From Myxococcota bacterium (GTDB lineage: Bacteria; Myxococcota_A; Polyangia; Polyangiales; Polyangiaceae): DNA of 62,006 nucleotides. Location: the NCBI GenBank assembly GCA_963169165.1, contig CAUJFL010000373.1, positions 1-62,006 on the forward strand, written 5' to 3'. Made by a program: the position numbers and the translations under genes. Under the pieces are notes generated by a model. It saw only the letters and a list, made by a program, of their open reading frames with translations, was not told where the DNA came from and did not search any database. This document shows, piece after piece, positions 1 through 62,006 of the stretch. Positions within the stretch are counted from its first letter, which is position 1. Every line of letters begins with the position of its first letter.

Positions 1-828
1 CACCTCCGCGGCTCGCGCCAGCAGCGAGCGCGCGGCGTGCTGCACGGGCGCGCCCACCGACAGGAACGTGTCGGCGACGACGTGCAGCCGCGCACGCGCC
101 TCCGCGACGGCGACCCTGCCGCCCGACACCACGATCCACCCCAGCTTGACCTGCGGCAACGCGACGACCTTGGACAGGCCGGACAGCGCGAACGCGAGCC
201 CTGCCCTCTCGCCCGCGAGCGACGGCGCGCGGCTCGGATCGACGCTGCGGGCGTAGTCGAGGAACACCTCGTCCGAGATCAGCGGCAGCCCGAGCGCGCG
301 GAGCGCCTCGAGCTCCCCGAGCTTGAGGTACGAGCCGGTGGGGTTGTTCGGGGACACGACGACGATCGCGCGGGTGCGCGGCGTGACGGCACGCGACAGC
401 GCGGAGGTGTCGACGCACCACCCGCCCGCGAACACGAGCGGATATCGCGTGAGCCGCACGCCCGCGAGCCCCGCGAGCAGCGAGAACAGCGGATAGCTCG
501 GCGACGGGACCAGCACCTCGTCGCCAGGATCGGCCAGCAGGTGGAAGAGGTGCGAGTACGCCTCGCTCGTGCTCGCCGTGAGCACGATGTCGTCCGGGTC
601 CACCGCCGCGCCGCGCGCGAGGTAATAGTCACGGACGGCGAGCCGCGCGTCGAGCAGCCCCTCGGGCGTCGGCTCGTAACGTGCGGCGGCGGGGTGGGCG
701 AGCGCCTCGAGCGCCGACGCCGGGGGCGAGAGCCCGAGCTCGGTCGGGTTGGACACCGTCAGATCGAGCGGCGCCGGCGCGCGCGAGGTCGCAGGATCGA
801 TCGTCCACGAGGTGCGCGCGGAGAACAC
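1..828 (-). CDS. pyridoxal-phosphate aminotransferase, class I/II (3' end outside window)
   Basis: The reverse strand is open from a GTG at 828 to the window edge, giving 276 codons; the C-terminus is missing. The protein starts VFSARTSW and has the N-terminal SNPTE motif, the substrate and cofactor pocket motif VVVSPNNPTGSY, the SDEVFLDYA stretch holding the PLP-binding Asp, and SGLSK with the Schiff-base lysine near residue 220. These are hallmarks of fold-type I class I/II aminotransferases. Such enzymes move an amino group between an amino acid and a 2-oxo acid in the cytoplasm. Substrate cannot be read from the sequence. A GAGAGG Shine-Dalgarno lies upstream of the GTG. The gene is divergent from the HupE/UreJ-like gene, with an 89-bp shared upstream region. 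Confidence 0.85.
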   Translation of the reverse strand, partial: MFSARTSWTIDPATSRAPAPLDLTVSNPTELGLSPPASALEALAHPAAARYEPTPEGLLDARLAVRDYYLARGAAVDPDDIVLTASTSEAYSHLFHLLADPGDEVLVPSPSYPLFSLLAGLAGVRLTRYPLVFAGGWCVDTSALSRAVTPRTRAIVVVSPNNPTGSYLKLGELEALRALGLPLISDEVFLDYARSVDPSRAPSLAGERAGLAFALSGLSKVVALPQVKLGWIVVSGGRVAVAEARARLHVVADTFLSVGAPVQHAARSLLARAAEV

Positions 829-917
829 GACGGCCGTCCTCTCACTCGTCGCGCCGGGCGGCCAGCGTCACGTCTCACCTCGCCGCCGGGCCGCCGTCGT
901 GCGAAGGCCGACGGCGC

Positions 918-2024
918 GTGACGCGCCGCCTTCGGTCGACCTGCCTCGCGCTCGCGGCGGCCGTCGCGGCGCTCCTCGCGTCGGAGCCCGCGAGGGCGCA
1001 CAAGGCTGGCATCTCGAGCGGGACGTACCGCCTGCACGGCGCGAAGCTCGACGCCGAGCTGACCTTCGAGCGCGGCGAGCTCGCGGAGCTGCTGCCCGGC
1101 GCGGACCGCGACGGCGATCGAACGCTCGACGAGCTCGAGCTGTCCGGGGCGCGCGCCGAGCTCTCGGAGCGCGTCGTCTCGCGGATCGTCGTGCGCGGCG
1201 ACGGCGCGGCCTGCCCAGGCGCGCTCGACGGCGTCGCGAGCTCGGACGGCGATGGGGTGTCGCTGCGGGCCACGTTCGAATGTCCGCGGCGGCCGCGCAG
1301 GCTCGGGCTCGTCGCCGCGTTCGTCGACGCGCTGCCGGAGGGCCACCGACACCTCGCGACGCTCGAGGGCGGCGGGACGCTGACCGACGCGGTGCTGCAC
1401 GCGGGGAGCCTGGGGATCTCCCACGACGTCGGCCCGGGCGCGGACGGCCCCAGCGAAGCCCCCGCGTCGGCGAGCCCAGGGTTCTTCGAGCTGATGAAGC
1501 TCGGGATCGAGCACATCGTCACCGGCTACGACCACCTGGCCTTCTTGCTGGGGCTCGTGCTGATGGGCGGGCGCTGGCGGGCGCTGCTCTGGGTCGTGAC
1601 GGCGTTCACGCTCGCGCACTCGATCACGCTCGGCGCGGCGGCGCTCGGGGTGCTCTCGCCGAGCCCTCGCGTGATCGAGCCGCTGATCGCCGCGAGCATC
1701 GTCTACGTAGGCGTCGAGAATTTCTTCGTGCGCGACGCGGAGAGGCGCTGGCGGATCACGCTCCCGTTCGGGCTCATCCACGGCTTCGGCTTCGCGGGCG
1801 CGCTCGCGGAGGTGCGGCTGTCGCCCGCGCGGGCGCCGCTCGCGCTGCTCGCGTTCACCCTGGGTGTCGAGGTGGGTCAGCTCGCGGTGCTCGCGCCGGT
1901 GCTGCCGCTCGTGATGTGGCTCCGGCGGCGAGGGTGGTTCGAGACGTGGGGGGTCCGCGCGGTGAGCGCGGCGATCGTCGTCGCGGGGCTCGCGTGGCTG
2001 GTCGCGCGACTCTCGACCCGGTGA
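918..2024 (+). CDS. HupE/UreJ-like membrane protein
   Basis: This 368-residue protein starts at GTG 918. A signal peptide ending near ARAHKAG is followed by an extracytoplasmic domain of about 180 residues. A C-terminal block of about six membrane segments follows, starting at GIEHIVTGYDHLAFLLG, with the conserved TAFTLAHSITL and GLIHGFGFAG motifs. This matches the HupE/UreJ_2 family, whose His-rich membrane core resembles nickel/cobalt permeases; true function is unproven. A second family member lies at 10429-11406. The start is chosen because it puts the signal peptide at the N-terminus; the frame is open further upstream. The next two forward genes may be cotranscribed, but the 115-bp gap leaves this open. 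Confidence 0.8.
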   Translation: MTRRLRSTCLALAAAVAALLASEPARAHKAGISSGTYRLHGAKLDAELTFERGELAELLPGADRDGDRTLDELELSGARAELSERVVSRIVVRGDGAACPGALDGVASSDGDGVSLRATFECPRRPRRLGLVAAFVDALPEGHRHLATLEGGGTLTDAVLHAGSLGISHDVGPGADGPSEAPASASPGFFELMKLGIEHIVTGYDHLAFLLGLVLMGGRWRALLWVVTAFTLAHSITLGAAALGVLSPSPRVIEPLIAASIVYVGVENFFVRDAERRWRITLPFGLIHGFGFAGALAEVRLSPARAPLALLAFTLGVEVGQLAVLAPVLPLVMWLRRRGWFETWGVRAVSAAIVVAGLAWLVARLSTR

Positions 2025-2139
2025 GCTGCGCGCGAGCACCGCGGCGCGGCTCCGGCGAGCCGAGGAGCGCGGTCGGAGAGGCCCACCGCTCGCGACCCGC
2101 GGCTTCAGTTATTTCCGCGCGGGCTCTAAGCTCGGCGCG

Positions 2140-2484
2140 ATGTTCCTCGCGTACCGGTTCCTCAAGCTCCTGGCCGTCGCGGCGGCGCTCGGGGGCGCCT
2201 TCGCGGTGGGGGTCGTCGAGCGCCACGAAGACGCGCGGCGCATCGGGATCCGCGTGGCGGTGCCGGGCCTCTGCGGGGCCTGGGTGATGGGCTTCTTGCT
2301 GGCGTACGAGACGAGCGCGTCGCTGCTGTCGACGTGGATCCTGGCCGCGCTCGCGACGTCGTTCCTCGCGATGCACACGCTCCTGTTCTCGCTGGGTCGT
2401 CCGGAGCGGCGGCGCGCGGGCTCGCTCGCCACGCTGTCGCTGCTGCTGGCGACGCTCGCGCTGATGGTGTGGAGGCCTGCGTGA
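2140..2484 (+). CDS. small hydrophobic membrane protein, unknown function
   Basis: This 114-residue protein has an ATG start. It shows about four hydrophobic segments (starting near residues 8, 38, 62 and 92) joined by short Arg-rich turns such as ERHEDARR and GRPERRR. I do not recognise the family. Its stop overlaps the GTG of the following lipoprotein gene in a GTGA junction at 2481-2484, which strongly suggests translational coupling. It may assist the lipoprotein or the HupE/UreJ-like protein upstream, but this is only inference from position. Confidence 0.7.
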   Translation: MFLAYRFLKLLAVAAALGGAFAVGVVERHEDARRIGIRVAVPGLCGAWVMGFLLAYETSASLLSTWILAALATSFLAMHTLLFSLGRPERRRAGSLATLSLLLATLALMVWRPA

Positions 2485-3977
2485 GCCCGGCGGCCCGCGC
2501 GGTCGTGGCCGCGGCGCTCGCGAGCGTGGCGGGCTGCGGCGCGTATCGGCCGCCGCGGTTCGCCGACGCGGGGACGGTGACCGAGATCTCGGACCGTCGC
2601 GCCATCGCGGTCCCCGAGGCGCACGATCCCAGCGAGATCTCGCGGCTGACCGAGTCCCTCGTGCGCAGGCCGGTCCAGAGCGCGCTCGATCCACGGCGCT
2701 CACCGCCGCCGGGCGACGTCAACGCCCTCGACGAGGTCGTGAGCTCGACGTGGATGCGCGCCGCGGGCGACGCGAGGTCCCCGACTGGCACGCCGGACGG
2801 ACCGCCGCTGCCTCCGCTGACGCTGAAGCAGGTCACTGGCCCGGATCGGATGCGGATCGTCGACGCCCGGGGCCTCGGCTACGAGCTCTTGCTCGACTAC
2901 CCTCGTCACCCGACGCTGCGGACGGGCGCGGCTGCGATCGCGGGCCACCTCATCGCCGCGGTCGGGTACCTGACGCCCGAGGTGCATGTCATCGACATCC
3001 CCGAGGAGCTCGGCGAGGTCGCGCTGCCACGCCGCGCGTGCGTCGCGTTCGAGTCGAACGTCCGGCGCGCCGCCGCGATCCGGGGCCCGTACGGGCTCGA
3101 GCTCGGACCGCCTCATCCCTCCGAGGTCCGCCCCGACGATCCCAACGACCGGGTCCCACACGCCCAGCGCCGCTCGTTGCGCGCGCTGCGGGTCGTCGCC
3201 GCGTGGCTCTACCTCGTCGACGTCGGTCCCGACATCACGCGAGACGTCTACGTCGGGGCGCCGGGCGCGGGGCACGTGCTGCACCTGATCGTGGGGCTCG
3301 AGGACGCGCTCGGGGTCGAGCAGGCGCTCATCGAGGCGAGGCTGCTGCGGGATCCGATCGGCCGACCCGTGCGCAACCTGCTGACGCTCGGCCTCGGCGA
3401 CCCGTTCTCCACGCGCAAGAAGAGCCCCTGGACCGGCCTCGGCTCGCTCTCGACCGACGTCGATCCCGAGGACGCGAACAACCCCTGGCCCTACGATCCC
3501 GTGCTCCGCATGACAGACGCGGACGGGTACTGGATGGCGAAGCGCATCCAGCGGCTGCCGCGCGCGACGCTCGAGGCGGCGGTCGCCGCGGGCAAGCTCG
3601 ATGACGCGCGCGCGTCGCAGCACTTCGTCTACGCGCTCGACGTGCGACGTCGCAAGGTGTTCGCGCACTACTCCGCGCGCGTGACGCCGCTCGAGATCCA
3701 CGCGCTCGATCGGAACCACCTCACGCTGCGCGATCTGTCGATCACCTGGGGCTTCGCGGGCGCGAGCGACTACGAGGTCGAGTTCTTCGACGGCGACGGC
3801 CGACCCGTCGGCGTGCCCAAGCGGCTCGACGCGCACGGCGACCTCGTGACGGTCGAGCTGCCCGAGGCCGACTACGTGGTGGCCCGCCTGCGCGCGCGCG
3901 GCGGCGCGCCCCACCGCCGCGCGATGGAAGTCCACGTCGGCGGCGCCGCGCGGCGCGTGCTCGGCGTCCGTCACTGA
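2481..3977 (+). CDS. large lipoprotein resembling a kinase-like family but lacking its key residues
   Basis: This 498-residue protein starts at GTG 2481, overlapping the upstream stop. Its N-terminus has a lipobox-like ASVAGC. The region from LKQVTGPDRMRIVDARGLGY through ATSs such as AAAIAGHLIAAVGYLTPEV and LRALRVVAAWLYLVDV follows the layout of a family of Myxococcota proteins with a kinase-like fold. In that family, as I recall it, a conserved Lys sits in YLLKFD and a DxKxxN motif follows the AWL helix. Here these positions read YELLLDYP and VDVGPDI, so catalytic residues appear lost. The C-terminal 100 residues look like a beta-sandwich (DYEVEFFDGDGRPVG). The family link is from memory of its motifs, not from a search. 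Confidence 0.7.
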   Translation: MSPAARAVVAAALASVAGCGAYRPPRFADAGTVTEISDRRAIAVPEAHDPSEISRLTESLVRRPVQSALDPRRSPPPGDVNALDEVVSSTWMRAAGDARSPTGTPDGPPLPPLTLKQVTGPDRMRIVDARGLGYELLLDYPRHPTLRTGAAAIAGHLIAAVGYLTPEVHVIDIPEELGEVALPRRACVAFESNVRRAAAIRGPYGLELGPPHPSEVRPDDPNDRVPHAQRRSLRALRVVAAWLYLVDVGPDITRDVYVGAPGAGHVLHLIVGLEDALGVEQALIEARLLRDPIGRPVRNLLTLGLGDPFSTRKKSPWTGLGSLSTDVDPEDANNPWPYDPVLRMTDADGYWMAKRIQRLPRATLEAAVAAGKLDDARASQHFVYALDVRRRKVFAHYSARVTPLEIHALDRNHLTLRDLSITWGFAGASDYEVEFFDGDGRPVGVPKRLDAHGDLVTVELPEADYVVARLRARGGAPHRRAMEVHVGGAARRVLGVRH

Positions 3978-4018
3978 TCGCGTTGGCCACGCGGCGATCC
4001 GTGCGTTAGACGGGCCGC

Positions 4019-5290
4019 GTGCTCACCCTGCTCGAAGATGGTTCCCCCGAGTTCGACGCGACGCTCGCGCGGCTCCGTTCCCGCGGCGCTGACGACCTCG
4101 CGAGCGTCGAGACGAGCGTGCGGCGGATCGTCGACGACGTCCGCGCAGAGGGAGACGCGGCGGTGCTGCGCTACGCCGAGCGCTTCGACGGCGCGCGCCC
4201 CGACCCGCTGTTCACGCGAGCGTTCGACGGCGAGGGCGCGCTGGCTCGCCTCCCCGCGCAGGTCGCCGACGCGCTGCGCCTCGCCGCGGCGCGGATCCGC
4301 GCGTTCCACGAGCGGCAGGTCGATCGAGGCTTTCGCTACGACGACGACGGGGTCACCCTGGGGCAGCGCGTCCGGCCGGTGGGGCGCGCGGGCGTCTACG
4401 CCCCTGGAGGCAAGGCGCGGTACCCGAGCAGCGTGCTGATGACCGCGATCCCGGCGCGCGTCGCGGGCGTCACGGACGTCGTGCTCGCGACGCCGCGGCC
4501 CAACGACCTGCTCCTCGCCGCCGCCCACGTCTCCGGGGTGACGGCGGTGCTCGACGCCGGCGGCGCGCAGGCGATCGCGGCGCTCGCGTACGGCACGGCG
4601 ACGGTGCCGCGCGCCGACAAGATCGTCGGACCGGGCAACCTCTTCGTCACCGCCGCCAAGCGCCTCGTGTTCGGCGACGTCGACATCGACGGCCTCGCGG
4701 GCCCGAGCGAGATCCTGGTCGTCGCCGACGAGACGGCCGATCCGCGCGTCGTCGCGGCCGATTTGCTCAGCCAGGCAGAGCACGACGAGGCAGCCTACGC
4801 GCTCTTGCTGACGACCGACGCTGGGCTCGCGCGCGCGATCTGCGCCGAGGTGACCTCGCAGCTCGACGCGCTGCCCCGCGCCGCGATCGCCCGAGCGTCG
4901 GTGACGTCCAACGGCTTCGCGCTCGTGGTCCGGTCGCGCGAGAGGATGCTCGAGCTGGCGCACCAGCTCGCGGTCGAGCACGTCGCGCTGCAGGTCGCGC
5001 GCCCCGACGAGGCGTTCGACCGCGTCGGCGCGATCGGCGCGGCGTTCGTCGGGGCCTCGACGCCCGAGGCCGCGGGCGACTACCTCGCGGGACCGTCCCA
5101 CGTGCTCCCGACAGGCGGCGCGGTGAGGTTCGGCAGCCCGCTCGGCGTGTACGACTTCGTGGCTCGCACCTCGTATATTCAGTACACACCGGCGGCGCTC
5201 GCGCGGCACGCGGACGCGATCACCGCGCTCGCGCGCGCCGAGGGGCTCGAGGCGCACGCACGCGCCGTCGAGGCCCGCGTCACCAGGTGA
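4019..5290 (+). CDS. hisD: histidinol dehydrogenase
   Basis: This 423-residue enzyme has a GTG start. HisD oxidises L-histidinol to L-histidine in two NAD-dependent steps, the last reactions of histidine synthesis, in the cytoplasm. Visible family marks are RPVGRAGVYAPGGKA, DAGGAQAIAALAYGT, KIVGPGNLFVTAAK, DGLAGPSEILVVAD, and the zinc-site region DLLSQAEHDE with its Gln and His. Near the C-terminus are GPSHVLPTGG and the closing LEAHARAVEAR helix. Length is normal for the family. No other his gene is adjacent, so the histidine pathway is scattered here. The 3' end overlaps the convergent RCC1 gene by 11 bp. Confidence 0.96.
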   Translation: MLTLLEDGSPEFDATLARLRSRGADDLASVETSVRRIVDDVRAEGDAAVLRYAERFDGARPDPLFTRAFDGEGALARLPAQVADALRLAAARIRAFHERQVDRGFRYDDDGVTLGQRVRPVGRAGVYAPGGKARYPSSVLMTAIPARVAGVTDVVLATPRPNDLLLAAAHVSGVTAVLDAGGAQAIAALAYGTATVPRADKIVGPGNLFVTAAKRLVFGDVDIDGLAGPSEILVVADETADPRVVAADLLSQAEHDEAAYALLLTTDAGLARAICAEVTSQLDALPRAAIARASVTSNGFALVVRSRERMLELAHQLAVEHVALQVARPDEAFDRVGAIGAAFVGASTPEAAGDYLAGPSHVLPTGGAVRFGSPLGVYDFVARTSYIQYTPAALARHADAITALARAEGLEAHARAVEARVTR

Positions 5291-7007
5291 CGGCGCGCGG
5301 GGTCGCGGACGGCGTCGACGGGGCGCCGAGCTGCCCCTGGTCGTTCGCGCCCCAGCAGTACACGTCCCCGCCCGCCACCGCGCACGCGTGCCGAGCGCCG
5401 GCGGCGACCGACACCACGCCGCCGGGGAGCGGCGCGCCGACCTCGACGACGTTGACCTCCGCGACGCCGACCGTGCCTCGACCGAGCTGCCCAACGTCGT
5501 TGGCGCCGTTGCACCTGACGACGCCGCCGGACAGCGTGCAGGAGAAGCCGGCGCCGGCCGAGATGGCGTCGAACGCCCGCGCCTGGTCGATGAAGTACGC
5601 CGCGCCGTCGAGGTTCGTCGAGCTGGTGTAGCCCGCCTCTCCGTGCGCGTTGCTCCCCCAGATCGCGATCTCTCCAGGATCGAGCGCCGCCAGGCCGTGC
5701 CTCGCGGCGGGCCCCGAGAATAGCCGCTCGACGGCGGCGTAGTCCTGCTGGTAGGCGACCGACTGCTCGACGACGAGCATCGGCGTCGACGATTTCACCT
5801 CGCTCGAGCGCCGGCCCAGCTGTCCGAGGTCGTTGCTGCCCCAGCACCAGATCCCCTTGCCCTTCGCGCCGGCGCAGGTGTGCCCGAAGCCGGCGGACAG
5901 CGCCGTGGCGCCCGCCGCGAGCGAGACGGCGAGCGGCTTCGGCGCGGAGGTGGCCGTCGCGCTCGCGAGCTGCCCTAGCTCGTTACCTCCCCAGCATTTG
6001 ACCGAGTCTCCCGCGCGCACACACGCGTGGTGGTCGCCGGCGACGAGCTCGTCGACCGCGCCGAGCGACGAGACGCTCGCGGCCTTCGCTCGGGGCTTGG
6101 TGGTCCCGTCTCCGAGCTGGCCCTGATCGTTCCCGCCCCAGCACGCGACGCCCCCGGCGAGCCGGGCGCAGGTGAAACCGCCGCCCGCGGCGAGCCCAAC
6201 GGCGCCCTCCGCCCCGGCGACCGCGACCGGCGTGAGCACCGGCGTCGACGACGGCGCGGCTCCGCATTGACCTCGGTCGTTGAACCCCCAGCAGCGCACC
6301 CTGCCGTCGGAGAGGCGGGCGCAGGTGTGGGCGCCGCCGGCGGACACCGCGACCGCCGAGGCGCAAGCGCCCTCGCTGCAGACGGGCTGGTCCGCCGCGC
6401 ACTTCGACGGCGTCCCCCATTGCCCCGACGCGTCGCACTCCGCGAGCCCGCCCGCGGCGCACCGCCTCGCGCCCGGCTTGCAGGCGCCGCATTTTCCCTT
6501 GCCGTCGCAGACCCCAGCGCCGTCGCAGGGGGCGCCCGCGGGCGACGCGTCGTGCGAGGGAGTCAGGCCCTTGCACACCTCGGTCGTGCAAGCGTTTCCA
6601 TCGTCCGCGGGGAGATCGGTCGGGTCTCCGACCTCGCTCGGGGTGCCATTGGCGTCGCAGACGACCACACGGCAGTCTCCCGGGAGCTGCGCGGCGATCC
6701 CGAGCGGGCCGGCGGGGGCGGGCGCGGCGCCACAGCGATCCTCGGAGCACACCGCGCGCATGCAGGTGCCCGCGGGCGGCGGACAGTCGAGCGCGGTCTT
6801 GCAAGTGATCGCGCCGCTCGGGCCGCCCGCCTTGCCCGGCGCGCCGCTCGCGCCGCCCTGCCCCGCGCCCGATGAGCCAGCCGCGCCCGCGCCACCGGAG
6901 GAGCCTCCGGCGCCTGCCGCGGCCACCGGGGCCGCCTCGAACTCGCTGCCGCCGCAGGCGAGCAGGGAGAGCGTCCCCCAAGCCACGACGATCCCGAAGC
7001 GCTTCAT
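5280..7007 (-). CDS. RCC1-repeat lipoprotein
   Basis: This 575-residue protein starts with ATG at 7007. An N-terminal lipobox (LSLLACGG) is followed by a Gly/Ala/Ser-rich linker of about 40 residues. A Cys-rich segment covers roughly residues 65-190 (CKTALDCPPPAGTC, CVCDANG-type pairs). Roughly six RCC1 blade repeats then run to the C-terminus, each with a GxxHxCA...VxCWGxNxxGQLG pattern (HTCARLSDG, CWGGNDQGQLG, CWGANDQGQLG). The expected fold is a seven-bladed propeller displayed on the cell surface or in the periplasm. Such proteins are common in Myxococcota; their role is unknown. It is divergent from asd. Confidence 0.88.
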   Translation of the reverse strand: MKRFGIVVAWGTLSLLACGGSEFEAAPVAAAGAGGSSGGAGAAGSSGAGQGGASGAPGKAGGPSGAITCKTALDCPPPAGTCMRAVCSEDRCGAAPAPAGPLGIAAQLPGDCRVVVCDANGTPSEVGDPTDLPADDGNACTTEVCKGLTPSHDASPAGAPCDGAGVCDGKGKCGACKPGARRCAAGGLAECDASGQWGTPSKCAADQPVCSEGACASAVAVSAGGAHTCARLSDGRVRCWGFNDRGQCGAAPSSTPVLTPVAVAGAEGAVGLAAGGGFTCARLAGGVACWGGNDQGQLGDGTTKPRAKAASVSSLGAVDELVAGDHHACVRAGDSVKCWGGNELGQLASATATSAPKPLAVSLAAGATALSAGFGHTCAGAKGKGIWCWGSNDLGQLGRRSSEVKSSTPMLVVEQSVAYQQDYAAVERLFSGPAARHGLAALDPGEIAIWGSNAHGEAGYTSSTNLDGAAYFIDQARAFDAISAGAGFSCTLSGGVVRCNGANDVGQLGRGTVGVAEVNVVEVGAPLPGGVVSVAAGARHACAVAGGDVYCWGANDQGQLGAPSTPSATPRAVTW

Positions 7008-7091
7008 GCGCGGCTTCTACAGGACACACCCGCCGCGAGGCCAAATCCTGGACGACTTGCGCCGTGCGGGCGGACACGCCAAGAGCGGCCC

Positions 7092-8201
7092 ATGCAGAGG
7101 GTCGGCTTCGTCGGTTGGCGCGGGATGGTCGGATCGGTGCTGCTCGAGCGCATGCGCGCCGAGGGTGATTTCAAGGGCTTCGAGCCCATCTTCTTCACGA
7201 CCTCCAACGTCGGCGGCGCGCCGCCCTCGGTCGGCCTCGACGCCCCTCCGCTCGCAGACGCGGGCGATCTCGAGGCGCTCTCGTCGCTCGACGTCATCGT
7301 CTCCTGCCAGGGCGGCGACTACACCACGGCGACGCACGGGAGGCTGCGCGAGCGCGGCTGGCGTGGCGCGTGGATCGACGCGGCCTCTACGCTGCGGATG
7401 CGCGACGACGCCGTGATCATCCTCGATCCCGTGAACCGCGACGTCATCGACCGCGCGATCGGGTCGGGCACCCGCGATTTCATCGGCGGAAACTGCACGG
7501 TCAGCCTGATGCTGATGGTGATGGCGGGGCCGATCCGCGCGGGCATGGTCGAGTGGATCAGCTCGATGACCTATCAGGCGGCGTCGGGCGCCGGCGCGAG
7601 GAACATGCAAGAGCTCGTCCGTCAGATGCAAGTCATCGGCGAGCGGGCCGGCGCGCTCGCCAGCGATCCGGCCGCGAGCGCGCTCGCGCTGGACGGCAAC
7701 GTGCAACAGACGCTGACCTCCGAGGCCTACCCCGTGCGCGAGTTCGGCGCGCCGCTCGCGGCGAGCCTCATCCCCTGGATCGACAAGCCCGTCGCCGACG
7801 GTCAGACGCGCGAAGAGTGGAAGGGGCACGTCGAGGCCAACAAGATCCTCGCCCTGTCCCCCGAGGTGCCGATCGACGGCCTCTGCGTCCGCGTCGGCGC
7901 GATGCGATGCCACAGCCAGGCGCTCACCATCAAGCTCCGCGGCGAGGTGCCGCTGCCCGAGGTGGAGGACGCGATCCGCGCGTCGAACCAGTGGGCCAAG
8001 GTCATCCCCAACGAGCCTGACGCGACGAAGCGCGAGCTGACCCCCGTCACCGTGGCGGGCACGCTCGACGTCAAGATCGGGCGGCTGCACACGATGCGGA
8101 TGGGCAAGGACCACGTCGCCGCGTTCACCGTCGGCGACCAGCTGCTCTGGGGCGCCGCCGAGCCCCTGCGCCGCATGTTGCAACTCTGGCTCTCGCGCTG
8201 A
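7092..8201 (+). CDS. asd: aspartate-semialdehyde dehydrogenase
   Basis: This 369-residue enzyme starts with ATG. It reduces L-aspartyl-4-phosphate to L-aspartate-4-semialdehyde with NADPH, feeding lysine, diaminopimelate, methionine and threonine synthesis. It has the N-terminal NADP loop VGFVGWRGMVGSVL, the catalytic cysteine in IGGNCTVSLML (about residue 136), the QAASGAGARNMQEL segment, and the late RVGAMRCHSQALTIK stretch with the acid/base His. Motifs and length match the Gram-negative type. No aspartokinase gene is adjacent. Its upstream region is shared with the divergent RCC1 gene. Confidence 0.95.
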   Translation: MQRVGFVGWRGMVGSVLLERMRAEGDFKGFEPIFFTTSNVGGAPPSVGLDAPPLADAGDLEALSSLDVIVSCQGGDYTTATHGRLRERGWRGAWIDAASTLRMRDDAVIILDPVNRDVIDRAIGSGTRDFIGGNCTVSLMLMVMAGPIRAGMVEWISSMTYQAASGAGARNMQELVRQMQVIGERAGALASDPAASALALDGNVQQTLTSEAYPVREFGAPLAASLIPWIDKPVADGQTREEWKGHVEANKILALSPEVPIDGLCVRVGAMRCHSQALTIKLRGEVPLPEVEDAIRASNQWAKVIPNEPDATKRELTPVTVAGTLDVKIGRLHTMRMGKDHVAAFTVGDQLLWGAAEPLRRMLQLWLSR

Positions 8202-8240
8202 ATCCTGCGGCGAGGCGCCGATCAGTGATAGCCTCGCGCG

Positions 8241-10424
8241 ATGCGCCGGGCCACACTATCCACACTCTTTACGAGCACGCTCCTCGTCGCCGCGTGCGGC
8301 GGGACGGCCGACACGGTCAGCAACGACGACCCCGGCGCGACCGCGGGCTCCTCGGGCGCGACCGCGGGCGCGAGCGGGACCTCCTCGGGAGGGCAGACGG
8401 GCGGCGGCGGCGCGGGCGGAGGTGGCGGGACGAGCCCCGGCGGCGCGAGCGGCCAGGGCGGCGCGAGCGGCCAGGGCGGCGCGATGGGGTGCAACGGCCC
8501 CGTGGGGAAGCCAGGCTCGAAGGCGCTGCTGTTCGACGGCGTCGACGATCACGTCACGATGGGCAACGCGAAGGGCCTCGGGCTCTCGACCTTCACGCTC
8601 GAGGCGTGGGTGCGCCGCGACGGCGCGGGCAAGGCGCTGTCGAGCGGCGTCGGCGGGCTCGAGCTGGTCCCCATCGTCGGCAAGGGGCGCGGCGAGAACG
8701 ACGGGAGCACGGTCGACTGCAACTACACCTTCGGCTTCGTCGGGGAGCGGCTCGGCGTCGACTTCGAGGACCTCGACGACGGCGACAACCACCCTCTCGT
8801 CGGCAGCAGACCCATCACGCGCGGCGAGTGGCACCACGTCGCCGCGACGTTCGACGGAAAGCAGCTGCGCCTCTACGTCGACGGCGCCCTCGACGCGTCG
8901 CTGCCCACCACCGCCAAGCCTCGGGCCGACAGCGTCCAGCACTTCGCGATCGGCGCTGGGCTCGACTCGAAGGGGACGGCGTCTGGCGCCTTCCACGGGG
9001 CGATCGACGAGGTGCGCGTGTGGAGCGTGGCCCGCACCGCGCAGCAGCTCGCGACGTCGGCCTTCACCACGGTGGGCGCGACCGCGGGCCTCGTCGGGAG
9101 CTGGTCGTTCGAGGACGGCACCGCGAAGGACTCGCTGGGAGGCGCGATCACCGGGACCCTCGAGGGCCCGGCGCCGCTGTCCCCGGGCGCCCCGATCGAC
9201 ATGGGCGCGCCCCCCGTCCTCTCGGGCGGAGCGCCGACCGGCGGCGCGGTCGTCTCGCCTCCGTCGATCGACCTCGAGGTTTCGGTGGACGACCAGGACG
9301 GCGGCGCGCTCGAGGCCGAGTTCTATCTTCGGTCGATCACCGACGCCGACGACTTCACCATGGTCGTCCTGCCCGACACTCAATACTACACCGAAGAGCA
9401 GAACGACTGGCGCAAACACTTCTACGCGCAGACCAAATGGATCGTCGACAACCGAAAAGCGTACAACATCGTCGGCGTCATCCACAACGGTGACATCACC
9501 GACACCGGCCAGAAGAATGAATCAGAGTGGAAGGTCGCTGACACGGCCATGTCCGCGCTCGAGGATCCGGCGACGACGACGCTGGCCGACGGGATCCCGT
9601 TCGCGGTCACGATCGGCAACCACGACAACAAGAACCTCTCCGGCGACTCGGTCACCGGCAACACCGAGTACTTCAACAAATACTTCGGCATCAAGCGCTT
9701 CTCCGGGCGCGCCTACTATGGCGGCCACTACGGCTCGAAGAAGAACGACGAGAGCTACGTCACCTTCACGGCTGGCGGCCTCGACTTCTTGATCGTCAAC
9801 CTGCAGTACGTCGCCGACGACACTCCCTACCGTCGCGCCGTGCTCGACTGGGCGCGCGGGGTGTTCGACGGGCACCCGGACGCGTTTGGCATCGTGAACT
9901 CGCACGGCATCATCAAGGGCGGCGCCGCGTGGCTACCGCAGGGCAAGGCGATCTACGACGCGGTCGCCGACGCCCCCAACGTCCACATCCTGACCTGCGG
10001 CCACGTCTCCGACGAAGAGCGCCGCACCGACACGAAGGATGGTCACACCATCGTCACGATGCTGGCCGACTATCAGTTCCTCGGGAAGGACTCCGATCCC
10101 AACAACGACGTGCCGAAGTACGAGGGCGGCTCCGGCTACATGCGCATCTGGGAGTTCTCCCCCAAGAACGGCGAGCTCACCGTGCGCACGTACTCGCCGT
10201 CACTCAAGAAGTGGCAGACCGACGCGGCCAGCGAGTTCACCATCAAGGTCCCGCTGCGGGCGACCGGAGGAAAATTCACAAAACTCCCTGGCACCGTCGT
10301 CGGCAAGAGCGCCAAGGCGACGGCGCCCGGCCTGGTCGCGGGGGGCGTCTACGAGTGGTACGCGCGGGTCGGCGACTGCCAGCACAAGGTCACCTCCCCC
10401 GTCCACCGCTTCACCGCCAAGTAG
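8241..10424 (+). CDS. LamG-domain and metallophosphoesterase lipoprotein
   Basis: This 727-residue protein starts with ATG. A lipobox (LLVAACGG) is followed by a Gly/Ser/Ala linker to about residue 80. A LamG/concanavalin-like jelly-roll covers about 85-305 (FDGVDDHVTMGN, GEWHHVAATFDGKQLRLYVDG, GAIDEVRVWSVART, GSWSFEDGTAKD). A short beta region follows. A calcineurin-like phosphoesterase covers about 370-640, with metal-site motifs LPDTQYY, HNGDITD, IGNHDN, VNSHG and CGHVSDEE. The fusion suggests a surface hydrolase tethered to glycan or matrix. Substrate is unknown. The stop lies four bases from the stop of the convergent HupE/UreJ-like gene. Confidence 0.88.
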   Translation: MRRATLSTLFTSTLLVAACGGTADTVSNDDPGATAGSSGATAGASGTSSGGQTGGGGAGGGGGTSPGGASGQGGASGQGGAMGCNGPVGKPGSKALLFDGVDDHVTMGNAKGLGLSTFTLEAWVRRDGAGKALSSGVGGLELVPIVGKGRGENDGSTVDCNYTFGFVGERLGVDFEDLDDGDNHPLVGSRPITRGEWHHVAATFDGKQLRLYVDGALDASLPTTAKPRADSVQHFAIGAGLDSKGTASGAFHGAIDEVRVWSVARTAQQLATSAFTTVGATAGLVGSWSFEDGTAKDSLGGAITGTLEGPAPLSPGAPIDMGAPPVLSGGAPTGGAVVSPPSIDLEVSVDDQDGGALEAEFYLRSITDADDFTMVVLPDTQYYTEEQNDWRKHFYAQTKWIVDNRKAYNIVGVIHNGDITDTGQKNESEWKVADTAMSALEDPATTTLADGIPFAVTIGNHDNKNLSGDSVTGNTEYFNKYFGIKRFSGRAYYGGHYGSKKNDESYVTFTAGGLDFLIVNLQYVADDTPYRRAVLDWARGVFDGHPDAFGIVNSHGIIKGGAAWLPQGKAIYDAVADAPNVHILTCGHVSDEERRTDTKDGHTIVTMLADYQFLGKDSDPNNDVPKYEGGSGYMRIWEFSPKNGELTVRTYSPSLKKWQTDAASEFTIKVPLRATGGKFTKLPGTVVGKSAKATAPGLVAGGVYEWYARVGDCQHKVTSPVHRFTAK
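8442..8477 (+). repeat. two perfect 18-bp tandem units in the lipoprotein linker
   Basis: The unit GGCGCGAGCGGCCAGGGC occurs twice in direct succession (8442-8459 and 8460-8477). It encodes GASGQG twice within the flexible linker after the lipobox of the LamG-phosphoesterase gene. It is in frame, so copy-number change would lengthen or shorten the linker without disrupting the protein. Confidence 0.9.
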
Positions 10425-10428
10425 GCGC

Positions 10429-11406
10429 TCACCAGCCCAGCAGCCCCAGCGTCCGCTCGAGCGTCCAGGCCGCTCCGGCGCTGCCCGCGGCCACCAGCGC
10501 CGCGCGTCGGGCGAGCTGCGCGCGCGCCGTGAGCGCACGCTGCGCGCCCTGCCACGCGAGCGCGAGGGCGGCGCAGAAGGCGAGCTGGGTCAGCTCGACG
10601 CCGACATGAAACGCACCGAGCGCGAGCCACAGGCCCTCACGGGGGAACCCCGCCTCTCCCAGCGCGGACGCGAACCCGAGGCCGTGGAGGAGCCCGAAGC
10701 AACCGGACGCGACGAACGGCGCGCGCGCGACGAGGCTCGGCGGGCCCACGACGCCGGCGCGCAGGGCCTCGCGGGCCATCAGCACCACGCTGAGCGCGAT
10801 CATCCCCTCGATCGGCGCGACGGGGAGCGACAGCGCGCCCGACGCCGAGAGGCCCAGCGACGCCGCGTGCCCCGCCGAGAACGCCGTGATCGCGAGGACG
10901 AGCGCGCGGGGGCGCCGCACCAGGCACACGAGGCAGAGCAGAAACGCGAGGTGGTCCGGGCCGCCCGCCAGGTGCCGCGCGCCGAGGACGGCCCACGCGG
11001 CGGCGACGCGGAGCCCACCGCCGTCGTCGAGGGTGAACGGCGCGTCTCCCTCGATCACGCGGTCCGTGTGAGCTCCACCGCGGCCGGTGAACGACACGAT
11101 CATCCGCGCGCCCGCCCCGCCGCGCTCGAGCCCCTCGAACGCCATCTGCGCGGAGAACGCGCCCGGCGCGCACGCGAGCGTCTGCGCGCGCTCGTCGACG
11201 ACGCAGCCCGCCGGGAACCTCACGCGCACCACCGACCCCGGCGCGCGCGTGTCGACGGGCTGGGTCAGGCGAAACCGATGGGTCGCCGCGCTGCCCGTCG
11301 CCGCCTCTACGATCGCGAGCACCCCGGGATCGAAGTCGTGCGCGCGGGCCCTCGCCGTGAAGAGCGTCAGCGCGACGAGCGCGAGCCACCCGCGCGCGGC
11401 CCTCAT
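10429..11406 (-). CDS. HupE/UreJ-like membrane protein, second paralogue
   Basis: This 325-residue protein starts with ATG at 11406, overlapping the stop of the isomerase gene in an ATGA junction. A signal peptide ends near ARAHDF. A periplasmic domain of about 120 residues follows. Then comes the membrane block with ARHLAGGPDHLAFLL, TAFSAGHAASLGL and FGLLHGLGFASAL, the same three conserved positions as in the paralogue at 918-2024. The usual EHI...GYDH entry motif reads ARHLAGGPDH here. The steady pairing with a peptidyl-prolyl isomerase suggests the periplasmic domain, or a partner protein, needs folding help; that is inference. Confidence 0.8.
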   Translation of the reverse strand: MRAARGWLALVALTLFTARARAHDFDPGVLAIVEAATGSAATHRFRLTQPVDTRAPGSVVRVRFPAGCVVDERAQTLACAPGAFSAQMAFEGLERGGAGARMIVSFTGRGGAHTDRVIEGDAPFTLDDGGGLRVAAAWAVLGARHLAGGPDHLAFLLCLVCLVRRPRALVLAITAFSAGHAASLGLSASGALSLPVAPIEGMIALSVVLMAREALRAGVVGPPSLVARAPFVASGCFGLLHGLGFASALGEAGFPREGLWLALGAFHVGVELTQLAFCAALALAWQGAQRALTARAQLARRAALVAAGSAGAAWTLERTLGLLGW

Positions 11407-12245
11407 GGCGTGACGACCGCCCGCGCCCTCAGCTCGGAGACGCGCGCCCGCAGCGCGGCGTCCCGGCGTCGTTCGAAGAGATCGGCCGCCACGTCCGCGC
11501 GCACGGCCTCGAACGGCGGAGTCTCGCCGGCCGTCCGACGCTCGACCCGGAGCAGGTGCAGACCATGACGAGACTCGCGGAGCAGCCACCGCCCGATCGG
11601 CGCCGAGTCGAGCCCCGACGCGAAGGCCGGTCCGAAGCGCTCGGCGAGATCGGCGAGCGAGCGCTGGCGGTACCTCCGACCGCCCGCGAAGGGATCGCCG
11701 AGCCCCGCCGGATCGACGCCGCGCTCGAGCTCGGCGAGCAAGAGCTCGGCGCGCGCCCGCGCCGCGCCGTCATTCCCCGAGACGAACACCTGGACGAGCT
11801 CGAGCAGCGCGGGCCTGTCCCATCGCTCGCCGTGCGCGGCGTGGTGCGCGCGCAGCTCGGCGTCGGTCGGCTCGGTCAGCACGATGGAAGCGCCGAGCAC
11901 CGCCAGCGTCTTGGCGGCGACGCGCTGGCGCACCTTCGGATCGTCGCGGTCGAGGCCGAGCCGCAGGCCCTCGCGAAACAGGACCTCCTCCTCGACGTAG
12001 GCGTCGAGCGCGCGGAGCCGCTCGGGCTCGGTCGGCGCGCGCCCCTCGGCGGCGAAGAACGTGTCCGTCACGCCCTTCTGCACCGCGGCGTCGAGGACGA
12101 TCGGGCCGTCACGCCGGGCGACCTCGGCACCCCGCGGCCGCGCGCGGTCGAGCGCGAACAGCGCCGCGCCGAGGAAGAAGAACGCGACGAGGGGCTCGCG
12201 GGCGATCTTCGACAGCGTCGACGGCGCGCGACCGGGCTGGCTCAC
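11403..12245 (-). CDS. membrane-anchored peptidyl-prolyl cis-trans isomerase, parvulin (PpiC/SurA) type
   Basis: This 280-residue protein uses a GTG start at 12245 that overlaps the upstream stop (GTGA). A single N-terminal membrane anchor (REPLVAFFFLGAALFALDRA) is followed by a helical SurA-like N domain (DTFFAAEGRAPTEPERLRA, EEEVLFREGLRLGLDRDD). The degraded parvulin domain lies at about 150-265, with PALLELVQVFVS, SLADLAERFGPAFASGL, PIGRWLLRESRHGLHLLRVE and an AVRADVAADL end helix. Parvulins catalyse prolyl isomerisation and act as periplasmic chaperones. It sits between an unknown gene and a HupE/UreJ-like gene in one translationally coupled unit. Confidence 0.8.
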   Translation of the reverse strand: MSQPGRAPSTLSKIAREPLVAFFFLGAALFALDRARPRGAEVARRDGPIVLDAAVQKGVTDTFFAAEGRAPTEPERLRALDAYVEEEVLFREGLRLGLDRDDPKVRQRVAAKTLAVLGASIVLTEPTDAELRAHHAAHGERWDRPALLELVQVFVSGNDGAARARAELLLAELERGVDPAGLGDPFAGGRRYRQRSLADLAERFGPAFASGLDSAPIGRWLLRESRHGLHLLRVERRTAGETPPFEAVRADVAADLFERRRDAALRARVSELRARAVVTP

Positions 12246-12820
12246 GCCGACCAGTCGGTGCGGCCCGCGGCGCGGTCGGGCGGCGTGACCGCGTACGACA
12301 GCGCGATGATCTCGGTCAGCGCGAGCCGATAGATCGCGTCGATCGCGTCGACCTCCGCGCGAGCCTCCAGCCCCTCGTTGGCCACCGACACGTGCTCCCG
12401 CACGAACCTCACGATGTCGGGTTGCTCCATCGCGACGACGTCATCGGTCTCGACCGGATCGTCGGGCGCGCCGCGTCGGAGCTCCGCGTCGAAGGCGAGC
12501 GACTCCTCGACCGCGGCGAGATCCTGCTCGGAGACCTCACCGAGCCGCGCCCCGAACAGCTCGTCGAAGCTCATCCACACCGACAGCGTCAAGAAGTAGC
12601 CGAGCGAGAGCGCCGTCTCGGGCATCGGGCGAGCGAGCGCGTCGGCCACCCGCGCAGACAGCGATCCCTGCGTCTCCTCGAAGCGCGCGAACGCCTCCTC
12701 GAACCGCGCTTCGCTCTCGTCATCGTCCTCGGCGAGCAGGCCCTCCACGTGCTCGAGCGTCGCGGACGAAACCCGCGCGTGCGGCGGGACAGGACGGATC
12801 GCGGCTCGACGAACCCACAT
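12242..12820 (-). CDS. acidic protein of unknown function, first gene of the isomerase operon
   Basis: From the ATG at 12820 this gene encodes 192 residues beginning MWVRRAAIRP. The protein is strongly acidic and mostly helical (LLAEDDDESEARFEEAFARFEE, EQDLAAVEESLAFDAELR). It has no signal peptide and no clear membrane span, although SLGYFLTLSVWMSF is hydrophobic. I do not recognise a family. Its stop overlaps the GTG of the isomerase gene, so the three genes from 12820 to 10429 form one coupled unit. A TTG further upstream would add 12 residues and is less likely. Confidence 0.65.
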   Translation of the reverse strand: MWVRRAAIRPVPPHARVSSATLEHVEGLLAEDDDESEARFEEAFARFEETQGSLSARVADALARPMPETALSLGYFLTLSVWMSFDELFGARLGEVSEQDLAAVEESLAFDAELRRGAPDDPVETDDVVAMEQPDIVRFVREHVSVANEGLEARAEVDAIDAIYRLALTEIIALSYAVTPPDRAAGRTDWSA

Positions 12821-12954
12821 CCCGGCTAACGTATCGGGTCGGCCGTTGGCCCCCAAGGGGTGTTCGAGGGGCTCGCGCAGAACAGCGACAAGCAGTTGAT
12901 TTCATTGACCTCGTGTGGTGCTTCCTTGACTCATCCGGCCCCCTCCCGTACCCC

Positions 12955-13800
12955 ATGGAGAGGCGCATGTTGGGTCACTTCGCTCCCGCCTATCTGGTGG
13001 CCTCCCCGGCGCGGAGCAAGCACCTCGTCGGGCTCGCGCCCCGGATGGCGCCGTCGGCGGTGCGCGTGCCCCACCCGAAGCTCAGGGGCTCTCCGGTCCC
13101 GTTCGCGCCGAAGCGGCCTCAGGTGTTCGTCCACGAGGGGGTGCGTCAGGCGCTCGAGCGGCGCATCGAGTCGGCGCTCGGGGCGCCCGCGGCGCTGCAC
13201 GTCAACGACAACGTGCGCAGCGTCGTCACGGTCCGTCGACGGCAGGGGCAGCTGCGGGTCGGCGTCCACCACATGTTCCTCGACGCGCCTGCTCCCGTGC
13301 TCGGGGCGCTCGCGCGGTACGTCGTCGAAGGAGACCGCGACGCCTCGATCCTGGTGGGGCAGTTCGTCGACGCGCACCACCACCGCCTGCGGGCCGAGCG
13401 CGCTCCTTTCTTGCCGCTGCAGACCAAGGGCCAGTGCCACGATCTCTCGCGGCTCTTCCAGCGGCTCAACGCGCGCTACTTCGGCGGGGCGCACGACGCG
13501 CTCGTCTCCTGGGGCCGAAAGACCCGCTCGCGGCGCGCCCACCCCCGCAAGTCGATCAAGCTCGGCAGCTACAGCGCGGTCGAGCGGCTGATCCGCATCC
13601 ACCCGGTGCTCGATCGACCCTGGGTGCCGCGCTACTTCGTCGAGTACGTGCTGTTCCACGAGATGCTGCATCACGCGCTGGCGGGTCGGCAGCAGCGGCT
13701 GCACTCCCCCGAGTTTCGCGAGCGCGAGGCGCAGTTCGCCGCGTTCGAGCAGGCGACCAAGTGGGAGCGGGCGCACCTCGCGCGGCTGCTGCGCGCTTGA
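12955..13800 (+). CDS. SprT-like zinc metalloprotease-family protein
   Basis: From ATG 12955 the product has 281 residues; ATG 12967 is also possible, and the open frame extends a little upstream. The C-terminal third shows the SprT layout: LSRLFQRLNARYFGG, a basic stretch with WGRKTRSRR, SYSAVERLIRIHPVLD, the zinc motif VLFHEMLHHAL (HExxH), and HSPEFREREAQF. SprT-family proteins are HExxH metalloproteases or metal-binding proteins; eukaryotic Spartan cuts DNA-protein crosslinks. An N-terminal domain of about 160 residues is not recognised. The stop codon abuts the GTG of the radical SAM gene with no gap, implying coupled expression. Confidence 0.7.
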   Translation: MERRMLGHFAPAYLVASPARSKHLVGLAPRMAPSAVRVPHPKLRGSPVPFAPKRPQVFVHEGVRQALERRIESALGAPAALHVNDNVRSVVTVRRRQGQLRVGVHHMFLDAPAPVLGALARYVVEGDRDASILVGQFVDAHHHRLRAERAPFLPLQTKGQCHDLSRLFQRLNARYFGGAHDALVSWGRKTRSRRAHPRKSIKLGSYSAVERLIRIHPVLDRPWVPRYFVEYVLFHEMLHHALAGRQQRLHSPEFREREAQFAAFEQATKWERAHLARLLRA

Positions 13801-15288
13801 GTGGCTGATCCCCGCGCCCGCGTGCGCGCCCGGCTCGCGATGGAGATCGGGCGCATCGAGAAGCAGGCGCCTGTCGCGGTCGCGCTCGCGTATCCGTCGC
13901 CGTACCCGGTCGCGATGTCGAGCCTCGGCTTCCAGCGCGTCTACCGAGCGCTCCAGGAAGCAACGGGCGTGATGTGCGAGCGGATCTTCTTGCCGGACGA
14001 TCTGCGCGAGCCTGGGCCGGGCGCCACGACGTACGAGTCGGGTCGGCCGCTCTCGGCGCACCGGACCGTGGCGTTCAGCGTCGCGTACGAGCTCGAGATC
14101 GCGGGGGTCGTCCAGCTGCTCGATCTCGCGGGCGTGCCCGCGCTGGCAGAGGAGCGAGACGATCGTCACCCGTTCGTGCTCGCGGGCGGCCCGCTGACGT
14201 TCTCCAACCCGCTGCCGCTGTCGCCGTTCGTCGACGCGATCGTCATGGGCGAGGCCGAGGGGCTCATCGCGGAGGTGTGCCGGACCATCGACGCCTCGCC
14301 GACCAACGCCGCGGCGCGCGCCGCGCTCGCGAAGCTGCCGCACGTGTTCGTCCCCGAGGCGCACGGGGCCGAGCTGCCCGAGAGCGCGAAGGCGGACGCG
14401 TCGCTGCTGCCCGCGTGGGCGCCGATCCGAACGCCCGACACCGCGCTCTCGGGGATGTTCTTGATCGAGACCGAGCGCGGGTGCTCCCGAAAGTGCACCT
14501 ACTGCGTGATGCGCAGATCGACCAACGGCGGCATGCGCCTCGTCCCGATGGACGCCATCCTCGACCGCGTCCCGCGCGACGCAGACAAGGTCGGCCGCGT
14601 CGGCGCCGCCGTCAGCGATCACCCGAAGATCGTCGAAATCGTCACCGCGTTCACCGAGCGCGGCGCGAGCGTGGGGCTGTCGAGCCTGCGGCCGGATCGC
14701 CTGTCCGACGCGTTCGTCGCCGCGCTCGCGGCGAACGGCTCGCGCGCGCTCACGACCGCGATGGATGGCCCGAGCGAGCGACTGCGCCGCATGCTCGAGC
14801 GGAACGCCAAGGAGACTCACCTCGTGCGGGTCGCCGAGCGAGCGAAGGCGCACGGGATGAGCCGCTTCAAGCTCTACCTGATGCTGGGCCTGCCCACCGA
14901 GACGAGCGAGGACATCGACGAGTGCGTGCGGCTGTCGGTCGAGCTGTCGCGCGTCCTGCCGCTGTCGCTCGGGATCGCGCCGTTCTGCGCCAAGCGCAAC
15001 ACGCCAATGGACGGCGCCCCGTTCGCGGGCGTCGACGTGGTCGACGATCGGCTGGACCGCCTGCGCCGTGGCCTGAGGGGGCGCGTCGAGGTGCGCGCGA
15101 CCAGCGCCAAGTGGGCGTGGGTCGAGTACGTGCTGGCGCAGGGCGCGGCGGCAGAGGGCCGCGCGCTGCTCGACGCGGTCCGAGACGGTGCGTCGTACGC
15201 CAGCTACAAGCGCGCGTTCGCGAGGCTGCCCGAGGGGCGCGAGCGCCGCCGGCTGCGCGTGGTCGAGGTGGAGGGTCGCCCGACGTGA
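13801..15288 (+). CDS. radical SAM enzyme with B12-binding-like N-terminal domain
   Basis: This 495-residue protein uses GTG directly after the upstream stop. Residues 1-180 resemble a cobalamin-binding-like Rossmann domain (VALAYPSPYPVAMSSLGFQRV, VLAGGPLTFSNPLPLSPFVD, GEAEGLI). The radical SAM core starts at about 220 with LIETERGCSRKCTYCVMR, whose three cysteines are spaced C-x3-C-x2-C and would hold the 4Fe-4S cluster. SSLRPDRLSD and YLMLGLPTETSEDI are further core strands. The layout matches the TIGR03960-like group of uncharacterised radical SAM proteins. Substrate is unknown. Cotranscription with the SprT-like gene is likely. Confidence 0.82.
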   Translation: MADPRARVRARLAMEIGRIEKQAPVAVALAYPSPYPVAMSSLGFQRVYRALQEATGVMCERIFLPDDLREPGPGATTYESGRPLSAHRTVAFSVAYELEIAGVVQLLDLAGVPALAEERDDRHPFVLAGGPLTFSNPLPLSPFVDAIVMGEAEGLIAEVCRTIDASPTNAAARAALAKLPHVFVPEAHGAELPESAKADASLLPAWAPIRTPDTALSGMFLIETERGCSRKCTYCVMRRSTNGGMRLVPMDAILDRVPRDADKVGRVGAAVSDHPKIVEIVTAFTERGASVGLSSLRPDRLSDAFVAALAANGSRALTTAMDGPSERLRRMLERNAKETHLVRVAERAKAHGMSRFKLYLMLGLPTETSEDIDECVRLSVELSRVLPLSLGIAPFCAKRNTPMDGAPFAGVDVVDDRLDRLRRGLRGRVEVRATSAKWAWVEYVLAQGAAAEGRALLDAVRDGASYASYKRAFARLPEGRERRRLRVVEVEGRPT

Positions 15289-16042
15289 CGCCGAGCGCCG
15301 CGCGCGCGGGTGTCTTCCGCGTCGCGCGGCTCGGCGCACCGGTCCACGGACCCTGCTCCGCATCGAAACCAGGTCGGTAAGACGCGAGCGTCCACTGGGC
15401 AGAGCGGAGCCGTGCGTCCGCGCTCGCTGGCGCGCTCGCCATGAGCCGCGCCGTCGGCCGCCCCCGAGCGAAGCCAGCGCCGTGCGCAGAGGAGGTGACG
15501 CCGCTCGTTCGCCTGTGCGCGAGACAGTACACAAGTGAACACTCGAGAACGACGACCCGCGAACCTGCGGAACGAGGACGCAACCACACGGTTCGCTCGA
15601 GCTACCAGGACCTCGGCGACTTGCCGGCCGCCCCACTGAAGCCACGGGTCGCGATCCTCCGATCTGTCGATCTCCGGCAGGGAGAGATTTCACCAACAGT
15701 CCTGCCCGACACGCCGCCCATCGCTGGTATCCAGGGGTATCCAGGGCAAGGCCATCCTCCGCTACAGGCTCGAGGATTTCGGGCCCTGGCAACCGCTGCC
15801 GCGGAAGGCGCGAAGTGCGTAGCGGTGTTGCGCCATGCGGTCACGGCGTCGGTGTCCCCGGCCGAGCGGCGCCACCTCCGCGTCGGTCGGCGGCGACGGA
15901 CCGAGGTGCGCGCGAGGCCGTCGGGGCCGCCTCCGAGTGCGCGCGCAGTCGCTCCTGCTGGCGCGCCGCACGGCGTGCGCGTCGCCGCCCGAGGCGAGCT
16001 GACGTCGCCCGCCCGCGCGTGTTGAGGTAGACGTCGCCCGAC
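15289..16042. other. 754-bp gene-poor gap of unusual composition
   Basis: No convincing gene is seen on either strand. Open frames exist because GC is high, but their codon choice is unlike the neighbours (many CCA, CGA, TCT, GTA and ATA-type codons) and their products are low-complexity or unrecognisable. The stretch 15520-15780 is noticeably richer in A and T than flanking genes. It contains the 10-bp tandem duplication at 15726-15745. It could hold a decayed gene, an untranslated RNA or simply the promoter of the TlpA-like operon at its right edge. Confidence 0.6.
15726..15745 (+). repeat. perfect 10-bp tandem duplication
   Basis: The 10-mer GGTATCCAGG occurs twice back to back inside the gene-poor gap. 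No further copies are seen alongside. It may be slippage or part of a decayed element. Confidence 0.85.
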
Positions 16043-16705
16043 GTGAACGCAAAGAGCCTCGCGCAGTTCGTGTTCATCGCGGTCGCGGCGATGGCCGTCT
16101 ATTTCTTCGTGTCGATGGCGCGCGACGCCGACGCGCGCGGCGCTTGCACCTCGGTGTGCCTGCTCGGTCCCGCGTACGCCAACCAGGATCGCCGCATCCC
16201 CGCGTTCGAGCTGCCCGATCTCGACGGCAAGCGGGTGAGCTCTGCGTCGCTGCGCGGGCGGGTCGTCGTGCTCAACTTCTGGACCAAGACGTGTCGGCCT
16301 TGCCTCGAGGAGATGCCCGCGCTCAACGATCTCGCCGAGATCGTCCGCCGCGAGGGGCTCGCCGTCGACGTCGTCACGATCTCCACCGACGCGTCGGCCG
16401 ACGACGCGCGGACGACGCTCGCCGCCGCGCTCGGCAAGCAGCCAAACTTCCGCACGCTCATCGATCCGGACGCCGCGGTCGTGTTCGACAAGTTCGGCAC
16501 GCGGCTCTACCCCGAGACGTGGCTGATCGATCGGAGCGGGCTCATCCGCCTGCGCGTCGACGGCGCGCGCGACTGGGCGAACCCGGTCGTGCTCGATCTC
16601 TTGCGGATGCTCGGCCGCCCCGGCGGAGCGTGCCCGATCACGTTCGAAGCAGGCAAGGCGCGCGGACCGTACCATGGCCTCTGCGGTGGCGACGATGCAC
16701 GCTGA
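16043..16705 (+). CDS. TlpA/ResA-like membrane-anchored thioredoxin-fold protein
   Basis: This 220-residue protein starts with GTG 16043. A single N-terminal membrane anchor (FVFIAVAAMAVYFFVSM) precedes a redoxin domain: IPAFELPDLDGKRVS, VVVLNFWTKTCRPCLEEMPAL with the CxxC redox pair (CRPC), VVTISTDA, and the cis-proline region LYPETWLIDRSG. TlpA/ResA proteins reduce disulphides outside the membrane, often for cytochrome c maturation; the target here is unknown. The end overlaps the LOG-family gene, and a glycosylase gene follows, so three unrelated functions share an operon. Confidence 0.88.
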   Translation: MNAKSLAQFVFIAVAAMAVYFFVSMARDADARGACTSVCLLGPAYANQDRRIPAFELPDLDGKRVSSASLRGRVVVLNFWTKTCRPCLEEMPALNDLAEIVRREGLAVDVVTISTDASADDARTTLAAALGKQPNFRTLIDPDAAVVFDKFGTRLYPETWLIDRSGLIRLRVDGARDWANPVVLDLLRMLGRPGGACPITFEAGKARGPYHGLCGGDDAR

Positions 16706-17237
16706 GCCGCCTGGGATCTGTGTCTTCTGCGCGTCGGCGCCCTCGGCGCGGTACGCGCCGCTCGCGCGCGGGCTCGGCGCGGCGATCGCCAGACGAGGCG
16801 CGCGGCTGGTCTACGGCGGCGCCAGCGTCGGGCTGATGGGCGAGGTCGCCGCGGGCGCGCTCGAGGCGGGCGGAGAGGTGTGGGGGGTGCTGCCCGAGGG
16901 GCTGCGCTCGAGAGAGATCGGCCACCTCGGCCTCACGCGGCTCGAGATCGTCCCCGACATGGCCACGCGCAAGGCGCGGATGGACGAGCTGTCGCGCGGG
17001 TTCGTCGTGCTGCCGGGTGGCTACGGGACCCTCGACGAGTGGTTCGAGATGCTGACCGCGCAGCTGCTCCGGTTGCACGACAAACCCTCGGTGGCGCTCG
17101 ATCCCGACGGCTATTTCGACGGCCTCTTCGCGTGGGCCGATCGCGCGGTCAGCGAGGGGCTGCTCGCGACCGGACCGCGCGCGACGCTGCGGCGCGTGGC
17201 CACCGTCGAGGCCGCGCTCGACGAGGTGCTCGCGTGA
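16674..17237 (+). CDS. LOG-family phosphoribohydrolase (TIGR00730-type)
   Basis: The longest form has 187 residues from ATG 16674 and overlaps the upstream gene by 32 bp. ATG 16695 (MHAEPPG) would cut the overlap to 11 bp and is equally plausible. Family marks are ICVFCASAPS, ARLVYGGASVGLMGEVA, GVLPEGL, MATRKARMDELS, and the signature LPGGYGTLDEWFE. LOG enzymes release the base from cytokinin-type nucleoside 5'-monophosphates or other nucleotides in the cytoplasm. In bacteria without plants the role is usually nucleotide salvage or clean-up. The stop overlaps the next GTG. Confidence 0.9.
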   Translation: MASAVATMHAEPPGICVFCASAPSARYAPLARGLGAAIARRGARLVYGGASVGLMGEVAAGALEAGGEVWGVLPEGLRSREIGHLGLTRLEIVPDMATRKARMDELSRGFVVLPGGYGTLDEWFEMLTAQLLRLHDKPSVALDPDGYFDGLFAWADRAVSEGLLATGPRATLRRVATVEAALDEVLA

Positions 17238-17884
17238 ACATCGGCGAGCGGCTGACCCTCCCGCGCGGCGCGCTCGCTCACGTGCGCGCGGCCGATCCGC
17301 GGATGGCGGCGCTCATCGATCGCGTGGGGCGCCACGAGCTCCGCGTCAGCCGTGGCGCGCCGCACCTCGCGTCGCTCCTGCGCTCGATCGTGTACCAGCA
17401 GCTCTCGGGCAAGGCGGCGGCGACGATCCACGGCCGGTTCCTCGCGCTCTTTGGCGGCGCGCCCCCGACCCCTGCGCGGGTGCTCGCGACGCCGATCGAG
17501 ACGCTGCGCGGCGCGGGGCTGTCGATGGGCAAGACGCTCAGCGTGCGCGATCTCTGCCAGCGGATCGTCGACGGCTCGCTCCAGCTCGACAGTCTCGACG
17601 CGCTCGACGACCAGGCGGTCATCGATACGCTCGTGAAGGTGCGGGGCATCGGCGTGTGGTCGGCGCAGATGTTCCTGATCTTTCACCTGGGGCGGCTCGA
17701 CGTGTGGCCGACGGGAGATCTCGGCGTCCAGAAGGGCGCGGCGCTGGTCTTTCGTACGCGCGCGCTCCCGTCACCCTCGCAGCTGGAGCGCCTCGGCGCG
17801 CCGTTCGCGCCGTACCGGACGCTCATCGCCCACTATCTGTGGCGCTCGCTCGATCAGTTACCGTTGACAAGTCATGACGCTTGA
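17234..17884 (+). CDS. DNA-3-methyladenine glycosylase, AlkA-like
   Basis: This 216-residue protein has GTG 17234 overlapping the LOG stop (GTGA). It is a helix-hairpin-helix glycosylase: LLRSIVYQQLSGKAAATI, the hairpin VRGIGVWSAQMFLIF, then the catalytic-Asp region WPTGDLGVQKGAAL. Such enzymes excise 3-methyladenine and related alkylated bases to start base excision repair. It lacks the N-terminal domain of E. coli AlkA, as do most short bacterial forms. No Ada-type regulator is adjacent. Confidence 0.9.
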   Translation: MNIGERLTLPRGALAHVRAADPRMAALIDRVGRHELRVSRGAPHLASLLRSIVYQQLSGKAAATIHGRFLALFGGAPPTPARVLATPIETLRGAGLSMGKTLSVRDLCQRIVDGSLQLDSLDALDDQAVIDTLVKVRGIGVWSAQMFLIFHLGRLDVWPTGDLGVQKGAALVFRTRALPSPSQLERLGAPFAPYRTLIAHYLWRSLDQLPLTSHDA

Positions 17885-17902
17885 CCGCGCGCCTGCGCGC
17901 GG
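17885..17902. terminator. GC-rich inverted repeat at the end of the glycosylase gene
   Basis: CCGCGCG and CGCGCGG flank the loop CCTG directly after the stop codon, in the gap between two convergent genes. A near-copy with the same CGCGCCTGCGCG core lies at 17946-17959, inside the last codons of the convergent gene. There is no T-tract, so rho-independent termination is uncertain; it may only shape both transcript ends. Confidence 0.35.
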
Positions 17903-17918
17903 CCCTCGCTCGATCGGC

Positions 17919-18821
17919 TCAATTCGACAGACTGTCACGCTGACGGCGCGCCTGCGCGCGGCGGGCGCGCGGCGCCCTCGCGAGCGCGTGACGAATGGGC
18001 AACACGAAGACGCGGTCGATGGCCACCCGGCGCTCGATCGACGGCGGCTGGCTCGGGGTGTGCTCGAGCAGCTCGACGTCCTCGCGCACCGCGCGCTCGG
18101 CGCCCGCCCCGCCCATCGGGAGATCGCCGGCCGCGAGCGGCGAGGAAAGCGCGGGGAGCAGCGAGACGAGCGCCACCTCGTCTCCGCCCTGCTCGAGGTA
18201 GGTGGCCTGGTACACGGCGTCGACGCCGCCAAAGCCTCGCTCGCGAAAGATGGTGGCGCGCCACCGGAGGGGCTGCGTGAGGTCGAAGCGGGACGCGCCG
18301 ATCGTCAGCGCGTCGAGCGACAGCGCGAGCGCCTCGCCGCGCGCGTCGATCGTGAACACGCGGCCGGGCGCGCGCGGATCTCGCGCGACGAGCTCGGACA
18401 CGAGCGTCACGATCTCGTGGACTGGCAGCGTGAGCGATCCCCCGTCGGGCGCCGCGGCGAGCAGCGCGCGCTCGTCGCTCGCCACCGTGTGAAGGCGCGG
18501 CAGCCCGTGGAGCAGCAGGCACCCGTGCGGCGCCGCGCCCGCGATGTAGACCGCCTGGGACGGCGTCGTCACGACGAGCGCGAGGCGCGTGCGCGCGCGG
18601 TTCGCGAGGAGCGTGAGCCCGAAGGGCTCGAGCAGCGACGCGAGCTCGGTCGGGCGACCGCCCTGACCGTCATGAAACCAGAGCCCGCCATCGCTGAGCA
18701 CGATCCCGCGCGCCGGCGGCGCGGCCTCGGTGACCACGGGGCGGCGCCGCGCGCGGACGAACCACCAGCACACCGCGACCACCGCGGCCAGCGCGGCGGC
18801 GAGCAGCGCAGCGAGGCCCAT
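17919..18821 (-). CDS. membrane-anchored protein of unknown function
   Basis: From ATG 18821 the product has 300 residues. An N-terminal anchor (MGLAALLAAALAAVVAVCWWF) is followed by RARRR and a soluble domain rich in beta-strands (GIVLSDGGLWFHDGQGG, LALVVTTPSQAVYIAG, GRVFTIDARGEALALSLD). An upstream ATG at 18884 would add 21 residues and is also possible. I do not recognise a family. The C-terminus is Arg/Ala-rich, including the second copy of a GC palindrome, so its last part may be poorly conserved. Confidence 0.6.
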   Translation of the reverse strand: MGLAALLAAALAAVVAVCWWFVRARRRPVVTEAAPPARGIVLSDGGLWFHDGQGGRPTELASLLEPFGLTLLANRARTRLALVVTTPSQAVYIAGAAPHGCLLLHGLPRLHTVASDERALLAAAPDGGSLTLPVHEIVTLVSELVARDPRAPGRVFTIDARGEALALSLDALTIGASRFDLTQPLRWRATIFRERGFGGVDAVYQATYLEQGGDEVALVSLLPALSSPLAAGDLPMGGAGAERAVREDVELLEHTPSQPPSIERRVAIDRVFVLPIRHALARAPRARRAQARRQRDSLSN

Positions 18822-18913
18822 CGAACGGAGGAGTAGCAGCCGCGCGCGCGCCGCGCACGCCGGCCTTTCGCGCTCGGGGAACATTCGCCGTTCGAGTAGC
18901 CTCCTTGTCACCC

Positions 18914-20071
18914 ATGCGAACCGAACTCTCGGTCACCCTGCTGGCGTGCGGCCTCCTCGCTGGCTGCGCTTCGTCACCCGCGCGCGAGCCCGCGTCGCCC
19001 ATGTCGCCGCCGCCCCCCGAGACGAAGGTCGGCACCACGATCGTCACGGCGGGCGACGCGGGGACGGCGACCGAGCTGTTCGAGCGCGGCAGAAAGCAGC
19101 TCGTCGAGGAGCGCTACAAGGAGGCCGCAGCCACGTTCGACGTGGTCGAGCGCGGCGATCCCGGCGGCAAGCTCGCCGCGCAGGCGCTGCTGCACGCGGG
19201 GCTCGCGTACGAGGGCGCCGACGACAAGGCGACGGCCAAGGCGAGGTACCGCGCGCTCATCGACGGCCACCCGAAGGACGAGCTGGTCAAGCTCGCCTGG
19301 CTGCGGATCGGCCGCGTCAGCGTCGGGACGAGCGACTGGAAGGACGCCGTCACGAGCGCGGACGCCCTCCTCGCGCGGGCAGACCTCACCGTGATGGAAG
19401 CCATCGAGGCCAACGGTCAGAAGGCGCTCGCGCTCGTGTCCCAGGGCGACGTCGACCAGGCCGCCCGCGTCGTCGAGCACGGGCGAGACCTGATGGAGAA
19501 GCACCACATCGGCGAGGTCGGGCGCGTCCCGCACGAGGTCGCGCAGGTGTTCTTCGCGCTCGGCGAGGTCAGAAAGGCGCGCAGCGAGCGCATCAAGTTC
19601 GAGCCCCCGCCGACCAACTTCGGCGCCGTGTTCGAGGAGCGCGCGCAGGGCCTGCTCGACGCGCAGGCGGCCTACACCGACGCGATGCGCGCGACCGATC
19701 CGCTCTGGGCCACGATGTCCGGCTTCAGGGTCGGCGAGCTGTACCGCGCGCTGCACGCCGACGTGATGGTGCTGAAGCTCCCGAGCACCGCGAAGACCGA
19801 GAAGGACAAGCAGCTCTTCGAGGGCGCGATGCGGCTGCGTTACCGAGTGCTGCTCGAGAAGGGCCTGAAGATGATGGACGCGACGGTCCGCATGAGCGAG
19901 CGCGTCGGCGAGCACAGCGCGTGGGCCGCGCGGGCGCGCGCGTCGAAGGCCGAGCTCGAGCGCCAGATCGCCGAGCAGAACGCGTTCTTGAAGAAGCTCC
20001 CGGTCAGCGAGGCCGATCTGCGCAAGCTGCTCGACGACTTGCAGAAGAAGCGCGCAGACGAGGCCAAGTAA
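18914..20071 (+). CDS. lipoprotein with TPR-like helical repeats
   Basis: This 385-residue protein starts with ATG 18914. The lipobox LLAGC is followed by a Pro-rich linker and then paired helices of the TPR type: ATELFERGRKQLVEERYKEA, KLAAQALLHAGLAYEGADD, WLRIGRVSVGTSDWKDAVT. The C-terminal 100 residues look like a long coiled coil (KAELERQIAEQNAFLKKL). A role in protein contacts at the outer membrane or in the periplasm is likely; the partner is unknown. Confidence 0.75.
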   Translation: MRTELSVTLLACGLLAGCASSPAREPASPMSPPPPETKVGTTIVTAGDAGTATELFERGRKQLVEERYKEAAATFDVVERGDPGGKLAAQALLHAGLAYEGADDKATAKARYRALIDGHPKDELVKLAWLRIGRVSVGTSDWKDAVTSADALLARADLTVMEAIEANGQKALALVSQGDVDQAARVVEHGRDLMEKHHIGEVGRVPHEVAQVFFALGEVRKARSERIKFEPPPTNFGAVFEERAQGLLDAQAAYTDAMRATDPLWATMSGFRVGELYRALHADVMVLKLPSTAKTEKDKQLFEGAMRLRYRVLLEKGLKMMDATVRMSERVGEHSAWAARARASKAELERQIAEQNAFLKKLPVSEADLRKLLDDLQKKRADEAK

Positions 20072-20123
20072 ACGGCCACTTTTGCCGCGAATCTGGCGGC
20101 TCTCGTGAGCCTTGCTAGGGTTG

Positions 20124-20912
20124 GTGTCGTTGGCTCGCCTGAGCGAAACTCCTCCGCCACCGCCGTCGCTCCCGCGCGAGCGGCAGGCCGCACCCGTCCT
20201 CGCCGAAGACTGGCTCGCCCTCGCGATGGAGGCCGCGTCGCCCGAGGAGCGACGTCGGCTCGCGCGCCGGGGTCTCTCGCTGCGCGGACCGCTCGATCCG
20301 ACGACGCAGGCGATGTTGCTGCGACAGCTCTACCTCGGACACCTCGAGCTGAACCACCTCCGCCGAGCGTACACGGCGGCCGAGCAGGCGATCGCCACCG
20401 GCGTGATGCCGGACGTGATGCACCAGGACGCGGCACGGGCGGCGACGGCGCTCGGGTGGGATGACCTCGCGGTGCAGCACCTCAGGCTCGCGGCGCGCAC
20501 GTCGCCCCCTTCGCGCCGCGCGTTCCACTACTGGACGCTCGGCAGCACGTTGCTCCTGCTGGGACGCCCATCCGAGGCCGAGAGCGCGCTCGAGCGGGCG
20601 ACACGGTGGGGCTCGACCGACAAGCCGCTCTACCGCGCGCACGCCGTGCTGGCGCGGCTCGCGTCGGGTGAGACCGTCCGCGACGCCCGCCGCGTCTACA
20701 ACCGCCTCGCGCAGGCGCCCTGCGGCCACGGCTATGGGCGATACGTCCTCGGGATGCTCGCCCTGCAACTCGGCGAGCACGCCATCGCGCGCGAGCACCT
20801 GACGGCGTTCTTGAAGCGCACGCGGGACGCGCGGCGAACGATGCAGGTCGCGCTCGCCGCCGAGCTGCGCGACGCCGAGCGCGGCCTCGACCGCGCGCGC
20901 GGGCTGAACTGA
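20124..20912 (+). CDS. TPR-like repeat protein, cytoplasmic
   Basis: From GTG 20124 the product has 262 residues; TTG 20130, nine bases after an AGGG, is a good alternative. There is no signal peptide. Helical repeats run through most of the protein (RQLYLGHLELNHLRRAYTAA, GWDDLAVQHLRLAAR, FHYWTLGSTLLLLGRPSEAE, GRYVLGMLALQLGEHAIA), each ending with the small-residue pattern of TPR helices. It follows the TPR lipoprotein gene by about 50 bp and may be cotranscribed. No function can be assigned. Confidence 0.65.
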   Translation: MSLARLSETPPPPPSLPRERQAAPVLAEDWLALAMEAASPEERRRLARRGLSLRGPLDPTTQAMLLRQLYLGHLELNHLRRAYTAAEQAIATGVMPDVMHQDAARAATALGWDDLAVQHLRLAARTSPPSRRAFHYWTLGSTLLLLGRPSEAESALERATRWGSTDKPLYRAHAVLARLASGETVRDARRVYNRLAQAPCGHGYGRYVLGMLALQLGEHAIAREHLTAFLKRTRDARRTMQVALAAELRDAERGLDRARGLN

Positions 20913-20918
20913 CTCTCG

Positions 20919-21345
20919 TCACAGCGACTCCAGCTCGATCGCGACGGAGAAGGGGTACAGGACATACAGGACGTCTTCGATGGGGCAGGGAGCTCCCTTC
21001 ACTTGCATCGTCTCTCGAACGCACAACGAAGCTCTCGGCACAGTCGCCCCCTCACCATACAACCACGCCATACCCTCGCCGTCGGCGCCCCATCTATTGG
21101 CATGCGGGTCGCATCTCCGTAGAAGCGAAAGGGCGGCTTGACGCCTGTCGCCTCGGACCCCGCGATGCCCGAGTCGCCGTTGGCGTTGGTGTTGAAGAGA
21201 CGACCTCGCCGCGGACACCGGCGAAGCGCGCTGGGAGGCCGTCGGGGTCGTTCGCCGCCTCGTACACGAGCGCGTCGTCTTCAGGGAGCCACGGGCTCGC
21301 GGTGATCGTCGAGTCGCCGGACTGTCCAGCCGCCGGAACAACCGC
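20919..21345 (-). pseudogene. degraded gene with two frameshifts and no start
   Basis: Three reverse-strand frames read on from one another as a coherent sequence. The first frame (about 21345-21212) gives SGDSTITASPWLPEDDALVYEA. The second (about 21212-21096) gives GRLFNTNANGDSGIAGS and KPPFRFYGDATRMPID. The third (about 21096-20919) gives WGADGEGMAWLYGEG, VPRASLCVRETMQVKG and DVLYVLYPFSVAIELESL, then a TGA. Codon use is far less GC-biased than in neighbouring genes (TGT, TTG, TAT, GTT). The 5' end runs into the divergent SCP2-like gene and no start is evident. Two indels suggest decay; sequencing error is the alternative. The family is not recognised. Confidence 0.6.
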
Positions 21346-21463
21346 CTCCTGTCGCCCGCGAGGCGGATGTACGCCGGAGGCGCGAGGTCGTGGTGGCGCT
21401 CGCGCGGCCGAGCGGCCTCGCCGCGGGCGAGACGCGCGCGACAAAGGGCGCTATCGCGGCGGC

Positions 21464-22084
21464 GTGAAGCCGATCGAGCTGCCCGCGGGCACCACCGTCA
21501 CGTCGTTCGTCGAAGAGGTGCTCGCGAAGGAGCACGAGGCGCGCGTCGCCGACGACGGCCCCGAGACCTTCGTCGTACACGCGCGCATCGAGGGGCTCGA
21601 CAGCTACACCATCACGGTGCGCGGGCGCGCGCTGTCGGTCGAACACGGCGAGGTCGGCAAGGCACAGCTGTGGATCGCGACCGACGCCTCGTGCGCGGCG
21701 CGCGCGCTCGACGACGCGCTCGGCGACGGCAGGCTCCTCCCCGACGTGCGCGAGCCGAGCGCCGTGCCCGCGGTCACGGACCCCAAGCTCTTGCGGCGGC
21801 TCGTGATGGTGAGCGGATCGGTGCGCGCCGAGCTGATCGGCTTCGGTGACGCGCCGCTCTGGGTCGCGTTCGGCGCCGGCGCCAGGGCCGCGCGCATCGA
21901 CGTCGAGCGCACCGACGCCGAGGTGAGCCTCCCGATGAGCGTGCTCGAGCAGCTGATGTCGCTGTCGAAGCGGCCCGACGAGGCGCTGAAGGACGTGTCG
22001 GTGAAGACCAAGGGCAACCTCTTCGTGCCGATGCAGGTCGCGCTCGCGCTCGCGATCATGCTCCCCGCGGGACCCGCGCGATGA
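21464..22084 (+). CDS. SCP2-like sterol-carrier-domain protein
   Basis: From GTG 21464 the product has 206 residues. The segment FVVHARIEGLDSYTITVRG, followed by GKAQLWIATDASCAARALDDALGDGRL, resembles the SCP2 fold, which binds lipids in a hydrophobic tunnel. The C-terminal helix FVPMQVALALAIMLPAG is typical of the same layout. The stop overlaps the fmt start in an ATGA junction, implying coupled translation, but no functional link to formylation is known. The assignment is from fold pattern and is tentative. Confidence 0.6.
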   Translation: MKPIELPAGTTVTSFVEEVLAKEHEARVADDGPETFVVHARIEGLDSYTITVRGRALSVEHGEVGKAQLWIATDASCAARALDDALGDGRLLPDVREPSAVPAVTDPKLLRRLVMVSGSVRAELIGFGDAPLWVAFGAGARAARIDVERTDAEVSLPMSVLEQLMSLSKRPDEALKDVSVKTKGNLFVPMQVALALAIMLPAGPAR

Positions 22085-23025
22085 GCGAGGCGCGGCCGCG
22101 CGCGCTGTTCTTCGGCACGCCCGAGATCGCGGTCGGCGCGCTCGACGCGCTCACCGAGCGCTGCGACGTCGCGCTCGTGCTCTGCCAGCCCGACAAGCCC
22201 GTCGGACGCGCGCAGAAGATCGAACCCGGCCCTGTGAAGCGACGCGCGCTCGAGCTCGGCCTCGCGGTGCACCAGCCCGCCAAGGTGCGCGTCCCCGAGC
22301 TCGCGGCGCTGCTACGCGAGGCGCGCGCCGACGTGGCCGTGGTGTTCGCGTACGGCCGCATCCTCACGCCCGAGGTGCTGCGCGCGCCGCGCCTCGGCTG
22401 CGTGAACCTGCACGCGTCGCTGTTGCCCAGGTACCGCGGCGCCGCGCCGATCAACTGGGCCATCGCGCGCGGCGAGAAGGAGACCGGCGTGTGCCTGATG
22501 CAGATGGACGAAGGGCTCGACACCGGCCCGGTGCTCGCGCGTCGCGCGCTGCCGATCGGCCCCGACGAGACGGCGCCAGAGCTCGCGCGTCGCCTCGCGC
22601 CGCTGGGCGCCGAGCTGGTGCGCGAAGAGCTGCCGCGGCTGCTGGCGGGCGAGCTGTCACCCGTACCGCAGGACGACGCGCTGGCGACGCTCGCGCCGAT
22701 CCTCACGCGCGCCGACGGGCTCGTCGACTGGTCGCGCGACGCCGTCGACCTCCACGACCTCGTGCGCGCGATGATCCCGTGGCCCGGCGCGCACACGACG
22801 CTGCGAGGCAGAGCGCTGAAGCTGTTGACCACGCGCCCCGTCGACGCGCACGGCGCGCCGGGCGAGGTCCTCCGCGCCGACAAGGCGGGCGTCGTCGTCG
22901 CGTGCGGCGCGGGCGCGCTCGAGCTGGTCACGGCCCAGCTCGAGGGTCGCAAGGCGCTCGCGGGCAGAGAGCTCGCCGCGGGGCGCGCCATCACGCAAGG
23001 CGACCTGCTCGGCGCTACCGCTTGA
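22081..23025 (+). CDS. fmt: methionyl-tRNA formyltransferase
   Basis: This 314-residue enzyme starts with ATG overlapping the upstream stop. It formylates initiator Met-tRNA using 10-formyltetrahydrofolate. Marks are LFFGTPEIAVGALDAL, the PDKPVGRAQKIEP loop, and the catalytic region CVNLHASLLPRYRGAAPINWAI with Asn and His of the active site, followed by MDEGLDTGPV. The C-terminal OB-fold tRNA-binding domain (GEVLRADKAGVVVACGAG) is present. The deformylase gene def, often adjacent in other bacteria, is not here; a tRNA gene follows instead. Confidence 0.96.
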   Translation: MSEARPRALFFGTPEIAVGALDALTERCDVALVLCQPDKPVGRAQKIEPGPVKRRALELGLAVHQPAKVRVPELAALLREARADVAVVFAYGRILTPEVLRAPRLGCVNLHASLLPRYRGAAPINWAIARGEKETGVCLMQMDEGLDTGPVLARRALPIGPDETAPELARRLAPLGAELVREELPRLLAGELSPVPQDDALATLAPILTRADGLVDWSRDAVDLHDLVRAMIPWPGAHTTLRGRALKLLTTRPVDAHGAPGEVLRADKAGVVVACGAGALELVTAQLEGRKALAGRELAAGRAITQGDLLGATA

Positions 23026-23062
23026 CGTCGGCCGCGCGAAGCGAGAAGCAGCCCGCGCCTTC

Positions 23063-23134
23063 GGGCGGGTAGCTCAGGGGTAGAGCGCTGGCCTTACAAG
23101 CCGGATGTCGCAGGTTCGAAGCCTGTCCCGCCTA
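23063..23134 (+). tRNA. tRNA-Val (anticodon TAC)
   Basis: The 72-nt cloverleaf folds fully. The acceptor stem is GGGCGGG with CCCGCCT (one G-T pair) plus discriminator A. The D-loop contains AGGGGTA. The anticodon stem is CTGGC/GCCGG around the loop CTTACAA, giving anticodon TAC. A 5-nt variable loop precedes the T-stem with the TTCGAAG loop. CCA is not encoded. It lies 37 bp after fmt on the same strand. Confidence 0.95.
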
Positions 23135-23135
23135 C

Positions 23136-23642
23136 TCATTCGCGCATGTCGAGCGCGCCGATGTAGTCCATCTTGCCGAGCTCGACGCCGTTGCTGCGAA
23201 GGATCGAGTACGCCGTGACCAGGTGAAAGTAGAAGTTGGCGACGACGAATTGACAGTATTCTTCGCCAGTGATCCACTTGCCTGCCATCCAGGGCAACGA
23301 GATCTTCAGCGCGGCGTAGCCTGCAAAGTCATCGGGGCCGGCGGCGTCGAGGAGCCGCAGCACCGCGGCGATGCGGGCCTTCAGCTCGGGCACGGTCGTC
23401 TCGGTGTCGGGGTGCGACGGCACCGGCTGGTTGGCGAGGCGGGTGACGGCGCCCTTCGCGTTGTCGCACGCGACGCGCACCTGCGCGACGAGCGGGTACT
23501 GGTCTGGAGCGAGCCGCGCCTGCAGGAGGTTCTCGACGGGGAACCTCTTCTTCTCGGCGAAGGCGACGGCCAGATCGAGCCACCGGTCGAGGTTCGTGAG
23601 CATCTTCTTCATCGGGAGGATGACGGTCGTGTGAGGGTGCAT
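23136..23642 (-). CDS. DUF1993 family protein
   Basis: From ATG 23642 the product has 168 residues. It matches the DUF1993 pattern: MKKMLTNLDRWLDLA near the start, then LLQARLAPDQYPLVAQVRVACDNAKGAVTRLA, PWMAGKWITGEEYCQ and FVVANFYFHLVTAYSILRSNGV at the C-terminus, including the late YFH. It resembles the DinB-like four-helix bundle with possible metal-binding His residues. Function is unknown. The 3' end is next to the tRNA end, in convergent orientation. Confidence 0.85.
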   Translation of the reverse strand: MHPHTTVILPMKKMLTNLDRWLDLAVAFAEKKRFPVENLLQARLAPDQYPLVAQVRVACDNAKGAVTRLANQPVPSHPDTETTVPELKARIAAVLRLLDAAGPDDFAGYAALKISLPWMAGKWITGEEYCQFVVANFYFHLVTAYSILRSNGVELGKMDYIGALDMRE

Positions 23643-23719
23643 GCGCGCGGCTCTCATCCGGCGTCGCGGCCGGGTCAACGCGCTCGACCCGCGGCCACGA
23701 TCACGGCTACAACCCGCGG

Positions 23720-24871
23720 GTGACGCGGGTGGCGGCAGACATCGCGAAGGTCGCGGCGGCGCTCGACGCCCGCTTCGTCGGGCGCGCCGAGGCCATCCGC
23801 GCGCTGCTCGTCTGCGTGGTCGCGGGGGAGCACGCGCTCTTGATCGGCCCGCCCGGCACGGCCAAGAGCGCCATCGTCCGCGCGCTCTCCGAGCTCATCT
23901 CGGCGCGCTACTTCGAGTACCTGCTGACCCGCTTCACCGAGCCGAGCGAGCTCCTGGGCCCGGTCGACATCCAGGCCTTCCGCGACGGTCGCTACGAGCG
24001 ACGCACCGCGGGGATGTTGCCCGAGGCCGAGATCGCGTTCTTCGACGAGGTCTTCAAGGCCAACAGCGCGATCTTGAACTCGCTGCTGACGCTGCTGAAC
24101 GAGCGCGCGCTCACGGTGGGCGGGCGCGCGCTCGCCGTTCCGCTGGTGTCGGTGATCGGCGCGAGCAACGAGGTGCCGACCGACGAGTCGCTGGCCGCGG
24201 TGTACGATCGCTTCCTCTTGCGCGTGCGCACCGACAGCCTCGAGGCGTTCCATTTCGACGCGCTCGTCGCCTGCGGCCTCGACCGCGAGGCTCGTCACGC
24301 GACGCCCCAGGCGCTGGTAGAGCTCTCGGCGCTCGGGGAGTTTCGCCGGGATTTTTCGTCGATCGCGCGGCCGAGCGCCGAGCTGCTGTCGACGTACAAG
24401 AGCCTCGTCTTCCAGCTCCGGGCCGAGGGCGTCAGCCTCTCCGATCGTCGGGTAGTCAAGCTGCTGAAGCTCGTGGTCGCCTCGGCGTGGCTCGACGGTC
24501 GCGCCGAGCCCGACGACGGCGATCTCTGGGTCCTTCGGCACGCGTGGAACACCGACGAGCAGCGCGCGATCGTCGCGGGGATCGTCGGGCCGCTGCTCGA
24601 GGCGTTCTACGTGGAGCAGCCCGCGCGGCGACGCGGCGGCGCGGTGGCGCAGGGGCTCGACGCGCTCGCGGCCGAGATCGATCGGGCGCGCCGCGTGCTG
24701 GTCGAAGGCGCGCCGCCGTCGGACGTGCAGCTCTTCGCTGCGCTCGCCGCGCTCGGCGAGGTGCGCGGCGCGCTCGCGGGGCACCCCGAGCCGCGCGCGC
24801 GCGCGCTGGAGCGCAAGGTGACCGAGCTGCTCGAGGCCGCGTTTCGAACGGGGAGGTTCGCGACGCTGTGA
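23720..24871 (+). CDS. MoxR-family AAA+ ATPase, RavA-like
   Basis: This 383-residue protein starts with GTG. Walker A (LIGPPGTAKSAIVRAL), the RavA-type segment EYLLTRFTEPSELLGPVDI, Walker B (AEIAFFDEVFKA), sensor 1 (VIGASNEVPTDE) and the arginine-bearing YDRFLLRVRTD are all visible. A C-terminal region of about 120 residues follows the lid. MoxR ATPases act as chaperones, usually with a von Willebrand factor A partner such as ViaA. No such partner is adjacent; the next gene is an epimerase with an overlapping start. It heads a five-gene run. Confidence 0.87.
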   Translation: MTRVAADIAKVAAALDARFVGRAEAIRALLVCVVAGEHALLIGPPGTAKSAIVRALSELISARYFEYLLTRFTEPSELLGPVDIQAFRDGRYERRTAGMLPEAEIAFFDEVFKANSAILNSLLTLLNERALTVGGRALAVPLVSVIGASNEVPTDESLAAVYDRFLLRVRTDSLEAFHFDALVACGLDREARHATPQALVELSALGEFRRDFSSIARPSAELLSTYKSLVFQLRAEGVSLSDRRVVKLLKLVVASAWLDGRAEPDDGDLWVLRHAWNTDEQRAIVAGIVGPLLEAFYVEQPARRRGGAVAQGLDALAAEIDRARRVLVEGAPPSDVQLFAALAALGEVRGALAGHPEPRARALERKVTELLEAAFRTGRFATL

Positions 24872-25947
24872 ACCCGACCACGATCACGGCCGTCGACGCG
24901 CGCCCGTTCGACGCCGCGCTGCACGAACCGTTCGGCATCGCGGGCGGCGCGGCCGACGTCGCGCGCAACGTGCTGGTCACGGTCGAGCTCGCGGACGGCA
25001 CGCGCGGCTACGGTGAGGGCGCGCCGCTGACCCCGTACAACGGCGAGACTCAGCGGCAGACGCTCGACGCCCTCGCGAGGGCGACGCCCTCGACGCTCGG
25101 CGCCGACGCGCGCGCGTGGCGCGAGCTCGCGGCCGAAATCGCGCGCGCCGCGCCCTCTGCAGGCGCCGCGCGCTGCGCGCTCGAGACCGCGGTGCTCGAC
25201 GCCCTCACGAAGCGCGCTGGCATGCCGCTGTGGGCGCTGTTCGGCGGAGCGTCACGCGCGCTCGTGACCGACGTGACGATCCCCACGGGCTCGCTCGAGC
25301 ACGCGGCAGAGTCGGCCGCGCGGTGGCACGCGCGTGGGTTTCGCGCGCTGAAGGTCAAGGTGGGCGAGGCCGGCGCCGACGACGTCGCGCGCGTCGAGGC
25401 GATCGCGCGGAGCGCGCCCGGATGCGCGCTGTTGCTCGACGCCAACGCGTCGCTCGACGCCGACGGGGCGCTCTCGCTGACGCGCGCGCTGTCGGCGCGG
25501 GGCGTCGCGGTGTCGCTGCTCGAGCAGCCGGTCGCGAAGCACGATCTCGACGGCCTCCGGCGCGTGGCAGCGGGAGACGTGCCCGTCGCCGCCGACGAGA
25601 GCGCTGTCTTCGCCTCCGACGTCCCGCGGCTCGGGCTCGCCGCGCCGCACGTGGTCAACGTGAAGATCATGAAGGCCGGCGTGGTCGAGGCGCTCGACGC
25701 CGCCCTGGCGGCGCGTGCTCTCGGGCTGCGCCTGATGATCGGGGGGATGGTCGAGAGCCGCCTCGCGATGACCACGTCCGCGTGCCTCGCGGCAGGGCTC
25801 GGAGGGTTCTCGTTCGTCGATCTCGACACACCGATGTTCTTCGTCGACGAGCCGTTCGTCGGCGGGTTCGAGCAGCGCGGCCCCGAGCTCGACCTCACCG
25901 CTGTCACGGCGGGCCACGGCGTTTTGCCCCGCACCAAACCGAGGTAG
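24868..25947 (+). CDS. L-Ala-D/L-Glu-type dipeptide epimerase (enolase superfamily)
   Basis: This 359-residue protein has GTG 24868 overlapping the ATPase stop. Enolase-superfamily sites are clear: the acid/base KxK in RALKVKVGEA (about residue 165), metal ligands in LLLDANASL, LEQPVAKHD and VAADESAV, and the opposite lysine in NVKIMKAG. The end motif GGMVESRLAMT fits dipeptide epimerases, which interconvert L-Ala-D-Glu and L-Ala-L-Glu during recycling of peptidoglycan peptides. Other dipeptides are possible. It is part of the same coupled run as the RavA-like gene. Confidence 0.88.
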   Translation: MNPTTITAVDARPFDAALHEPFGIAGGAADVARNVLVTVELADGTRGYGEGAPLTPYNGETQRQTLDALARATPSTLGADARAWRELAAEIARAAPSAGAARCALETAVLDALTKRAGMPLWALFGGASRALVTDVTIPTGSLEHAAESAARWHARGFRALKVKVGEAGADDVARVEAIARSAPGCALLLDANASLDADGALSLTRALSARGVAVSLLEQPVAKHDLDGLRRVAAGDVPVAADESAVFASDVPRLGLAAPHVVNVKIMKAGVVEALDAALAARALGLRLMIGGMVESRLAMTTSACLAAGLGGFSFVDLDTPMFFVDEPFVGGFEQRGPELDLTAVTAGHGVLPRTKPR

Positions 25948-25959
25948 ACGCGATCGTCG

Positions 25960-26457
25960 ATGCGTCACCTGTCGCTCGCCGTCGTCGTCGTCGCCCTGCT
26001 GGCCTGCGACTCGAAGCCCACACCGAAGGCGGAGCCGGCGACCTCGACCAAGTCATCGCCGCTGTCGAAGCCGCGGTTCGACAAGGCCCCCGCGGGCGAA
26101 GACTTCGCCGCCATCGCGCGCGCGCGACGCGACGCCGCCGAGTCGGCGGGGCGGAGGTTGCTCGTCTACGTCGGCGCCTCGTGGTGCGAGCCCTGCCAGC
26201 ACTTTCACCGCGCGGTCGAGGCCGGCAAGCTCGACGACGCCTTCGCTGGCGTCACCTTCCTCGAGCTCGACGTCGAGGCCGATCGCGCGCGCCTGCTCGG
26301 CGCTGGCTACGCGAGCAAGTACATCCCGCTGTTCGCGGCGCCCGGCCCAGACGGTCGCATGACCCGGTTCATCGTGGGCTCGATCAAGGGCGACGGCGCC
26401 GTCGCCGAGATCACGCCGCGACTCCGACGTCTCCTCGACGACGCGAGGCCGCGATGA
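25960..26457 (+). CDS. thioredoxin-fold lipoprotein
   Basis: This 165-residue protein starts with ATG. Its lipobox (VALLACDS) is followed by a Lys/Pro/Ser linker, then LLVYVGASWCEPCQHFHRAV with the CxxC pair and DVEADRARLLGAGYASKYIPLFA, where the cis-proline follows Ile. It is probably an extracytoplasmic disulphide reductase. It follows the epimerase by 12 bp, and its stop overlaps the esterase start, so it belongs to the run that begins with the RavA-like ATPase. Confidence 0.86.
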   Translation: MRHLSLAVVVVALLACDSKPTPKAEPATSTKSSPLSKPRFDKAPAGEDFAAIARARRDAAESAGRRLLVYVGASWCEPCQHFHRAVEAGKLDDAFAGVTFLELDVEADRARLLGAGYASKYIPLFAAPGPDGRMTRFIVGSIKGDGAVAEITPRLRRLLDDARPR

Positions 26458-27221
26458 AGATCACGCGACGAGCGCCGGCGCGCGTCGGCAGGCTGTTCTC
26501 CGAGCCGCTCGCCATCCCTGGCTTCGCGCCCCGACGGCTGCGCGTGTACCTGCCCGCTGGCCACGACGACCGCGATCTGCGGCCGCTGCTCGTGATGTTC
26601 GACGGGCAGAACGTCTTCGATCACGAGTCATCGTTCTCGGGAGGCTGGCTCGCGCACGAGGCCGTCGAGCGGCTGGCGCGCCGACGCCCGCACCCGATCG
26701 TGGTCGGCGTGGAGCACGGCGGCGACTCACGCTTGTCCGAGCTGTCACCGTGGCCCATCAAGGGTCAGCCGGGTCGCGCGGACGACTTCGTCGGCTTCAT
26801 CGCGCGCGAGCTCGTGCCGACGCTCCGACGAAGATTTCGGATCGTCGACGGGCCGCTCGGGGTCTTGCTCGGCGGCTCGTCGATGGGCGGGCTCGCCGCG
26901 ACGTGGGGCCACCTCACCCACCCCGACGCGTTCGGCGGCGCGCTCGCGATGTCGCCGTCGTTCTGGGTCGGCGGCGCGCGGATGCAGTCGCTCGCGCGCG
27001 CGGCGCGGCCCGGCGTCTCGCAGATCTACCTCGACTGCGGGCGCGGCGAGGGCGACGGCAAGATGGCGCCGCTGGTCGAGAGGGTCGCCGGCGCGCTCGC
27101 CGAGCAGGGCTACGACGACGAACACCTGAAGGTCCGCATCGACGCGCGCGGCACCCACTCGGAGGCGTCGTGGCGACGCCGCCTCGTGCCCGCGCTGCGC
27201 TGGTTCTATCGCGGGCGATGA
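26454..27221 (+). CDS. alpha/beta-hydrolase, putative esterase (Fes/esterase-D type)
   Basis: This 255-residue protein starts with ATG overlapping the thioredoxin stop. It has RRLRVYLPAGHDD, LLVMFDGQNVFDHESSFSGGW, the nucleophile elbow LLGGSSMGGLAATW with Ser in GSSMG, and a late GTHSEASWRRRL that supplies the His. This is the putative-esterase family that also contains enterochelin esterases. Substrate is unknown. There is no signal peptide. Its stop overlaps the next ATG, so expression with the membrane protein downstream is coupled. Confidence 0.86.
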   Translation: MKITRRAPARVGRLFSEPLAIPGFAPRRLRVYLPAGHDDRDLRPLLVMFDGQNVFDHESSFSGGWLAHEAVERLARRRPHPIVVGVEHGGDSRLSELSPWPIKGQPGRADDFVGFIARELVPTLRRRFRIVDGPLGVLLGGSSMGGLAATWGHLTHPDAFGGALAMSPSFWVGGARMQSLARAARPGVSQIYLDCGRGEGDGKMAPLVERVAGALAEQGYDDEHLKVRIDARGTHSEASWRRRLVPALRWFYRGR

Positions 27222-28957
27222 CGCGCGCGGGGCGACAGAGGGCGCTCCCCCTCGCGGCGTTCGCCCTGCTCGCCGCCGCCTTCACGTCGCCGCTGTTCTC
27301 GCGTCCGATGCACCTCGGACACGGAGACTGGCTCTGGTTCCACTTCACGTGGGACAGCGCGCGCCGCACGATCGTCGGCTTTCACGAGCTGCCGTGGTGG
27401 AACCCCTACGCGTGCGGCGGCTCGCTGGGCGTCGCCAACCCGCAGAGCTTCGGGTTCTCGCCGCTGTTCTGGCTGCTCTTGCCGCTGCCGACCGCCCTCG
27501 CCATGAAGTGCTACCTGGCGCTCTGCACCTTCCTCGCGCTGTGGGGAATGTGGGAGCTGGCCGCTTGGCACCGCGCGCGCGGACCGTTCGCGCTCGTCGC
27601 GGCGGTCCTGTTCGGTTGCTCCGGGACGCTCGGGTGGCACCTGAACGGTCAGACCTCGATGGCCGCGTTCGCTGGCCTGCCGTGGCTCGCGCTGTTCGTG
27701 CTCCGAGCCAGGCGAGATCTGCGGTTCGCGCTCGCCGCCGGCGGGGTGCTGGCGACGATGACGCTGTCGGGGGGCGTGTACCCGACCGCGTTCGGCGCGC
27801 TCCTGATCGGCGCGCTGAGCGCCTTCTCGATCCTCGAATCGCCGCGCGCGTGGGCGCGGATGGCGATCGCGGCGACGGCGTCGCTCACCGCGTTCGCCGC
27901 GTTCGCCGCGGTGAAGCTCGCCCCGATGCTCGAGTTCCTGCGTGATCACGGGCGCCCCGTCGGTCGTGACGACGCGATCTCGCCGTCGCTGCTGTTGCCG
28001 ATGCTGCTCGAGCGGCGCACGACCGAGACGCAGCTCTGGCCGCACGTCGGGTACATCTACGCGTGGTGGGGTGAGTACGGAAACTACGTCGGCTGGGCGG
28101 GGCTCGCGCTCATCACGACGCTCGCCGCGCTGTCGGGCAAGCGAGGTCGCGTCGCGCTCGCGCTGGCCGCGCTGGGGCTCGCGCTCGTGCTCGGCGACCA
28201 CGGGCCGTTGTCGCCTTACGCGTGGCTGCGCAAGCTGCCGATGTTCTCGTCGCTGCGGGTGCCGACCCGGCACTGGATCCTGGTCGATCTCGGCCTCGCG
28301 CTCGCCGTCGCGATGGGCGGGGCGCGGCTCTCGCTCACCCGACGGAGGTGGGCCCCTCCGCTGTACGCTGCGCTGTTGTTCACCTCGACGTGGGTCGTCG
28401 TGGACCTCGTGCAGACCAACGGGATCGCGATCTTCGCCGGCGCGATGCAGACGCCGCCCGCGCCGCGCGACGAGCCGCCGGCGCCGATCCGACAGGAGCG
28501 CGGCGAGGCGCACGCGATGTACCGCTACCCGCCGCGCAACCTGGGGACGCTCGCGTGCTTCGACGAGGTCACGGTCGAGCGCTCGCCGCGGCTCCGCGCG
28601 CGCCTGCCGAGCGAGCTCAGCGTCGAGCCGCGCGGAGCAGGCGTCGCGCGGCTCGTCGCGTGGTCGCCGACCTCGATCTCGCTCGACCTCGATCTGGCGT
28701 CAGCGGCGCGCGTCGCGGTCAACCAGAACGGCTATCGCGGCTGGCGGGTCGAAGGCGCCACGCTCGAGGTCGTCGAGCACCAGCTCGGCGTGCGCGCGCC
28801 TCCGGGCCGTCACCGCGTGCGGCTGTGGTACCGCCCGCGCGGCTACGAATGGGGGGTCGGCGTCACGCTCGGCGCGGTCGCGCTGTCGCTGGTCGTCGCC
28901 GCGCGCGCGCTCAGGGCTTGGGCCCGTGCCGGTCGCCGAAGCGCGCCTGCATGGTGA
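27218..28957 (+). CDS. YfhO-like multispanning membrane protein
   Basis: This 579-residue protein starts with ATG 27218 inside the esterase stop. It has about ten to twelve hydrophobic helices, with the family signatures LPWWNPYACGGSLGVANPQ, SGTLGWHLNGQ and FSSLRVPTRHWIL. A C-terminal extracytoplasmic beta domain follows (VAVNQNGYRGWRVEG). The same layout occurs in YfhO, which is linked to lipoteichoic acid glycosylation. A GT-C-type glycosyltransferase role is plausible, with an unknown acceptor. The 3' end overlaps the convergent 88-residue gene by 47 bp. Confidence 0.8.
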   Translation: MTRAGRQRALPLAAFALLAAAFTSPLFSRPMHLGHGDWLWFHFTWDSARRTIVGFHELPWWNPYACGGSLGVANPQSFGFSPLFWLLLPLPTALAMKCYLALCTFLALWGMWELAAWHRARGPFALVAAVLFGCSGTLGWHLNGQTSMAAFAGLPWLALFVLRARRDLRFALAAGGVLATMTLSGGVYPTAFGALLIGALSAFSILESPRAWARMAIAATASLTAFAAFAAVKLAPMLEFLRDHGRPVGRDDAISPSLLLPMLLERRTTETQLWPHVGYIYAWWGEYGNYVGWAGLALITTLAALSGKRGRVALALAALGLALVLGDHGPLSPYAWLRKLPMFSSLRVPTRHWILVDLGLALAVAMGGARLSLTRRRWAPPLYAALLFTSTWVVVDLVQTNGIAIFAGAMQTPPAPRDEPPAPIRQERGEAHAMYRYPPRNLGTLACFDEVTVERSPRLRARLPSELSVEPRGAGVARLVAWSPTSISLDLDLASAARVAVNQNGYRGWRVEGATLEVVEHQLGVRAPPGRHRVRLWYRPRGYEWGVGVTLGAVALSLVVAARALRAWARAGRRSAPAW

Positions 28958-29177
28958 GCAGGCCGCGCTGGCACGCTGACTCGTCGCGCTTGCGGCGCGC
29001 GAGCTGCCCCATCGTGGCCATCGCCCGCGCTCGCAGCTCGCAGCAGGACAGCTCGGGGTGGCACAGCAGCTCGGCGAGCGCCGCGAGCTGCGCCTTTCGG
29101 CCCTCCTCGCACTCATCCTCGGCGCAGACGCGCGCGATCAGCGCGTCGAGCCGGGTCTCGACCTCAGAGTGGGCCAA
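28911..29177 (-). CDS. small Cys-containing helical protein after ftsK
   Basis: This 88-residue protein uses TTG 29177, five bases after a GAGGTG, and overlaps the ftsK end by 14 bp. The sequence is helical and charged with four scattered cysteines (VCAEDECEEGRK, LLCHPELSCCELRAR) and a basic C-terminus. I do not recognise it. Translational coupling to ftsK and the clean Shine-Dalgarno make it credible. Overlap with the convergent membrane-protein gene (28911-28957) is a caution. Confidence 0.55.
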   Translation of the reverse strand: MAHSEVETRLDALIARVCAEDECEEGRKAQLAALAELLCHPELSCCELRARAMATMGQLARRKRDESACQRGLLTMQARFGDRHGPKP

Positions 29178-31770
29178 TCAGCACCTCACGATCCTTCGAC
29201 CCGTTGGCCGGGCCCACCACGCCGCGCTTTTCCATCGTCTCGACGATCTTGGCGGCCCGGTTGTAGCCCAGACCGAGCTTGCGTTGTAGCCACGAAGTCG
29301 AGCATCGTCGAGTCTCCGCCACGACACGGACCGCGTCGTCGTAGCGAGAATCGAGCTCCCCGTCCTCGTCGGGGGCGCCGCCGTCGTCGTCGTCGTCGCG
29401 GCTCTTCACGATCGACTCGTCCCACACCGGCTCGCCCTGCGACCGCAGGTGCGCCGTCACGCGGTCGACCTCTTCCTCGCTGACGAACGGACACTGCACG
29501 CGGCGGGTGTCGTTGGTCCCGTTCAGCTTGACCAGCATGTCGCCGCGGCCGAGCAGGTGCTCGGCGCCCATCTCGTCGAGGATCGTGCGGCTGTCGACCT
29601 TCTGCGCCACACGGAAGCCGATGCGCGTCGGGAAATTCGCCTTGATCATGCCGGTGATGACGTCGACGCTCGGGCGCTGCGTCGCCAGGATCACGTGCAT
29701 GCCGGCCGCGCGGGCCTTCTGAGCGAGACGCGCGATCGCGCTCTCGACGTCCTTTCCCTGCTGCATCATCAGGTCGGCGAACTCGTCGACGACGATCACG
29801 ATGAACGGGATCCGCTCGGGCAGCTTCGGCGGCTCGCGCTCGGCGCCCAGCTCGACCACCACGCCGTCCTCGGTGACGGTCGACGGCTCGGGCGGCGGCT
29901 CGAACCCCTTCACCTCGCCGCGGCGCGCGCGGTCGACCCACGCGTTGTAGGTGCCGATGTTCTTCGTGCCGGCCGTCGCGAACAGCTGGTAGCGCCGCTC
30001 CATCTCGTCGACGGCCCATTTCAGCGCGTTGGCCGCCTGCTTCATGTCGGTGACGACCGGCAGCAAGAGGTGCGGGATGCGATCGAACGGCGCCAGCTCG
30101 ACCACCTTCGGATCGATCATCAAGAGGCGCAGCTCCTCGGGCGTGCGCCGCATCAGCAAGCTGACGAGCATCACGTTGAGCCCGACGCTCTTCCCGGCGC
30201 CGGTCGCGCCCGCCACGATGACGTGCGGCATCGACGCGAGATCCGCGTAGAACGGGGCGCCCACGATGTCGCGGCCGAGCACGCATGGCAGCGGCGCGGC
30301 GAGCTCTTGAAAGCGCCGGTCCTCGACGAGCTCGCGGAGGTTGACGGGGATGCGCTCGCGGTTCGGCAGCTCGAAGCCGATGCGGCCCTTGCCGGGGATC
30401 GGCGCGATGATGCGCACCTTGCACTCGAGCCCGAGCGCGAGATCGTCCGCCAGCCCGGCGACCTTGCTGACCTTCGTGCCCTCGGCCGGGACGACCTCGA
30501 AGGTCGAGACGGTCGGCCCGGTGTGGATGTCGGCGACGGTGCCGCGGACGCCGTAGTCGGACAGCACCTTCTCCAGCTTCTTCGCGCGCTCGAGCAGCGC
30601 GTCGCGATCCTCGCGCACGATGGTGGGCGGCGGCCGCTCGAGCAGCTCCGAGCTCGGCATCACGAACCCAACCTTGTCGGGCTGGGGCTCGACGAGGCGC
30701 TTCTTCGGCTTCTCCGGCGCGAGCTCCTGCGCGTGATCGACGATCATCGGCCCCGCGGGCGCGGCGACCGCGCGAGCGGGCTTCGGCGCGGCGGGCGGCG
30801 CGGACTCGTCCGGCGCTCCTTCATCGTCATCGCTCGCGTCGTCGTCGTCCGAGTCGGCAGCAGGCGGCGTGGGGCTAGGCTCCTTCACGCGGCGAACCGC
30901 GCGCTTCTTCGGCTTGTCAACGGGCGCGTCCGGCTCGACGGGCGTCGCGGCGCGGGCCGCGTCGACGCAGAGGACAGGTGGCGCGTCCGGCGTCTCCTTG
31001 TCGAGCAGCGGCAGAAACTCGTCGGCGTCGACGGCAGGGTGAATCAGCGGCTGCGCCTCACGCCGCTGCGCCTCCTCGCGCGCGCGGCGGATCTCGGCGG
31101 CGCGCTCCCACGCCTCGGCGACCGCGCGCGCGCCGCTCTTCGCGCGGGTCGCCGCCTCGGTCGTCCCACGGATCGCGCGATCGGCTGAGTCGATGAACGA
31201 GAAGCTGCGGCGCGCGATGAGCACGAGGCCGATCGCGGTGAGGCCGATCAGGAAGCTCCCGACGGTCGAGAACGCAGAGCGCAAGATCTCGCCGAACAGC
31301 TCGCCGACCGCGCCCGCCGCGGGCATCTCGCCGAACGCGGTCAGCTTGGGCGCCGCGACCTGCACGAGCGCCGAGCCGATCAAGAGCACGAGGAAATCGC
31401 CCGTGAGCCGCGCGACGTTGGTGATCCCCGCGCGCCCTCTCAGCAGCGGCCACGCGAACCACATCAGCTCGAACGGCAGCACCACCGCGGCGACGCCCAC
31501 CGTGCCGAGGAGCATCCGCGCCCAGCTCGCGCCCGCCGGGCCCATCCAGTCGGCGCCCGCGAGCTCTGGGTCGTGCGGGCTCCCACGGAACGACAGGAGC
31601 GCGAGCGCCGTCGCGATCGAGCCGACGAACAGCAAGAGCGCGGCGGTCTCCCTGCCGCGGGCGAGCGCGCGCGCGGTGCGGTCGTCGAAGGGCGGCGGCG
31701 GAGGGTCCGAGTCCTTCGTCGCCGGGCCGTCGGAGACGGCGGCGCGCCGGGGAGCGAAGAGCGTGGCCAT
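29164..31770 (-). CDS. ftsK: DNA translocase FtsK/SpoIIIE family
   Basis: From ATG 31770 the product has 868 residues. Four hydrophobic segments lie in the first 210 residues. A long charged Pro/Lys/Asp linker runs to about 360 (KKRAVRRVKEPSPTPP, DSDDDDASDDDEGAPDE). The motor follows: FEVVPAEGTKVSKVAGLADDLA, Walker A in VAGATGAGKSVGLN, Walker B in VIVVDEFADLMM, LATQRPSVDVITG. The C-terminal gamma winged helix is VVAETRRCSTSWLQRKLGLGYNRA. FtsK pumps DNA at the division septum, resolving chromosome dimers with XerCD. It is preceded by a NUDIX gene and three TolQ/TolR-like genes in one direction. Confidence 0.94.
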   Translation of the reverse strand: MATLFAPRRAAVSDGPATKDSDPPPPPFDDRTARALARGRETAALLLFVGSIATALALLSFRGSPHDPELAGADWMGPAGASWARMLLGTVGVAAVVLPFELMWFAWPLLRGRAGITNVARLTGDFLVLLIGSALVQVAAPKLTAFGEMPAAGAVGELFGEILRSAFSTVGSFLIGLTAIGLVLIARRSFSFIDSADRAIRGTTEAATRAKSGARAVAEAWERAAEIRRAREEAQRREAQPLIHPAVDADEFLPLLDKETPDAPPVLCVDAARAATPVEPDAPVDKPKKRAVRRVKEPSPTPPAADSDDDDASDDDEGAPDESAPPAAPKPARAVAAPAGPMIVDHAQELAPEKPKKRLVEPQPDKVGFVMPSSELLERPPPTIVREDRDALLERAKKLEKVLSDYGVRGTVADIHTGPTVSTFEVVPAEGTKVSKVAGLADDLALGLECKVRIIAPIPGKGRIGFELPNRERIPVNLRELVEDRRFQELAAPLPCVLGRDIVGAPFYADLASMPHVIVAGATGAGKSVGLNVMLVSLLMRRTPEELRLLMIDPKVVELAPFDRIPHLLLPVVTDMKQAANALKWAVDEMERRYQLFATAGTKNIGTYNAWVDRARRGEVKGFEPPPEPSTVTEDGVVVELGAEREPPKLPERIPFIVIVVDEFADLMMQQGKDVESAIARLAQKARAAGMHVILATQRPSVDVITGMIKANFPTRIGFRVAQKVDSRTILDEMGAEHLLGRGDMLVKLNGTNDTRRVQCPFVSEEEVDRVTAHLRSQGEPVWDESIVKSRDDDDDGGAPDEDGELDSRYDDAVRVVAETRRCSTSWLQRKLGLGYNRAAKIVETMEKRGVVGPANGSKDREVLIGPL

Positions 31771-31823
31771 GAGCCCAGGCGCCGAGATATCGCCCCGTGA
31801 CTCGAGGGGCCAACTTCGACGGG

Positions 31824-32303
31824 CTACTCGAAGATCGGACGAGGCGCGCGCTCGGCCGCGAGAAAATCTTCGCAGCCCATCGCCAGCGCGCTCGGCCTCG
31901 CGTCGTCGGCGAAGAAGCGCGCCTCGCGGATCTCGAGCGGGTTCTTCGGGCCGCGCGCGACGTCGTCGACGACGGCCGCCACGACCGTCGTGACAGCGTG
32001 AAAGCGCGGATCTCGATCGGGCCGGGAGAACACGCCGAGCACGGCCCCGAGCGACACCACACGCGCGCCCGCCTCTTCGTCGAGCTCGCGGTGGGCCGTC
32101 GACACGAGCGTCTCTCCCCACTCGACCGTGCCCCCCGGCAACGCCCAGGTCCCCGTGTCCGCGCGACGGATGAGCAGCAAGTCGCCGTTGGAGCGCCGCG
32201 CGACGACGCACAAGCCCACGACAGGCCGACGCAGGATGTGGCGCCCGACCTCCTTCGCGAGCGTGAGCGCGCCTCGCGGCAGCAGCGTCAGCGGGCCAGG
32301 CAC
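31824..32303 (-). CDS. NUDIX hydrolase
   Basis: This 159-residue protein starts with GTG 32303. The NUDIX box reads [24 protein letters not shown], with the G-x5-E-x7-REUXEE pattern intact. NUDIX enzymes cut nucleoside diphosphates linked to another group; the substrate cannot be told. The N-terminus has [11 protein letters not shown], then [13 protein letters not shown], the usual start of the fold. It lies 16 bp after the second TolR-like gene and 53 bp before ftsK on the same strand. Confidence 0.9.
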
Positions 32304-32319
32304 GTCGCCGGGCCCGCGC

Positions 32320-32949
32320 TCACTTGCCGGCGGCGGCGTTCGAGCCCGCGCCCGTCATCACCATCAGGTGAAACTTGCCGAACTGCGACTGCCCCAGCGT
32401 GTAGAGCACCTCGAGCAGCAGGCGGTACGGCGTGGTCGCGTCCGCGATGATGATCGCCTCGCTCTTGTCGTCGAGGCCCTTGGCCTTGCGGACCTGCTTG
32501 TCGACCTCTCGAACCGACTGCAGCGCGTTGCGGAGCGGGATGATCTCGAGCGAGTTTGGGCTCGGCTTGTGGCGCGCGTCGACCCCGGACTGCGCGAGCG
32601 CCTCGCGGCTCGGCAGCATCAGGATCGGGCTGGGATCGTCGCCCACCAAGATCTGGCTCTTCGAGATCATGACGGCGATGCACTCTTCTTTGGGCTGCGA
32701 CGTCATCACCGACTTCGGGAGCTTGAGATCCTCGCTCTGCGGCGGCGCCGCCTGCGACGACGACATGCTCTTCAACAAGAAGACCAGGATGATGGTCATC
32801 ATATCCATCATCGCGGTGATGTTGAGAAAGTCGATCTCGGGGTCTTTTGCGTTCCGGCGGATCGCCTTGCGCAGCTCGGCCTTGAACTTGACGACCGAGG
32901 CGGCTTCGACCTTCTTCGCGGGGCGACCCGGGGCTCCTTGCTGGCTCAT
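32320..32949 (-). CDS. ExbD/TolR-family proton-channel subunit (second of two)
   Basis: This 209-residue protein starts with ATG. A basic cytoplasmic N-terminus ([19 protein letters not shown]) precedes the single membrane helix [19 protein letters not shown], whose Asp is the proton-carrying residue of ExbD/TolR proteins. A periplasmic domain of about 140 residues follows. It is separated by 18 bp from the first ExbD-like gene. The periplasmic domain is longer than in E. coli ExbD. It should work with the TolQ-like protein at 33552-34238. Confidence 0.88.
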
Positions 32950-32967
32950 GCGATCCTCTTCGTCAGC

Positions 32968-33525
32968 TCACTTGGCCACGCCGAAGTTCACGTCGGGGAA
33001 CAGCGGCTCGGGGTTCTCGCCCTCGGTCTCGCGCATGGCGTCCATCGCGCCGACCACGGTCTGATAGTCGATGCCGGGCTCGGCGATGATCTGCACGTTC
33101 GTCTCTTCCTTGAAGTCGGAGGACGCGTCCTTCAGCTTCTTCGCGCAGGCCTTCAGCGCCGCCCAGTCGTAGGTGCCCTCGCGCTTCTGCACGGTGAGGC
33201 CGGCGCCGATCTCGCAGCCGGGGCCGACGTTTCCGCCGGACGCCTTCAGCGACACGCCGTCAGCGACGATGAGCAGCGAGAGGTTCAGGCTGTTCTTCTC
33301 CTTGGCGCGGGTGCCAGCGCCGCCGCTCGACGGAGGGTTCGACTCGATCGTCGAGGTGAACACGGCGGGGATCGTCGCGAGCACGAACATCAGCACGTTC
33401 GTGACGATGTCGAGGAACGGGACGATGTTGAGCTCGCCCCCCGCCTCGGCCGGATCGTGCTCGTGCGGCTGCGACAGGCGGCGGATCTTGGAGCGCTGAG
33501 AGGGGCTGAGCGGTGCGTCGGCCAT
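32968..33525 (-). CDS. ExbD/TolR-family proton-channel subunit (first of two)
   Basis: This 185-residue protein starts with ATG. N-terminal SQRSKIRRLSQPHEHDPAEAGGELNI leads into the membrane helix NIVPFLDIVTNVLMFVLATIP, again with the conserved Asp. The periplasmic part is divergent from that of the following gene. It lies 26 bp after the TolQ-like gene. Two different TolR-type subunits with one TolQ-type subunit also form the myxobacterial AglRQS gliding motor channel; the likeness of layout is noted, not proven. Confidence 0.86.
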   Translation of the reverse strand: MADAPLSPSQRSKIRRLSQPHEHDPAEAGGELNIVPFLDIVTNVLMFVLATIPAVFTSTIESNPPSSGGAGTRAKEKNSLNLSLLIVADGVSLKASGGNVGPGCEIGAGLTVQKREGTYDWAALKACAKKLKDASSDFKEETNVQIIAEPGIDYQTVVGAMDAMRETEGENPEPLFPDVNFGVAK

Positions 33526-33551
33526 GGCGGGTGTCCCGGGGCGCGCTTCGC

Positions 33552-34238
33552 TCAGTAGCTCGGCTTGTTCGTGATCGTGAGGAGGTTGAACGTCCGCTCG
33601 GTGATGCTCTCCAGATCGTGCTGGATGTTCTTCGCGCGGGTGTGCAGCAACACGTGCGTGATCATGCAGAACACGGCGATGCCGAGGCCGAGCGCCGTGT
33701 TGTACATGGCCTCTGCGATGCCGAGCGAGAGCAGGCGCTGCTTGTCTGCGGCCGAGAGGCCCGGGCGGCCGACGGCGGCGAACGTGCCGATCAGACCGGA
33801 GACGGTGCCGAGCAGACCGATCAGCGTCGCGATGTTCGCGAGCGACCAGAGCGCGCCGATGCGCTTCTCGGCGGCGGGCTTCAGCTCGGACAGCTTCTCG
33901 CTGAGCGCCGCGTCGATCTCGCTCTCGCCCTTGTTGGCGTGCGTAAGGCCGGATTTGACGAGCTGCAGGATGGGGAAGTCGCTCGCCTCGCAGAGCTTGA
34001 TCGCGCGGTCGATGTTGCCGGCCGCGACGAGCTTCTTGACCTGAGCGAAGAACTCCTTCGAGTTCACGCGGTACTTGGTCATCTGAAAGATGAAGCGCTC
34101 GATGACGATGGTGAGCACGACGGCGGAGGTGATCAGGTTCCCGACCAGGAAGGCCGGGTTCTCCTTCATCGCCGCGGTGAACGAGACATCGCTACCGCCG
34201 CTCGACGCCGCCGCCGCGGCCAACATCAACAGGTTCAT
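33552..34238 (-). CDS. MotA/TolQ/ExbB-family proton channel protein
   Basis: This 228-residue protein starts with ATG. Three membrane helices are visible: LVGNLITSAVVLTIVIERFIF, IGALWSLANIATLIGLLGTVSGLIGTF and GIAEAMYNTALGLGIAVFCMI. The last two carry the family GLLGTVxG and EAxxxTxxGL motifs. It would form the pore with the two TolR-like proteins and convert proton flow to movement or energy transfer. No TonB or TolA gene is nearby. It starts a unit of six genes ending after ftsK. Confidence 0.9.
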   Translation of the reverse strand: MNLLMLAAAAASSGGSDVSFTAAMKENPAFLVGNLITSAVVLTIVIERFIFQMTKYRVNSKEFFAQVKKLVAAGNIDRAIKLCEASDFPILQLVKSGLTHANKGESEIDAALSEKLSELKPAAEKRIGALWSLANIATLIGLLGTVSGLIGTFAAVGRPGLSAADKQRLLSLGIAEAMYNTALGLGIAVFCMITHVLLHTRAKNIQHDLESITERTFNLLTITNKPSY

Positions 34239-34409
34239 CTGATGAGGTTCCTTTCCTACGATCCGTGACCCGCGTCGACCCGCGAGGTTTCACACTCCGA
34301 ACACCGATCCCCCGGCAGAGCAGTCCGACCGAGCGAGACGGGCACGGAGACTACCTGCGCCCTCGCGACGACCGCAAGCCGAATCAAGCGGTCACCAGCG
34401 CTCGCGACG

Positions 34410-36341
<1,932 letters not shown>

Positions 36342-36343
36342 GG

Positions 36344-38731
36344 TCAGTTCTTCTCGAGGCTGGGGACGACGGGGAGGCCGAGCACGACGCGCGCGAAGCG
36401 GTCGCGCTTGACGATGGCGTGGCCGCGATCGGCGCGGCCGCCCTCGATGCCCATCCACGTGAGATCGAGCGAGCGGCCCTTCTCCGTCTCGACCGTGATG
36501 GTGTCGCGGCGCGCGACGGCGAGCACGCAGCCGAGCACCCGCTCTCCGTCGTGGAGCTTCATCGCGAGCGCGCCCTTGCCCGCGCCGCCGAGCACGCTGA
36601 TCTCGGAGACGGCGACGCCGAGCGCGTGACCGTCGGAGCTGGCCATCAAGACGGCGTCCTTGTCGCCCACCGGCGCGACGAACACGACCTCGTCGCCGTC
36701 GTTGAGGCGCGCGAATTTTCGGCCCGCGCGCGTCGACGGATCTCGGTGCGCCGACAAGGAGAAGCGCAGCCCGAGCCCGCCCCTCGTGATCGCGAGCGCG
36801 TAAGGCGGCTGCGGCTCGGCGCCCTCGACCGCCTCGGGCACCGGGAGCAGGCGAGGATCGAACGACGCCATCGCGACGATGCGCTCGCCGTCGCTCATCT
36901 TGAAGAGCTTCTGCACCGGCTCGCCGTAGCCCGCCGTCGCCGGGACGTCGTGGATGCGCTGGACGTAGCAGGCCCCCGCGCTCGAGAAGAACGCGACCGA
37001 CGCGCGCGTCGAGCCGGCCGTCACCGCGAGCACCTGGTCGCCCTCGCGGACGCGCGTGCTCGACAGATCCTTCACCTCGCGGACGCGCTTCAGCCAGCCC
37101 TCGCGCGTCAGGATCACGGTCGCGTCCTCGTCCTGGATGAAATCCTCGGCCGAGTACTCCTGCTCCTCGACGCCGCCGATCTTGGTCTGGCGTCGGCGGC
37201 CGAAGCGCGCCTTCTGCTCGGTGAGCTCGGTCTTGACGACCTCCCAGCGCTTCGTCTCGCTCTTCAGCAGGGCCTCGAGCCGCTTCGCCTCGGCGCGCTT
37301 CTTGTCGAGCTCCTCTTGTACGACCAGGATCTCGAGCTTCGCGAGCTTGTACAGGCGCAGCTCGAGGATCGCGTCGGCCTGCTCGTCGCTGAACTCGAAC
37401 CGGGCGATGAGCTTCTGGCTCGCGTCGGCCTTGCCGTCGCTCTTGCGGATGATGCGGATGACCTCGTCGAGCGCGTCGTAGACCTTCGCGAAGCCCTCGA
37501 GGATGTGCAGCCGCTTCTGCAGCCCGCCGAGATCGTGGCGCAGGCGCCGTTCGACGACCTCCATCCGAAAATCCAGGAAATGCCGGATCATCTGGCCGAG
37601 CGACAGCCGCGCGGGCTGGCACGGGAGCAGCTCGTCGCGCGCCTCGCCGGGCTCGACGGGTCGCGGGACGAGCGCGGTGAAATTGACGCTCACCGTCGTC
37701 GAGAGCGGCGTCTGCTTGTACAGGTACGCCATCACGAGATCGGGATCGGTGCCCTTCTTCAGCTCGAGCACGATGCGCACCTCGGCGGTCGACTCGTCGC
37801 GTACGTCGAGCAGGCCCGGCAGCTTCTTCGAGACGATGACCTCGGCGATGCGCTCGACGATCGCGCGGCGCTCGACCGCGTACGGCGTCGAGGTGATGAC
37901 GATGTCGACGGCGCCGCCCTTCTTCTCCTCGGTGCGATAGTCGCCGCGCAGCTTGGTGGTGCCCTGCCCCGTCTCGTAGATCTGGTGCAGCTCGTCCTTG
38001 GTCGCGAGCAGCGTGCCCTGCGTGGGGAAATCAGGCCCTTTCACGTACTTCTGCAGCTGCTTCGTCGTCAGCGGCTCGGGCGCGTCGATCTCCGCGATGC
38101 ACGCGTCGATGATCTCGTTGAGGTTGTGCGGCGGGATGCTGGTCGCCATGCCGACCGCGATGCCCTGCGAGCCGTTGATCAAGAGGTGAGGCAGCCGCGC
38201 CGGGAGCACAACCGGCTCTTCGTTCGAGCCGTCGTAGGTGGGGCGAAATCCCACGGTCTGCCTGTCGAGCTCGGACAGCAGCTCGACCGCCATCGGCAAG
38301 AGCTTCGCCTCGGTGTAGCGGTACGCGGCGGCGCCGTCGCCGTCGGGCGAGCCGAAGTTGCCTTGCCCGTCGACGAGCGGATGGTTCATCACCCACGGCT
38401 GCGCGAGCCGCACCATCGCGTCGTACGCCGCCGTGTCGCCGTGCGGGTGAAACTGCGCGAGCACGTCGCCGACGACCTTCGCGCACTTCTTGAACTTGGC
38501 GTCGGGCTTCAGGTTGCCGAGCCACATCGCGTACAGGATGCGGCGCTGCACGGGCTTCAGGCCGTCGCGCACGTCGGGCAGCGCGCGAGAGGTGACGACC
38601 GACAGCGCGTACGCGATGTACCTGCGCTGGGCCTCGTCGGAGAGGAGGGTTTCTAGCTCATCCATGGAAGGGGGTTCTCCCGACCCGCCGGGCGGACCGA
38701 ACGAGAGAGGGAGCTGACGGGTGCGCGCCAC
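36344..38731 (-). CDS. parC: DNA topoisomerase IV subunit A (GyrA/ParC type)
   Basis: This 795-residue protein starts with GTG 38731; ATG 38665 (MDELETLL) is a later option. It has [44 protein letters not shown], and the active-site Tyr in [11 protein letters not shown]. The quinolone-region Ser is replaced by Thr (HGDTAAYD). The long helical tower follows, then a C-terminal beta-pinwheel. The GyrA box (QRRGGKG type) is absent; [13 protein letters not shown] occupies a comparable place. This and the operon with parE favour topoisomerase IV, which separates linked daughter chromosomes. Confidence 0.92.
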
Positions 38732-38866
38732 GGTGCCGGGTCTCGGCGGGATGCAAAGGACCCGGTCGAGACGGAACGTCGGTTCAGTGCCGGTCGGGCG
38801 ACGCCGCGTGTAGCGGGCGCCGCCGCGTCGGTCAAGCGCCGAGGTCGCGCCGACCGAGGGCCAGCG

Positions 38867-39781
38867 CTACGGCGCGGCGTCCTTGCAGCAGCGGAAACCG
38901 GCCTCGTAGCCGTAGTCGCCCTCCTTGTGGAACGTGACCGTCGGCCGACAGCGGTTGCGCACCGGTCCCCACCACCCGCCCTTCAGGCCGCTGCGGTCGG
39001 GGGGCTTCTTGCCGGGCAGCTCGACCCACTCGTTCACGTTGCCGTTCAGGTCGTAGACGCCAGCCCACGACACGCAGGTGGTGCGCTCGCCGATCTTCTC
39101 GCGCTGATCGAGCCGCGCGAGCTCCTCGCGGCACGACGGCGTCTCGAGGCACTTGTCGTAGGTCGGCAGCACCTTCGAGTGATCGGGGAAGCGGTAGTCC
39201 TTGTCGATGTTGCACATCGCCGGATCGCGCACGGAGCCGTTCACGTAGGGGCGCATCTCCGGGCCCTCGCACGCGAAGTTGAACTCGTCCTCCGTGCACA
39301 GGCGCTTCTCATCGGCCTCGCAGCGCTTCTTCGCCTGCACCCAGGACGTGAGCACCCTCGGCAGCTCGCCGATCCGGTTCGGGTACTCGAAGCGGTCGAC
39401 GCAGAACGCGAGGTGCTTGCGCGCCTTGCTGAGGCACTTCGACGCCTCCTCGTACCGCAGGCACCGCTCGCTGACATTCTTGTCAGCCTTGTGCGCGCGG
39501 TACTCCTTGTGGTGCTCGACGCAGTTCTGGATGACCGCGGGGCAGTACTCGCCCTCCACGCGGACCATCCCGTCCGGGCAGCCGCGCGTGTCGGCGGCGA
39601 TGGGGAACGCGGGCCGCGCGGGCTCGCTCGACGAGGCGAGCGCCGCGCTGGACGACGGCGCGGCGGACGACGACGCGACGGGGACCGACACGGTCGGGAC
39701 CGCGACGTCGCTGGGCGCGTCCCTGCTGGGGGCCTTGCACCCGACCACGGCGAGGAGGCAGAGGAGCGAGCGGGCGCGCAT
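38867..39781 (-). CDS. formylglycine-generating-enzyme-like (SUMF1 fold) lipoprotein
   Basis: This 304-residue protein starts with ATG. The lipobox LAVVGCKA leads to a Ser/Ala linker, a Cys-rich segment (about 70-125) and a SUMF1 fold: CVDRFEYPNRIGE, SWVQAKKRCEADEKRLCTEDE, VYDLNGNVNEWVE, GLKGGWWGPVRNRCRP, YGYEAGFRCC. True formylglycine enzymes have a Cys pair in the GGS..C....C loop. Here the first position is not Cys, so catalysis of that kind is unlikely. A paralogue lies at 59432-60253. Function is unknown; substrate binding or adhesion is possible. Confidence 0.85.
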   Translation of the reverse strand: MRARSLLCLLAVVGCKAPSRDAPSDVAVPTVSVPVASSSAAPSSSAALASSSEPARPAFPIAADTRGCPDGMVRVEGEYCPAVIQNCVEHHKEYRAHKADKNVSERCLRYEEASKCLSKARKHLAFCVDRFEYPNRIGELPRVLTSWVQAKKRCEADEKRLCTEDEFNFACEGPEMRPYVNGSVRDPAMCNIDKDYRFPDHSKVLPTYDKCLETPSCREELARLDQREKIGERTTCVSWAGVYDLNGNVNEWVELPGKKPPDRSGLKGGWWGPVRNRCRPTVTFHKEGDYGYEAGFRCCKDAAP

Positions 39782-39858
39782 CGCGCCGGTCTAGGCCGTG
39801 AGGGGCCCGCGTGGCCAAACTTTCGGACGGAGCCCCGCGCTCGCGGTAACCTGGCTCG

Positions 39859-40977
39859 ATGTCGTGGTGGCGTAACGTGGGAGGGGCGGCGTTGCTGGGC
39901 GCGGCGTGCGCCGCCGGGGCGTGCGGAGAGGACGTGAAGAACCGCGCCGCGCCGCTCGTGTCGCACGTGGAGGACGCGGGAACGGACGCCTCGCCGTTCG
40001 ACCCCAGCGACGCCGATCACGACGGCTACACGCCGCAGACCGGCGACTGCGACGAGTACGATCCGCTGAAGAACCCGGGCGCGTTCGAGTACGTGGGCAA
40101 TGGGATCGACGACGACTGCGACCAGGAAATCGACGAGGCGCCGGTCGAGTGCGACGCCGCCGTGGGCGCCGACGCGGCCGACCCGCTGCAGCTCGCCGCG
40201 GCGATGAACCTCTGCGACGTCGACAAGTTCCTGCTCGAGGCGAAGTTCGTCGAGACCCAGACCCGCGCCGATCAGCGCGCCATCCGCGCGACCCTCGGGC
40301 CCGTCAAGCCGCGCGCCGGCAGCTCGTTCTTGATGCTCTCGAACGGCGTCGCCGCCGCCCCGAAGGAGGCCGGCTTCGTCGCGCCGGGCAGCGGCACGAA
40401 CATCGGCACCGAGTCTCCGCGCCCCGCGGCCTACGCCGACAACCCCAAGTGCCCGAAGGCGCAAGAAGCGTCGGTGCACGATCTGGCCGATCTCCAGCTG
40501 AAGCTGAAGGCGCCGACCAACGCCCGCTCGTTCAAGGTGAGCTTCAGGTTCCTCAGCGGCGAGTACCCGCAGTACTTCTGCTCGTCCTTCAACGACGCGT
40601 TCGCCGCCGTGATGCGCTCGACCTACTACGCCGGAAAGAACGGCAAGAACGTCGCGCACGACACGAACGGAGAGTTCCTCGGCGTCAACGTCGCGTTCTG
40701 GACGATCTGCGCCAACAGCGAGAAATACTCTGGCTGCACCGGCGATCCCGCAACGATGAACGGCACCGGCTACGGGAAGGCCGACAGCGGGGGACCGCAC
40801 GGCGCGACCGACTGGGTGACGACGACGGTGCCGGTGACGCCCGGCGAGACGTTCACGCTGCGGCTCGCGATCTGGGACGAGTCCGACGCGATCCTCGACA
40901 GCTCCATCCTGATCGACGACTTTCGCTGGGAGATCGAGCCGACCGACCAGGAGACGACCGTCGTCGATCCCAAGTAG
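39859..40977 (+). CDS. lipoprotein with MopE-type metal-binding motif and choice-of-anchor L-like domain
   Basis: This 372-residue protein starts with ATG. Lipobox-like AAGACGED is followed by SDADHDGYTPQTGDCDEYDP and NGIDDDCDQEIDE, the Asp/Cys motif found in MopE-like and many Myxococcota surface proteins. The rest (about residues 95-360) resembles a choice-of-anchor L-type beta-sandwich (SFKVSFRFLSGEYPQYFCSSFNDAF, TLRLAIWDESDAILDSSILIDDF). Such domains sit on the outer cell surface. Function is unknown. It is divergent from the SUMF1 gene at 38867-39781. Confidence 0.82.
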   Translation: MSWWRNVGGAALLGAACAAGACGEDVKNRAAPLVSHVEDAGTDASPFDPSDADHDGYTPQTGDCDEYDPLKNPGAFEYVGNGIDDDCDQEIDEAPVECDAAVGADAADPLQLAAAMNLCDVDKFLLEAKFVETQTRADQRAIRATLGPVKPRAGSSFLMLSNGVAAAPKEAGFVAPGSGTNIGTESPRPAAYADNPKCPKAQEASVHDLADLQLKLKAPTNARSFKVSFRFLSGEYPQYFCSSFNDAFAAVMRSTYYAGKNGKNVAHDTNGEFLGVNVAFWTICANSEKYSGCTGDPATMNGTGYGKADSGGPHGATDWVTTTVPVTPGETFTLRLAIWDESDAILDSSILIDDFRWEIEPTDQETTVVDPK

Positions 40978-41046
40978 CGCGGGAATGCGCCGCGGTCATC
41001 GAGGTTGAACGATCGCCCCGTGCCCTGTAGGAAGGCGGCAATCCAG

Positions 41047-41454
41047 ATGCGTCACCCCGTCCCCACGAAGCTCGCTCGGGCGGCCCTCCGCGGCGTCACG
41101 CTGATCGAGGTCCTCATCGTCGTCGCCATCCTGAGCCTGATCGCCGCGGGCGTGACGGTCGCCGTCCTGCCCAAGTTCCAGGAGGCGCAGGTGAAGACGA
41201 CCGAGCAGAACGCGCGAGGCATCCGGGACGCCGTGCAGCGCTGGCGCGGCCTGAAGGGCGGGACCGACTGCCCGACGATCTCGCAGCTGGTGCAGGACAA
41301 GGAGATCGACAGCGCGTCGAAGACCGACGACGCGTGGGGCTCGCCCTACAAGATCCAGTGCACCGAGGACGACGTCGTCGTCATGTCCGCCGGCCCCGAC
41401 AAGAAAGAGGGCTCCAAGGACGACATCGTCGTGCCGAAGGGCGTGAAGCCCTGA
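41047..41454 (+). CDS. GspG-like type II secretion pseudopilin
   Basis: From ATG 41047 the product has 135 residues. The prepilin peptidase site is ALRG followed by VTLIEVLIVVAILSLIAAG, giving a mature protein starting with Val and carrying Glu at position 5. The C-terminal part (DDAWGSPYKIQC, SAGPDKKEGSKDD) matches the GspG layout, where Asp residues bind calcium. It would be part of a secretion pseudopilus. No other gsp gene is next to it, so it is either an orphan or works with a system encoded elsewhere. The open frame extends 14 codons upstream, but this start places the cleavage site normally. Confidence 0.83.
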   Translation: MRHPVPTKLARAALRGVTLIEVLIVVAILSLIAAGVTVAVLPKFQEAQVKTTEQNARGIRDAVQRWRGLKGGTDCPTISQLVQDKEIDSASKTDDAWGSPYKIQCTEDDVVVMSAGPDKKEGSKDDIVVPKGVKP

Positions 41455-41499
41455 CGTCGGTCGGCGACACCGGGCCGCGAGCCGCGCTATAGACGCGGG

Positions 41500-41883
41500 A
41501 TGGGCCACGCAGACGACCACGAGCACTGTCACCACGACGACGAGCACCACCACCACGACGAGCACGACGACGGCCCCGACGGCACCGAGTTCTTGCAGCT
41601 CGAGCTGTCGAGGATGCTGGCGGGCCAGGCGTCTGAGCTGGTGAAAGAGTCCTTCGGCGATCTGCTCCGCGAGGCGCTGCGCGAGGCGCTGCACGCGCGG
41701 CTCGGCGAGCGCATCGCGGCCCTCGCCGACGTCATCGCCGACGATTTCGCCGCCGACGTCGAGGCCAACCTCGCGATCGAGTCGGCGCTCGACGGGCGCC
41801 GCGCCGAGAAGGCCGAGGTCGCCGAGCGCGCGCGCCAGGCGTTCGCGTCGGGCCCCCGCGCGAAGCCGAAGAAGGCGCGTTGA
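41500..41883 (+). CDS. His-rich metal-binding-type protein of unknown family
   Basis: This 127-residue protein starts with ATG. Residues 2-24 are packed with His, Asp and Glu (HADDHEHCHHDDEHHHHDEH), a typical nickel, zinc or cobalt storage or chaperone tail. The remaining part is an amphipathic helix region (LLREALREALHARLGERIAALADVIADDF) with a basic end. I do not recognise the family. The stop overlaps the TTG start of the TetR-family gene (TTGA at 41880-41883), suggesting shared translation. Confidence 0.7.
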   Translation: MGHADDHEHCHHDDEHHHHDEHDDGPDGTEFLQLELSRMLAGQASELVKESFGDLLREALREALHARLGERIAALADVIADDFAADVEANLAIESALDGRRAEKAEVAERARQAFASGPRAKPKKAR

Positions 41884-42551
41884 GCGCGGCGCGCCCCGCG
41901 GCGAAGCGGACGCGGAGCCAGCAGAAGCAGGAGACGCGCGAGCTCGTGTACGCGACCGCGCTCGGCCTCTTCGACGAGCGCGGCTACGAGGCCGTGAGCG
42001 TCGACGACGTGGTCCGCGCGACCGGGCTCGCGCGCGGGACCTTCTACTTTCACTTCGCGACCAAGGAAGACGTCCTGCTCGAGGCGGTGCGTCGGGGCGA
42101 GGCGCTGATCCTCCGGCGCGTCGCGGCGCTCGGGCCCCGGGCGCCGCTGCGGCGCGTGCTCGAGGCGACGATCGACGCGTTCCTCGAGGCGTGGCGGGCG
42201 CGGCGCGCGCTCTTGCCGTACGCGGGCGCGGTGTCGCTGCGCCGGATCGCCGCGGTCCGCGAGGAGAGCGAGGCCGATCCGCTGCGGCTCGAGCTGGGTC
42301 GCCGCGTGTCGTCTGCCGCCGCGCGCGGCGAGCTGTCGTCCCCGCTGCCGGGCGAGATGCTCGCCGACGTGTTTCTGCTGCAGGTCTTCGCCGCGCTGAT
42401 GACCTGGTCGACGACCGGGCGTCCCTCTGTCGACGTGCTGCGGCCCGGGCTCATCGCGCTGTTCTTCACTGGCGTGTCGCTCGCGGAGCCTTCGGCGCCC
42501 CCGCCCAGCCCTCGACGCGCCTCTCGGATCAGGGCTGCGCGCGGCCCGTGA
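41880..42551 (+). CDS. TetR/AcrR-family transcriptional regulator
   Basis: This 223-residue protein uses TTG 41880, overlapping the His-rich gene's stop. The N-terminal helix-turn-helix is ELVYATALGLFDERGYEAVSVDDVVRATGLARGTFYFHFATKEDVL, a textbook TetR DNA-binding domain. The C-terminal ligand domain is divergent, so the inducer is unknown. The nearest candidate targets are its own operon and the convergent hydroxylase gene; no operator could be picked out by eye. Confidence 0.92.
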   Translation: MSAARPAAKRTRSQQKQETRELVYATALGLFDERGYEAVSVDDVVRATGLARGTFYFHFATKEDVLLEAVRRGEALILRRVAALGPRAPLRRVLEATIDAFLEAWRARRALLPYAGAVSLRRIAAVREESEADPLRLELGRRVSSAAARGELSSPLPGEMLADVFLLQVFAALMTWSTTGRPSVDVLRPGLIALFFTGVSLAEPSAPPPSPRRASRIRAARGP

Positions 42552-43386
42552 CCTCGGCCGGAGGAGGCGCGGCGGGGCGGCGGTAGTCCCACACCTCGTC
42601 CGACGCGCCGCCACCCTCGCCCGCTCCGCCGAAGACCGCGGGCCCGTACTGTCGGTTCTTGCGGCGCATCGTGCCGAACACGCGGTCCCACAGCGGGAAG
42701 GTCTGCCCGTAGTTGACGTGAAAGTGCGCGTGGTGATCGTCGTGGAACGCGGTCGGAGCGACGAACGGCAGCCACGAGTGGAGGCGCACGCCCGAGTGAT
42801 CGACGAGCGCGTAATAGTTGGTGAAGAGCAGCGTGAAGATCACCGCGCCGACGTGCACCGGCAAGAAGAACAGCGGCACGGCCATGATCGACTGGTAGGT
42901 CGCCCACTCGATCGGGTGCATCGCCATGGCGGTGAACACCGTCGGCGACGTCCACCGGTGGTGGACCTTGTGCACGAGCCGGTAGAGCGTCGGCGTGTGG
43001 TACGCGCGGTGCGCGAAATAAAGCGCCAGATCGGTCGACAGCATGTAGACGAGCCCCGTCACGACCGCGTGCGCGACGCCGCGCTCCTCGGTGGAGAAGT
43101 AGATCGTCGTCGCCCCGCCCTTCGACACCCAGTAGACGAAGCACCCCGACGCGACCGACCCCACGGTCATGTTGACCGAGCCGAGCAAGATCTCGCGCCG
43201 GCGCGCCTTGGGAGACGGCCACCGCTTCGGCTGGCACTTCCTCTGGTCGGCCTCGGCGCGGCGCCGATAGTACAGGCGCTCGAACAAGAGCCCCATGCCC
43301 CAGTACATGCCGAGGCCGCCCGCGACCGACAGCGCGATGAACCGGGTGAGCGCGGGGAAGTCTAGCGGCGGCATCCGGCTCATCAT
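42529..43386 (-). CDS. sterol desaturase/fatty acid hydroxylase family membrane protein
   Basis: This 285-residue protein starts with ATG 43386, with a later ATG at 43374. The three His boxes of the family are present: YFAHRAYHTPT, VHKVHHRWT and the cluster AFHDDHHAHFHVNYG. Membrane helices flank them. The family uses a di-iron centre and O2 to hydroxylate or desaturate lipids. Substrate unknown. It is the last gene of a reverse unit behind trmY (19-bp gap), and its end overlaps the convergent TetR gene by 23 bp. Confidence 0.88.
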   Translation of the reverse strand: MMSRMPPLDFPALTRFIALSVAGGLGMYWGMGLLFERLYYRRRAEADQRKCQPKRWPSPKARRREILLGSVNMTVGSVASGCFVYWVSKGGATTIYFSTEERGVAHAVVTGLVYMLSTDLALYFAHRAYHTPTLYRLVHKVHHRWTSPTVFTAMAMHPIEWATYQSIMAVPLFFLPVHVGAVIFTLLFTNYYALVDHSGVRLHSWLPFVAPTAFHDDHHAHFHVNYGQTFPLWDRVFGTMRRKNRQYGPAVFGGAGEGGGASDEVWDYRRPAAPPPAEVTGRAQP

Positions 43387-43405
43387 CCCGTTTCGCTGAC
43401 ATTTG

Positions 43406-44002
43406 TCAACGAAAGTTCGCGCGGCGTCGGTCGAGCTCGTTGGCGACGATCGTGATGGCGTCCTCGGCGTGAACGCTGACGGGCCCGACCGACACGGGTG
43501 ACGGCGAGAGCGGCGACAGCGCGGCGCGCGCGGCGTCGTCGAGGCCGAGGTGATCGCCGCAGAAGAACACCGGGCGAGGCGTCGACAGCGTGGCCTCGCG
43601 GACGTCGACGCCCGCCTCGTCGAGCACGTAGGGGCTGGACTCGCCCAGATCGGCGAGCACGACGTCGAGGCCGCCCGCGGCGACCGCGATGCCCTGGCGC
43701 AGCTCGACGAAGCCCTCCGCCGACGTCACGCGCGAGAGCGCCTTCTGCACGAGCACGGCGAGGTTGCGCTCGTCGGGCCGCACATACTGGGCGAGCGCGC
43801 CGTCGATCCGCAGCGCGCGCGGCGGGCCGCCCAGCATGACGAGGTAGACGATGGTGTCATCGCGGATCGTGTGCGAGCAGAGCAGCGCCGCGCGCACGCA
43901 CCGGACCAGGACGTCGAGCCTGCCGCTCGTGCCGGGGAGATCCTGGAGCTTGAAGTCAGGCGTCGAGCGCGCGGTGCGCCCGATCACGACGAACCTCCGC
44001 AC
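43406..44002 (-). CDS. trmY: tRNA (pseudouridine-54 N1)-methyltransferase, archaeal TrmY family
   Basis: This 198-residue protein starts with ATG. It follows the archaeal TrmY layout: RFVVIGRTARSTPDFKL, then LQDLPGTSGRLDVLVRCVRAAL, SHTIRDDTIVYLVMLGGPP, YVRPDERNLAVLVQKAL, and the knot region VFFCGDHLGLDD with VSVHAEDAITIVANELDRRR. TrmY is a SPOUT methyltransferase that turns pseudouridine 54 in archaeal tRNA into 1-methylpseudouridine. In bacteria T54 is normally made by TrmA or TrmFO, so the substrate here is uncertain. It follows a small lipoprotein gene by 3 bp. Confidence 0.85.
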   Translation of the reverse strand: MRRFVVIGRTARSTPDFKLQDLPGTSGRLDVLVRCVRAALLCSHTIRDDTIVYLVMLGGPPRALRIDGALAQYVRPDERNLAVLVQKALSRVTSAEGFVELRQGIAVAAGGLDVVLADLGESSPYVLDEAGVDVREATLSTPRPVFFCGDHLGLDDAARAALSPLSPSPVSVGPVSVHAEDAITIVANELDRRRANFR

Positions 44003-44005
44003 GCG

Positions 44006-44485
44006 CTAGATGGTCCCCGGCGGGGGCGTGAACGCCGGCGGCGGGGGCGGCGGCGACACGGGACCTCCCGGGCGGGCGGAGGGGGCGGGCACCGGCGCGA
44101 GCGCGCGGCGCGACAGGCGGGTCGCGAGGCGGCGGTGGACGTCGTCCTCGTCGAACGGGATGACGATGCTGGTCGCCACGCGTCGCTTGACCACCACCGT
44201 GACCCGCGTCTCGTAGGGCCCCGTCGGCTCGAGGAACAGCGCGCCGACGGCGCCCATGCTGAACAGGGACATCCCCGACTCGGCGGCGAAGTATTCGCGG
44301 TGCTCGGTCACCTCGTCCGCGCCGGCCTCGAGCAGCGCGGGGCGCGCCTCGGCGTGCACGAGCTGCGCTGGCGCGGCGTACGAGCGCACGACGCCGCCGC
44401 CTCGATCGCGCTCGGCGAGGACATCGGACATCGACGCGCAGCCCGTCGCGACGAAGAGCAGGGAGAGCGCGGCGGCGCGCCTCAT
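44006..44485 (-). CDS. small lipoprotein, unknown function
   Basis: From ATG 44485 the product has 159 residues. The lipobox FVATGCAS follows a short signal. A soluble domain of about 100 residues (YAAPAQLVHAEARPALLEAGADEVTEHREYF, TRVTVVVKRRVATSIVIPFDEDDVHRRLA) precedes a Pro-rich tail. The family is not recognised. It overlaps the stop of the Sth-like gene (ATGA) and precedes trmY by 3 bp, so it is coupled with both. Confidence 0.75.
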   Translation of the reverse strand: MRRAAALSLLFVATGCASMSDVLAERDRGGGVVRSYAAPAQLVHAEARPALLEAGADEVTEHREYFAAESGMSLFSMGAVGALFLEPTGPYETRVTVVVKRRVATSIVIPFDEDDVHRRLATRLSRRALAPVPAPSARPGGPVSPPPPPPAFTPPPGTI

Positions 44486-45945
44486 GCGTCCCCCACGCGC
44501 AGCAGCTCTTCTCCGAAGACCTCGCACTTGTGGATCGAGCGTCCGAGCAACAGGCGCGCGCACTCTTGCACGCCCTCGGTGATCGCGGGGTGCGGGTGCA
44601 CGCAGTAGTCGATGTCCGAGATCGTGCCGCCCTTGTCGATCAAGAAGGCGATGCCCTGCACCGCGCTCGACGCCTCGGGGCCGACGACGCGCAGCCCGAG
44701 CAGGCGCCCGTCGGGCGCGCAGAGCAGCTTCGCGAAGCCCCCGGTCTGGCGCATCGCGATGTTGCGGTTGACGAGCGCGTTGCAGACCTTGCCGACGCGG
44801 TAGTGCGCGCCGCGCCTCCTGGCCTGCAGCTCGTTGAGCCCGACCGACGCCACCTCGGGCGAGAGGAACATGATGGCCGACAGCGCCTCGTAGCGGATCG
44901 GCAGCGGCGCGAGCCCGAACATCGCCTCGATCGCGTGGCGCGCCTCGAGCTCGGCGACGTTGGCGAGCGCGATGTCCATCGTCGCGTCGCCCGCCGCGTA
45001 CACGTGCGGGACGGTGCTCTGGGTCGAGGTCACGACGATCCCGCCGCCCTTGTCGAGCTCGACGCCGATCTCGGCGAGGCCGAGGTCCGCCGTGTTGGGC
45101 GCGCGACCGACCGACACGAGCGCCCGCTCGACCCGGATCGTCTCGGTCACGCCGGCGGGCGAGGTGACGACGTACTCGACCTGACCGTCGCGCACGCGCA
45201 GGCTCTCGAGCTTGGCCTCGCGGTGGATGCGGATCCCGAGCCGCTCGAAGTTGGTCGCGATGACGTCGGCGACGTCCTCGTCCTCGAACGGCAGGATGCG
45301 CGGCTGTCGATCGATGATCGAGATCGCCGTGCGGCCAAAATTGGCGAAGATCGTCGCGTACTCGCAGCCGATCACGCCCGCGCCGACGATCACCATGCTC
45401 GCCGGGAAATCGGGCAGATCCTCGATGTGATCGCTGGTCAAGACGTGCTGTCCGTCGACCTCGATGCCGGGCGGCGTGCGCGGCGCCGAGCCCGTCGCGA
45501 CGAGGAAGCGCTCGGCCTCGAACAAGCGCGTCTCCCCGCCGCGGGCCCTCACCTCGATGGCTCGCGGCGTGACGAAGCGCGCGGCGCCCTCGACCAGCTC
45601 GACCACGCCGCCGCGGGGGCTCGGGGTCGCCAGCCTCGAGAGCTGGAACGCGAGCGTCTCGCGGCGATCGTGGATGGCGGCGCGGACCGCGTCGAGCACG
45701 GCCTGATACGACAGCTCGACGTCCCGCGCGCGGTAGCCGCGGTCGACGCGCTTGACGGTCGCGAAGTCGTTGGAGAGGTGCCACATCGTCTTCGACGACA
45801 GGGCGCCCTTGTGGATGCCGGTCCCGCCGACGCTGCCGCGCTCGACGAGCAGCGCGCGCTTGCCGAGATCGTGGGCGCGCATCGCGGCCGCGTAGCCGGC
45901 GGGGCCCGCCCCGAGGATCGCGACGTCATAGCGAGCTTGGGTCAT
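44482..45945 (-). CDS. FAD-dependent pyridine nucleotide-disulphide oxidoreductase fold, transhydrogenase (Sth)-like
   Basis: From ATG 45945 the product has 487 residues. The FAD loop is VAILGAGPAGYAAAM, and the NAD(P) loop is VIVGAGVIGCEYATIF. The second FAD region is HVYAAGDATMD, and the dimer domain ends in CVHPHPAITEGV. In dihydrolipoamide dehydrogenase the FAD-loop region carries two redox cysteines; here it reads GGTGIHKGALSSKTMW with none. This resembles soluble pyridine nucleotide transhydrogenase more than a disulphide reductase. The likely reaction is hydride exchange between NADPH and NAD. It heads a four-gene unit. Confidence 0.83.
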   Translation of the reverse strand: MTQARYDVAILGAGPAGYAAAMRAHDLGKRALLVERGSVGGTGIHKGALSSKTMWHLSNDFATVKRVDRGYRARDVELSYQAVLDAVRAAIHDRRETLAFQLSRLATPSPRGGVVELVEGAARFVTPRAIEVRARGGETRLFEAERFLVATGSAPRTPPGIEVDGQHVLTSDHIEDLPDFPASMVIVGAGVIGCEYATIFANFGRTAISIIDRQPRILPFEDEDVADVIATNFERLGIRIHREAKLESLRVRDGQVEYVVTSPAGVTETIRVERALVSVGRAPNTADLGLAEIGVELDKGGGIVVTSTQSTVPHVYAAGDATMDIALANVAELEARHAIEAMFGLAPLPIRYEALSAIMFLSPEVASVGLNELQARRRGAHYRVGKVCNALVNRNIAMRQTGGFAKLLCAPDGRLLGLRVVGPEASSAVQGIAFLIDKGGTISDIDYCVHPHPAITEGVQECARLLLGRSIHKCEVFGEELLRVGDA

Positions 45946-46012
45946 GCTGGTGTCCTCGTGCTCGCGCAGATTTCTTTGCAACGCCGCGCGAGGCTCGACG
46001 ATAACGGGGTTC

Positions 46013-46660
46013 GTGTCCGCTCGAAATGGATTGCTCGCGCTGGTCGCGCTCGTGGCCGCTTCCGGGTGCGGCGGCGCCGAGAGGCGCGCCGAGGCGCCCC
46101 GCGCGAAGGGCTGCCCCGCCGACACGGTCGAGCTCGCCGATCGCGGCGGGGCGCTCTGCGTCGATCGCACCGAGGTGACGCTGGGCGCGTACCTCGACTG
46201 CGTCGGCAAGGCGCTCTGCTCCGCTCCGAGCGAGGGCCGCGGCTGCAACAAGGACTCGCTCGAGGGCCAGAGCATGCCGGTCAACTGCGTCGATCTGAAG
46301 CAGGCCGAGGCCTACTGCGCGGCGGCGGGCGCGCGGCTGCCGACCGACGGCGAGTGGAGCCGCCTCGCGCACGCCAGCAAGAAATCGGACCGAGCCGGCG
46401 TGTGCTCCTCGATGGGGATGCCCCGGCAAGGCACGTGCTCGACCACGCGCGGCGACGTCGACGACGACGGGCGCGGGCTGCTCGATCTCTTCGGCAACGT
46501 CGCCGAGTGGACGTCGAGCGGTGACGATCGCGCGAGGATCGCGCGGGGCGGCTCGTGGCAGGCGACGACCCCGGTCGAGCTGGGCGCCGACGCCCGCCGC
46601 GAGGTCTCCGCGGGCACCCGCCACCCGGCGCTCGGCCTCCGCTGCGTGCGCGATCGCTGA
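46013..46660 (+). CDS. short SUMF1-fold lipoprotein
   Basis: From GTG 46013 the product has 215 residues; the open frame runs further up but this start yields a signal peptide. Lipobox ASGCGG, then a compact SUMF1 fold: CVDRTEVTLGAYLDCV, VNCVDLKQAEAYCAAAGARLPTDGEW, LLDLFGNVAEWTSS and IARGGSWQATTP. The catalytic Cys pair is missing (GGSWQATTPVEL). It is shorter than the other two SUMF1 genes of the window and not a close copy. It is divergent from the Sth-like gene. Confidence 0.82.
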   Translation: MSARNGLLALVALVAASGCGGAERRAEAPRAKGCPADTVELADRGGALCVDRTEVTLGAYLDCVGKALCSAPSEGRGCNKDSLEGQSMPVNCVDLKQAEAYCAAAGARLPTDGEWSRLAHASKKSDRAGVCSSMGMPRQGTCSTTRGDVDDDGRGLLDLFGNVAEWTSSGDDRARIARGGSWQATTPVELGADARREVSAGTRHPALGLRCVRDR

Positions 46661-46696
46661 GCGTCGCACGGGTCGAGGTGGTAGCCTCCAGCCGCC

Positions 46697-47854
46697 TTGG
46701 CACTCGATCTCGCGCGCCGGCTCGTCTCCCGAGGCCTGCTCCAGAAAGACGAAGCGTCGACCGCGCTCGCGAGGCACGCGCGGGGCGACCAGCACTTCGT
46801 GCAAGCGATCGTCGCCTCCGGCGCGCTCACCGACACGGCGCTGTTCGCCGAGCTCGAGGCGATGGACCTGCCGGTCGTGCACAGGGTGGTGCCGCTGTTG
46901 AAGCTCTGCGACGCGCTCCCGGCCCAGCTCCCGTCGCGGCTGCTCGCGCTGCCGATCCGACAAGACTCACGCACGCAGACCATCGACGTCGCCGCCGCCG
47001 ACCCGCTCGACGCCCACGTCGCGCGCGAGCTCGGCCACCACCTCGGCGCGCCGGTGCGCGTCGTCGGCGCGCCGCTGTCCGGGCTCGAGGCGTCGCTGCT
47101 CGAGCTCGCGCGAGAGGGCACGGGGACGCGCGAATTCTCGGTCGTGTCAGCGCCGCCGTTCCCGCGCGTCGATCGCAAGACGCCGCCGTACCTCGCGCGG
47201 CCCGCGCTCGACGAGCACCAGTCCGCGTCGGTGCCGCGCCTCAAGGCGCAGAGCGACATCCCGATCCCGCTCGTGCGCCGCAGCGCGCCCAAGCTCTCGA
47301 CCGCCCCTCGCCTCGAGTCCATCGCTCCCGCGACCAGCCGCGCGCCGTTCTCCGAGCGACCGCTGCGCGAGCGCCACGCCGATCCCGGGCCGGTGCTCAC
47401 GGCGCTGCGCGAGTCCGCGACCCGCGACGAGCTGCTCGATCTGATGCTGAACGGCCTCGCGATGGTCTCGGGCAAGGCGGCGGTGTTCGCGGCCAAGAAG
47501 GGCGAGTACCGAGGCGTCCGCGCGTCCGAGGCGCTCGCGAGCCACGCGCGCGTCCGCGAGCTGTCCGTGCCGACCGACGGGCCGAGCGTGTTCGCGACCG
47601 CGGCGCTGATGGGGCACTACCTCGGGCCCGTGCCGACGACGCCTGTGCACGACACGCTCCGCGAGGTGCTCGGGGCCCCGTGCGGAGAGATCGCGATCAT
47701 CCCCGTGCGCGTCGAGGGCGTGCTCGCGCTCCTGACGCTCCAGGCCGAGCTCGACGACACGATGCTGGCGACCAGGCGCGCCGAGGACGTGGCGCGCGCC
47801 GCCGCCGAGGCGTTGACGCGCATCCTGCACCGCGATCGGCAGAGCCAGCGCTGA
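46697..47854 (+). CDS. protein with GspE/MshE N-terminal-like domain, no ATPase
   Basis: From TTG 46697 the product has 385 residues; the start is uncertain. Residues 1-145 follow the N domain of GspE/PilB secretion ATPases (LARRLVSRGLLQKDEASTAL, QAIVASGALTDTALFAELEA, CDALPAQLPSRLLALPI). A Pro/Ser/Arg linker of about 90 residues comes next. A C-terminal domain of about 140 residues (ELLDLMLNGLAMVSGKAAVFAAKKG, EIAIIPVRVEGVLALLTL) looks GAF-like. No Walker motif is present. Such domains bind cyclic di-GMP in MshE; whether this one does is open. Confidence 0.7.
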   Translation: MALDLARRLVSRGLLQKDEASTALARHARGDQHFVQAIVASGALTDTALFAELEAMDLPVVHRVVPLLKLCDALPAQLPSRLLALPIRQDSRTQTIDVAAADPLDAHVARELGHHLGAPVRVVGAPLSGLEASLLELAREGTGTREFSVVSAPPFPRVDRKTPPYLARPALDEHQSASVPRLKAQSDIPIPLVRRSAPKLSTAPRLESIAPATSRAPFSERPLRERHADPGPVLTALRESATRDELLDLMLNGLAMVSGKAAVFAAKKGEYRGVRASEALASHARVRELSVPTDGPSVFATAALMGHYLGPVPTTPVHDTLREVLGAPCGEIAIIPVRVEGVLALLTLQAELDDTMLATRRAEDVARAAAEALTRILHRDRQSQR

Positions 47855-47861
47855 GGGCGGC

Positions 47862-48398
47862 TCAATAGAGGAACGACACGCCGACCGAGGCGGCGGGCCA
47901 GCCGATGCGCATCGTCAGCGCGAGTGATTTGTTGAACAGGTACCTGCCGCCGACGGCGATGTTGGGATCGAGCACGCGGTCGTCGTCGTGCTTGCGCACG
48001 CCCGCGCCGTCTCCGAGGAAGAACCCGATCCCCGGCTCGCCGAACACGCTCCACGACTCGCTGAGGAAGAAGTTCCACTGCATCACGACCGGCACATAGA
48101 ACACCGAGCCGTGCTTGTAGCTGAGGTAGTCGAGCCCGACGCCGATCCCGACCGAGTTGTTGATCGTCTTCACGAACCCGTTGTCGACGAGGATCAGCGT
48201 CCCGCGGACGCCCGGCCCCCAGTAGCCCGAGTCGCCGAGCACGCCGTCGCGTGTGCCGAGCAAGAGGTGCGGCTCGAGATCGAGCGCGTAGTTGGGGTGC
48301 GCGCCGGGGCGGCCGATCACCGAGCCGTCGGCGAGCGCGGCGGCTGAGGTGGAAAGCGAGGCGAGGACGAGGGAGGCGGCGAGGAGGGCGCGACGCAT
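47862..48398 (-). CDS. predicted outer-membrane beta-barrel protein
   Basis: This 178-residue protein starts with ATG. A signal peptide ends near AAALADG. The rest is a chain of amphipathic strands (GPGVRGTLILVD, SVGIGVGLDYLSYKHG, SVFYVPVVMQWNFFL, LALTMRIGWPAASVGVSFLY) and ends with an aromatic residue, Tyr, as outer-membrane barrels often do. No specific family is recognised. It is convergent with the GspE-N-like gene (8-bp gap). Confidence 0.7.
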   Translation of the reverse strand: MRRALLAASLVLASLSTSAAALADGSVIGRPGAHPNYALDLEPHLLLGTRDGVLGDSGYWGPGVRGTLILVDNGFVKTINNSVGIGVGLDYLSYKHGSVFYVPVVMQWNFFLSESWSVFGEPGIGFFLGDGAGVRKHDDDRVLDPNIAVGGRYLFNKSLALTMRIGWPAASVGVSFLY

Positions 48399-48476
48399 GC
48401 ACCGCGTCCTATCACCCCTGCTCGTCGCGCGTCACCGACGTGCGCGCGCCGCCGGATCGACTAGGCTCCTCTCCGC

Positions 48477-49163
48477 GTGTTCGACCAGGGTTATCTCAGG
48501 CTGTTTCGCGTGGCCGGGATCCCCGTGCGCGCGCACTGGTCGGTGCCGCTCGGGCTGCTGTTCTTCTCGCGCCTGCGGGTCGCGCCCGGGGTGTGGCTCG
48601 GGTTCTTGATCGTGATCCTGCTGCACGAGCTCGGGCACGCCTACCTCGTGCGCCGCGCCGGGCTCACCGTGCTCGGCATCGATCTCTCGGGGTTTGGCGG
48701 CCTGTGCCGGTTCGCGGGGCCGACGTCGCCGACCCAGGCGGGCGTCATCGCGTGGGGTGGCGTGCTCGCGCAGGGGCTGCTCGCGGCGGCGGCGTTCGTC
48801 GCGTGGTGGTCGGGGCTCGTGGCGCCGTCGTCGACCTTCCGCGCCGATCTGCTCGACATGCTGATCCTGAACAACCTGATCATCGCGGGGATCAACCTGC
48901 TGCCGCTGCCGGGGCTCGACGGCGCGACCGCGTGGCCGCTGATCGGGCAGTGGTGGCGTCGCCGCCGCTCGGGTCCCTCGCCGCGCGCCAAGGCCCGCGC
49001 GAGCGAGCGCGGCGTCGTCGTGCCGCTCGATCCTTACCGCGCGAAGCGGCGCGCGGCGCGAGAGGACGCAGACCCGCCGCCGATGCCCGACGAGGTGCAG
49101 CGGGAGATGGAGCGGATCCTGCGCGACGCGGCCGCGGACGCCCGAAAGAACAAGAAGAATTGA
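48477..49163 (+). CDS. site-2 protease (M50) family membrane metalloprotease
   Basis: This 228-residue protein starts with GTG 48477. The zinc motif is LLHELGHAYLVRRAG (HELGH) in a membrane helix; the third ligand motif LPLPGLDGATAW (LDG) is also present. Hydrophobic helices surround both. This is the minimal rhomboid-independent intramembrane protease layout. It may cut an anti-sigma factor or another membrane protein, but no candidate is adjacent. A charged C-terminal tail ends in RKNKKN. The stop overlaps the TTG of the acetyltransferase gene. Confidence 0.88.
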   Translation: MFDQGYLRLFRVAGIPVRAHWSVPLGLLFFSRLRVAPGVWLGFLIVILLHELGHAYLVRRAGLTVLGIDLSGFGGLCRFAGPTSPTQAGVIAWGGVLAQGLLAAAAFVAWWSGLVAPSSTFRADLLDMLILNNLIIAGINLLPLPGLDGATAWPLIGQWWRRRRSGPSPRAKARASERGVVVPLDPYRAKRRAAREDADPPPMPDEVQREMERILRDAAADARKNKKN

Positions 49164-49795
49164 GCCCGCCGTTCGTCCACCCGACCGCGATCGTCGACGA
49201 GGGCGCCACGCTCGAGGAGGACGTGAAGGTCTGGGCGTTCTGTCACGTGTCGCGCGGCGCGCGTGTCGGCGCTGGCACGACGCTCGGCGAGGGTGTCCAC
49301 GTCGGCGACGACGTCCAGATCGGTCGCGGCGTGAAGGTGCAGAACCGCGTGTCGGTGTACACGGGCGTGACGCTCGAGGACGAGGTGTTCGTCGGCCCCG
49401 CCGCCGTCTTCACCAACGTGTCCAACCCGCGCGCAGCGGTGAGCCGGCGCCACCTCTACGAGCCGACCCTGGTGCGTCGTGGCGCGACGGTGGGCGCGGG
49501 CGCCGTGATCGTGTGCGGCGTGACGCTCGACCGACACAGCTTCGTCGGCGCAGGCGCGGTGGTCACCCACGATGTCGAGCCGTACGCGCTGATGGTCGGC
49601 GTGCCAGCGCGGCGCACGGCCTGGATGAGTCGGCATGGCGCGCGGCTCGTCGGAGCCGACGGTGACGTGCTCACCTGCCCCGAGTCGGGCCTGCGCTACG
49701 CGATCGACGGCGGGCGGTGTCGCGGCGTGGATCTCGACGACGACGCGCCGCTGCCCCCCGGCCTGCGCGTCGGCCGCCTGCCGTATCGCGGGTGA
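49160..49795 (+). CDS. UDP-2-acetamido-3-amino-glucuronate N-acetyltransferase-like (WbpD/WlbB)
   Basis: From TTG 49160, next to the AAGAAGAA run, the product has 211 residues. It is a left-handed beta-helix hexapeptide enzyme: VHPTAIVDEGATLEEDVKVW, CHVSRGARVGAGTTLGEGV, KVQNRVSVYTGVTLEDEVFV, GPAAVFTNVSNPRAAV, then GAGAVVTHDVEPYALMVGVPAR. These are the marks of WbpD/WlbB, which acetylates a UDP-amino sugar for O-antigen-type surface glycan. No other wbp or wlb gene is adjacent. A short C-terminal zinc-ribbon-like tail (CPESGLRYAIDGGRC) is present. Confidence 0.87.
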   Translation: MSPPFVHPTAIVDEGATLEEDVKVWAFCHVSRGARVGAGTTLGEGVHVGDDVQIGRGVKVQNRVSVYTGVTLEDEVFVGPAAVFTNVSNPRAAVSRRHLYEPTLVRRGATVGAGAVIVCGVTLDRHSFVGAGAVVTHDVEPYALMVGVPARRTAWMSRHGARLVGADGDVLTCPESGLRYAIDGGRCRGVDLDDDAPLPPGLRVGRLPYRG

Positions 49796-49853
49796 CGCCG
49801 CCGATGCCCAGCCGAGCGCGGCCGCCCACCGAGGCGACCGGCGCGAGGCCACG

Positions 49854-50399
49854 CTACTTCTGATCGATCTTGTGGCAGCCCGCGCAGCCGAAGCCCTCGT
49901 GGGTCTTCGGATCGTACGGCTTCATGCCCATCGCGGCGGCCATCTCGGGGACGACCTTCTCGGCCATGAACTTCGAGACGGCGGGCTTCTCGGCGAACGC
50001 GGTGATCTTGCCGTTCTTCATGGTCAGGTGCGGCAAGAAGTCGTCGGGCTCCTTGAAGTCGGGGCCGTGGCACGTCTTGCACCCGAACTCGGCGTACTTC
50101 TTCGCGTCGGCGCCCTGGAACACCTTGCTCATCCGCGGCATCACGACCTCTTTCATGAACGCCACCTGCTGCGGCTTCGAGAGGCCCTTCGCCCAGGCGG
50201 TGGGCGTCACGACCTTCTCCGGCGCGGCGCTCGTGGCGGGCGCGGGCGCGCTGGTCGTGGGCGCGGGCGCGGGCGCGGGCGCGCTGGAGGCCGCGGGCGC
50301 CGCCGACGCCGACGGAGGCAGAGCGGGAGCGGGGGTCTGGCTGCAGCCGGCGACGACGGCGGCGACCGTCAGCGAGACGGCGAAGAAGCGGGAGTGCAT
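49854..50399 (-). CDS. dihaem cytochrome c-type lipoprotein
   Basis: This 181-residue protein starts with ATG. The lipobox VVAGCSQT is followed by an Ala/Pro linker of about 40 residues. Two CxxCH haem motifs (GCKTCHGPD and GCAGCHKID) lie about 65 residues apart, and candidate Met ligands lie in VMPRMSKVF and AAAMGMKPY. The short spacing suggests one small domain with two haems. It is likely an electron carrier on the outside of the membrane. No redox partner is adjacent. The gene sits alone between two other lipoprotein genes. Confidence 0.85.
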   Translation of the reverse strand: MHSRFFAVSLTVAAVVAGCSQTPAPALPPSASAAPAASSAPAPAPAPTTSAPAPATSAAPEKVVTPTAWAKGLSKPQQVAFMKEVVMPRMSKVFQGADAKKYAEFGCKTCHGPDFKEPDDFLPHLTMKNGKITAFAEKPAVSKFMAEKVVPEMAAAMGMKPYDPKTHEGFGCAGCHKIDQK

Positions 50400-50474
50400 C
50401 GGCGCCCTCTAGCCGTCGGCGCCCGGGGGGGCCACGACGGCAGCGCGCAACACATCGTTGCGTAAACGCAACGC

Positions 50475-51929
50475 TCACGGGCAGAGCGGCGGCGGCGCCT
50501 TCGCGAACGCCTGGGTCTTTGAGACGAGGTTGCCGCCGTCGGTCTCGGGCGTGGTCTGGTCGCCGTCTCCCGCGCCGAAGAGCACGCCCGCGACGCTGGC
50601 GGCGGCGAACTCGCTCGCGTGCGCGAAGAAGTAGTCGACCTTGTTGTCCTTCCACCGCTTCGGCTGATCGGGCAGCGAGGCGTTGCCTACCGGCAACTGC
50701 CACCAGACGACGGCCTTGCCCGACGCGTCGGCGAGCGCCTTCGACCACGCGAGCGCCTGGTGGTAATCGGGGAGCTTCGAGTTGGTCGCGTCGAGCCACG
50801 TGTCCTGCCCCTTCGATTGGTCGTAGCCGGCGTCCCGATCGCTGATGTCGACGGCGACGAGATCCCCGTCGAGCGCGCCCACCTGGGCCATGTAGGTGAC
50901 CAGCTTCTGCGCCTCGGCGGCGGGATCGACGGAGGCCATCGTGTTGGTGACGATGTCGTACTTCGGGACCCACGGGGAGAAGTGCAGGGCGACCTTGACG
51001 TTGGGCGCGTGCTTGCGCGCCATCTTCACGATGCACCGGCCGAGCCCCGACACGCTCGCCTCCTCGCTCGCGCAGTCGGCGGCGTTGGCGGTCGGCACCG
51101 GCACGGGCATCGCGTGCGGATCGGGGCCCTTCTGGATCACGTAGCCCCAGAAATCCGGCTCGACGTGCACGATCGCGGGCTCGCCTCCGATCGTCTGGAA
51201 CAGGAACCTGAGGTCGTCGAAGAAGCGCCTCGCGAGGGGCAGCTGCGCCATCGCGTCGACCTCGGCCTTGCCCTCGGCGCCCTGCGACGATTGAAGGATC
51301 TCGTAGTAGGTGATCCACGGGATCTGTCCGTCGGCCTTCGCGCGGGACACGAAGCCCTTGATGTACTGGCCGGGCGGGTCGCTCTTCGATTGCCAGCAGC
51401 CCCACCACGGTCCGGGATCGCAGCCGGCGTCGTCGCACGACGAGCAGCCCGGGCCGAGCCCTCCCGCGAGGTACAGATAGCGCGCGTCGAACGGCGCGCT
51501 CGCGGCCGTCGCGTCGGTCATCGACCCGCCGACGAGCAGGCGAGACTTGCCGAGCGACTCGACGAACGCCTTCGCGACGCACGCCGACCCACCGGCGCCA
51601 CCACCCGCCATGCCGGCGCCGCCGCTGCTCCCGCTCGCGCCGCCGCTCGTACCCCCGGTCCCGCCGCCGCTGCTCCCGCTCGCGCCGCCGGTCCCGCCGC
51701 CGCTGCTCCCGCTCGCGCCGCCGCTGCTTCCGCTCGCGCCGCTCGTCCCAGCGGTCCCGCCGCTCGCCTTGCCCGCGCCGCCACCGGCCGCCTTGCCCGC
51801 GCTGCCACCGGCCGCCTTGCCCGCGCCGCCGCTCGGGGCCGCGACCCCGTCGTCGCCGTCACCACCGCATGCAGCGACGAAGACGGAGAGCACGACGGCG
51901 GCGTAGGTGGGCGCGCGCGAAGATCCCAT
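50475..51929 (-). CDS. secreted lipoprotein of unknown family with long Gly/Ser linker
   Basis: From ATG 51929 the product has 484 residues. Lipobox FVAACGGD, a long low-complexity linker (GGAGKAAGG, ASGSSGGGTGG; about residues 25-120) and a globular domain of about 350 residues. The latter has alternating strands and helices (ARYLYLAGGL, IPWITYYEILQSSQG, PAIVHVEPDFWGYVI, VKVALHFSPWVPKYD, GDLVAVDISDRDAGYD), like a TIM barrel. The clustered Glu/Asp/Trp residues suggest a glycoside hydrolase, but I cannot name a family. Confidence 0.72.
   Translation of the reverse strand: MGSSRAPTYAAVVLSVFVAACGGDGDDGVAAPSGGAGKAAGGSAGKAAGGGAGKASGGTAGTSGASGSSGGASGSSGGGTGGASGSSGGGTGGTSGGASGSSGGAGMAGGGAGGSACVAKAFVESLGKSRLLVGGSMTDATAASAPFDARYLYLAGGLGPGCSSCDDAGCDPGPWWGCWQSKSDPPGQYIKGFVSRAKADGQIPWITYYEILQSSQGAEGKAEVDAMAQLPLARRFFDDLRFLFQTIGGEPAIVHVEPDFWGYVIQKGPDPHAMPVPVPTANAADCASEEASVSGLGRCIVKMARKHAPNVKVALHFSPWVPKYDIVTNTMASVDPAAEAQKLVTYMAQVGALDGDLVAVDISDRDAGYDQSKGQDTWLDATNSKLPDYHQALAWSKALADASGKAVVWWQLPVGNASLPDQPKRWKDNKVDYFFAHASEFAAASVAGVLFGAGDGDQTTPETDGGNLVSKTQAFAKAPPPLCP
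51606..51836 (-). repeat. low-complexity tandem repeats in the linker
   Basis: A 33-bp unit, CCGGTCCCGCCGCCGCTGC plus CCCGCTCGCGCCG-type sequence, occurs twice exactly at 51655-51687 and 51688-51720. Nearby are two or three imperfect 24-bp units (CCGCCTTGCCCGCG core). In protein they give GASGSSGGGTG and AAGGSAGK repeats. All are in frame with the lipoprotein, so slippage would change linker length. Confidence 0.8.
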
Positions 51930-51971
51930 GCGCCGACGGTACCGGCAGTCTGCGGTGACGCGCAACGCGCC

Positions 51972-52904
51972 TCAGATCGCGCGTCGCATGAACAGATCTT
52001 CGAGGTTCTCGCGCTTCGGGCTGACCTCGACCACCTCGACGCCCGCCTCGATGAGGCGCCGCAGCACCGCGCTCGCGGCGGCGGAGCTCGCGACCTCGAT
52101 GAGGACGTGTACGCCGCGCGGAGACACCACGAGCCCCTCGGCGACCAGCGCCTCGCGGAGCTGGTCCGGGAGCGAGTCGACGACGATGTCGGTGTGCAGC
52201 ACCTCGCCGCCGAGCAGCTCCCGCAGCGTGCCGCTCACGACGACCTCGCCCTTCTTCAGCACCGTGACGCGCTGGCAGATGCTCTCGACGTCGGCGAGGA
52301 TGTGCGTCGACAGGAAGATCGTGCGGCCCCGCGCCTGCTCCTCGAGGATGAGATCACGGATCTCCTTGCGGCCGACGGGATCGAGCCCGCTCATCGGCTC
52401 GTCGAGGATCAGCAGCTCGGGCTCGTGCAAGATCGCCGCGGCGATGCTCGTGCGCTGCTGCATGCCCTTGGAGAGGGCCCGCGCGGGGCGATCGGCCGCG
52501 TACGCGACGCCCGTGCGCTCGAGCGAGGCCATCGCGCGAGCGCGCAGCTCGGCGCCCCTGAGGCCGGACAGCGCGCCGCACATCTCGACGAACTCGCGCG
52601 GTGTGATGTACGGATAGATGTAAGGATTTTCAGGAGAGAAGCCGATGCGGGCGCGCGCCTTGGCAGAGGGGATGGGCTCGCCGAACAGCGTCGCGCGGCC
52701 GCTCGTGGGCGCGATCAGGCCGGTCAGCATCTTGATGACAGTGGTCTTGCCGGAGCCGTTGGGGCCGACGAAGCCGAAGATCTCGCCGCTGCGGACCTCG
52801 AACGAGACGCCCCTCACGGCCTCGACGCGCCTGCGAAAGAACCCTTGCAAGAAGGTCTTCGCGAGCCCCTCGACGACGATGACGGGTTCGGCCGACGACG
52901 CCAC
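51972..52904 (-). CDS. ABC transporter ATP-binding protein
   Basis: This 310-residue protein starts with ATG. Walker A is FVGPNGSGKTTVIKML, the Q-loop region is IGFSPENPYIYPY, the signature is RALSKGMQQRTSIAAAI, Walker B is LLILDEPMSGLDPVG, and the H-loop is LSTHILADVES. A C-terminal regulatory part follows. This is the single-component type seen with separate membrane permeases. No permease gene is adjacent, and the substrate is unknown. The binding-protein gene at 53474-54502 is of a different class. Confidence 0.9.
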   Translation of the reverse strand: MASSAEPVIVVEGLAKTFLQGFFRRRVEAVRGVSFEVRSGEIFGFVGPNGSGKTTVIKMLTGLIAPTSGRATLFGEPIPSAKARARIGFSPENPYIYPYITPREFVEMCGALSGLRGAELRARAMASLERTGVAYAADRPARALSKGMQQRTSIAAAILHEPELLILDEPMSGLDPVGRKEIRDLILEEQARGRTIFLSTHILADVESICQRVTVLKKGEVVVSGTLRELLGGEVLHTDIVVDSLPDQLREALVAEGLVVSPRGVHVLIEVASSAAASAVLRRLIEAGVEVVEVSPKRENLEDLFMRRAI

Positions 52905-53027
52905 GATGAACCGAGCGTGTACGTCGCGACGAGCGCGCCGTCACCTCTGTTCTCCTCGACGAAACTCCGGAGCGGCGGGCGAGGAGCGCTGCTAGCTTTG
53001 GCGGCTCCACAGGAGGAACCGAAGACC

Positions 53028-53477
53028 ATGTCAATCGCCAACGCGTGCACCGCCATCACCAGCTGGGCCAGCGAGGCCGGGCTCAGCCAGGATCGAGATC
53101 TCTCCCCGTTCGTGACCTGCGCCGTCTTGATCGCGCAGTCGGACGGACCGATCACCGAGAGCGAGTTCAAGGAGCTCAACGAGATCCAGGTCTGCCTCAC
53201 CGGCGCCGAGTACACGTGGGATCAGCTGCAGGCAGAGGTCGACTGGATCGCCAACAACGGGACCGACGGCGCCGTGACGACGATCGGCGAACAGCTGACC
53301 GACGAGGGGGATCGCCGGCTCGCGGTGTCGTTCGCCGCGCTGGTGGCCTGCGCCGAGCGGGGCGTCGGCGCGCAAGAGGGCGCTGCGCTGCAGACGCTCG
53401 GACAGGGCCTCGGGTTCTCGCACGACGAGGTGCTGCAGATCCTCGGCAAGGCGATGAACGCCGCCGCCGGTCGCTAG
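53028..53477 (+). CDS. TerB-like helical protein
   Basis: This 149-residue protein starts with ATG after a strong AGGAGG at 53011-53016. It is all-helical with AQSDGPITESEFKELNEI, which resembles the TerB metal-site pattern (Asp-Gly...Glu), a middle segment GAEYTWDQLQAEVDWIANNG and a second repeat-like segment GVGAQEGAALQTLGQGLGFS. TerB proteins are linked to tellurite and stress response. The match is a pattern by eye. The stop shares CTAG with the stop of the convergent gene. Confidence 0.55.
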   Translation: MSIANACTAITSWASEAGLSQDRDLSPFVTCAVLIAQSDGPITESEFKELNEIQVCLTGAEYTWDQLQAEVDWIANNGTDGAVTTIGEQLTDEGDRRLAVSFAALVACAERGVGAQEGAALQTLGQGLGFSHDEVLQILGKAMNAAAGR

Positions 53478-54502
53478 TCGCCGCGCGTCGCCGGGACCCG
53501 CACGGCCCCCCGCGCGACGTCTGACCTCAGGGCCTCCACGCGCGCGACGAGCTCGCTCGAGAGGGCGGCCGCGTGGGGCCCTTCGTGCACCCAGTCGACG
53601 CCGCCCTCGGCGAGGCCGAACGAGCGGAGCCCGCCAGAGAAGCGCCGCTCGACCGCCGCGCGGACGATCTCGAACACCGCGACGTCGACGCGCTTGATCA
53701 TGCTGGTGACGACGACGCCGGGGGCCTCGTCGGCCTGGTCGCGATCGACCCCGACGGCGAGCGCGCCGCGCTCGCGGGCCGCCTCGAACACGCCGTTGCC
53801 GGTCAGGCCGGCCGCGTGGAACAGCACGTCGGCGCCGGAAGCGATCTGGCTCGCCGCGATCGCCTTGCCCTTGGCCGGATCACGAAACGCCTCGCCGGTC
53901 GAGCCCGCGTACGCGACGGCGACCGAGCACTCCGGGCAAGTGGCGCGCACGCCCGCCTCGAACCCGAGCTGGAACTTCAGGATCAGCGGGATGCTCATGC
54001 CGCCCACGAACCCGACCTTCGACGTGCGCGTCAGCAGCCCCGCGGCCGCGCCGACGAGGAACGAGCCCTCCTCCTCCCGGAAGCCGAGCCCGGCCAGGTT
54101 GGGCGGCGCCGCGCGCGTCCCCGGCGCGTAGTCGACGCAGGCGAAGTTCACGGCAGGGAAATCGGCGGCCACCTCGCCGATGTCGCGGGAGAAGATGTAC
54201 CCCACGCCGATCACGAGGTCGAACCCGCGCGCCGCGAACAGGCGGAGCGCGCCCTCGCGGTCCTCGGCGCCGAGCGGCTCGGCGAGCTCGAACGCGACGC
54301 CCAGGTCGCGCGCGGCGCGGGACAGCCCCTCGTACGCGGCGTCGTTGAAGCTCTTGTCCCCTCGGCCGCCGACGTCGAACACGAGGCCCACGCGAGGTGC
54401 GCCGGGACGGGTGGCGCGGGCGTCGTCGCGATGGCGCGCCGGGAGCGCGAGCGACGAGAGCGAGAGCGCCACGGCGGCGAGGACCACGCGACGGTCTGGC
54501 AT
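53474..54502 (-). CDS. BMP-family substrate-binding protein (basic membrane lipoprotein type)
   Basis: From ATG 54502 the product has 342 residues. The signal-like N-terminus (VVLAAVALSLSSLALPAR) lacks a lipobox Cys. Family segments include RVGLVFDVGGRGDKSFNDAAYEGL, GVGYIFSRDIGEVAADFPAVNF, GLGFREEEGSFLVGAAAGLL, GFVGGMSIPLILKFQLGFEAG, DVLFHAAGLTGNGVFEA and GVDRDQADEAPGVVVTSMIK. BMP proteins bind nucleosides such as purines for ABC uptake, or act as sensors. No permease gene lies nearby. Confidence 0.88.
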   Translation of the reverse strand: MPDRRVVLAAVALSLSSLALPARHRDDARATRPGAPRVGLVFDVGGRGDKSFNDAAYEGLSRAARDLGVAFELAEPLGAEDREGALRLFAARGFDLVIGVGYIFSRDIGEVAADFPAVNFACVDYAPGTRAAPPNLAGLGFREEEGSFLVGAAAGLLTRTSKVGFVGGMSIPLILKFQLGFEAGVRATCPECSVAVAYAGSTGEAFRDPAKGKAIAASQIASGADVLFHAAGLTGNGVFEAARERGALAVGVDRDQADEAPGVVVTSMIKRVDVAVFEIVRAAVERRFSGGLRSFGLAEGGVDWVHEGPHAAALSSELVARVEALRSDVARGAVRVPATRGD

Positions 54503-54565
54503 GCGGCGCGATGTACCTGCCACGCGCGGCGCGCCGCGAACAGCCACCCGGCGCGCGCGGACGGC

Positions 54566-55270
54566 TCAGCGCGGGGACGACACGCGCACGCGTCCGCGCG
54601 ACGACTGCAGGAACTCGCCGAGCGCGGCCCCGAGGCGCCCGGCGAGCACCCAGCGCCGCAGCTCGCAGCGGACGGCGTCGAACGGCTGCTTGCGGTAGGG
54701 GTTCGGCGCGCGGTACGCCTCGCGCAGCTCGAGGTTCGTCGGCGCCAGCATCGGCGTGACCATCCTGTCGAGGTAGCGCGCCGCGCGCGCCTCACGCCTC
54801 ACGAGGCGCGCGATCTCTGCCTCGCCGATCCCCTCGGCGGCGGCGGCCTCGCCGAGCTTCGCGGCGCCGCCGACGCGGGACAGCAGCAGCCCTCGCGACA
54901 CAGAGAGCCCGCGCTCGGTGTCGTCGATCTTGGCGTCGGCCGGTCCGTCGCAAGGATCGACCGGCGTCTCCGCGCGCGACTCGATCGGGAGCGCGGCGAG
55001 CAGCGCGGTCGCGATGTGTCGATCGAGCGCCGCGCGCAGGTAGCGCGGCGAATAGCGCCCCCGCGCGTCGACGGCGGGCTCCCCCGCGGCCAGCGCCTCG
55101 ACGCGAGCCTCGAACGCGAGCTCACGCTCGAAGATCCCGAGGGGCTTCTCGGGACCGCCCGTCTCCGGCGAGTCGAAGAGCAAGAACAGGCGGTCGACCG
55201 GGCGCGCCTCGGTCGACGCGCAGACCGACATCGCGGCAGCCCAGGCGGCGGCTCGGACGAGCGCCCGCAC
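54566..55270 (-). CDS. secreted helical protein, SurA-N-like, unknown function
   Basis: This 234-residue protein has a signal-like start ending near STEARP. The mature part is helical (RYLRAALDRHIATALLAALPIE, RGLLLSRVGGAAKLGEAAAAEG) and ends with NLELREAYRAPNPYRKQPFDAVRCELRR. The latter resembles the linker helix that precedes the parvulin domain in SurA-like proteins, but no parvulin domain follows. It could be a chaperone or a degenerate isomerase. Its end is 63 bp from the BMP gene and it is preceded by a UPF0158-type gene 6 bp away. Confidence 0.6.
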   Translation of the reverse strand: MRALVRAAAWAAAMSVCASTEARPVDRLFLLFDSPETGGPEKPLGIFERELAFEARVEALAAGEPAVDARGRYSPRYLRAALDRHIATALLAALPIESRAETPVDPCDGPADAKIDDTERGLSVSRGLLLSRVGGAAKLGEAAAAEGIGEAEIARLVRREARAARYLDRMVTPMLAPTNLELREAYRAPNPYRKQPFDAVRCELRRWVLAGRLGAALGEFLQSSRGRVRVSSPR

Positions 55271-55276
55271 CGCGGC

Positions 55277-56098
55277 TCAGAGCGACGGTTCGGACGCGGG
55301 AGGTTCTTCCTGGGGCGCGCTCTCGGCCGCGGCCGGCGCGACGGCGGCGCGCGCGGCGCGGCGAGCCCTCAAGAACTCGGCGAAGGCCGCGAGCGTCTCG
55401 AGCTCGCGGGGCCCGAGCGCCTCGATCGCGTCGCGGATGTGCTTGCGGAGCCCGTCGGCCGTGCGGGCGCGGCGCGCCTCGCGCGCCTCCTGCCGGTCGG
55501 ACTCGGTCGGCTCGGCGCGCTCGGCGCCCTCTTCGGCGGGCGAAGGCCACGCCGCGCGCGGCACCGAGGTGAGCGCGTGCGCGACCAGCCACGCTTCCAT
55601 GAAGGTCCGCAGGCGCTCGCTGCGAAACTCGAACCAGCGCTCGCGATCGGACGCGTAGCTCATCAGCACGTCCTTGAAGCGACGGAACGCGCCCTTGCCG
55701 TCGATGCTGGCCGCGAGCTTGCCACGAAGCTCGGCGTCGTCGACCATCGGGATGAAGCGCTCCATCCAGCGGTACTGCTCGCGGCTCGAGACGGGCGCGA
55801 CGCGGAGGTACGCGGCGTCCACGTTGATCCGCGCGTGCATCTGGGGGTCGGCGACCCCGTCGACCACGCGCAGCACGTCGCCGGTCGCGAGGTGAAGGTA
55901 GCTGTGGACCTCGGGCGCGTTGTTCTCGAAGGCGTCCTCGAGCGCCTCCCAGTCGATCGGCACCTCACGGAGTGGCTGGGCGGGGTTGTCGCTCGGATCG
56001 GTGTCCATGGTGGGAGCCGGCGCATCAGGCGCGCCGCGGACCCCGGAACTTAGCGCGGATGTGATCTCTTGGGGGACGGGAATCGGCAGTGGGCTCAT
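55277..56098 (-). CDS. UPF0158-family protein
   Basis: From ATG 56098, which has a GAGGAG seven bases upstream, the product has 273 residues. An alternative ATG at 56008 would cut a Pro-rich N-terminus of 30 residues. The core has DWEALEDAFENNAPEVHSYL, LATGDVLRVVDG, and later MERFIPMVDDAELRGKL and FKDVLMSYASDRERWFEFR, the UPF0158 pattern. A helical, Ala/Glu-rich C-terminus follows. Function of the family is unknown. It probably shares a transcript with the helical protein at 54566-55270 (6-bp gap). Confidence 0.7.
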   Translation of the reverse strand: MSPLPIPVPQEITSALSSGVRGAPDAPAPTMDTDPSDNPAQPLREVPIDWEALEDAFENNAPEVHSYLHLATGDVLRVVDGVADPQMHARINVDAAYLRVAPVSSREQYRWMERFIPMVDDAELRGKLAASIDGKGAFRRFKDVLMSYASDRERWFEFRSERLRTFMEAWLVAHALTSVPRAAWPSPAEEGAERAEPTESDRQEAREARRARTADGLRKHIRDAIEALGPRELETLAAFAEFLRARRAARAAVAPAAAESAPQEEPPASEPSL

Positions 56099-56142
56099 CG
56101 ATGGCTCCTCGGTCGCGCCCGACGCGGGCGCGCGGCCTCGCG

Positions 56143-57300
56143 TCACTCGACGACGCTCGGGCACCCCACGAACACCTCGGCGTGCTGGATCAATCCCGAG
56201 CTCAGCACTTCGCAGGCCGCGCCGTGCACGACGAGGCTCGTCGGCGAGCCATAGGTCCAGCCGTCGGACGGATCCTGCGGGACGACCTCGTCGTCGAAGT
56301 AGAGGTTCACGAGGCCGGGATCGGCGGGCGGCGCGTCGAGATCGAACCTGCACGAGGCCGGGATCGCGTCGCCGAGCAGCGACAGCACGCCCTCGAGCTG
56401 CTCGAGATCGTCGACGCGATAGTAGCGCGGGCTCACCGGGCGCGGCGCGCCGCCGGCGACCGCCATCGCCTCGAGCAGCGACGCGTAGGCCTCGGAGCCC
56501 GGGATGCCGACGACGAGCACCCGCACGCCGACCGACGCGAGGCTGCTGACCGCCGACAGCGTCGGCCCGTCGTCGAGGCACCCGCTCGGGCCGCCGCCGA
56601 GCGGATTGACGGCCGGATCGCAGCAGTTCGACACCTTGCACTGCTTCTCGATGTTGGCCATGCACCCCTCGGGGCCGCAGCTGGAGTTGAAGTTGCAGTT
56701 GGGCCCGCCGTCGGTCGCGAGCACGACGAAGGTGTCGGTCGGTGCCCCGCCGAGCTGCTTGCGCACGGCGACCAGCGTCGACGCGGTGGGCGTGCCGCCC
56801 TCGGGGGGCGCGGCGAACAGCAGCGTGGAGAGGTTCTGCGCGACGGGGCCGACCTTGCCCGCGTCGAAGAAGGAGCGAGGATCGCCCGGTTGAAGCGGCA
56901 GCACCTCGGCCCCCGCGTTGCACGAGCCGCCGAAGGGGAAGATCGCCGCGCCGATCTCGCCCTTGTGGCCGATCCGGCGCGCGAGGTTCACGAGCCCGGT
57001 GTAGAGCGCGTCGCTCTTGCGCCTCTGGCCGACGACCTCCTTCATGCTGCCGGAGCGATCGACGACGAAGTACAGCCGCACCGGCACGCGACGCGACGCG
57101 ACCGAGTGGTACTCGCACGAGCCGTCGATCAGAGGCTTCGTGGAGGCGTCGACGAAGCCCGCGTCGGGCGCCGCGGCGTCTCGCCCGGCGTCCGGGCCAG
57201 CGTCAGCGGCGCCCGCCCCGAGCGGCGGCGGCCTCGAGCGACCGTCTCCGCACGCGCACGCGACGAGGATCCAGGCGAGCGACAGGCGACGGGCGAGCAC
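56143..57300 (-). CDS. von Willebrand factor A-domain lipoprotein
   Basis: This 385-residue protein starts with ATG. The lipobox VACACGDG precedes an Asp/Ala/Pro linker. The VWA domain starts at about residue 75 with the metal-ion site VDRSGSM (DxSxS), then TLLFAAPPEGGTPTAS with the Thr of the second metal loop and VVLATDGGPNC with the third Asp. A Cys-rich insert (NFNSSCGPEGCMANIEKQC, SNCCDP) follows. Such proteins bind ligands in a metal-dependent way, on the cell surface. Ligand unknown. Confidence 0.87.
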   Translation of the reverse strand: MLARRLSLAWILVACACGDGRSRPPPLGAGAADAGPDAGRDAAAPDAGFVDASTKPLIDGSCEYHSVASRRVPVRLYFVVDRSGSMKEVVGQRRKSDALYTGLVNLARRIGHKGEIGAAIFPFGGSCNAGAEVLPLQPGDPRSFFDAGKVGPVAQNLSTLLFAAPPEGGTPTASTLVAVRKQLGGAPTDTFVVLATDGGPNCNFNSSCGPEGCMANIEKQCKVSNCCDPAVNPLGGGPSGCLDDGPTLSAVSSLASVGVRVLVVGIPGSEAYASLLEAMAVAGGAPRPVSPRYYRVDDLEQLEGVLSLLGDAIPASCRFDLDAPPADPGLVNLYFDDEVVPQDPSDGWTYGSPTSLVVHGAACEVLSSGLIQHAEVFVGCPSVVE

Positions 57301-57369
57301 GAGCGTCGCGGGAGCCTAGCACCGCGTCGCGCCCTTCTTCCGCGCCCGTCGCCGTGGCAAGCACGGCGC

Positions 57370-58044
57370 ATGATTCGAGACGCGCTCGCCGCGGTCCGCG
57401 CGCAGATCGCCGCCGCAGCCGTCGCGGCGGGCCGCTCGCCCGACGAGATCGAGCTCTGCGCGGTGTCGAAGACCAAGCCCGTCTCGTCGCTGCGCGAGGC
57501 CCATGAGGCCGGGCAGCGCGTCTTCGGCGAGAACTACGCGCAGGAGCTCGCCGACAAGCGCGGCGCGCTGGCCGAGCTCTCCGACCTGTCGCTTCGAATG
57601 ATCGGTCACGTGCAGTCGAACAAGGCGAAGCTCGTCGCGCGCGTGGCCGACGCGGTCGACACGATCGATCGCCCCGAGCTCGCGAGGGAGCTCGGGCGAC
57701 GCGCCGAGGCGGAGGGGCGCCGGCTGCGCGTGATGATCGAGGTGAACGTCGGAGGCGAGGCGCAGAAGCACGGCGCGCGCCCCGACGCGCTCGGCGCCGT
57801 GCTCGACGCCGTGACGAGGGAGCGCTCGCTCGCGCTCGATGGCCTGATGACCGTGCCGCCGTACACGGACGATCCGATCCACGCGCGGCCCTATTTCGCC
57901 CGGCTGCGCGAGCTGCGGGACGCGCACGGCGGCGCGCGCGCGCTCCGCCACCTGAGCATGGGGATGAGCCACGATTTTCGCGAGGCGATCCTCGAGGGCT
58001 CGACCATGGTGCGGGTCGGCTCCGCGATCTTCGGGGCGCGGTGA
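57370..58044 (+). CDS. YggS-family PLP-binding protein (PLPBP)
   Basis: This 224-residue protein starts with ATG. The PLP lysine lies in LCAVSKTKPVSSLREA. Other marks are GQRVFGENYAQELADK, RMIGHVQSNKAKLV, MIEVNVGGEAQKHGA, and near the C-terminus LSMGMSHDFREAILEGSTMVRVGSAIFG. The family binds pyridoxal phosphate and takes part in vitamin B6 and amino-acid balance with no clear catalytic reaction. Its stop overlaps the GTG of rarA. Confidence 0.93.
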   Translation: MIRDALAAVRAQIAAAAVAAGRSPDEIELCAVSKTKPVSSLREAHEAGQRVFGENYAQELADKRGALAELSDLSLRMIGHVQSNKAKLVARVADAVDTIDRPELARELGRRAEAEGRRLRVMIEVNVGGEAQKHGARPDALGAVLDAVTRERSLALDGLMTVPPYTDDPIHARPYFARLRELRDAHGGARALRHLSMGMSHDFREAILEGSTMVRVGSAIFGAR

Positions 58045-59384
58045 GCGCGGCGCGGCGACCGGTCCCGCGCGACCGCGGGCTGTTCGACGGCGGCGCCCGC
58101 CGCGACGGCCCGCTCGCCGAGCGGATGCGCCCGCGCGCGATGGAGCACCTCGTGGGCCAGCGTCACCTGCTCGCGCCGGACAAGGCGCTGGCGCGCGCGA
58201 TCGCCGAGGACCGCGCGCCGTCGATGATCCTGTGGGGCCCGCCCGGCTGCGGCAAGACGTCGCTCGCGCGGGTCATCGCCGAGCGCACGCGCGCCGTGTT
58301 CGAGCCGTTCTCTGCGGTCGGCGGCGGCGTGCCCGAGCTGCGCGCGCTGCTCGAGGCCGCCCGCGAGCGCCGCGCGTTCCGCGGCGAGCGAACGATCGTC
58401 TTCGTCGACGAGATCCACCGCTTCAACAAGGCGCAGCAGGACGCCCTCTTGCCCGCGGTCGAGCGGGGCGACGCGGTGCTCATCGGCGCCACGACCGAGA
58501 ACCCGTCGTTCTCCGTGAACGCGGCCCTCCTCTCTCGCGCCCGGGTGTTTCACCTCTCGGCGCTCGACGACGCCGCGATCGCCGAGGTCGTCGAGCGCGC
58601 GCTGGCAGACTCGATCGACGGGCTCGGCGCGCGCGGACGCACGGCCGACGACGACGCCGTCGCGGCGCTCGTGTCGCTCGCCGACGGCGACGCGCGGCGC
58701 GCGCTGTCGGCGCTCGAGGCCGCGGTCGAGCACGCGGGCAGCGTCGATCCTGGCGGCGTGACGCTCACCCGCGCGCACGTCGAGGCGAGCGCCGGCGCGC
58801 GGACGCTGCGCCACGACAAGCACGGTGACGCGCACTACGATCTCGCGAGCGCGTTCATCAAATCGATGCGCGGCAGCGATCCCGACGCGGCGCTCTACTG
58901 GATGATGCGCCTGCTCGAGGCCGGCGACGATCCGCTGTTCGTCGCGCGACGCATGCTCATCTTCGCGAGCGAGGACGTCGGCAACGCCGATCCTCGCGCG
59001 CTCGCGGTCGCCGTCGACGCGGATCGCGCGTTCCAGCGGCTCGGCATGCCCGAGGGGCTCTACCCGCTCGCCCACGCGTGCCTGTTCCTCGCGTCGGTGC
59101 CGAAGAGCGACGGGGTGAAGCGCGCGATCGCCGCCGCCCGCGAGCTGGTCGCCCGCCACGGCACGCTCGACGTCCCGAACAAGCTCCGCAACGCGCCGAC
59201 GCGCCTCGCGCGCGAGGAGGGCCACGGCGCGGGCTATCGCTACCCGCACGATCACGAGGATCACTTCGCGCCCGGCGAGACCTACCTGCCCGACGCGCTC
59301 GTCGGCGCGCGCGTGTACGAGCCGTCCAACCAGGGCCTCGAGCAGACCATCCGCGAGCGCCTCGCCCGCCTCCGCGCTCGCTAG
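58041..59384 (+). CDS. rarA: replication-associated recombination protein A (MgsA/RarA)
   Basis: This 447-residue protein uses GTG 58041, overlapping the yggS-type stop. It has MRPRAMEHLVGQRHLL, Walker A in LWGPPGCGKTSLARVI, the loop PFSAVGGGVPELRALLE, Walker B in IVFVDEIHRFNKAQQDALL, and the sensor GATTENPSFSVNAALLSRARV. The C-terminal helical part has DKHGDAHYDLASAFIKSMRGSDPDAALYWM and the late PHDHEDHFAPG. RarA is a AAA+ ATPase that acts at stalled forks. Size and motifs are normal. Confidence 0.95.
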   Translation: MSAARRPVPRDRGLFDGGARRDGPLAERMRPRAMEHLVGQRHLLAPDKALARAIAEDRAPSMILWGPPGCGKTSLARVIAERTRAVFEPFSAVGGGVPELRALLEAARERRAFRGERTIVFVDEIHRFNKAQQDALLPAVERGDAVLIGATTENPSFSVNAALLSRARVFHLSALDDAAIAEVVERALADSIDGLGARGRTADDDAVAALVSLADGDARRALSALEAAVEHAGSVDPGGVTLTRAHVEASAGARTLRHDKHGDAHYDLASAFIKSMRGSDPDAALYWMMRLLEAGDDPLFVARRMLIFASEDVGNADPRALAVAVDADRAFQRLGMPEGLYPLAHACLFLASVPKSDGVKRAIAAARELVARHGTLDVPNKLRNAPTRLAREEGHGAGYRYPHDHEDHFAPGETYLPDALVGARVYEPSNQGLEQTIRERLARLRAR

Positions 59385-59431
59385 GCCAAAATTTCGCCCG
59401 GCGGCGCGCGCGCGTGTACGGCGAGAGGTCG

Positions 59432-60253
59432 ATGGATCGTCGGTCGCGCCTCGCCCTCGTGTCGCTGACGCTCGTCGCGCTCGGCGGCGTCGCGGACGGC
59501 GAGCCCGCGAGGCCCGCCTCCTCCCCGTGCCCCGACGACATGGTGCTCGTCGACGGCGACTTCTGCCCGGCGCTCACCTACGCGTGCAGGCGGCCGGTCG
59601 ATGCGTCGAACCCGTACCGCTGCGCCGAGTACGCCCGCGACGCGACCTGCCAGGTGCCCGTGGTCCGCAAGCGCTACTGCGTCGACCGTCACGAGTGGCC
59701 GAACCGGGTCGGAGAGAACCCGAGCGTCTACGTCAGCTGGCACGAGGCGAAGCGCCTCTGCGACAGCGTGGACAAGCGCCTCTGCCGCCGCACCGAGTGG
59801 ATGTTCGCGTGCGAGGGCCCGAAGCGCCTGCCGTACCCGTGGGGCTACGTGCGCCAGCCGAGTCCGTGCAACATCGACCGCGCGTCGATCGACTTCGACG
59901 TCTACGCGATGATCGACCCCGAGCAGCGCGAGGAGGAGCTCGCGCGGCTGTGGCAGGGAGATCCGATCGGCTCGCACCCCGGCTGCGTCAGCGCGTGGGG
60001 CGCCTACGACATGTCCGGCAACGTCGACGAGTGGACCGACGACCGCCTCGACAACCCCGGCACGAACCACCCGTCGACGCTCAACGGCGGCTACTGGGGG
60101 CCGGTGCGCGACACGTGCCGCCTGACGACGACGAGCCACGGGCCGACGTTCGAGTTCTATCAGGTGGGCTTTCGATGTTGCCGCGACACCCTGGACGGCG
60201 AGAGCCCCGAGCAGGGCGTCATCGTGCTCCCGAAGCTGCCAGCTCCCAACTGA
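59432..60253 (+). CDS. formylglycine-generating-enzyme-like (SUMF1 fold) secreted protein
   Basis: From ATG 59432 the product has 273 residues, with GAGAGG upstream. A signal peptide ends near GVADG. The fold follows: CPDDMVLVDGDFCPALTYAC, YCVDRHEWPNRVGENPSVYVSW, KRLCRRTEWMFACEGPKRLPYPW, AYDMSGNVDEWTDD, LNGGYWGPVRDTCRL and YQVGFRCCRD. It is a close paralogue of the protein at 38867-39781, and it too lacks the first catalytic Cys. There is no clear lipobox. The end overlaps the convergent aldose epimerase gene by 35 bp. Confidence 0.86.
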   Translation: MDRRSRLALVSLTLVALGGVADGEPARPASSPCPDDMVLVDGDFCPALTYACRRPVDASNPYRCAEYARDATCQVPVVRKRYCVDRHEWPNRVGENPSVYVSWHEAKRLCDSVDKRLCRRTEWMFACEGPKRLPYPWGYVRQPSPCNIDRASIDFDVYAMIDPEQREEELARLWQGDPIGSHPGCVSAWGAYDMSGNVDEWTDDRLDNPGTNHPSTLNGGYWGPVRDTCRLTTTSHGPTFEFYQVGFRCCRDTLDGESPEQGVIVLPKLPAPN

Positions 60254-61067
60254 TGGTCAGGCGATGCTCGCGCGCCTCGCCTGGCGCGAGCTTGGAGAGT
60301 CCCTCGCCGGTGTTCAACGCGTCCGCGGGGGACGTCCACGGCTCGAGGCAGACGAAGTCGCGACCAGGCAGCGTCCAGACGACCCAGCGGCGCCAGCCGT
60401 CGTCGCCGGAGACCACCACGCGCCCGTCGGCGAGCGACAGCTCCGCGCGCGAGGCGCCGTGGTCGAGCAGGTGTAGGTCGACCTCGCCGTCGCCGAGCGC
60501 GATCTCCGAGAGCGCGCGCGTCTCCTTCTTCACGTTGTCCCACGCGCGCGTCGCGGCGGTCGGCACCCTCGCGCGCGCCTTGTCCGCGGCAGGCACGGCG
60601 AAGTACGGGTGGTAGCCGAGCCCGTACGGCAGCTCCGCGTCGCCCTCGTTCGACACCGTGGCGTCGAGGTGGAGCGCGCCCGCGGTCACTCGCACGTCGA
60701 GGGAGAGCGAGAACTCGAACGGGTACACGGCGCGGGTCGCGTCGCTCGCGCCGACGCTCATGCGCAGCGAGTCGGGCCGCGCCTCGACCACGTCGAACGC
60801 GGTCGCTCGCGCGAAGCCGTGCTGCCCGAGCGCGCGCTCGACGCCTGCCCATGTGTACCGATCGCCCGAGAGCCTGCCCGGAGACGGGAACAGCACGGGG
60901 ACCCCGCCGCGCACATTCTTCGTCTCGTCGAGCAGCGTCGCTTCATCGAGGTAGAGCACCTCCCGGCCTGAGACTCGCAGCGCCGTGACGAGCCCCCCCC
61001 GCGTCGGCGCGACGCGCGCCTCGGTGTCGCCGGAGCGCAAGGTGAACTGCTCGAGCTCGGTGGTCAT
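60219..61067 (-). CDS. aldose 1-epimerase-family protein
   Basis: From ATG 61067 the product has 282 residues. It matches the galactose mutarotase fold: TRGGLVTALRVSGREVLYLD, GGVPVLFPSPGRLSG, LGQHGFAR, then GYHPYFAVP with the catalytic His and CLEPWTSPADALN with the catalytic Glu. It would interconvert the anomers of a hexose or hexose-6-phosphate. No sugar operon is adjacent. There is a short gap to the divergent kinase gene (60 bp), which could hold both promoters. Confidence 0.9.
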   Translation of the reverse strand: MTTELEQFTLRSGDTEARVAPTRGGLVTALRVSGREVLYLDEATLLDETKNVRGGVPVLFPSPGRLSGDRYTWAGVERALGQHGFARATAFDVVEARPDSLRMSVGASDATRAVYPFEFSLSLDVRVTAGALHLDATVSNEGDAELPYGLGYHPYFAVPAADKARARVPTAATRAWDNVKKETRALSEIALGDGEVDLHLLDHGASRAELSLADGRVVVSGDDGWRRWVVWTLPGRDFVCLEPWTSPADALNTGEGLSKLAPGEAREHRLTISWELAASGAR

Positions 61068-61127
61068 CAACCCTCACGTTATCAACGGTCGAGCCGGAAT
61101 GACGTCGGTCACGTTGAGCGACGGCCG

Positions 61128-62006
<879 letters not shown>

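Follow-up and report, generated by a model that had tools for sequence, protein, structure and literature searches.

The window (the whole 62,006-nucleotide stretch of DNA that was analysed) contains a gene for a SPOUT methyltransferase of the TrmY family, referred to below as trmY, which lies third in a run of four genes on the same strand. The run, together with a segment of trmY that differs from its archaeal and Vibrio relatives, is laid out as follows.

44482..45945, minus strand: FAD-containing pyridine-nucleotide oxidoreductase of the dihydrolipoyl dehydrogenase/transhydrogenase class, lacking a CxxxxC redox pair
44006..44485, minus strand: small lipoprotein-like gene directly upstream of trmY, signal ending VATGC
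43406..44002, minus strand: TrmY-family (COG1901/PF04013) SPOUT methyltransferase gene, 198 amino acids, GTG start, TGA stop, assigned from profile, PDB and fold matches
43454..43483, minus strand: codons for trmY residues 174-183 (PVSVHAEDAI), covering the cofactor-loop end and the start of the last helix, placed from alignments and from the model helix 179-197
42529..43386, minus strand: fatty-acid-hydroxylase-domain protein, downstream of trmY

The four genes are tightly spaced, with a 4-nt overlap (ATGA) between the flavoprotein and lipoprotein genes, a gap of 3 nt between the lipoprotein stop and trmY, and one of 19 nt between trmY and the hydroxylase gene. This spacing is consistent with the operon proposed in the original prediction, and the flavoprotein-lipoprotein-trmY-fatty-acid hydroxylase order is common to the sister species of the genus. 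Both gene partners named in that prediction, the flavoprotein and the lipoprotein, are present, and the hydroxylase gene has to be added to its account. No functional clue follows from this arrangement. None of the window neighbours was found again in the 23 other trmY loci compared, and an all-against-all ORF comparison of 25 distinct trmY loci revealed no conserved neighbour beyond the genus. Because the neighbours are genus-specific in this way, the operon is uninformative on function. In the flavoprotein itself, GGTGIHKGALSSK replaces the redox-active CxxxxC motif of the dihydrolipoyl dehydrogenase class.

Family membership, fold and the cofactor-loop change

The PF04013 profile matches the trmY product with an E-value of 9.4e-50 and 169.5 bits across profile positions 1-197 of 198, well above the curated cut-off of 25.5 bits, which answers the profile search proposed alongside the original prediction. 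The NCBIfam TrmY model NF002560 scores the protein at 179 bits against a cut-off of 183, and three other Polyangiales members at 191.3, 176 and 179.6 bits, two of the three likewise falling below. The protein is a member of COG1901/PF04013 and is not filed here as TrmY proper. Its nearest relatives by sequence in the PDB are the archaeal structures AF_1056 (6.5e-32, 114 bits) and MJ1640 (3.5e-30, 108 bits), with the Vibrio protein VCA1059 far behind (phmmer, 4.4e-13, 52.8 bits).

An AlphaFold (AF2) model built with 22 locus-derived homologues has a mean pLDDT of 90 and shows a DUF358-type SPOUT knot. Its closest structural matches in the PDB are three DUF358 entries, 3aia, 3ai9 and 2qmm, all archaeal TrmY (TM 0.90-0.92); VCA1059 follows at TM 0.83-0.85 and, next after the DUF358 entries, Nep1/Emg1 at about 0.65. 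The whole-length profile match and the structural agreement with archaeal TrmY identify a genuine bacterial TrmY/COG1901 protein, as first proposed, one that is closer to its archaeal counterparts than to the Vibrio group or any other SPOUT family.

All the motif blocks on which the original prediction was based are seen in the trmY product. The LPG..GR[LM]D, PDERN and GDHxG motifs of archaeal TrmY are kept in the Polyangiales proteins with small variations, and the first two are missing from the Vibrio proteins. A 22-row alignment of Polyangiales homologues contains 26 invariant positions; Asp181 is invariant in this alignment. A departure from the rest of the family lies where the last helix begins: there the window protein has Asp181-Ala182 in alignment with the His/Gln-Cys of the archaeal and Vibrio proteins compared. 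Asp-Ala or Asp-Val is found here in 25/25 Polyangiales homologues, so that the Cys near the cofactor-loop end that is common to the archaeal and Vibrio proteins is Ala or Val in every one. According to database annotation this Cys would contact SAM, and by analogy with SPOUT enzymes residues 174-183 are probably tied to the cofactor loop. The Asp-Ala/Val pair is shared throughout the lineage, lies close to the active site and could have come alongside a new substrate; Asp181 may stand in for the Cys of the other groups, in catalysis or in positioning.

The same replacement could instead mean altered chemistry, with the TrmY fold serving to modify another base atom or the ribose, or to bind RNA non-catalytically. 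The uniform loss of the Cys and the invariance of Asp181 fit such an enzyme, whereas the GDHxG knot motif and most other family positions are retained and purifying selection acts on the gene (dN 0.096, dS 0.49 and dN/dS about 0.2 relative to the sister species). On this balance we regard changed chemistry as unlikely.

Distribution and history within Polyangiales

Twelve of the 59 genomes in our close set (the host and 58 relatives) carry the trmY family, and an even draw of 286 genomes from the phylum yielded eight carriers, all in Polyangiales and scattered over several families. Scanning a collection of species genomes with a profile of the Polyangiales proteins gave 21 loci, the search patterns being specific enough that distant relatives would escape; the titles of these loci name Myxococcales, Polyangiaceae, Byssovorax, Sandaracinaceae, Labilithrix, Myxococcota, Deltaproteobacteria and, in one case, Proteobacteria, and together with the NCBI taxonomy they are the basis for calling the order Polyangiales. 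Identity to the window protein is 50-62% for most of the homologues, 86% for the sister species and 41% for the most distant.

In the tree the 25 Polyangiales copies form one side of a branch with support 87/94, and the Vibrio sequences form a branch of their own (100/100), the window protein not grouping with VCA1059. The two archaeal proteins included lie nearer the Polyangiales side, on long branches and with uncertain rooting. Judged by sequence motifs and tree together, the Polyangiales proteins are a bacterial COG1901 group separate from that of Vibrio.

The presence and absence of trmY requires eight changes on the TrmFO tree, and trmY has therefore been lost or moved many times within Polyangiales. 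TrmY and TrmFO distances are correlated (Mantel r 0.70, p 0.001), a signal owed to a single close pair plus one outlier: when these are left out it falls to r 0.12 (p 0.3). The correlation therefore does not separate vertical descent with losses from transfer within the order.

The GC3 of trmY equals that of the adjoining genes and, taken with the dN/dS value, indicates a settled, selected gene and no recent insertion. The transfer peculiar to the host genome that had been suspected is not borne out, given this base composition and a gene that is widespread, though patchy, in the order. That the host genome or its genus recently acquired an archaeal gene might be suggested by the patchy occurrence and by the high similarity to archaeal TrmY, but homologues spread at mostly 50-62% identity across many genera in several families, and a base composition matched to the neighbours, make this extremely improbable. 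Nor was a homologue found in the phage and viral collections scanned, and archaeal or Vibrio queries against plasmids matched in Vibrionaceae only.

tRNA position 54 and the candidate substrate

Archaeal TrmY requires pseudouridine 54 made by Pus10 (PMC9508554, PMC7912444), and in many bacteria, delta-proteobacteria included, TrmFO makes m5U54 (PMC7912444). Both enzymes were among those that the original prediction proposed to search for. Pus10 was found in none of the 59 genomes, host included, with archaeal controls positive; the host assembly is 84.6% complete, and nearly complete relatives also lack Pus10. TrmFO matches exceed the cut-off in the host as well as in 12/12 close-set carriers. 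The 30 host tRNAs that were read all have standard T-loops with TTC. The archaeal Pus10-TrmY pathway is absent from this lineage. With no Pus10 and an intact TrmFO, the enzyme is very unlikely to act on tRNA position 54. Position 54 is thus the problem for a TrmY protein in this bacterium that it was first said to be, and of the two ways out then offered, another RNA site is favoured and pseudouridine 54 made by the host is unlikely.

The archaeal role, m1-pseudouridine formation at position 54 of all tRNAs or a subset of them, could in principle persist if a synthase other than Pus10 made pseudouridine 54 in competition with TrmFO. The archaeal-type motifs are compatible with this, as is the U54-U55 sequence in the T-loops of the host tRNAs. 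Set against it are the absence of Pus10 throughout the 59-genome set, the presence in all 12 close-set carriers of TrmFO, which consumes U54, and the lack of any RluA/RsuA synthase specific to carriers, and we consider it quite improbable.

The reading we prefer, at a probability of roughly 60%, is that this TrmY-family SPOUT enzyme N1-methylates a pseudouridine other than that at tRNA position 54. The gene product would be a knotted, SAM-dependent SPOUT enzyme, presumably dimeric, transferring methyl to the N1 of a pseudouridine elsewhere in a stable RNA. N1-pseudouridine chemistry is proposed because it is performed both by archaeal TrmY and by the next-nearest fold, Nep1/Emg1 (PMC9508554). 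The pseudouridine itself would be made by an ordinary bacterial synthase of the host, where RluA/RsuA types and TruD were found and TruB and TruA are assumed. More tentatively, some Polyangiales might in this way carry, through a TrmY-family enzyme and an ordinary synthase, m1-pseudouridine at a tRNA or rRNA site that is not known to bear it in bacteria.

A dedicated partner synthase was sought by gene content. PF00849 genes are slightly more numerous in trmY carriers than in non-carriers, and among RluA/RsuA-type orthogroups compared between six carriers and six non-carriers none is confined to carriers generally, one pair being specific to the window's genus within these 12 genomes. TruD is near-universal in the genomes compared. 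No RluA/RsuA-type orthogroup marks the carriers among these 12 genomes, and we set aside a co-occurring synthase of this kind as the partner. Such null results point to a synthase shared with non-carriers as the source of the pseudouridine. In one single-contig genome (G048) an RluA/RsuA-family synthase (L127, G048:C1:5070868-5071326) lies about 6 kb from trmY; its orthogroup occurs in 6/6 carriers and 4/6 non-carriers compared, and no synthase was seen near trmY in the other five carriers checked.

RlmH acts on a 23S pseudouridine, giving m3-pseudouridine 1915, and is usually widespread in bacteria. RlmH (PF02590) is missing from one Polyangiales clade and from scattered other genomes (for example G000, G001, G011, G026, G027 and G035), including the single-contig genome G021. 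The trmY product might accordingly be thought to replace RlmH at 23S helix 69 by methylating the pseudouridine at position 1915, as RlmH is missing more often in carriers (13/25) than in non-carriers (11/47; Fisher p 0.02). When the comparison is limited to genomes with a completeness of 90% or more, however, p rises to 0.12, and half of the carriers retain RlmH. RlmH loss takes three changes on the TrmFO tree and clusters in a handful of clades, which contain non-carriers as well, and independent pairs give no support for a link to trmY. The raw association is gone under phylogenetic control; we reject RlmH replacement as a candidate and consider it quite improbable.

Relation to known systems

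COG1901 has been described as archaeal, with few bacterial members perhaps acquired via transfer (PMC1829167), and a review restricts TrmY to archaea (PMC5372735). Bacterial COG1901 proteins without a known substrate were already on record before the Polyangiales group, entered as 'Bacterial unknown methylase' (PMC5041015), and we found no paper on the Polyangiales group in the open-licence literature. Databases name such bacterial proteins tRNA pseudouridine-54 methyltransferases, for instance in Vibrio. What bacterial COG1901 proteins act on is an existing annotation problem, which the Polyangiales case sharpens: a lineage with TrmFO and no Pus10 is a clear instance in which the pseudouridine-54 label is very unlikely to hold. 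Our analysis demonstrates no mechanism beyond the known chemistry of the TrmY family.

Among other SPOUT enzymes, RsmE (16S m3U1498) shows weak profile similarity in the knot and no whole-length match. Nep1/Emg1, the rRNA pseudouridine N1-methyltransferase, resembles the window protein in its SPOUT architecture, in its m1-pseudouridine product, which is the one proposed for the window protein, and in its rank as next-best fold, and differs in belonging to another family, at 10-17% identity. The Vibrionaceae COG1901 proteins (VCA1059, PDB 2qwv) are likewise bacterial PF04013 proteins, but they have neither the PDERN nor the GR[LM]D block, keep the Cys and occupy a separate branch of the tree. 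A Vibrio-type trmY lies at 2995-3597 on the Vibrio scophthalmi plasmid pVS127 (L052), typed as conjugative, where it adjoins recX and is near radC; the Vibrio group may be mobile.

The closest known system is archaeal TrmY (COG1901; MJ1640, AF_1056, HVO_1989), the tRNA pseudouridine-54 N1-methyltransferase, which is homologous to the window protein over its whole length and has the same knotted fold (TM 0.9) and the same LPG..GR[LM]D, PDERN and GDHxG motifs. It differs in that the Polyangiales host has TrmFO and no Pus10, and in that its His/Gln-Cys, where the last helix begins, is Asp-Ala/Val in Polyangiales.
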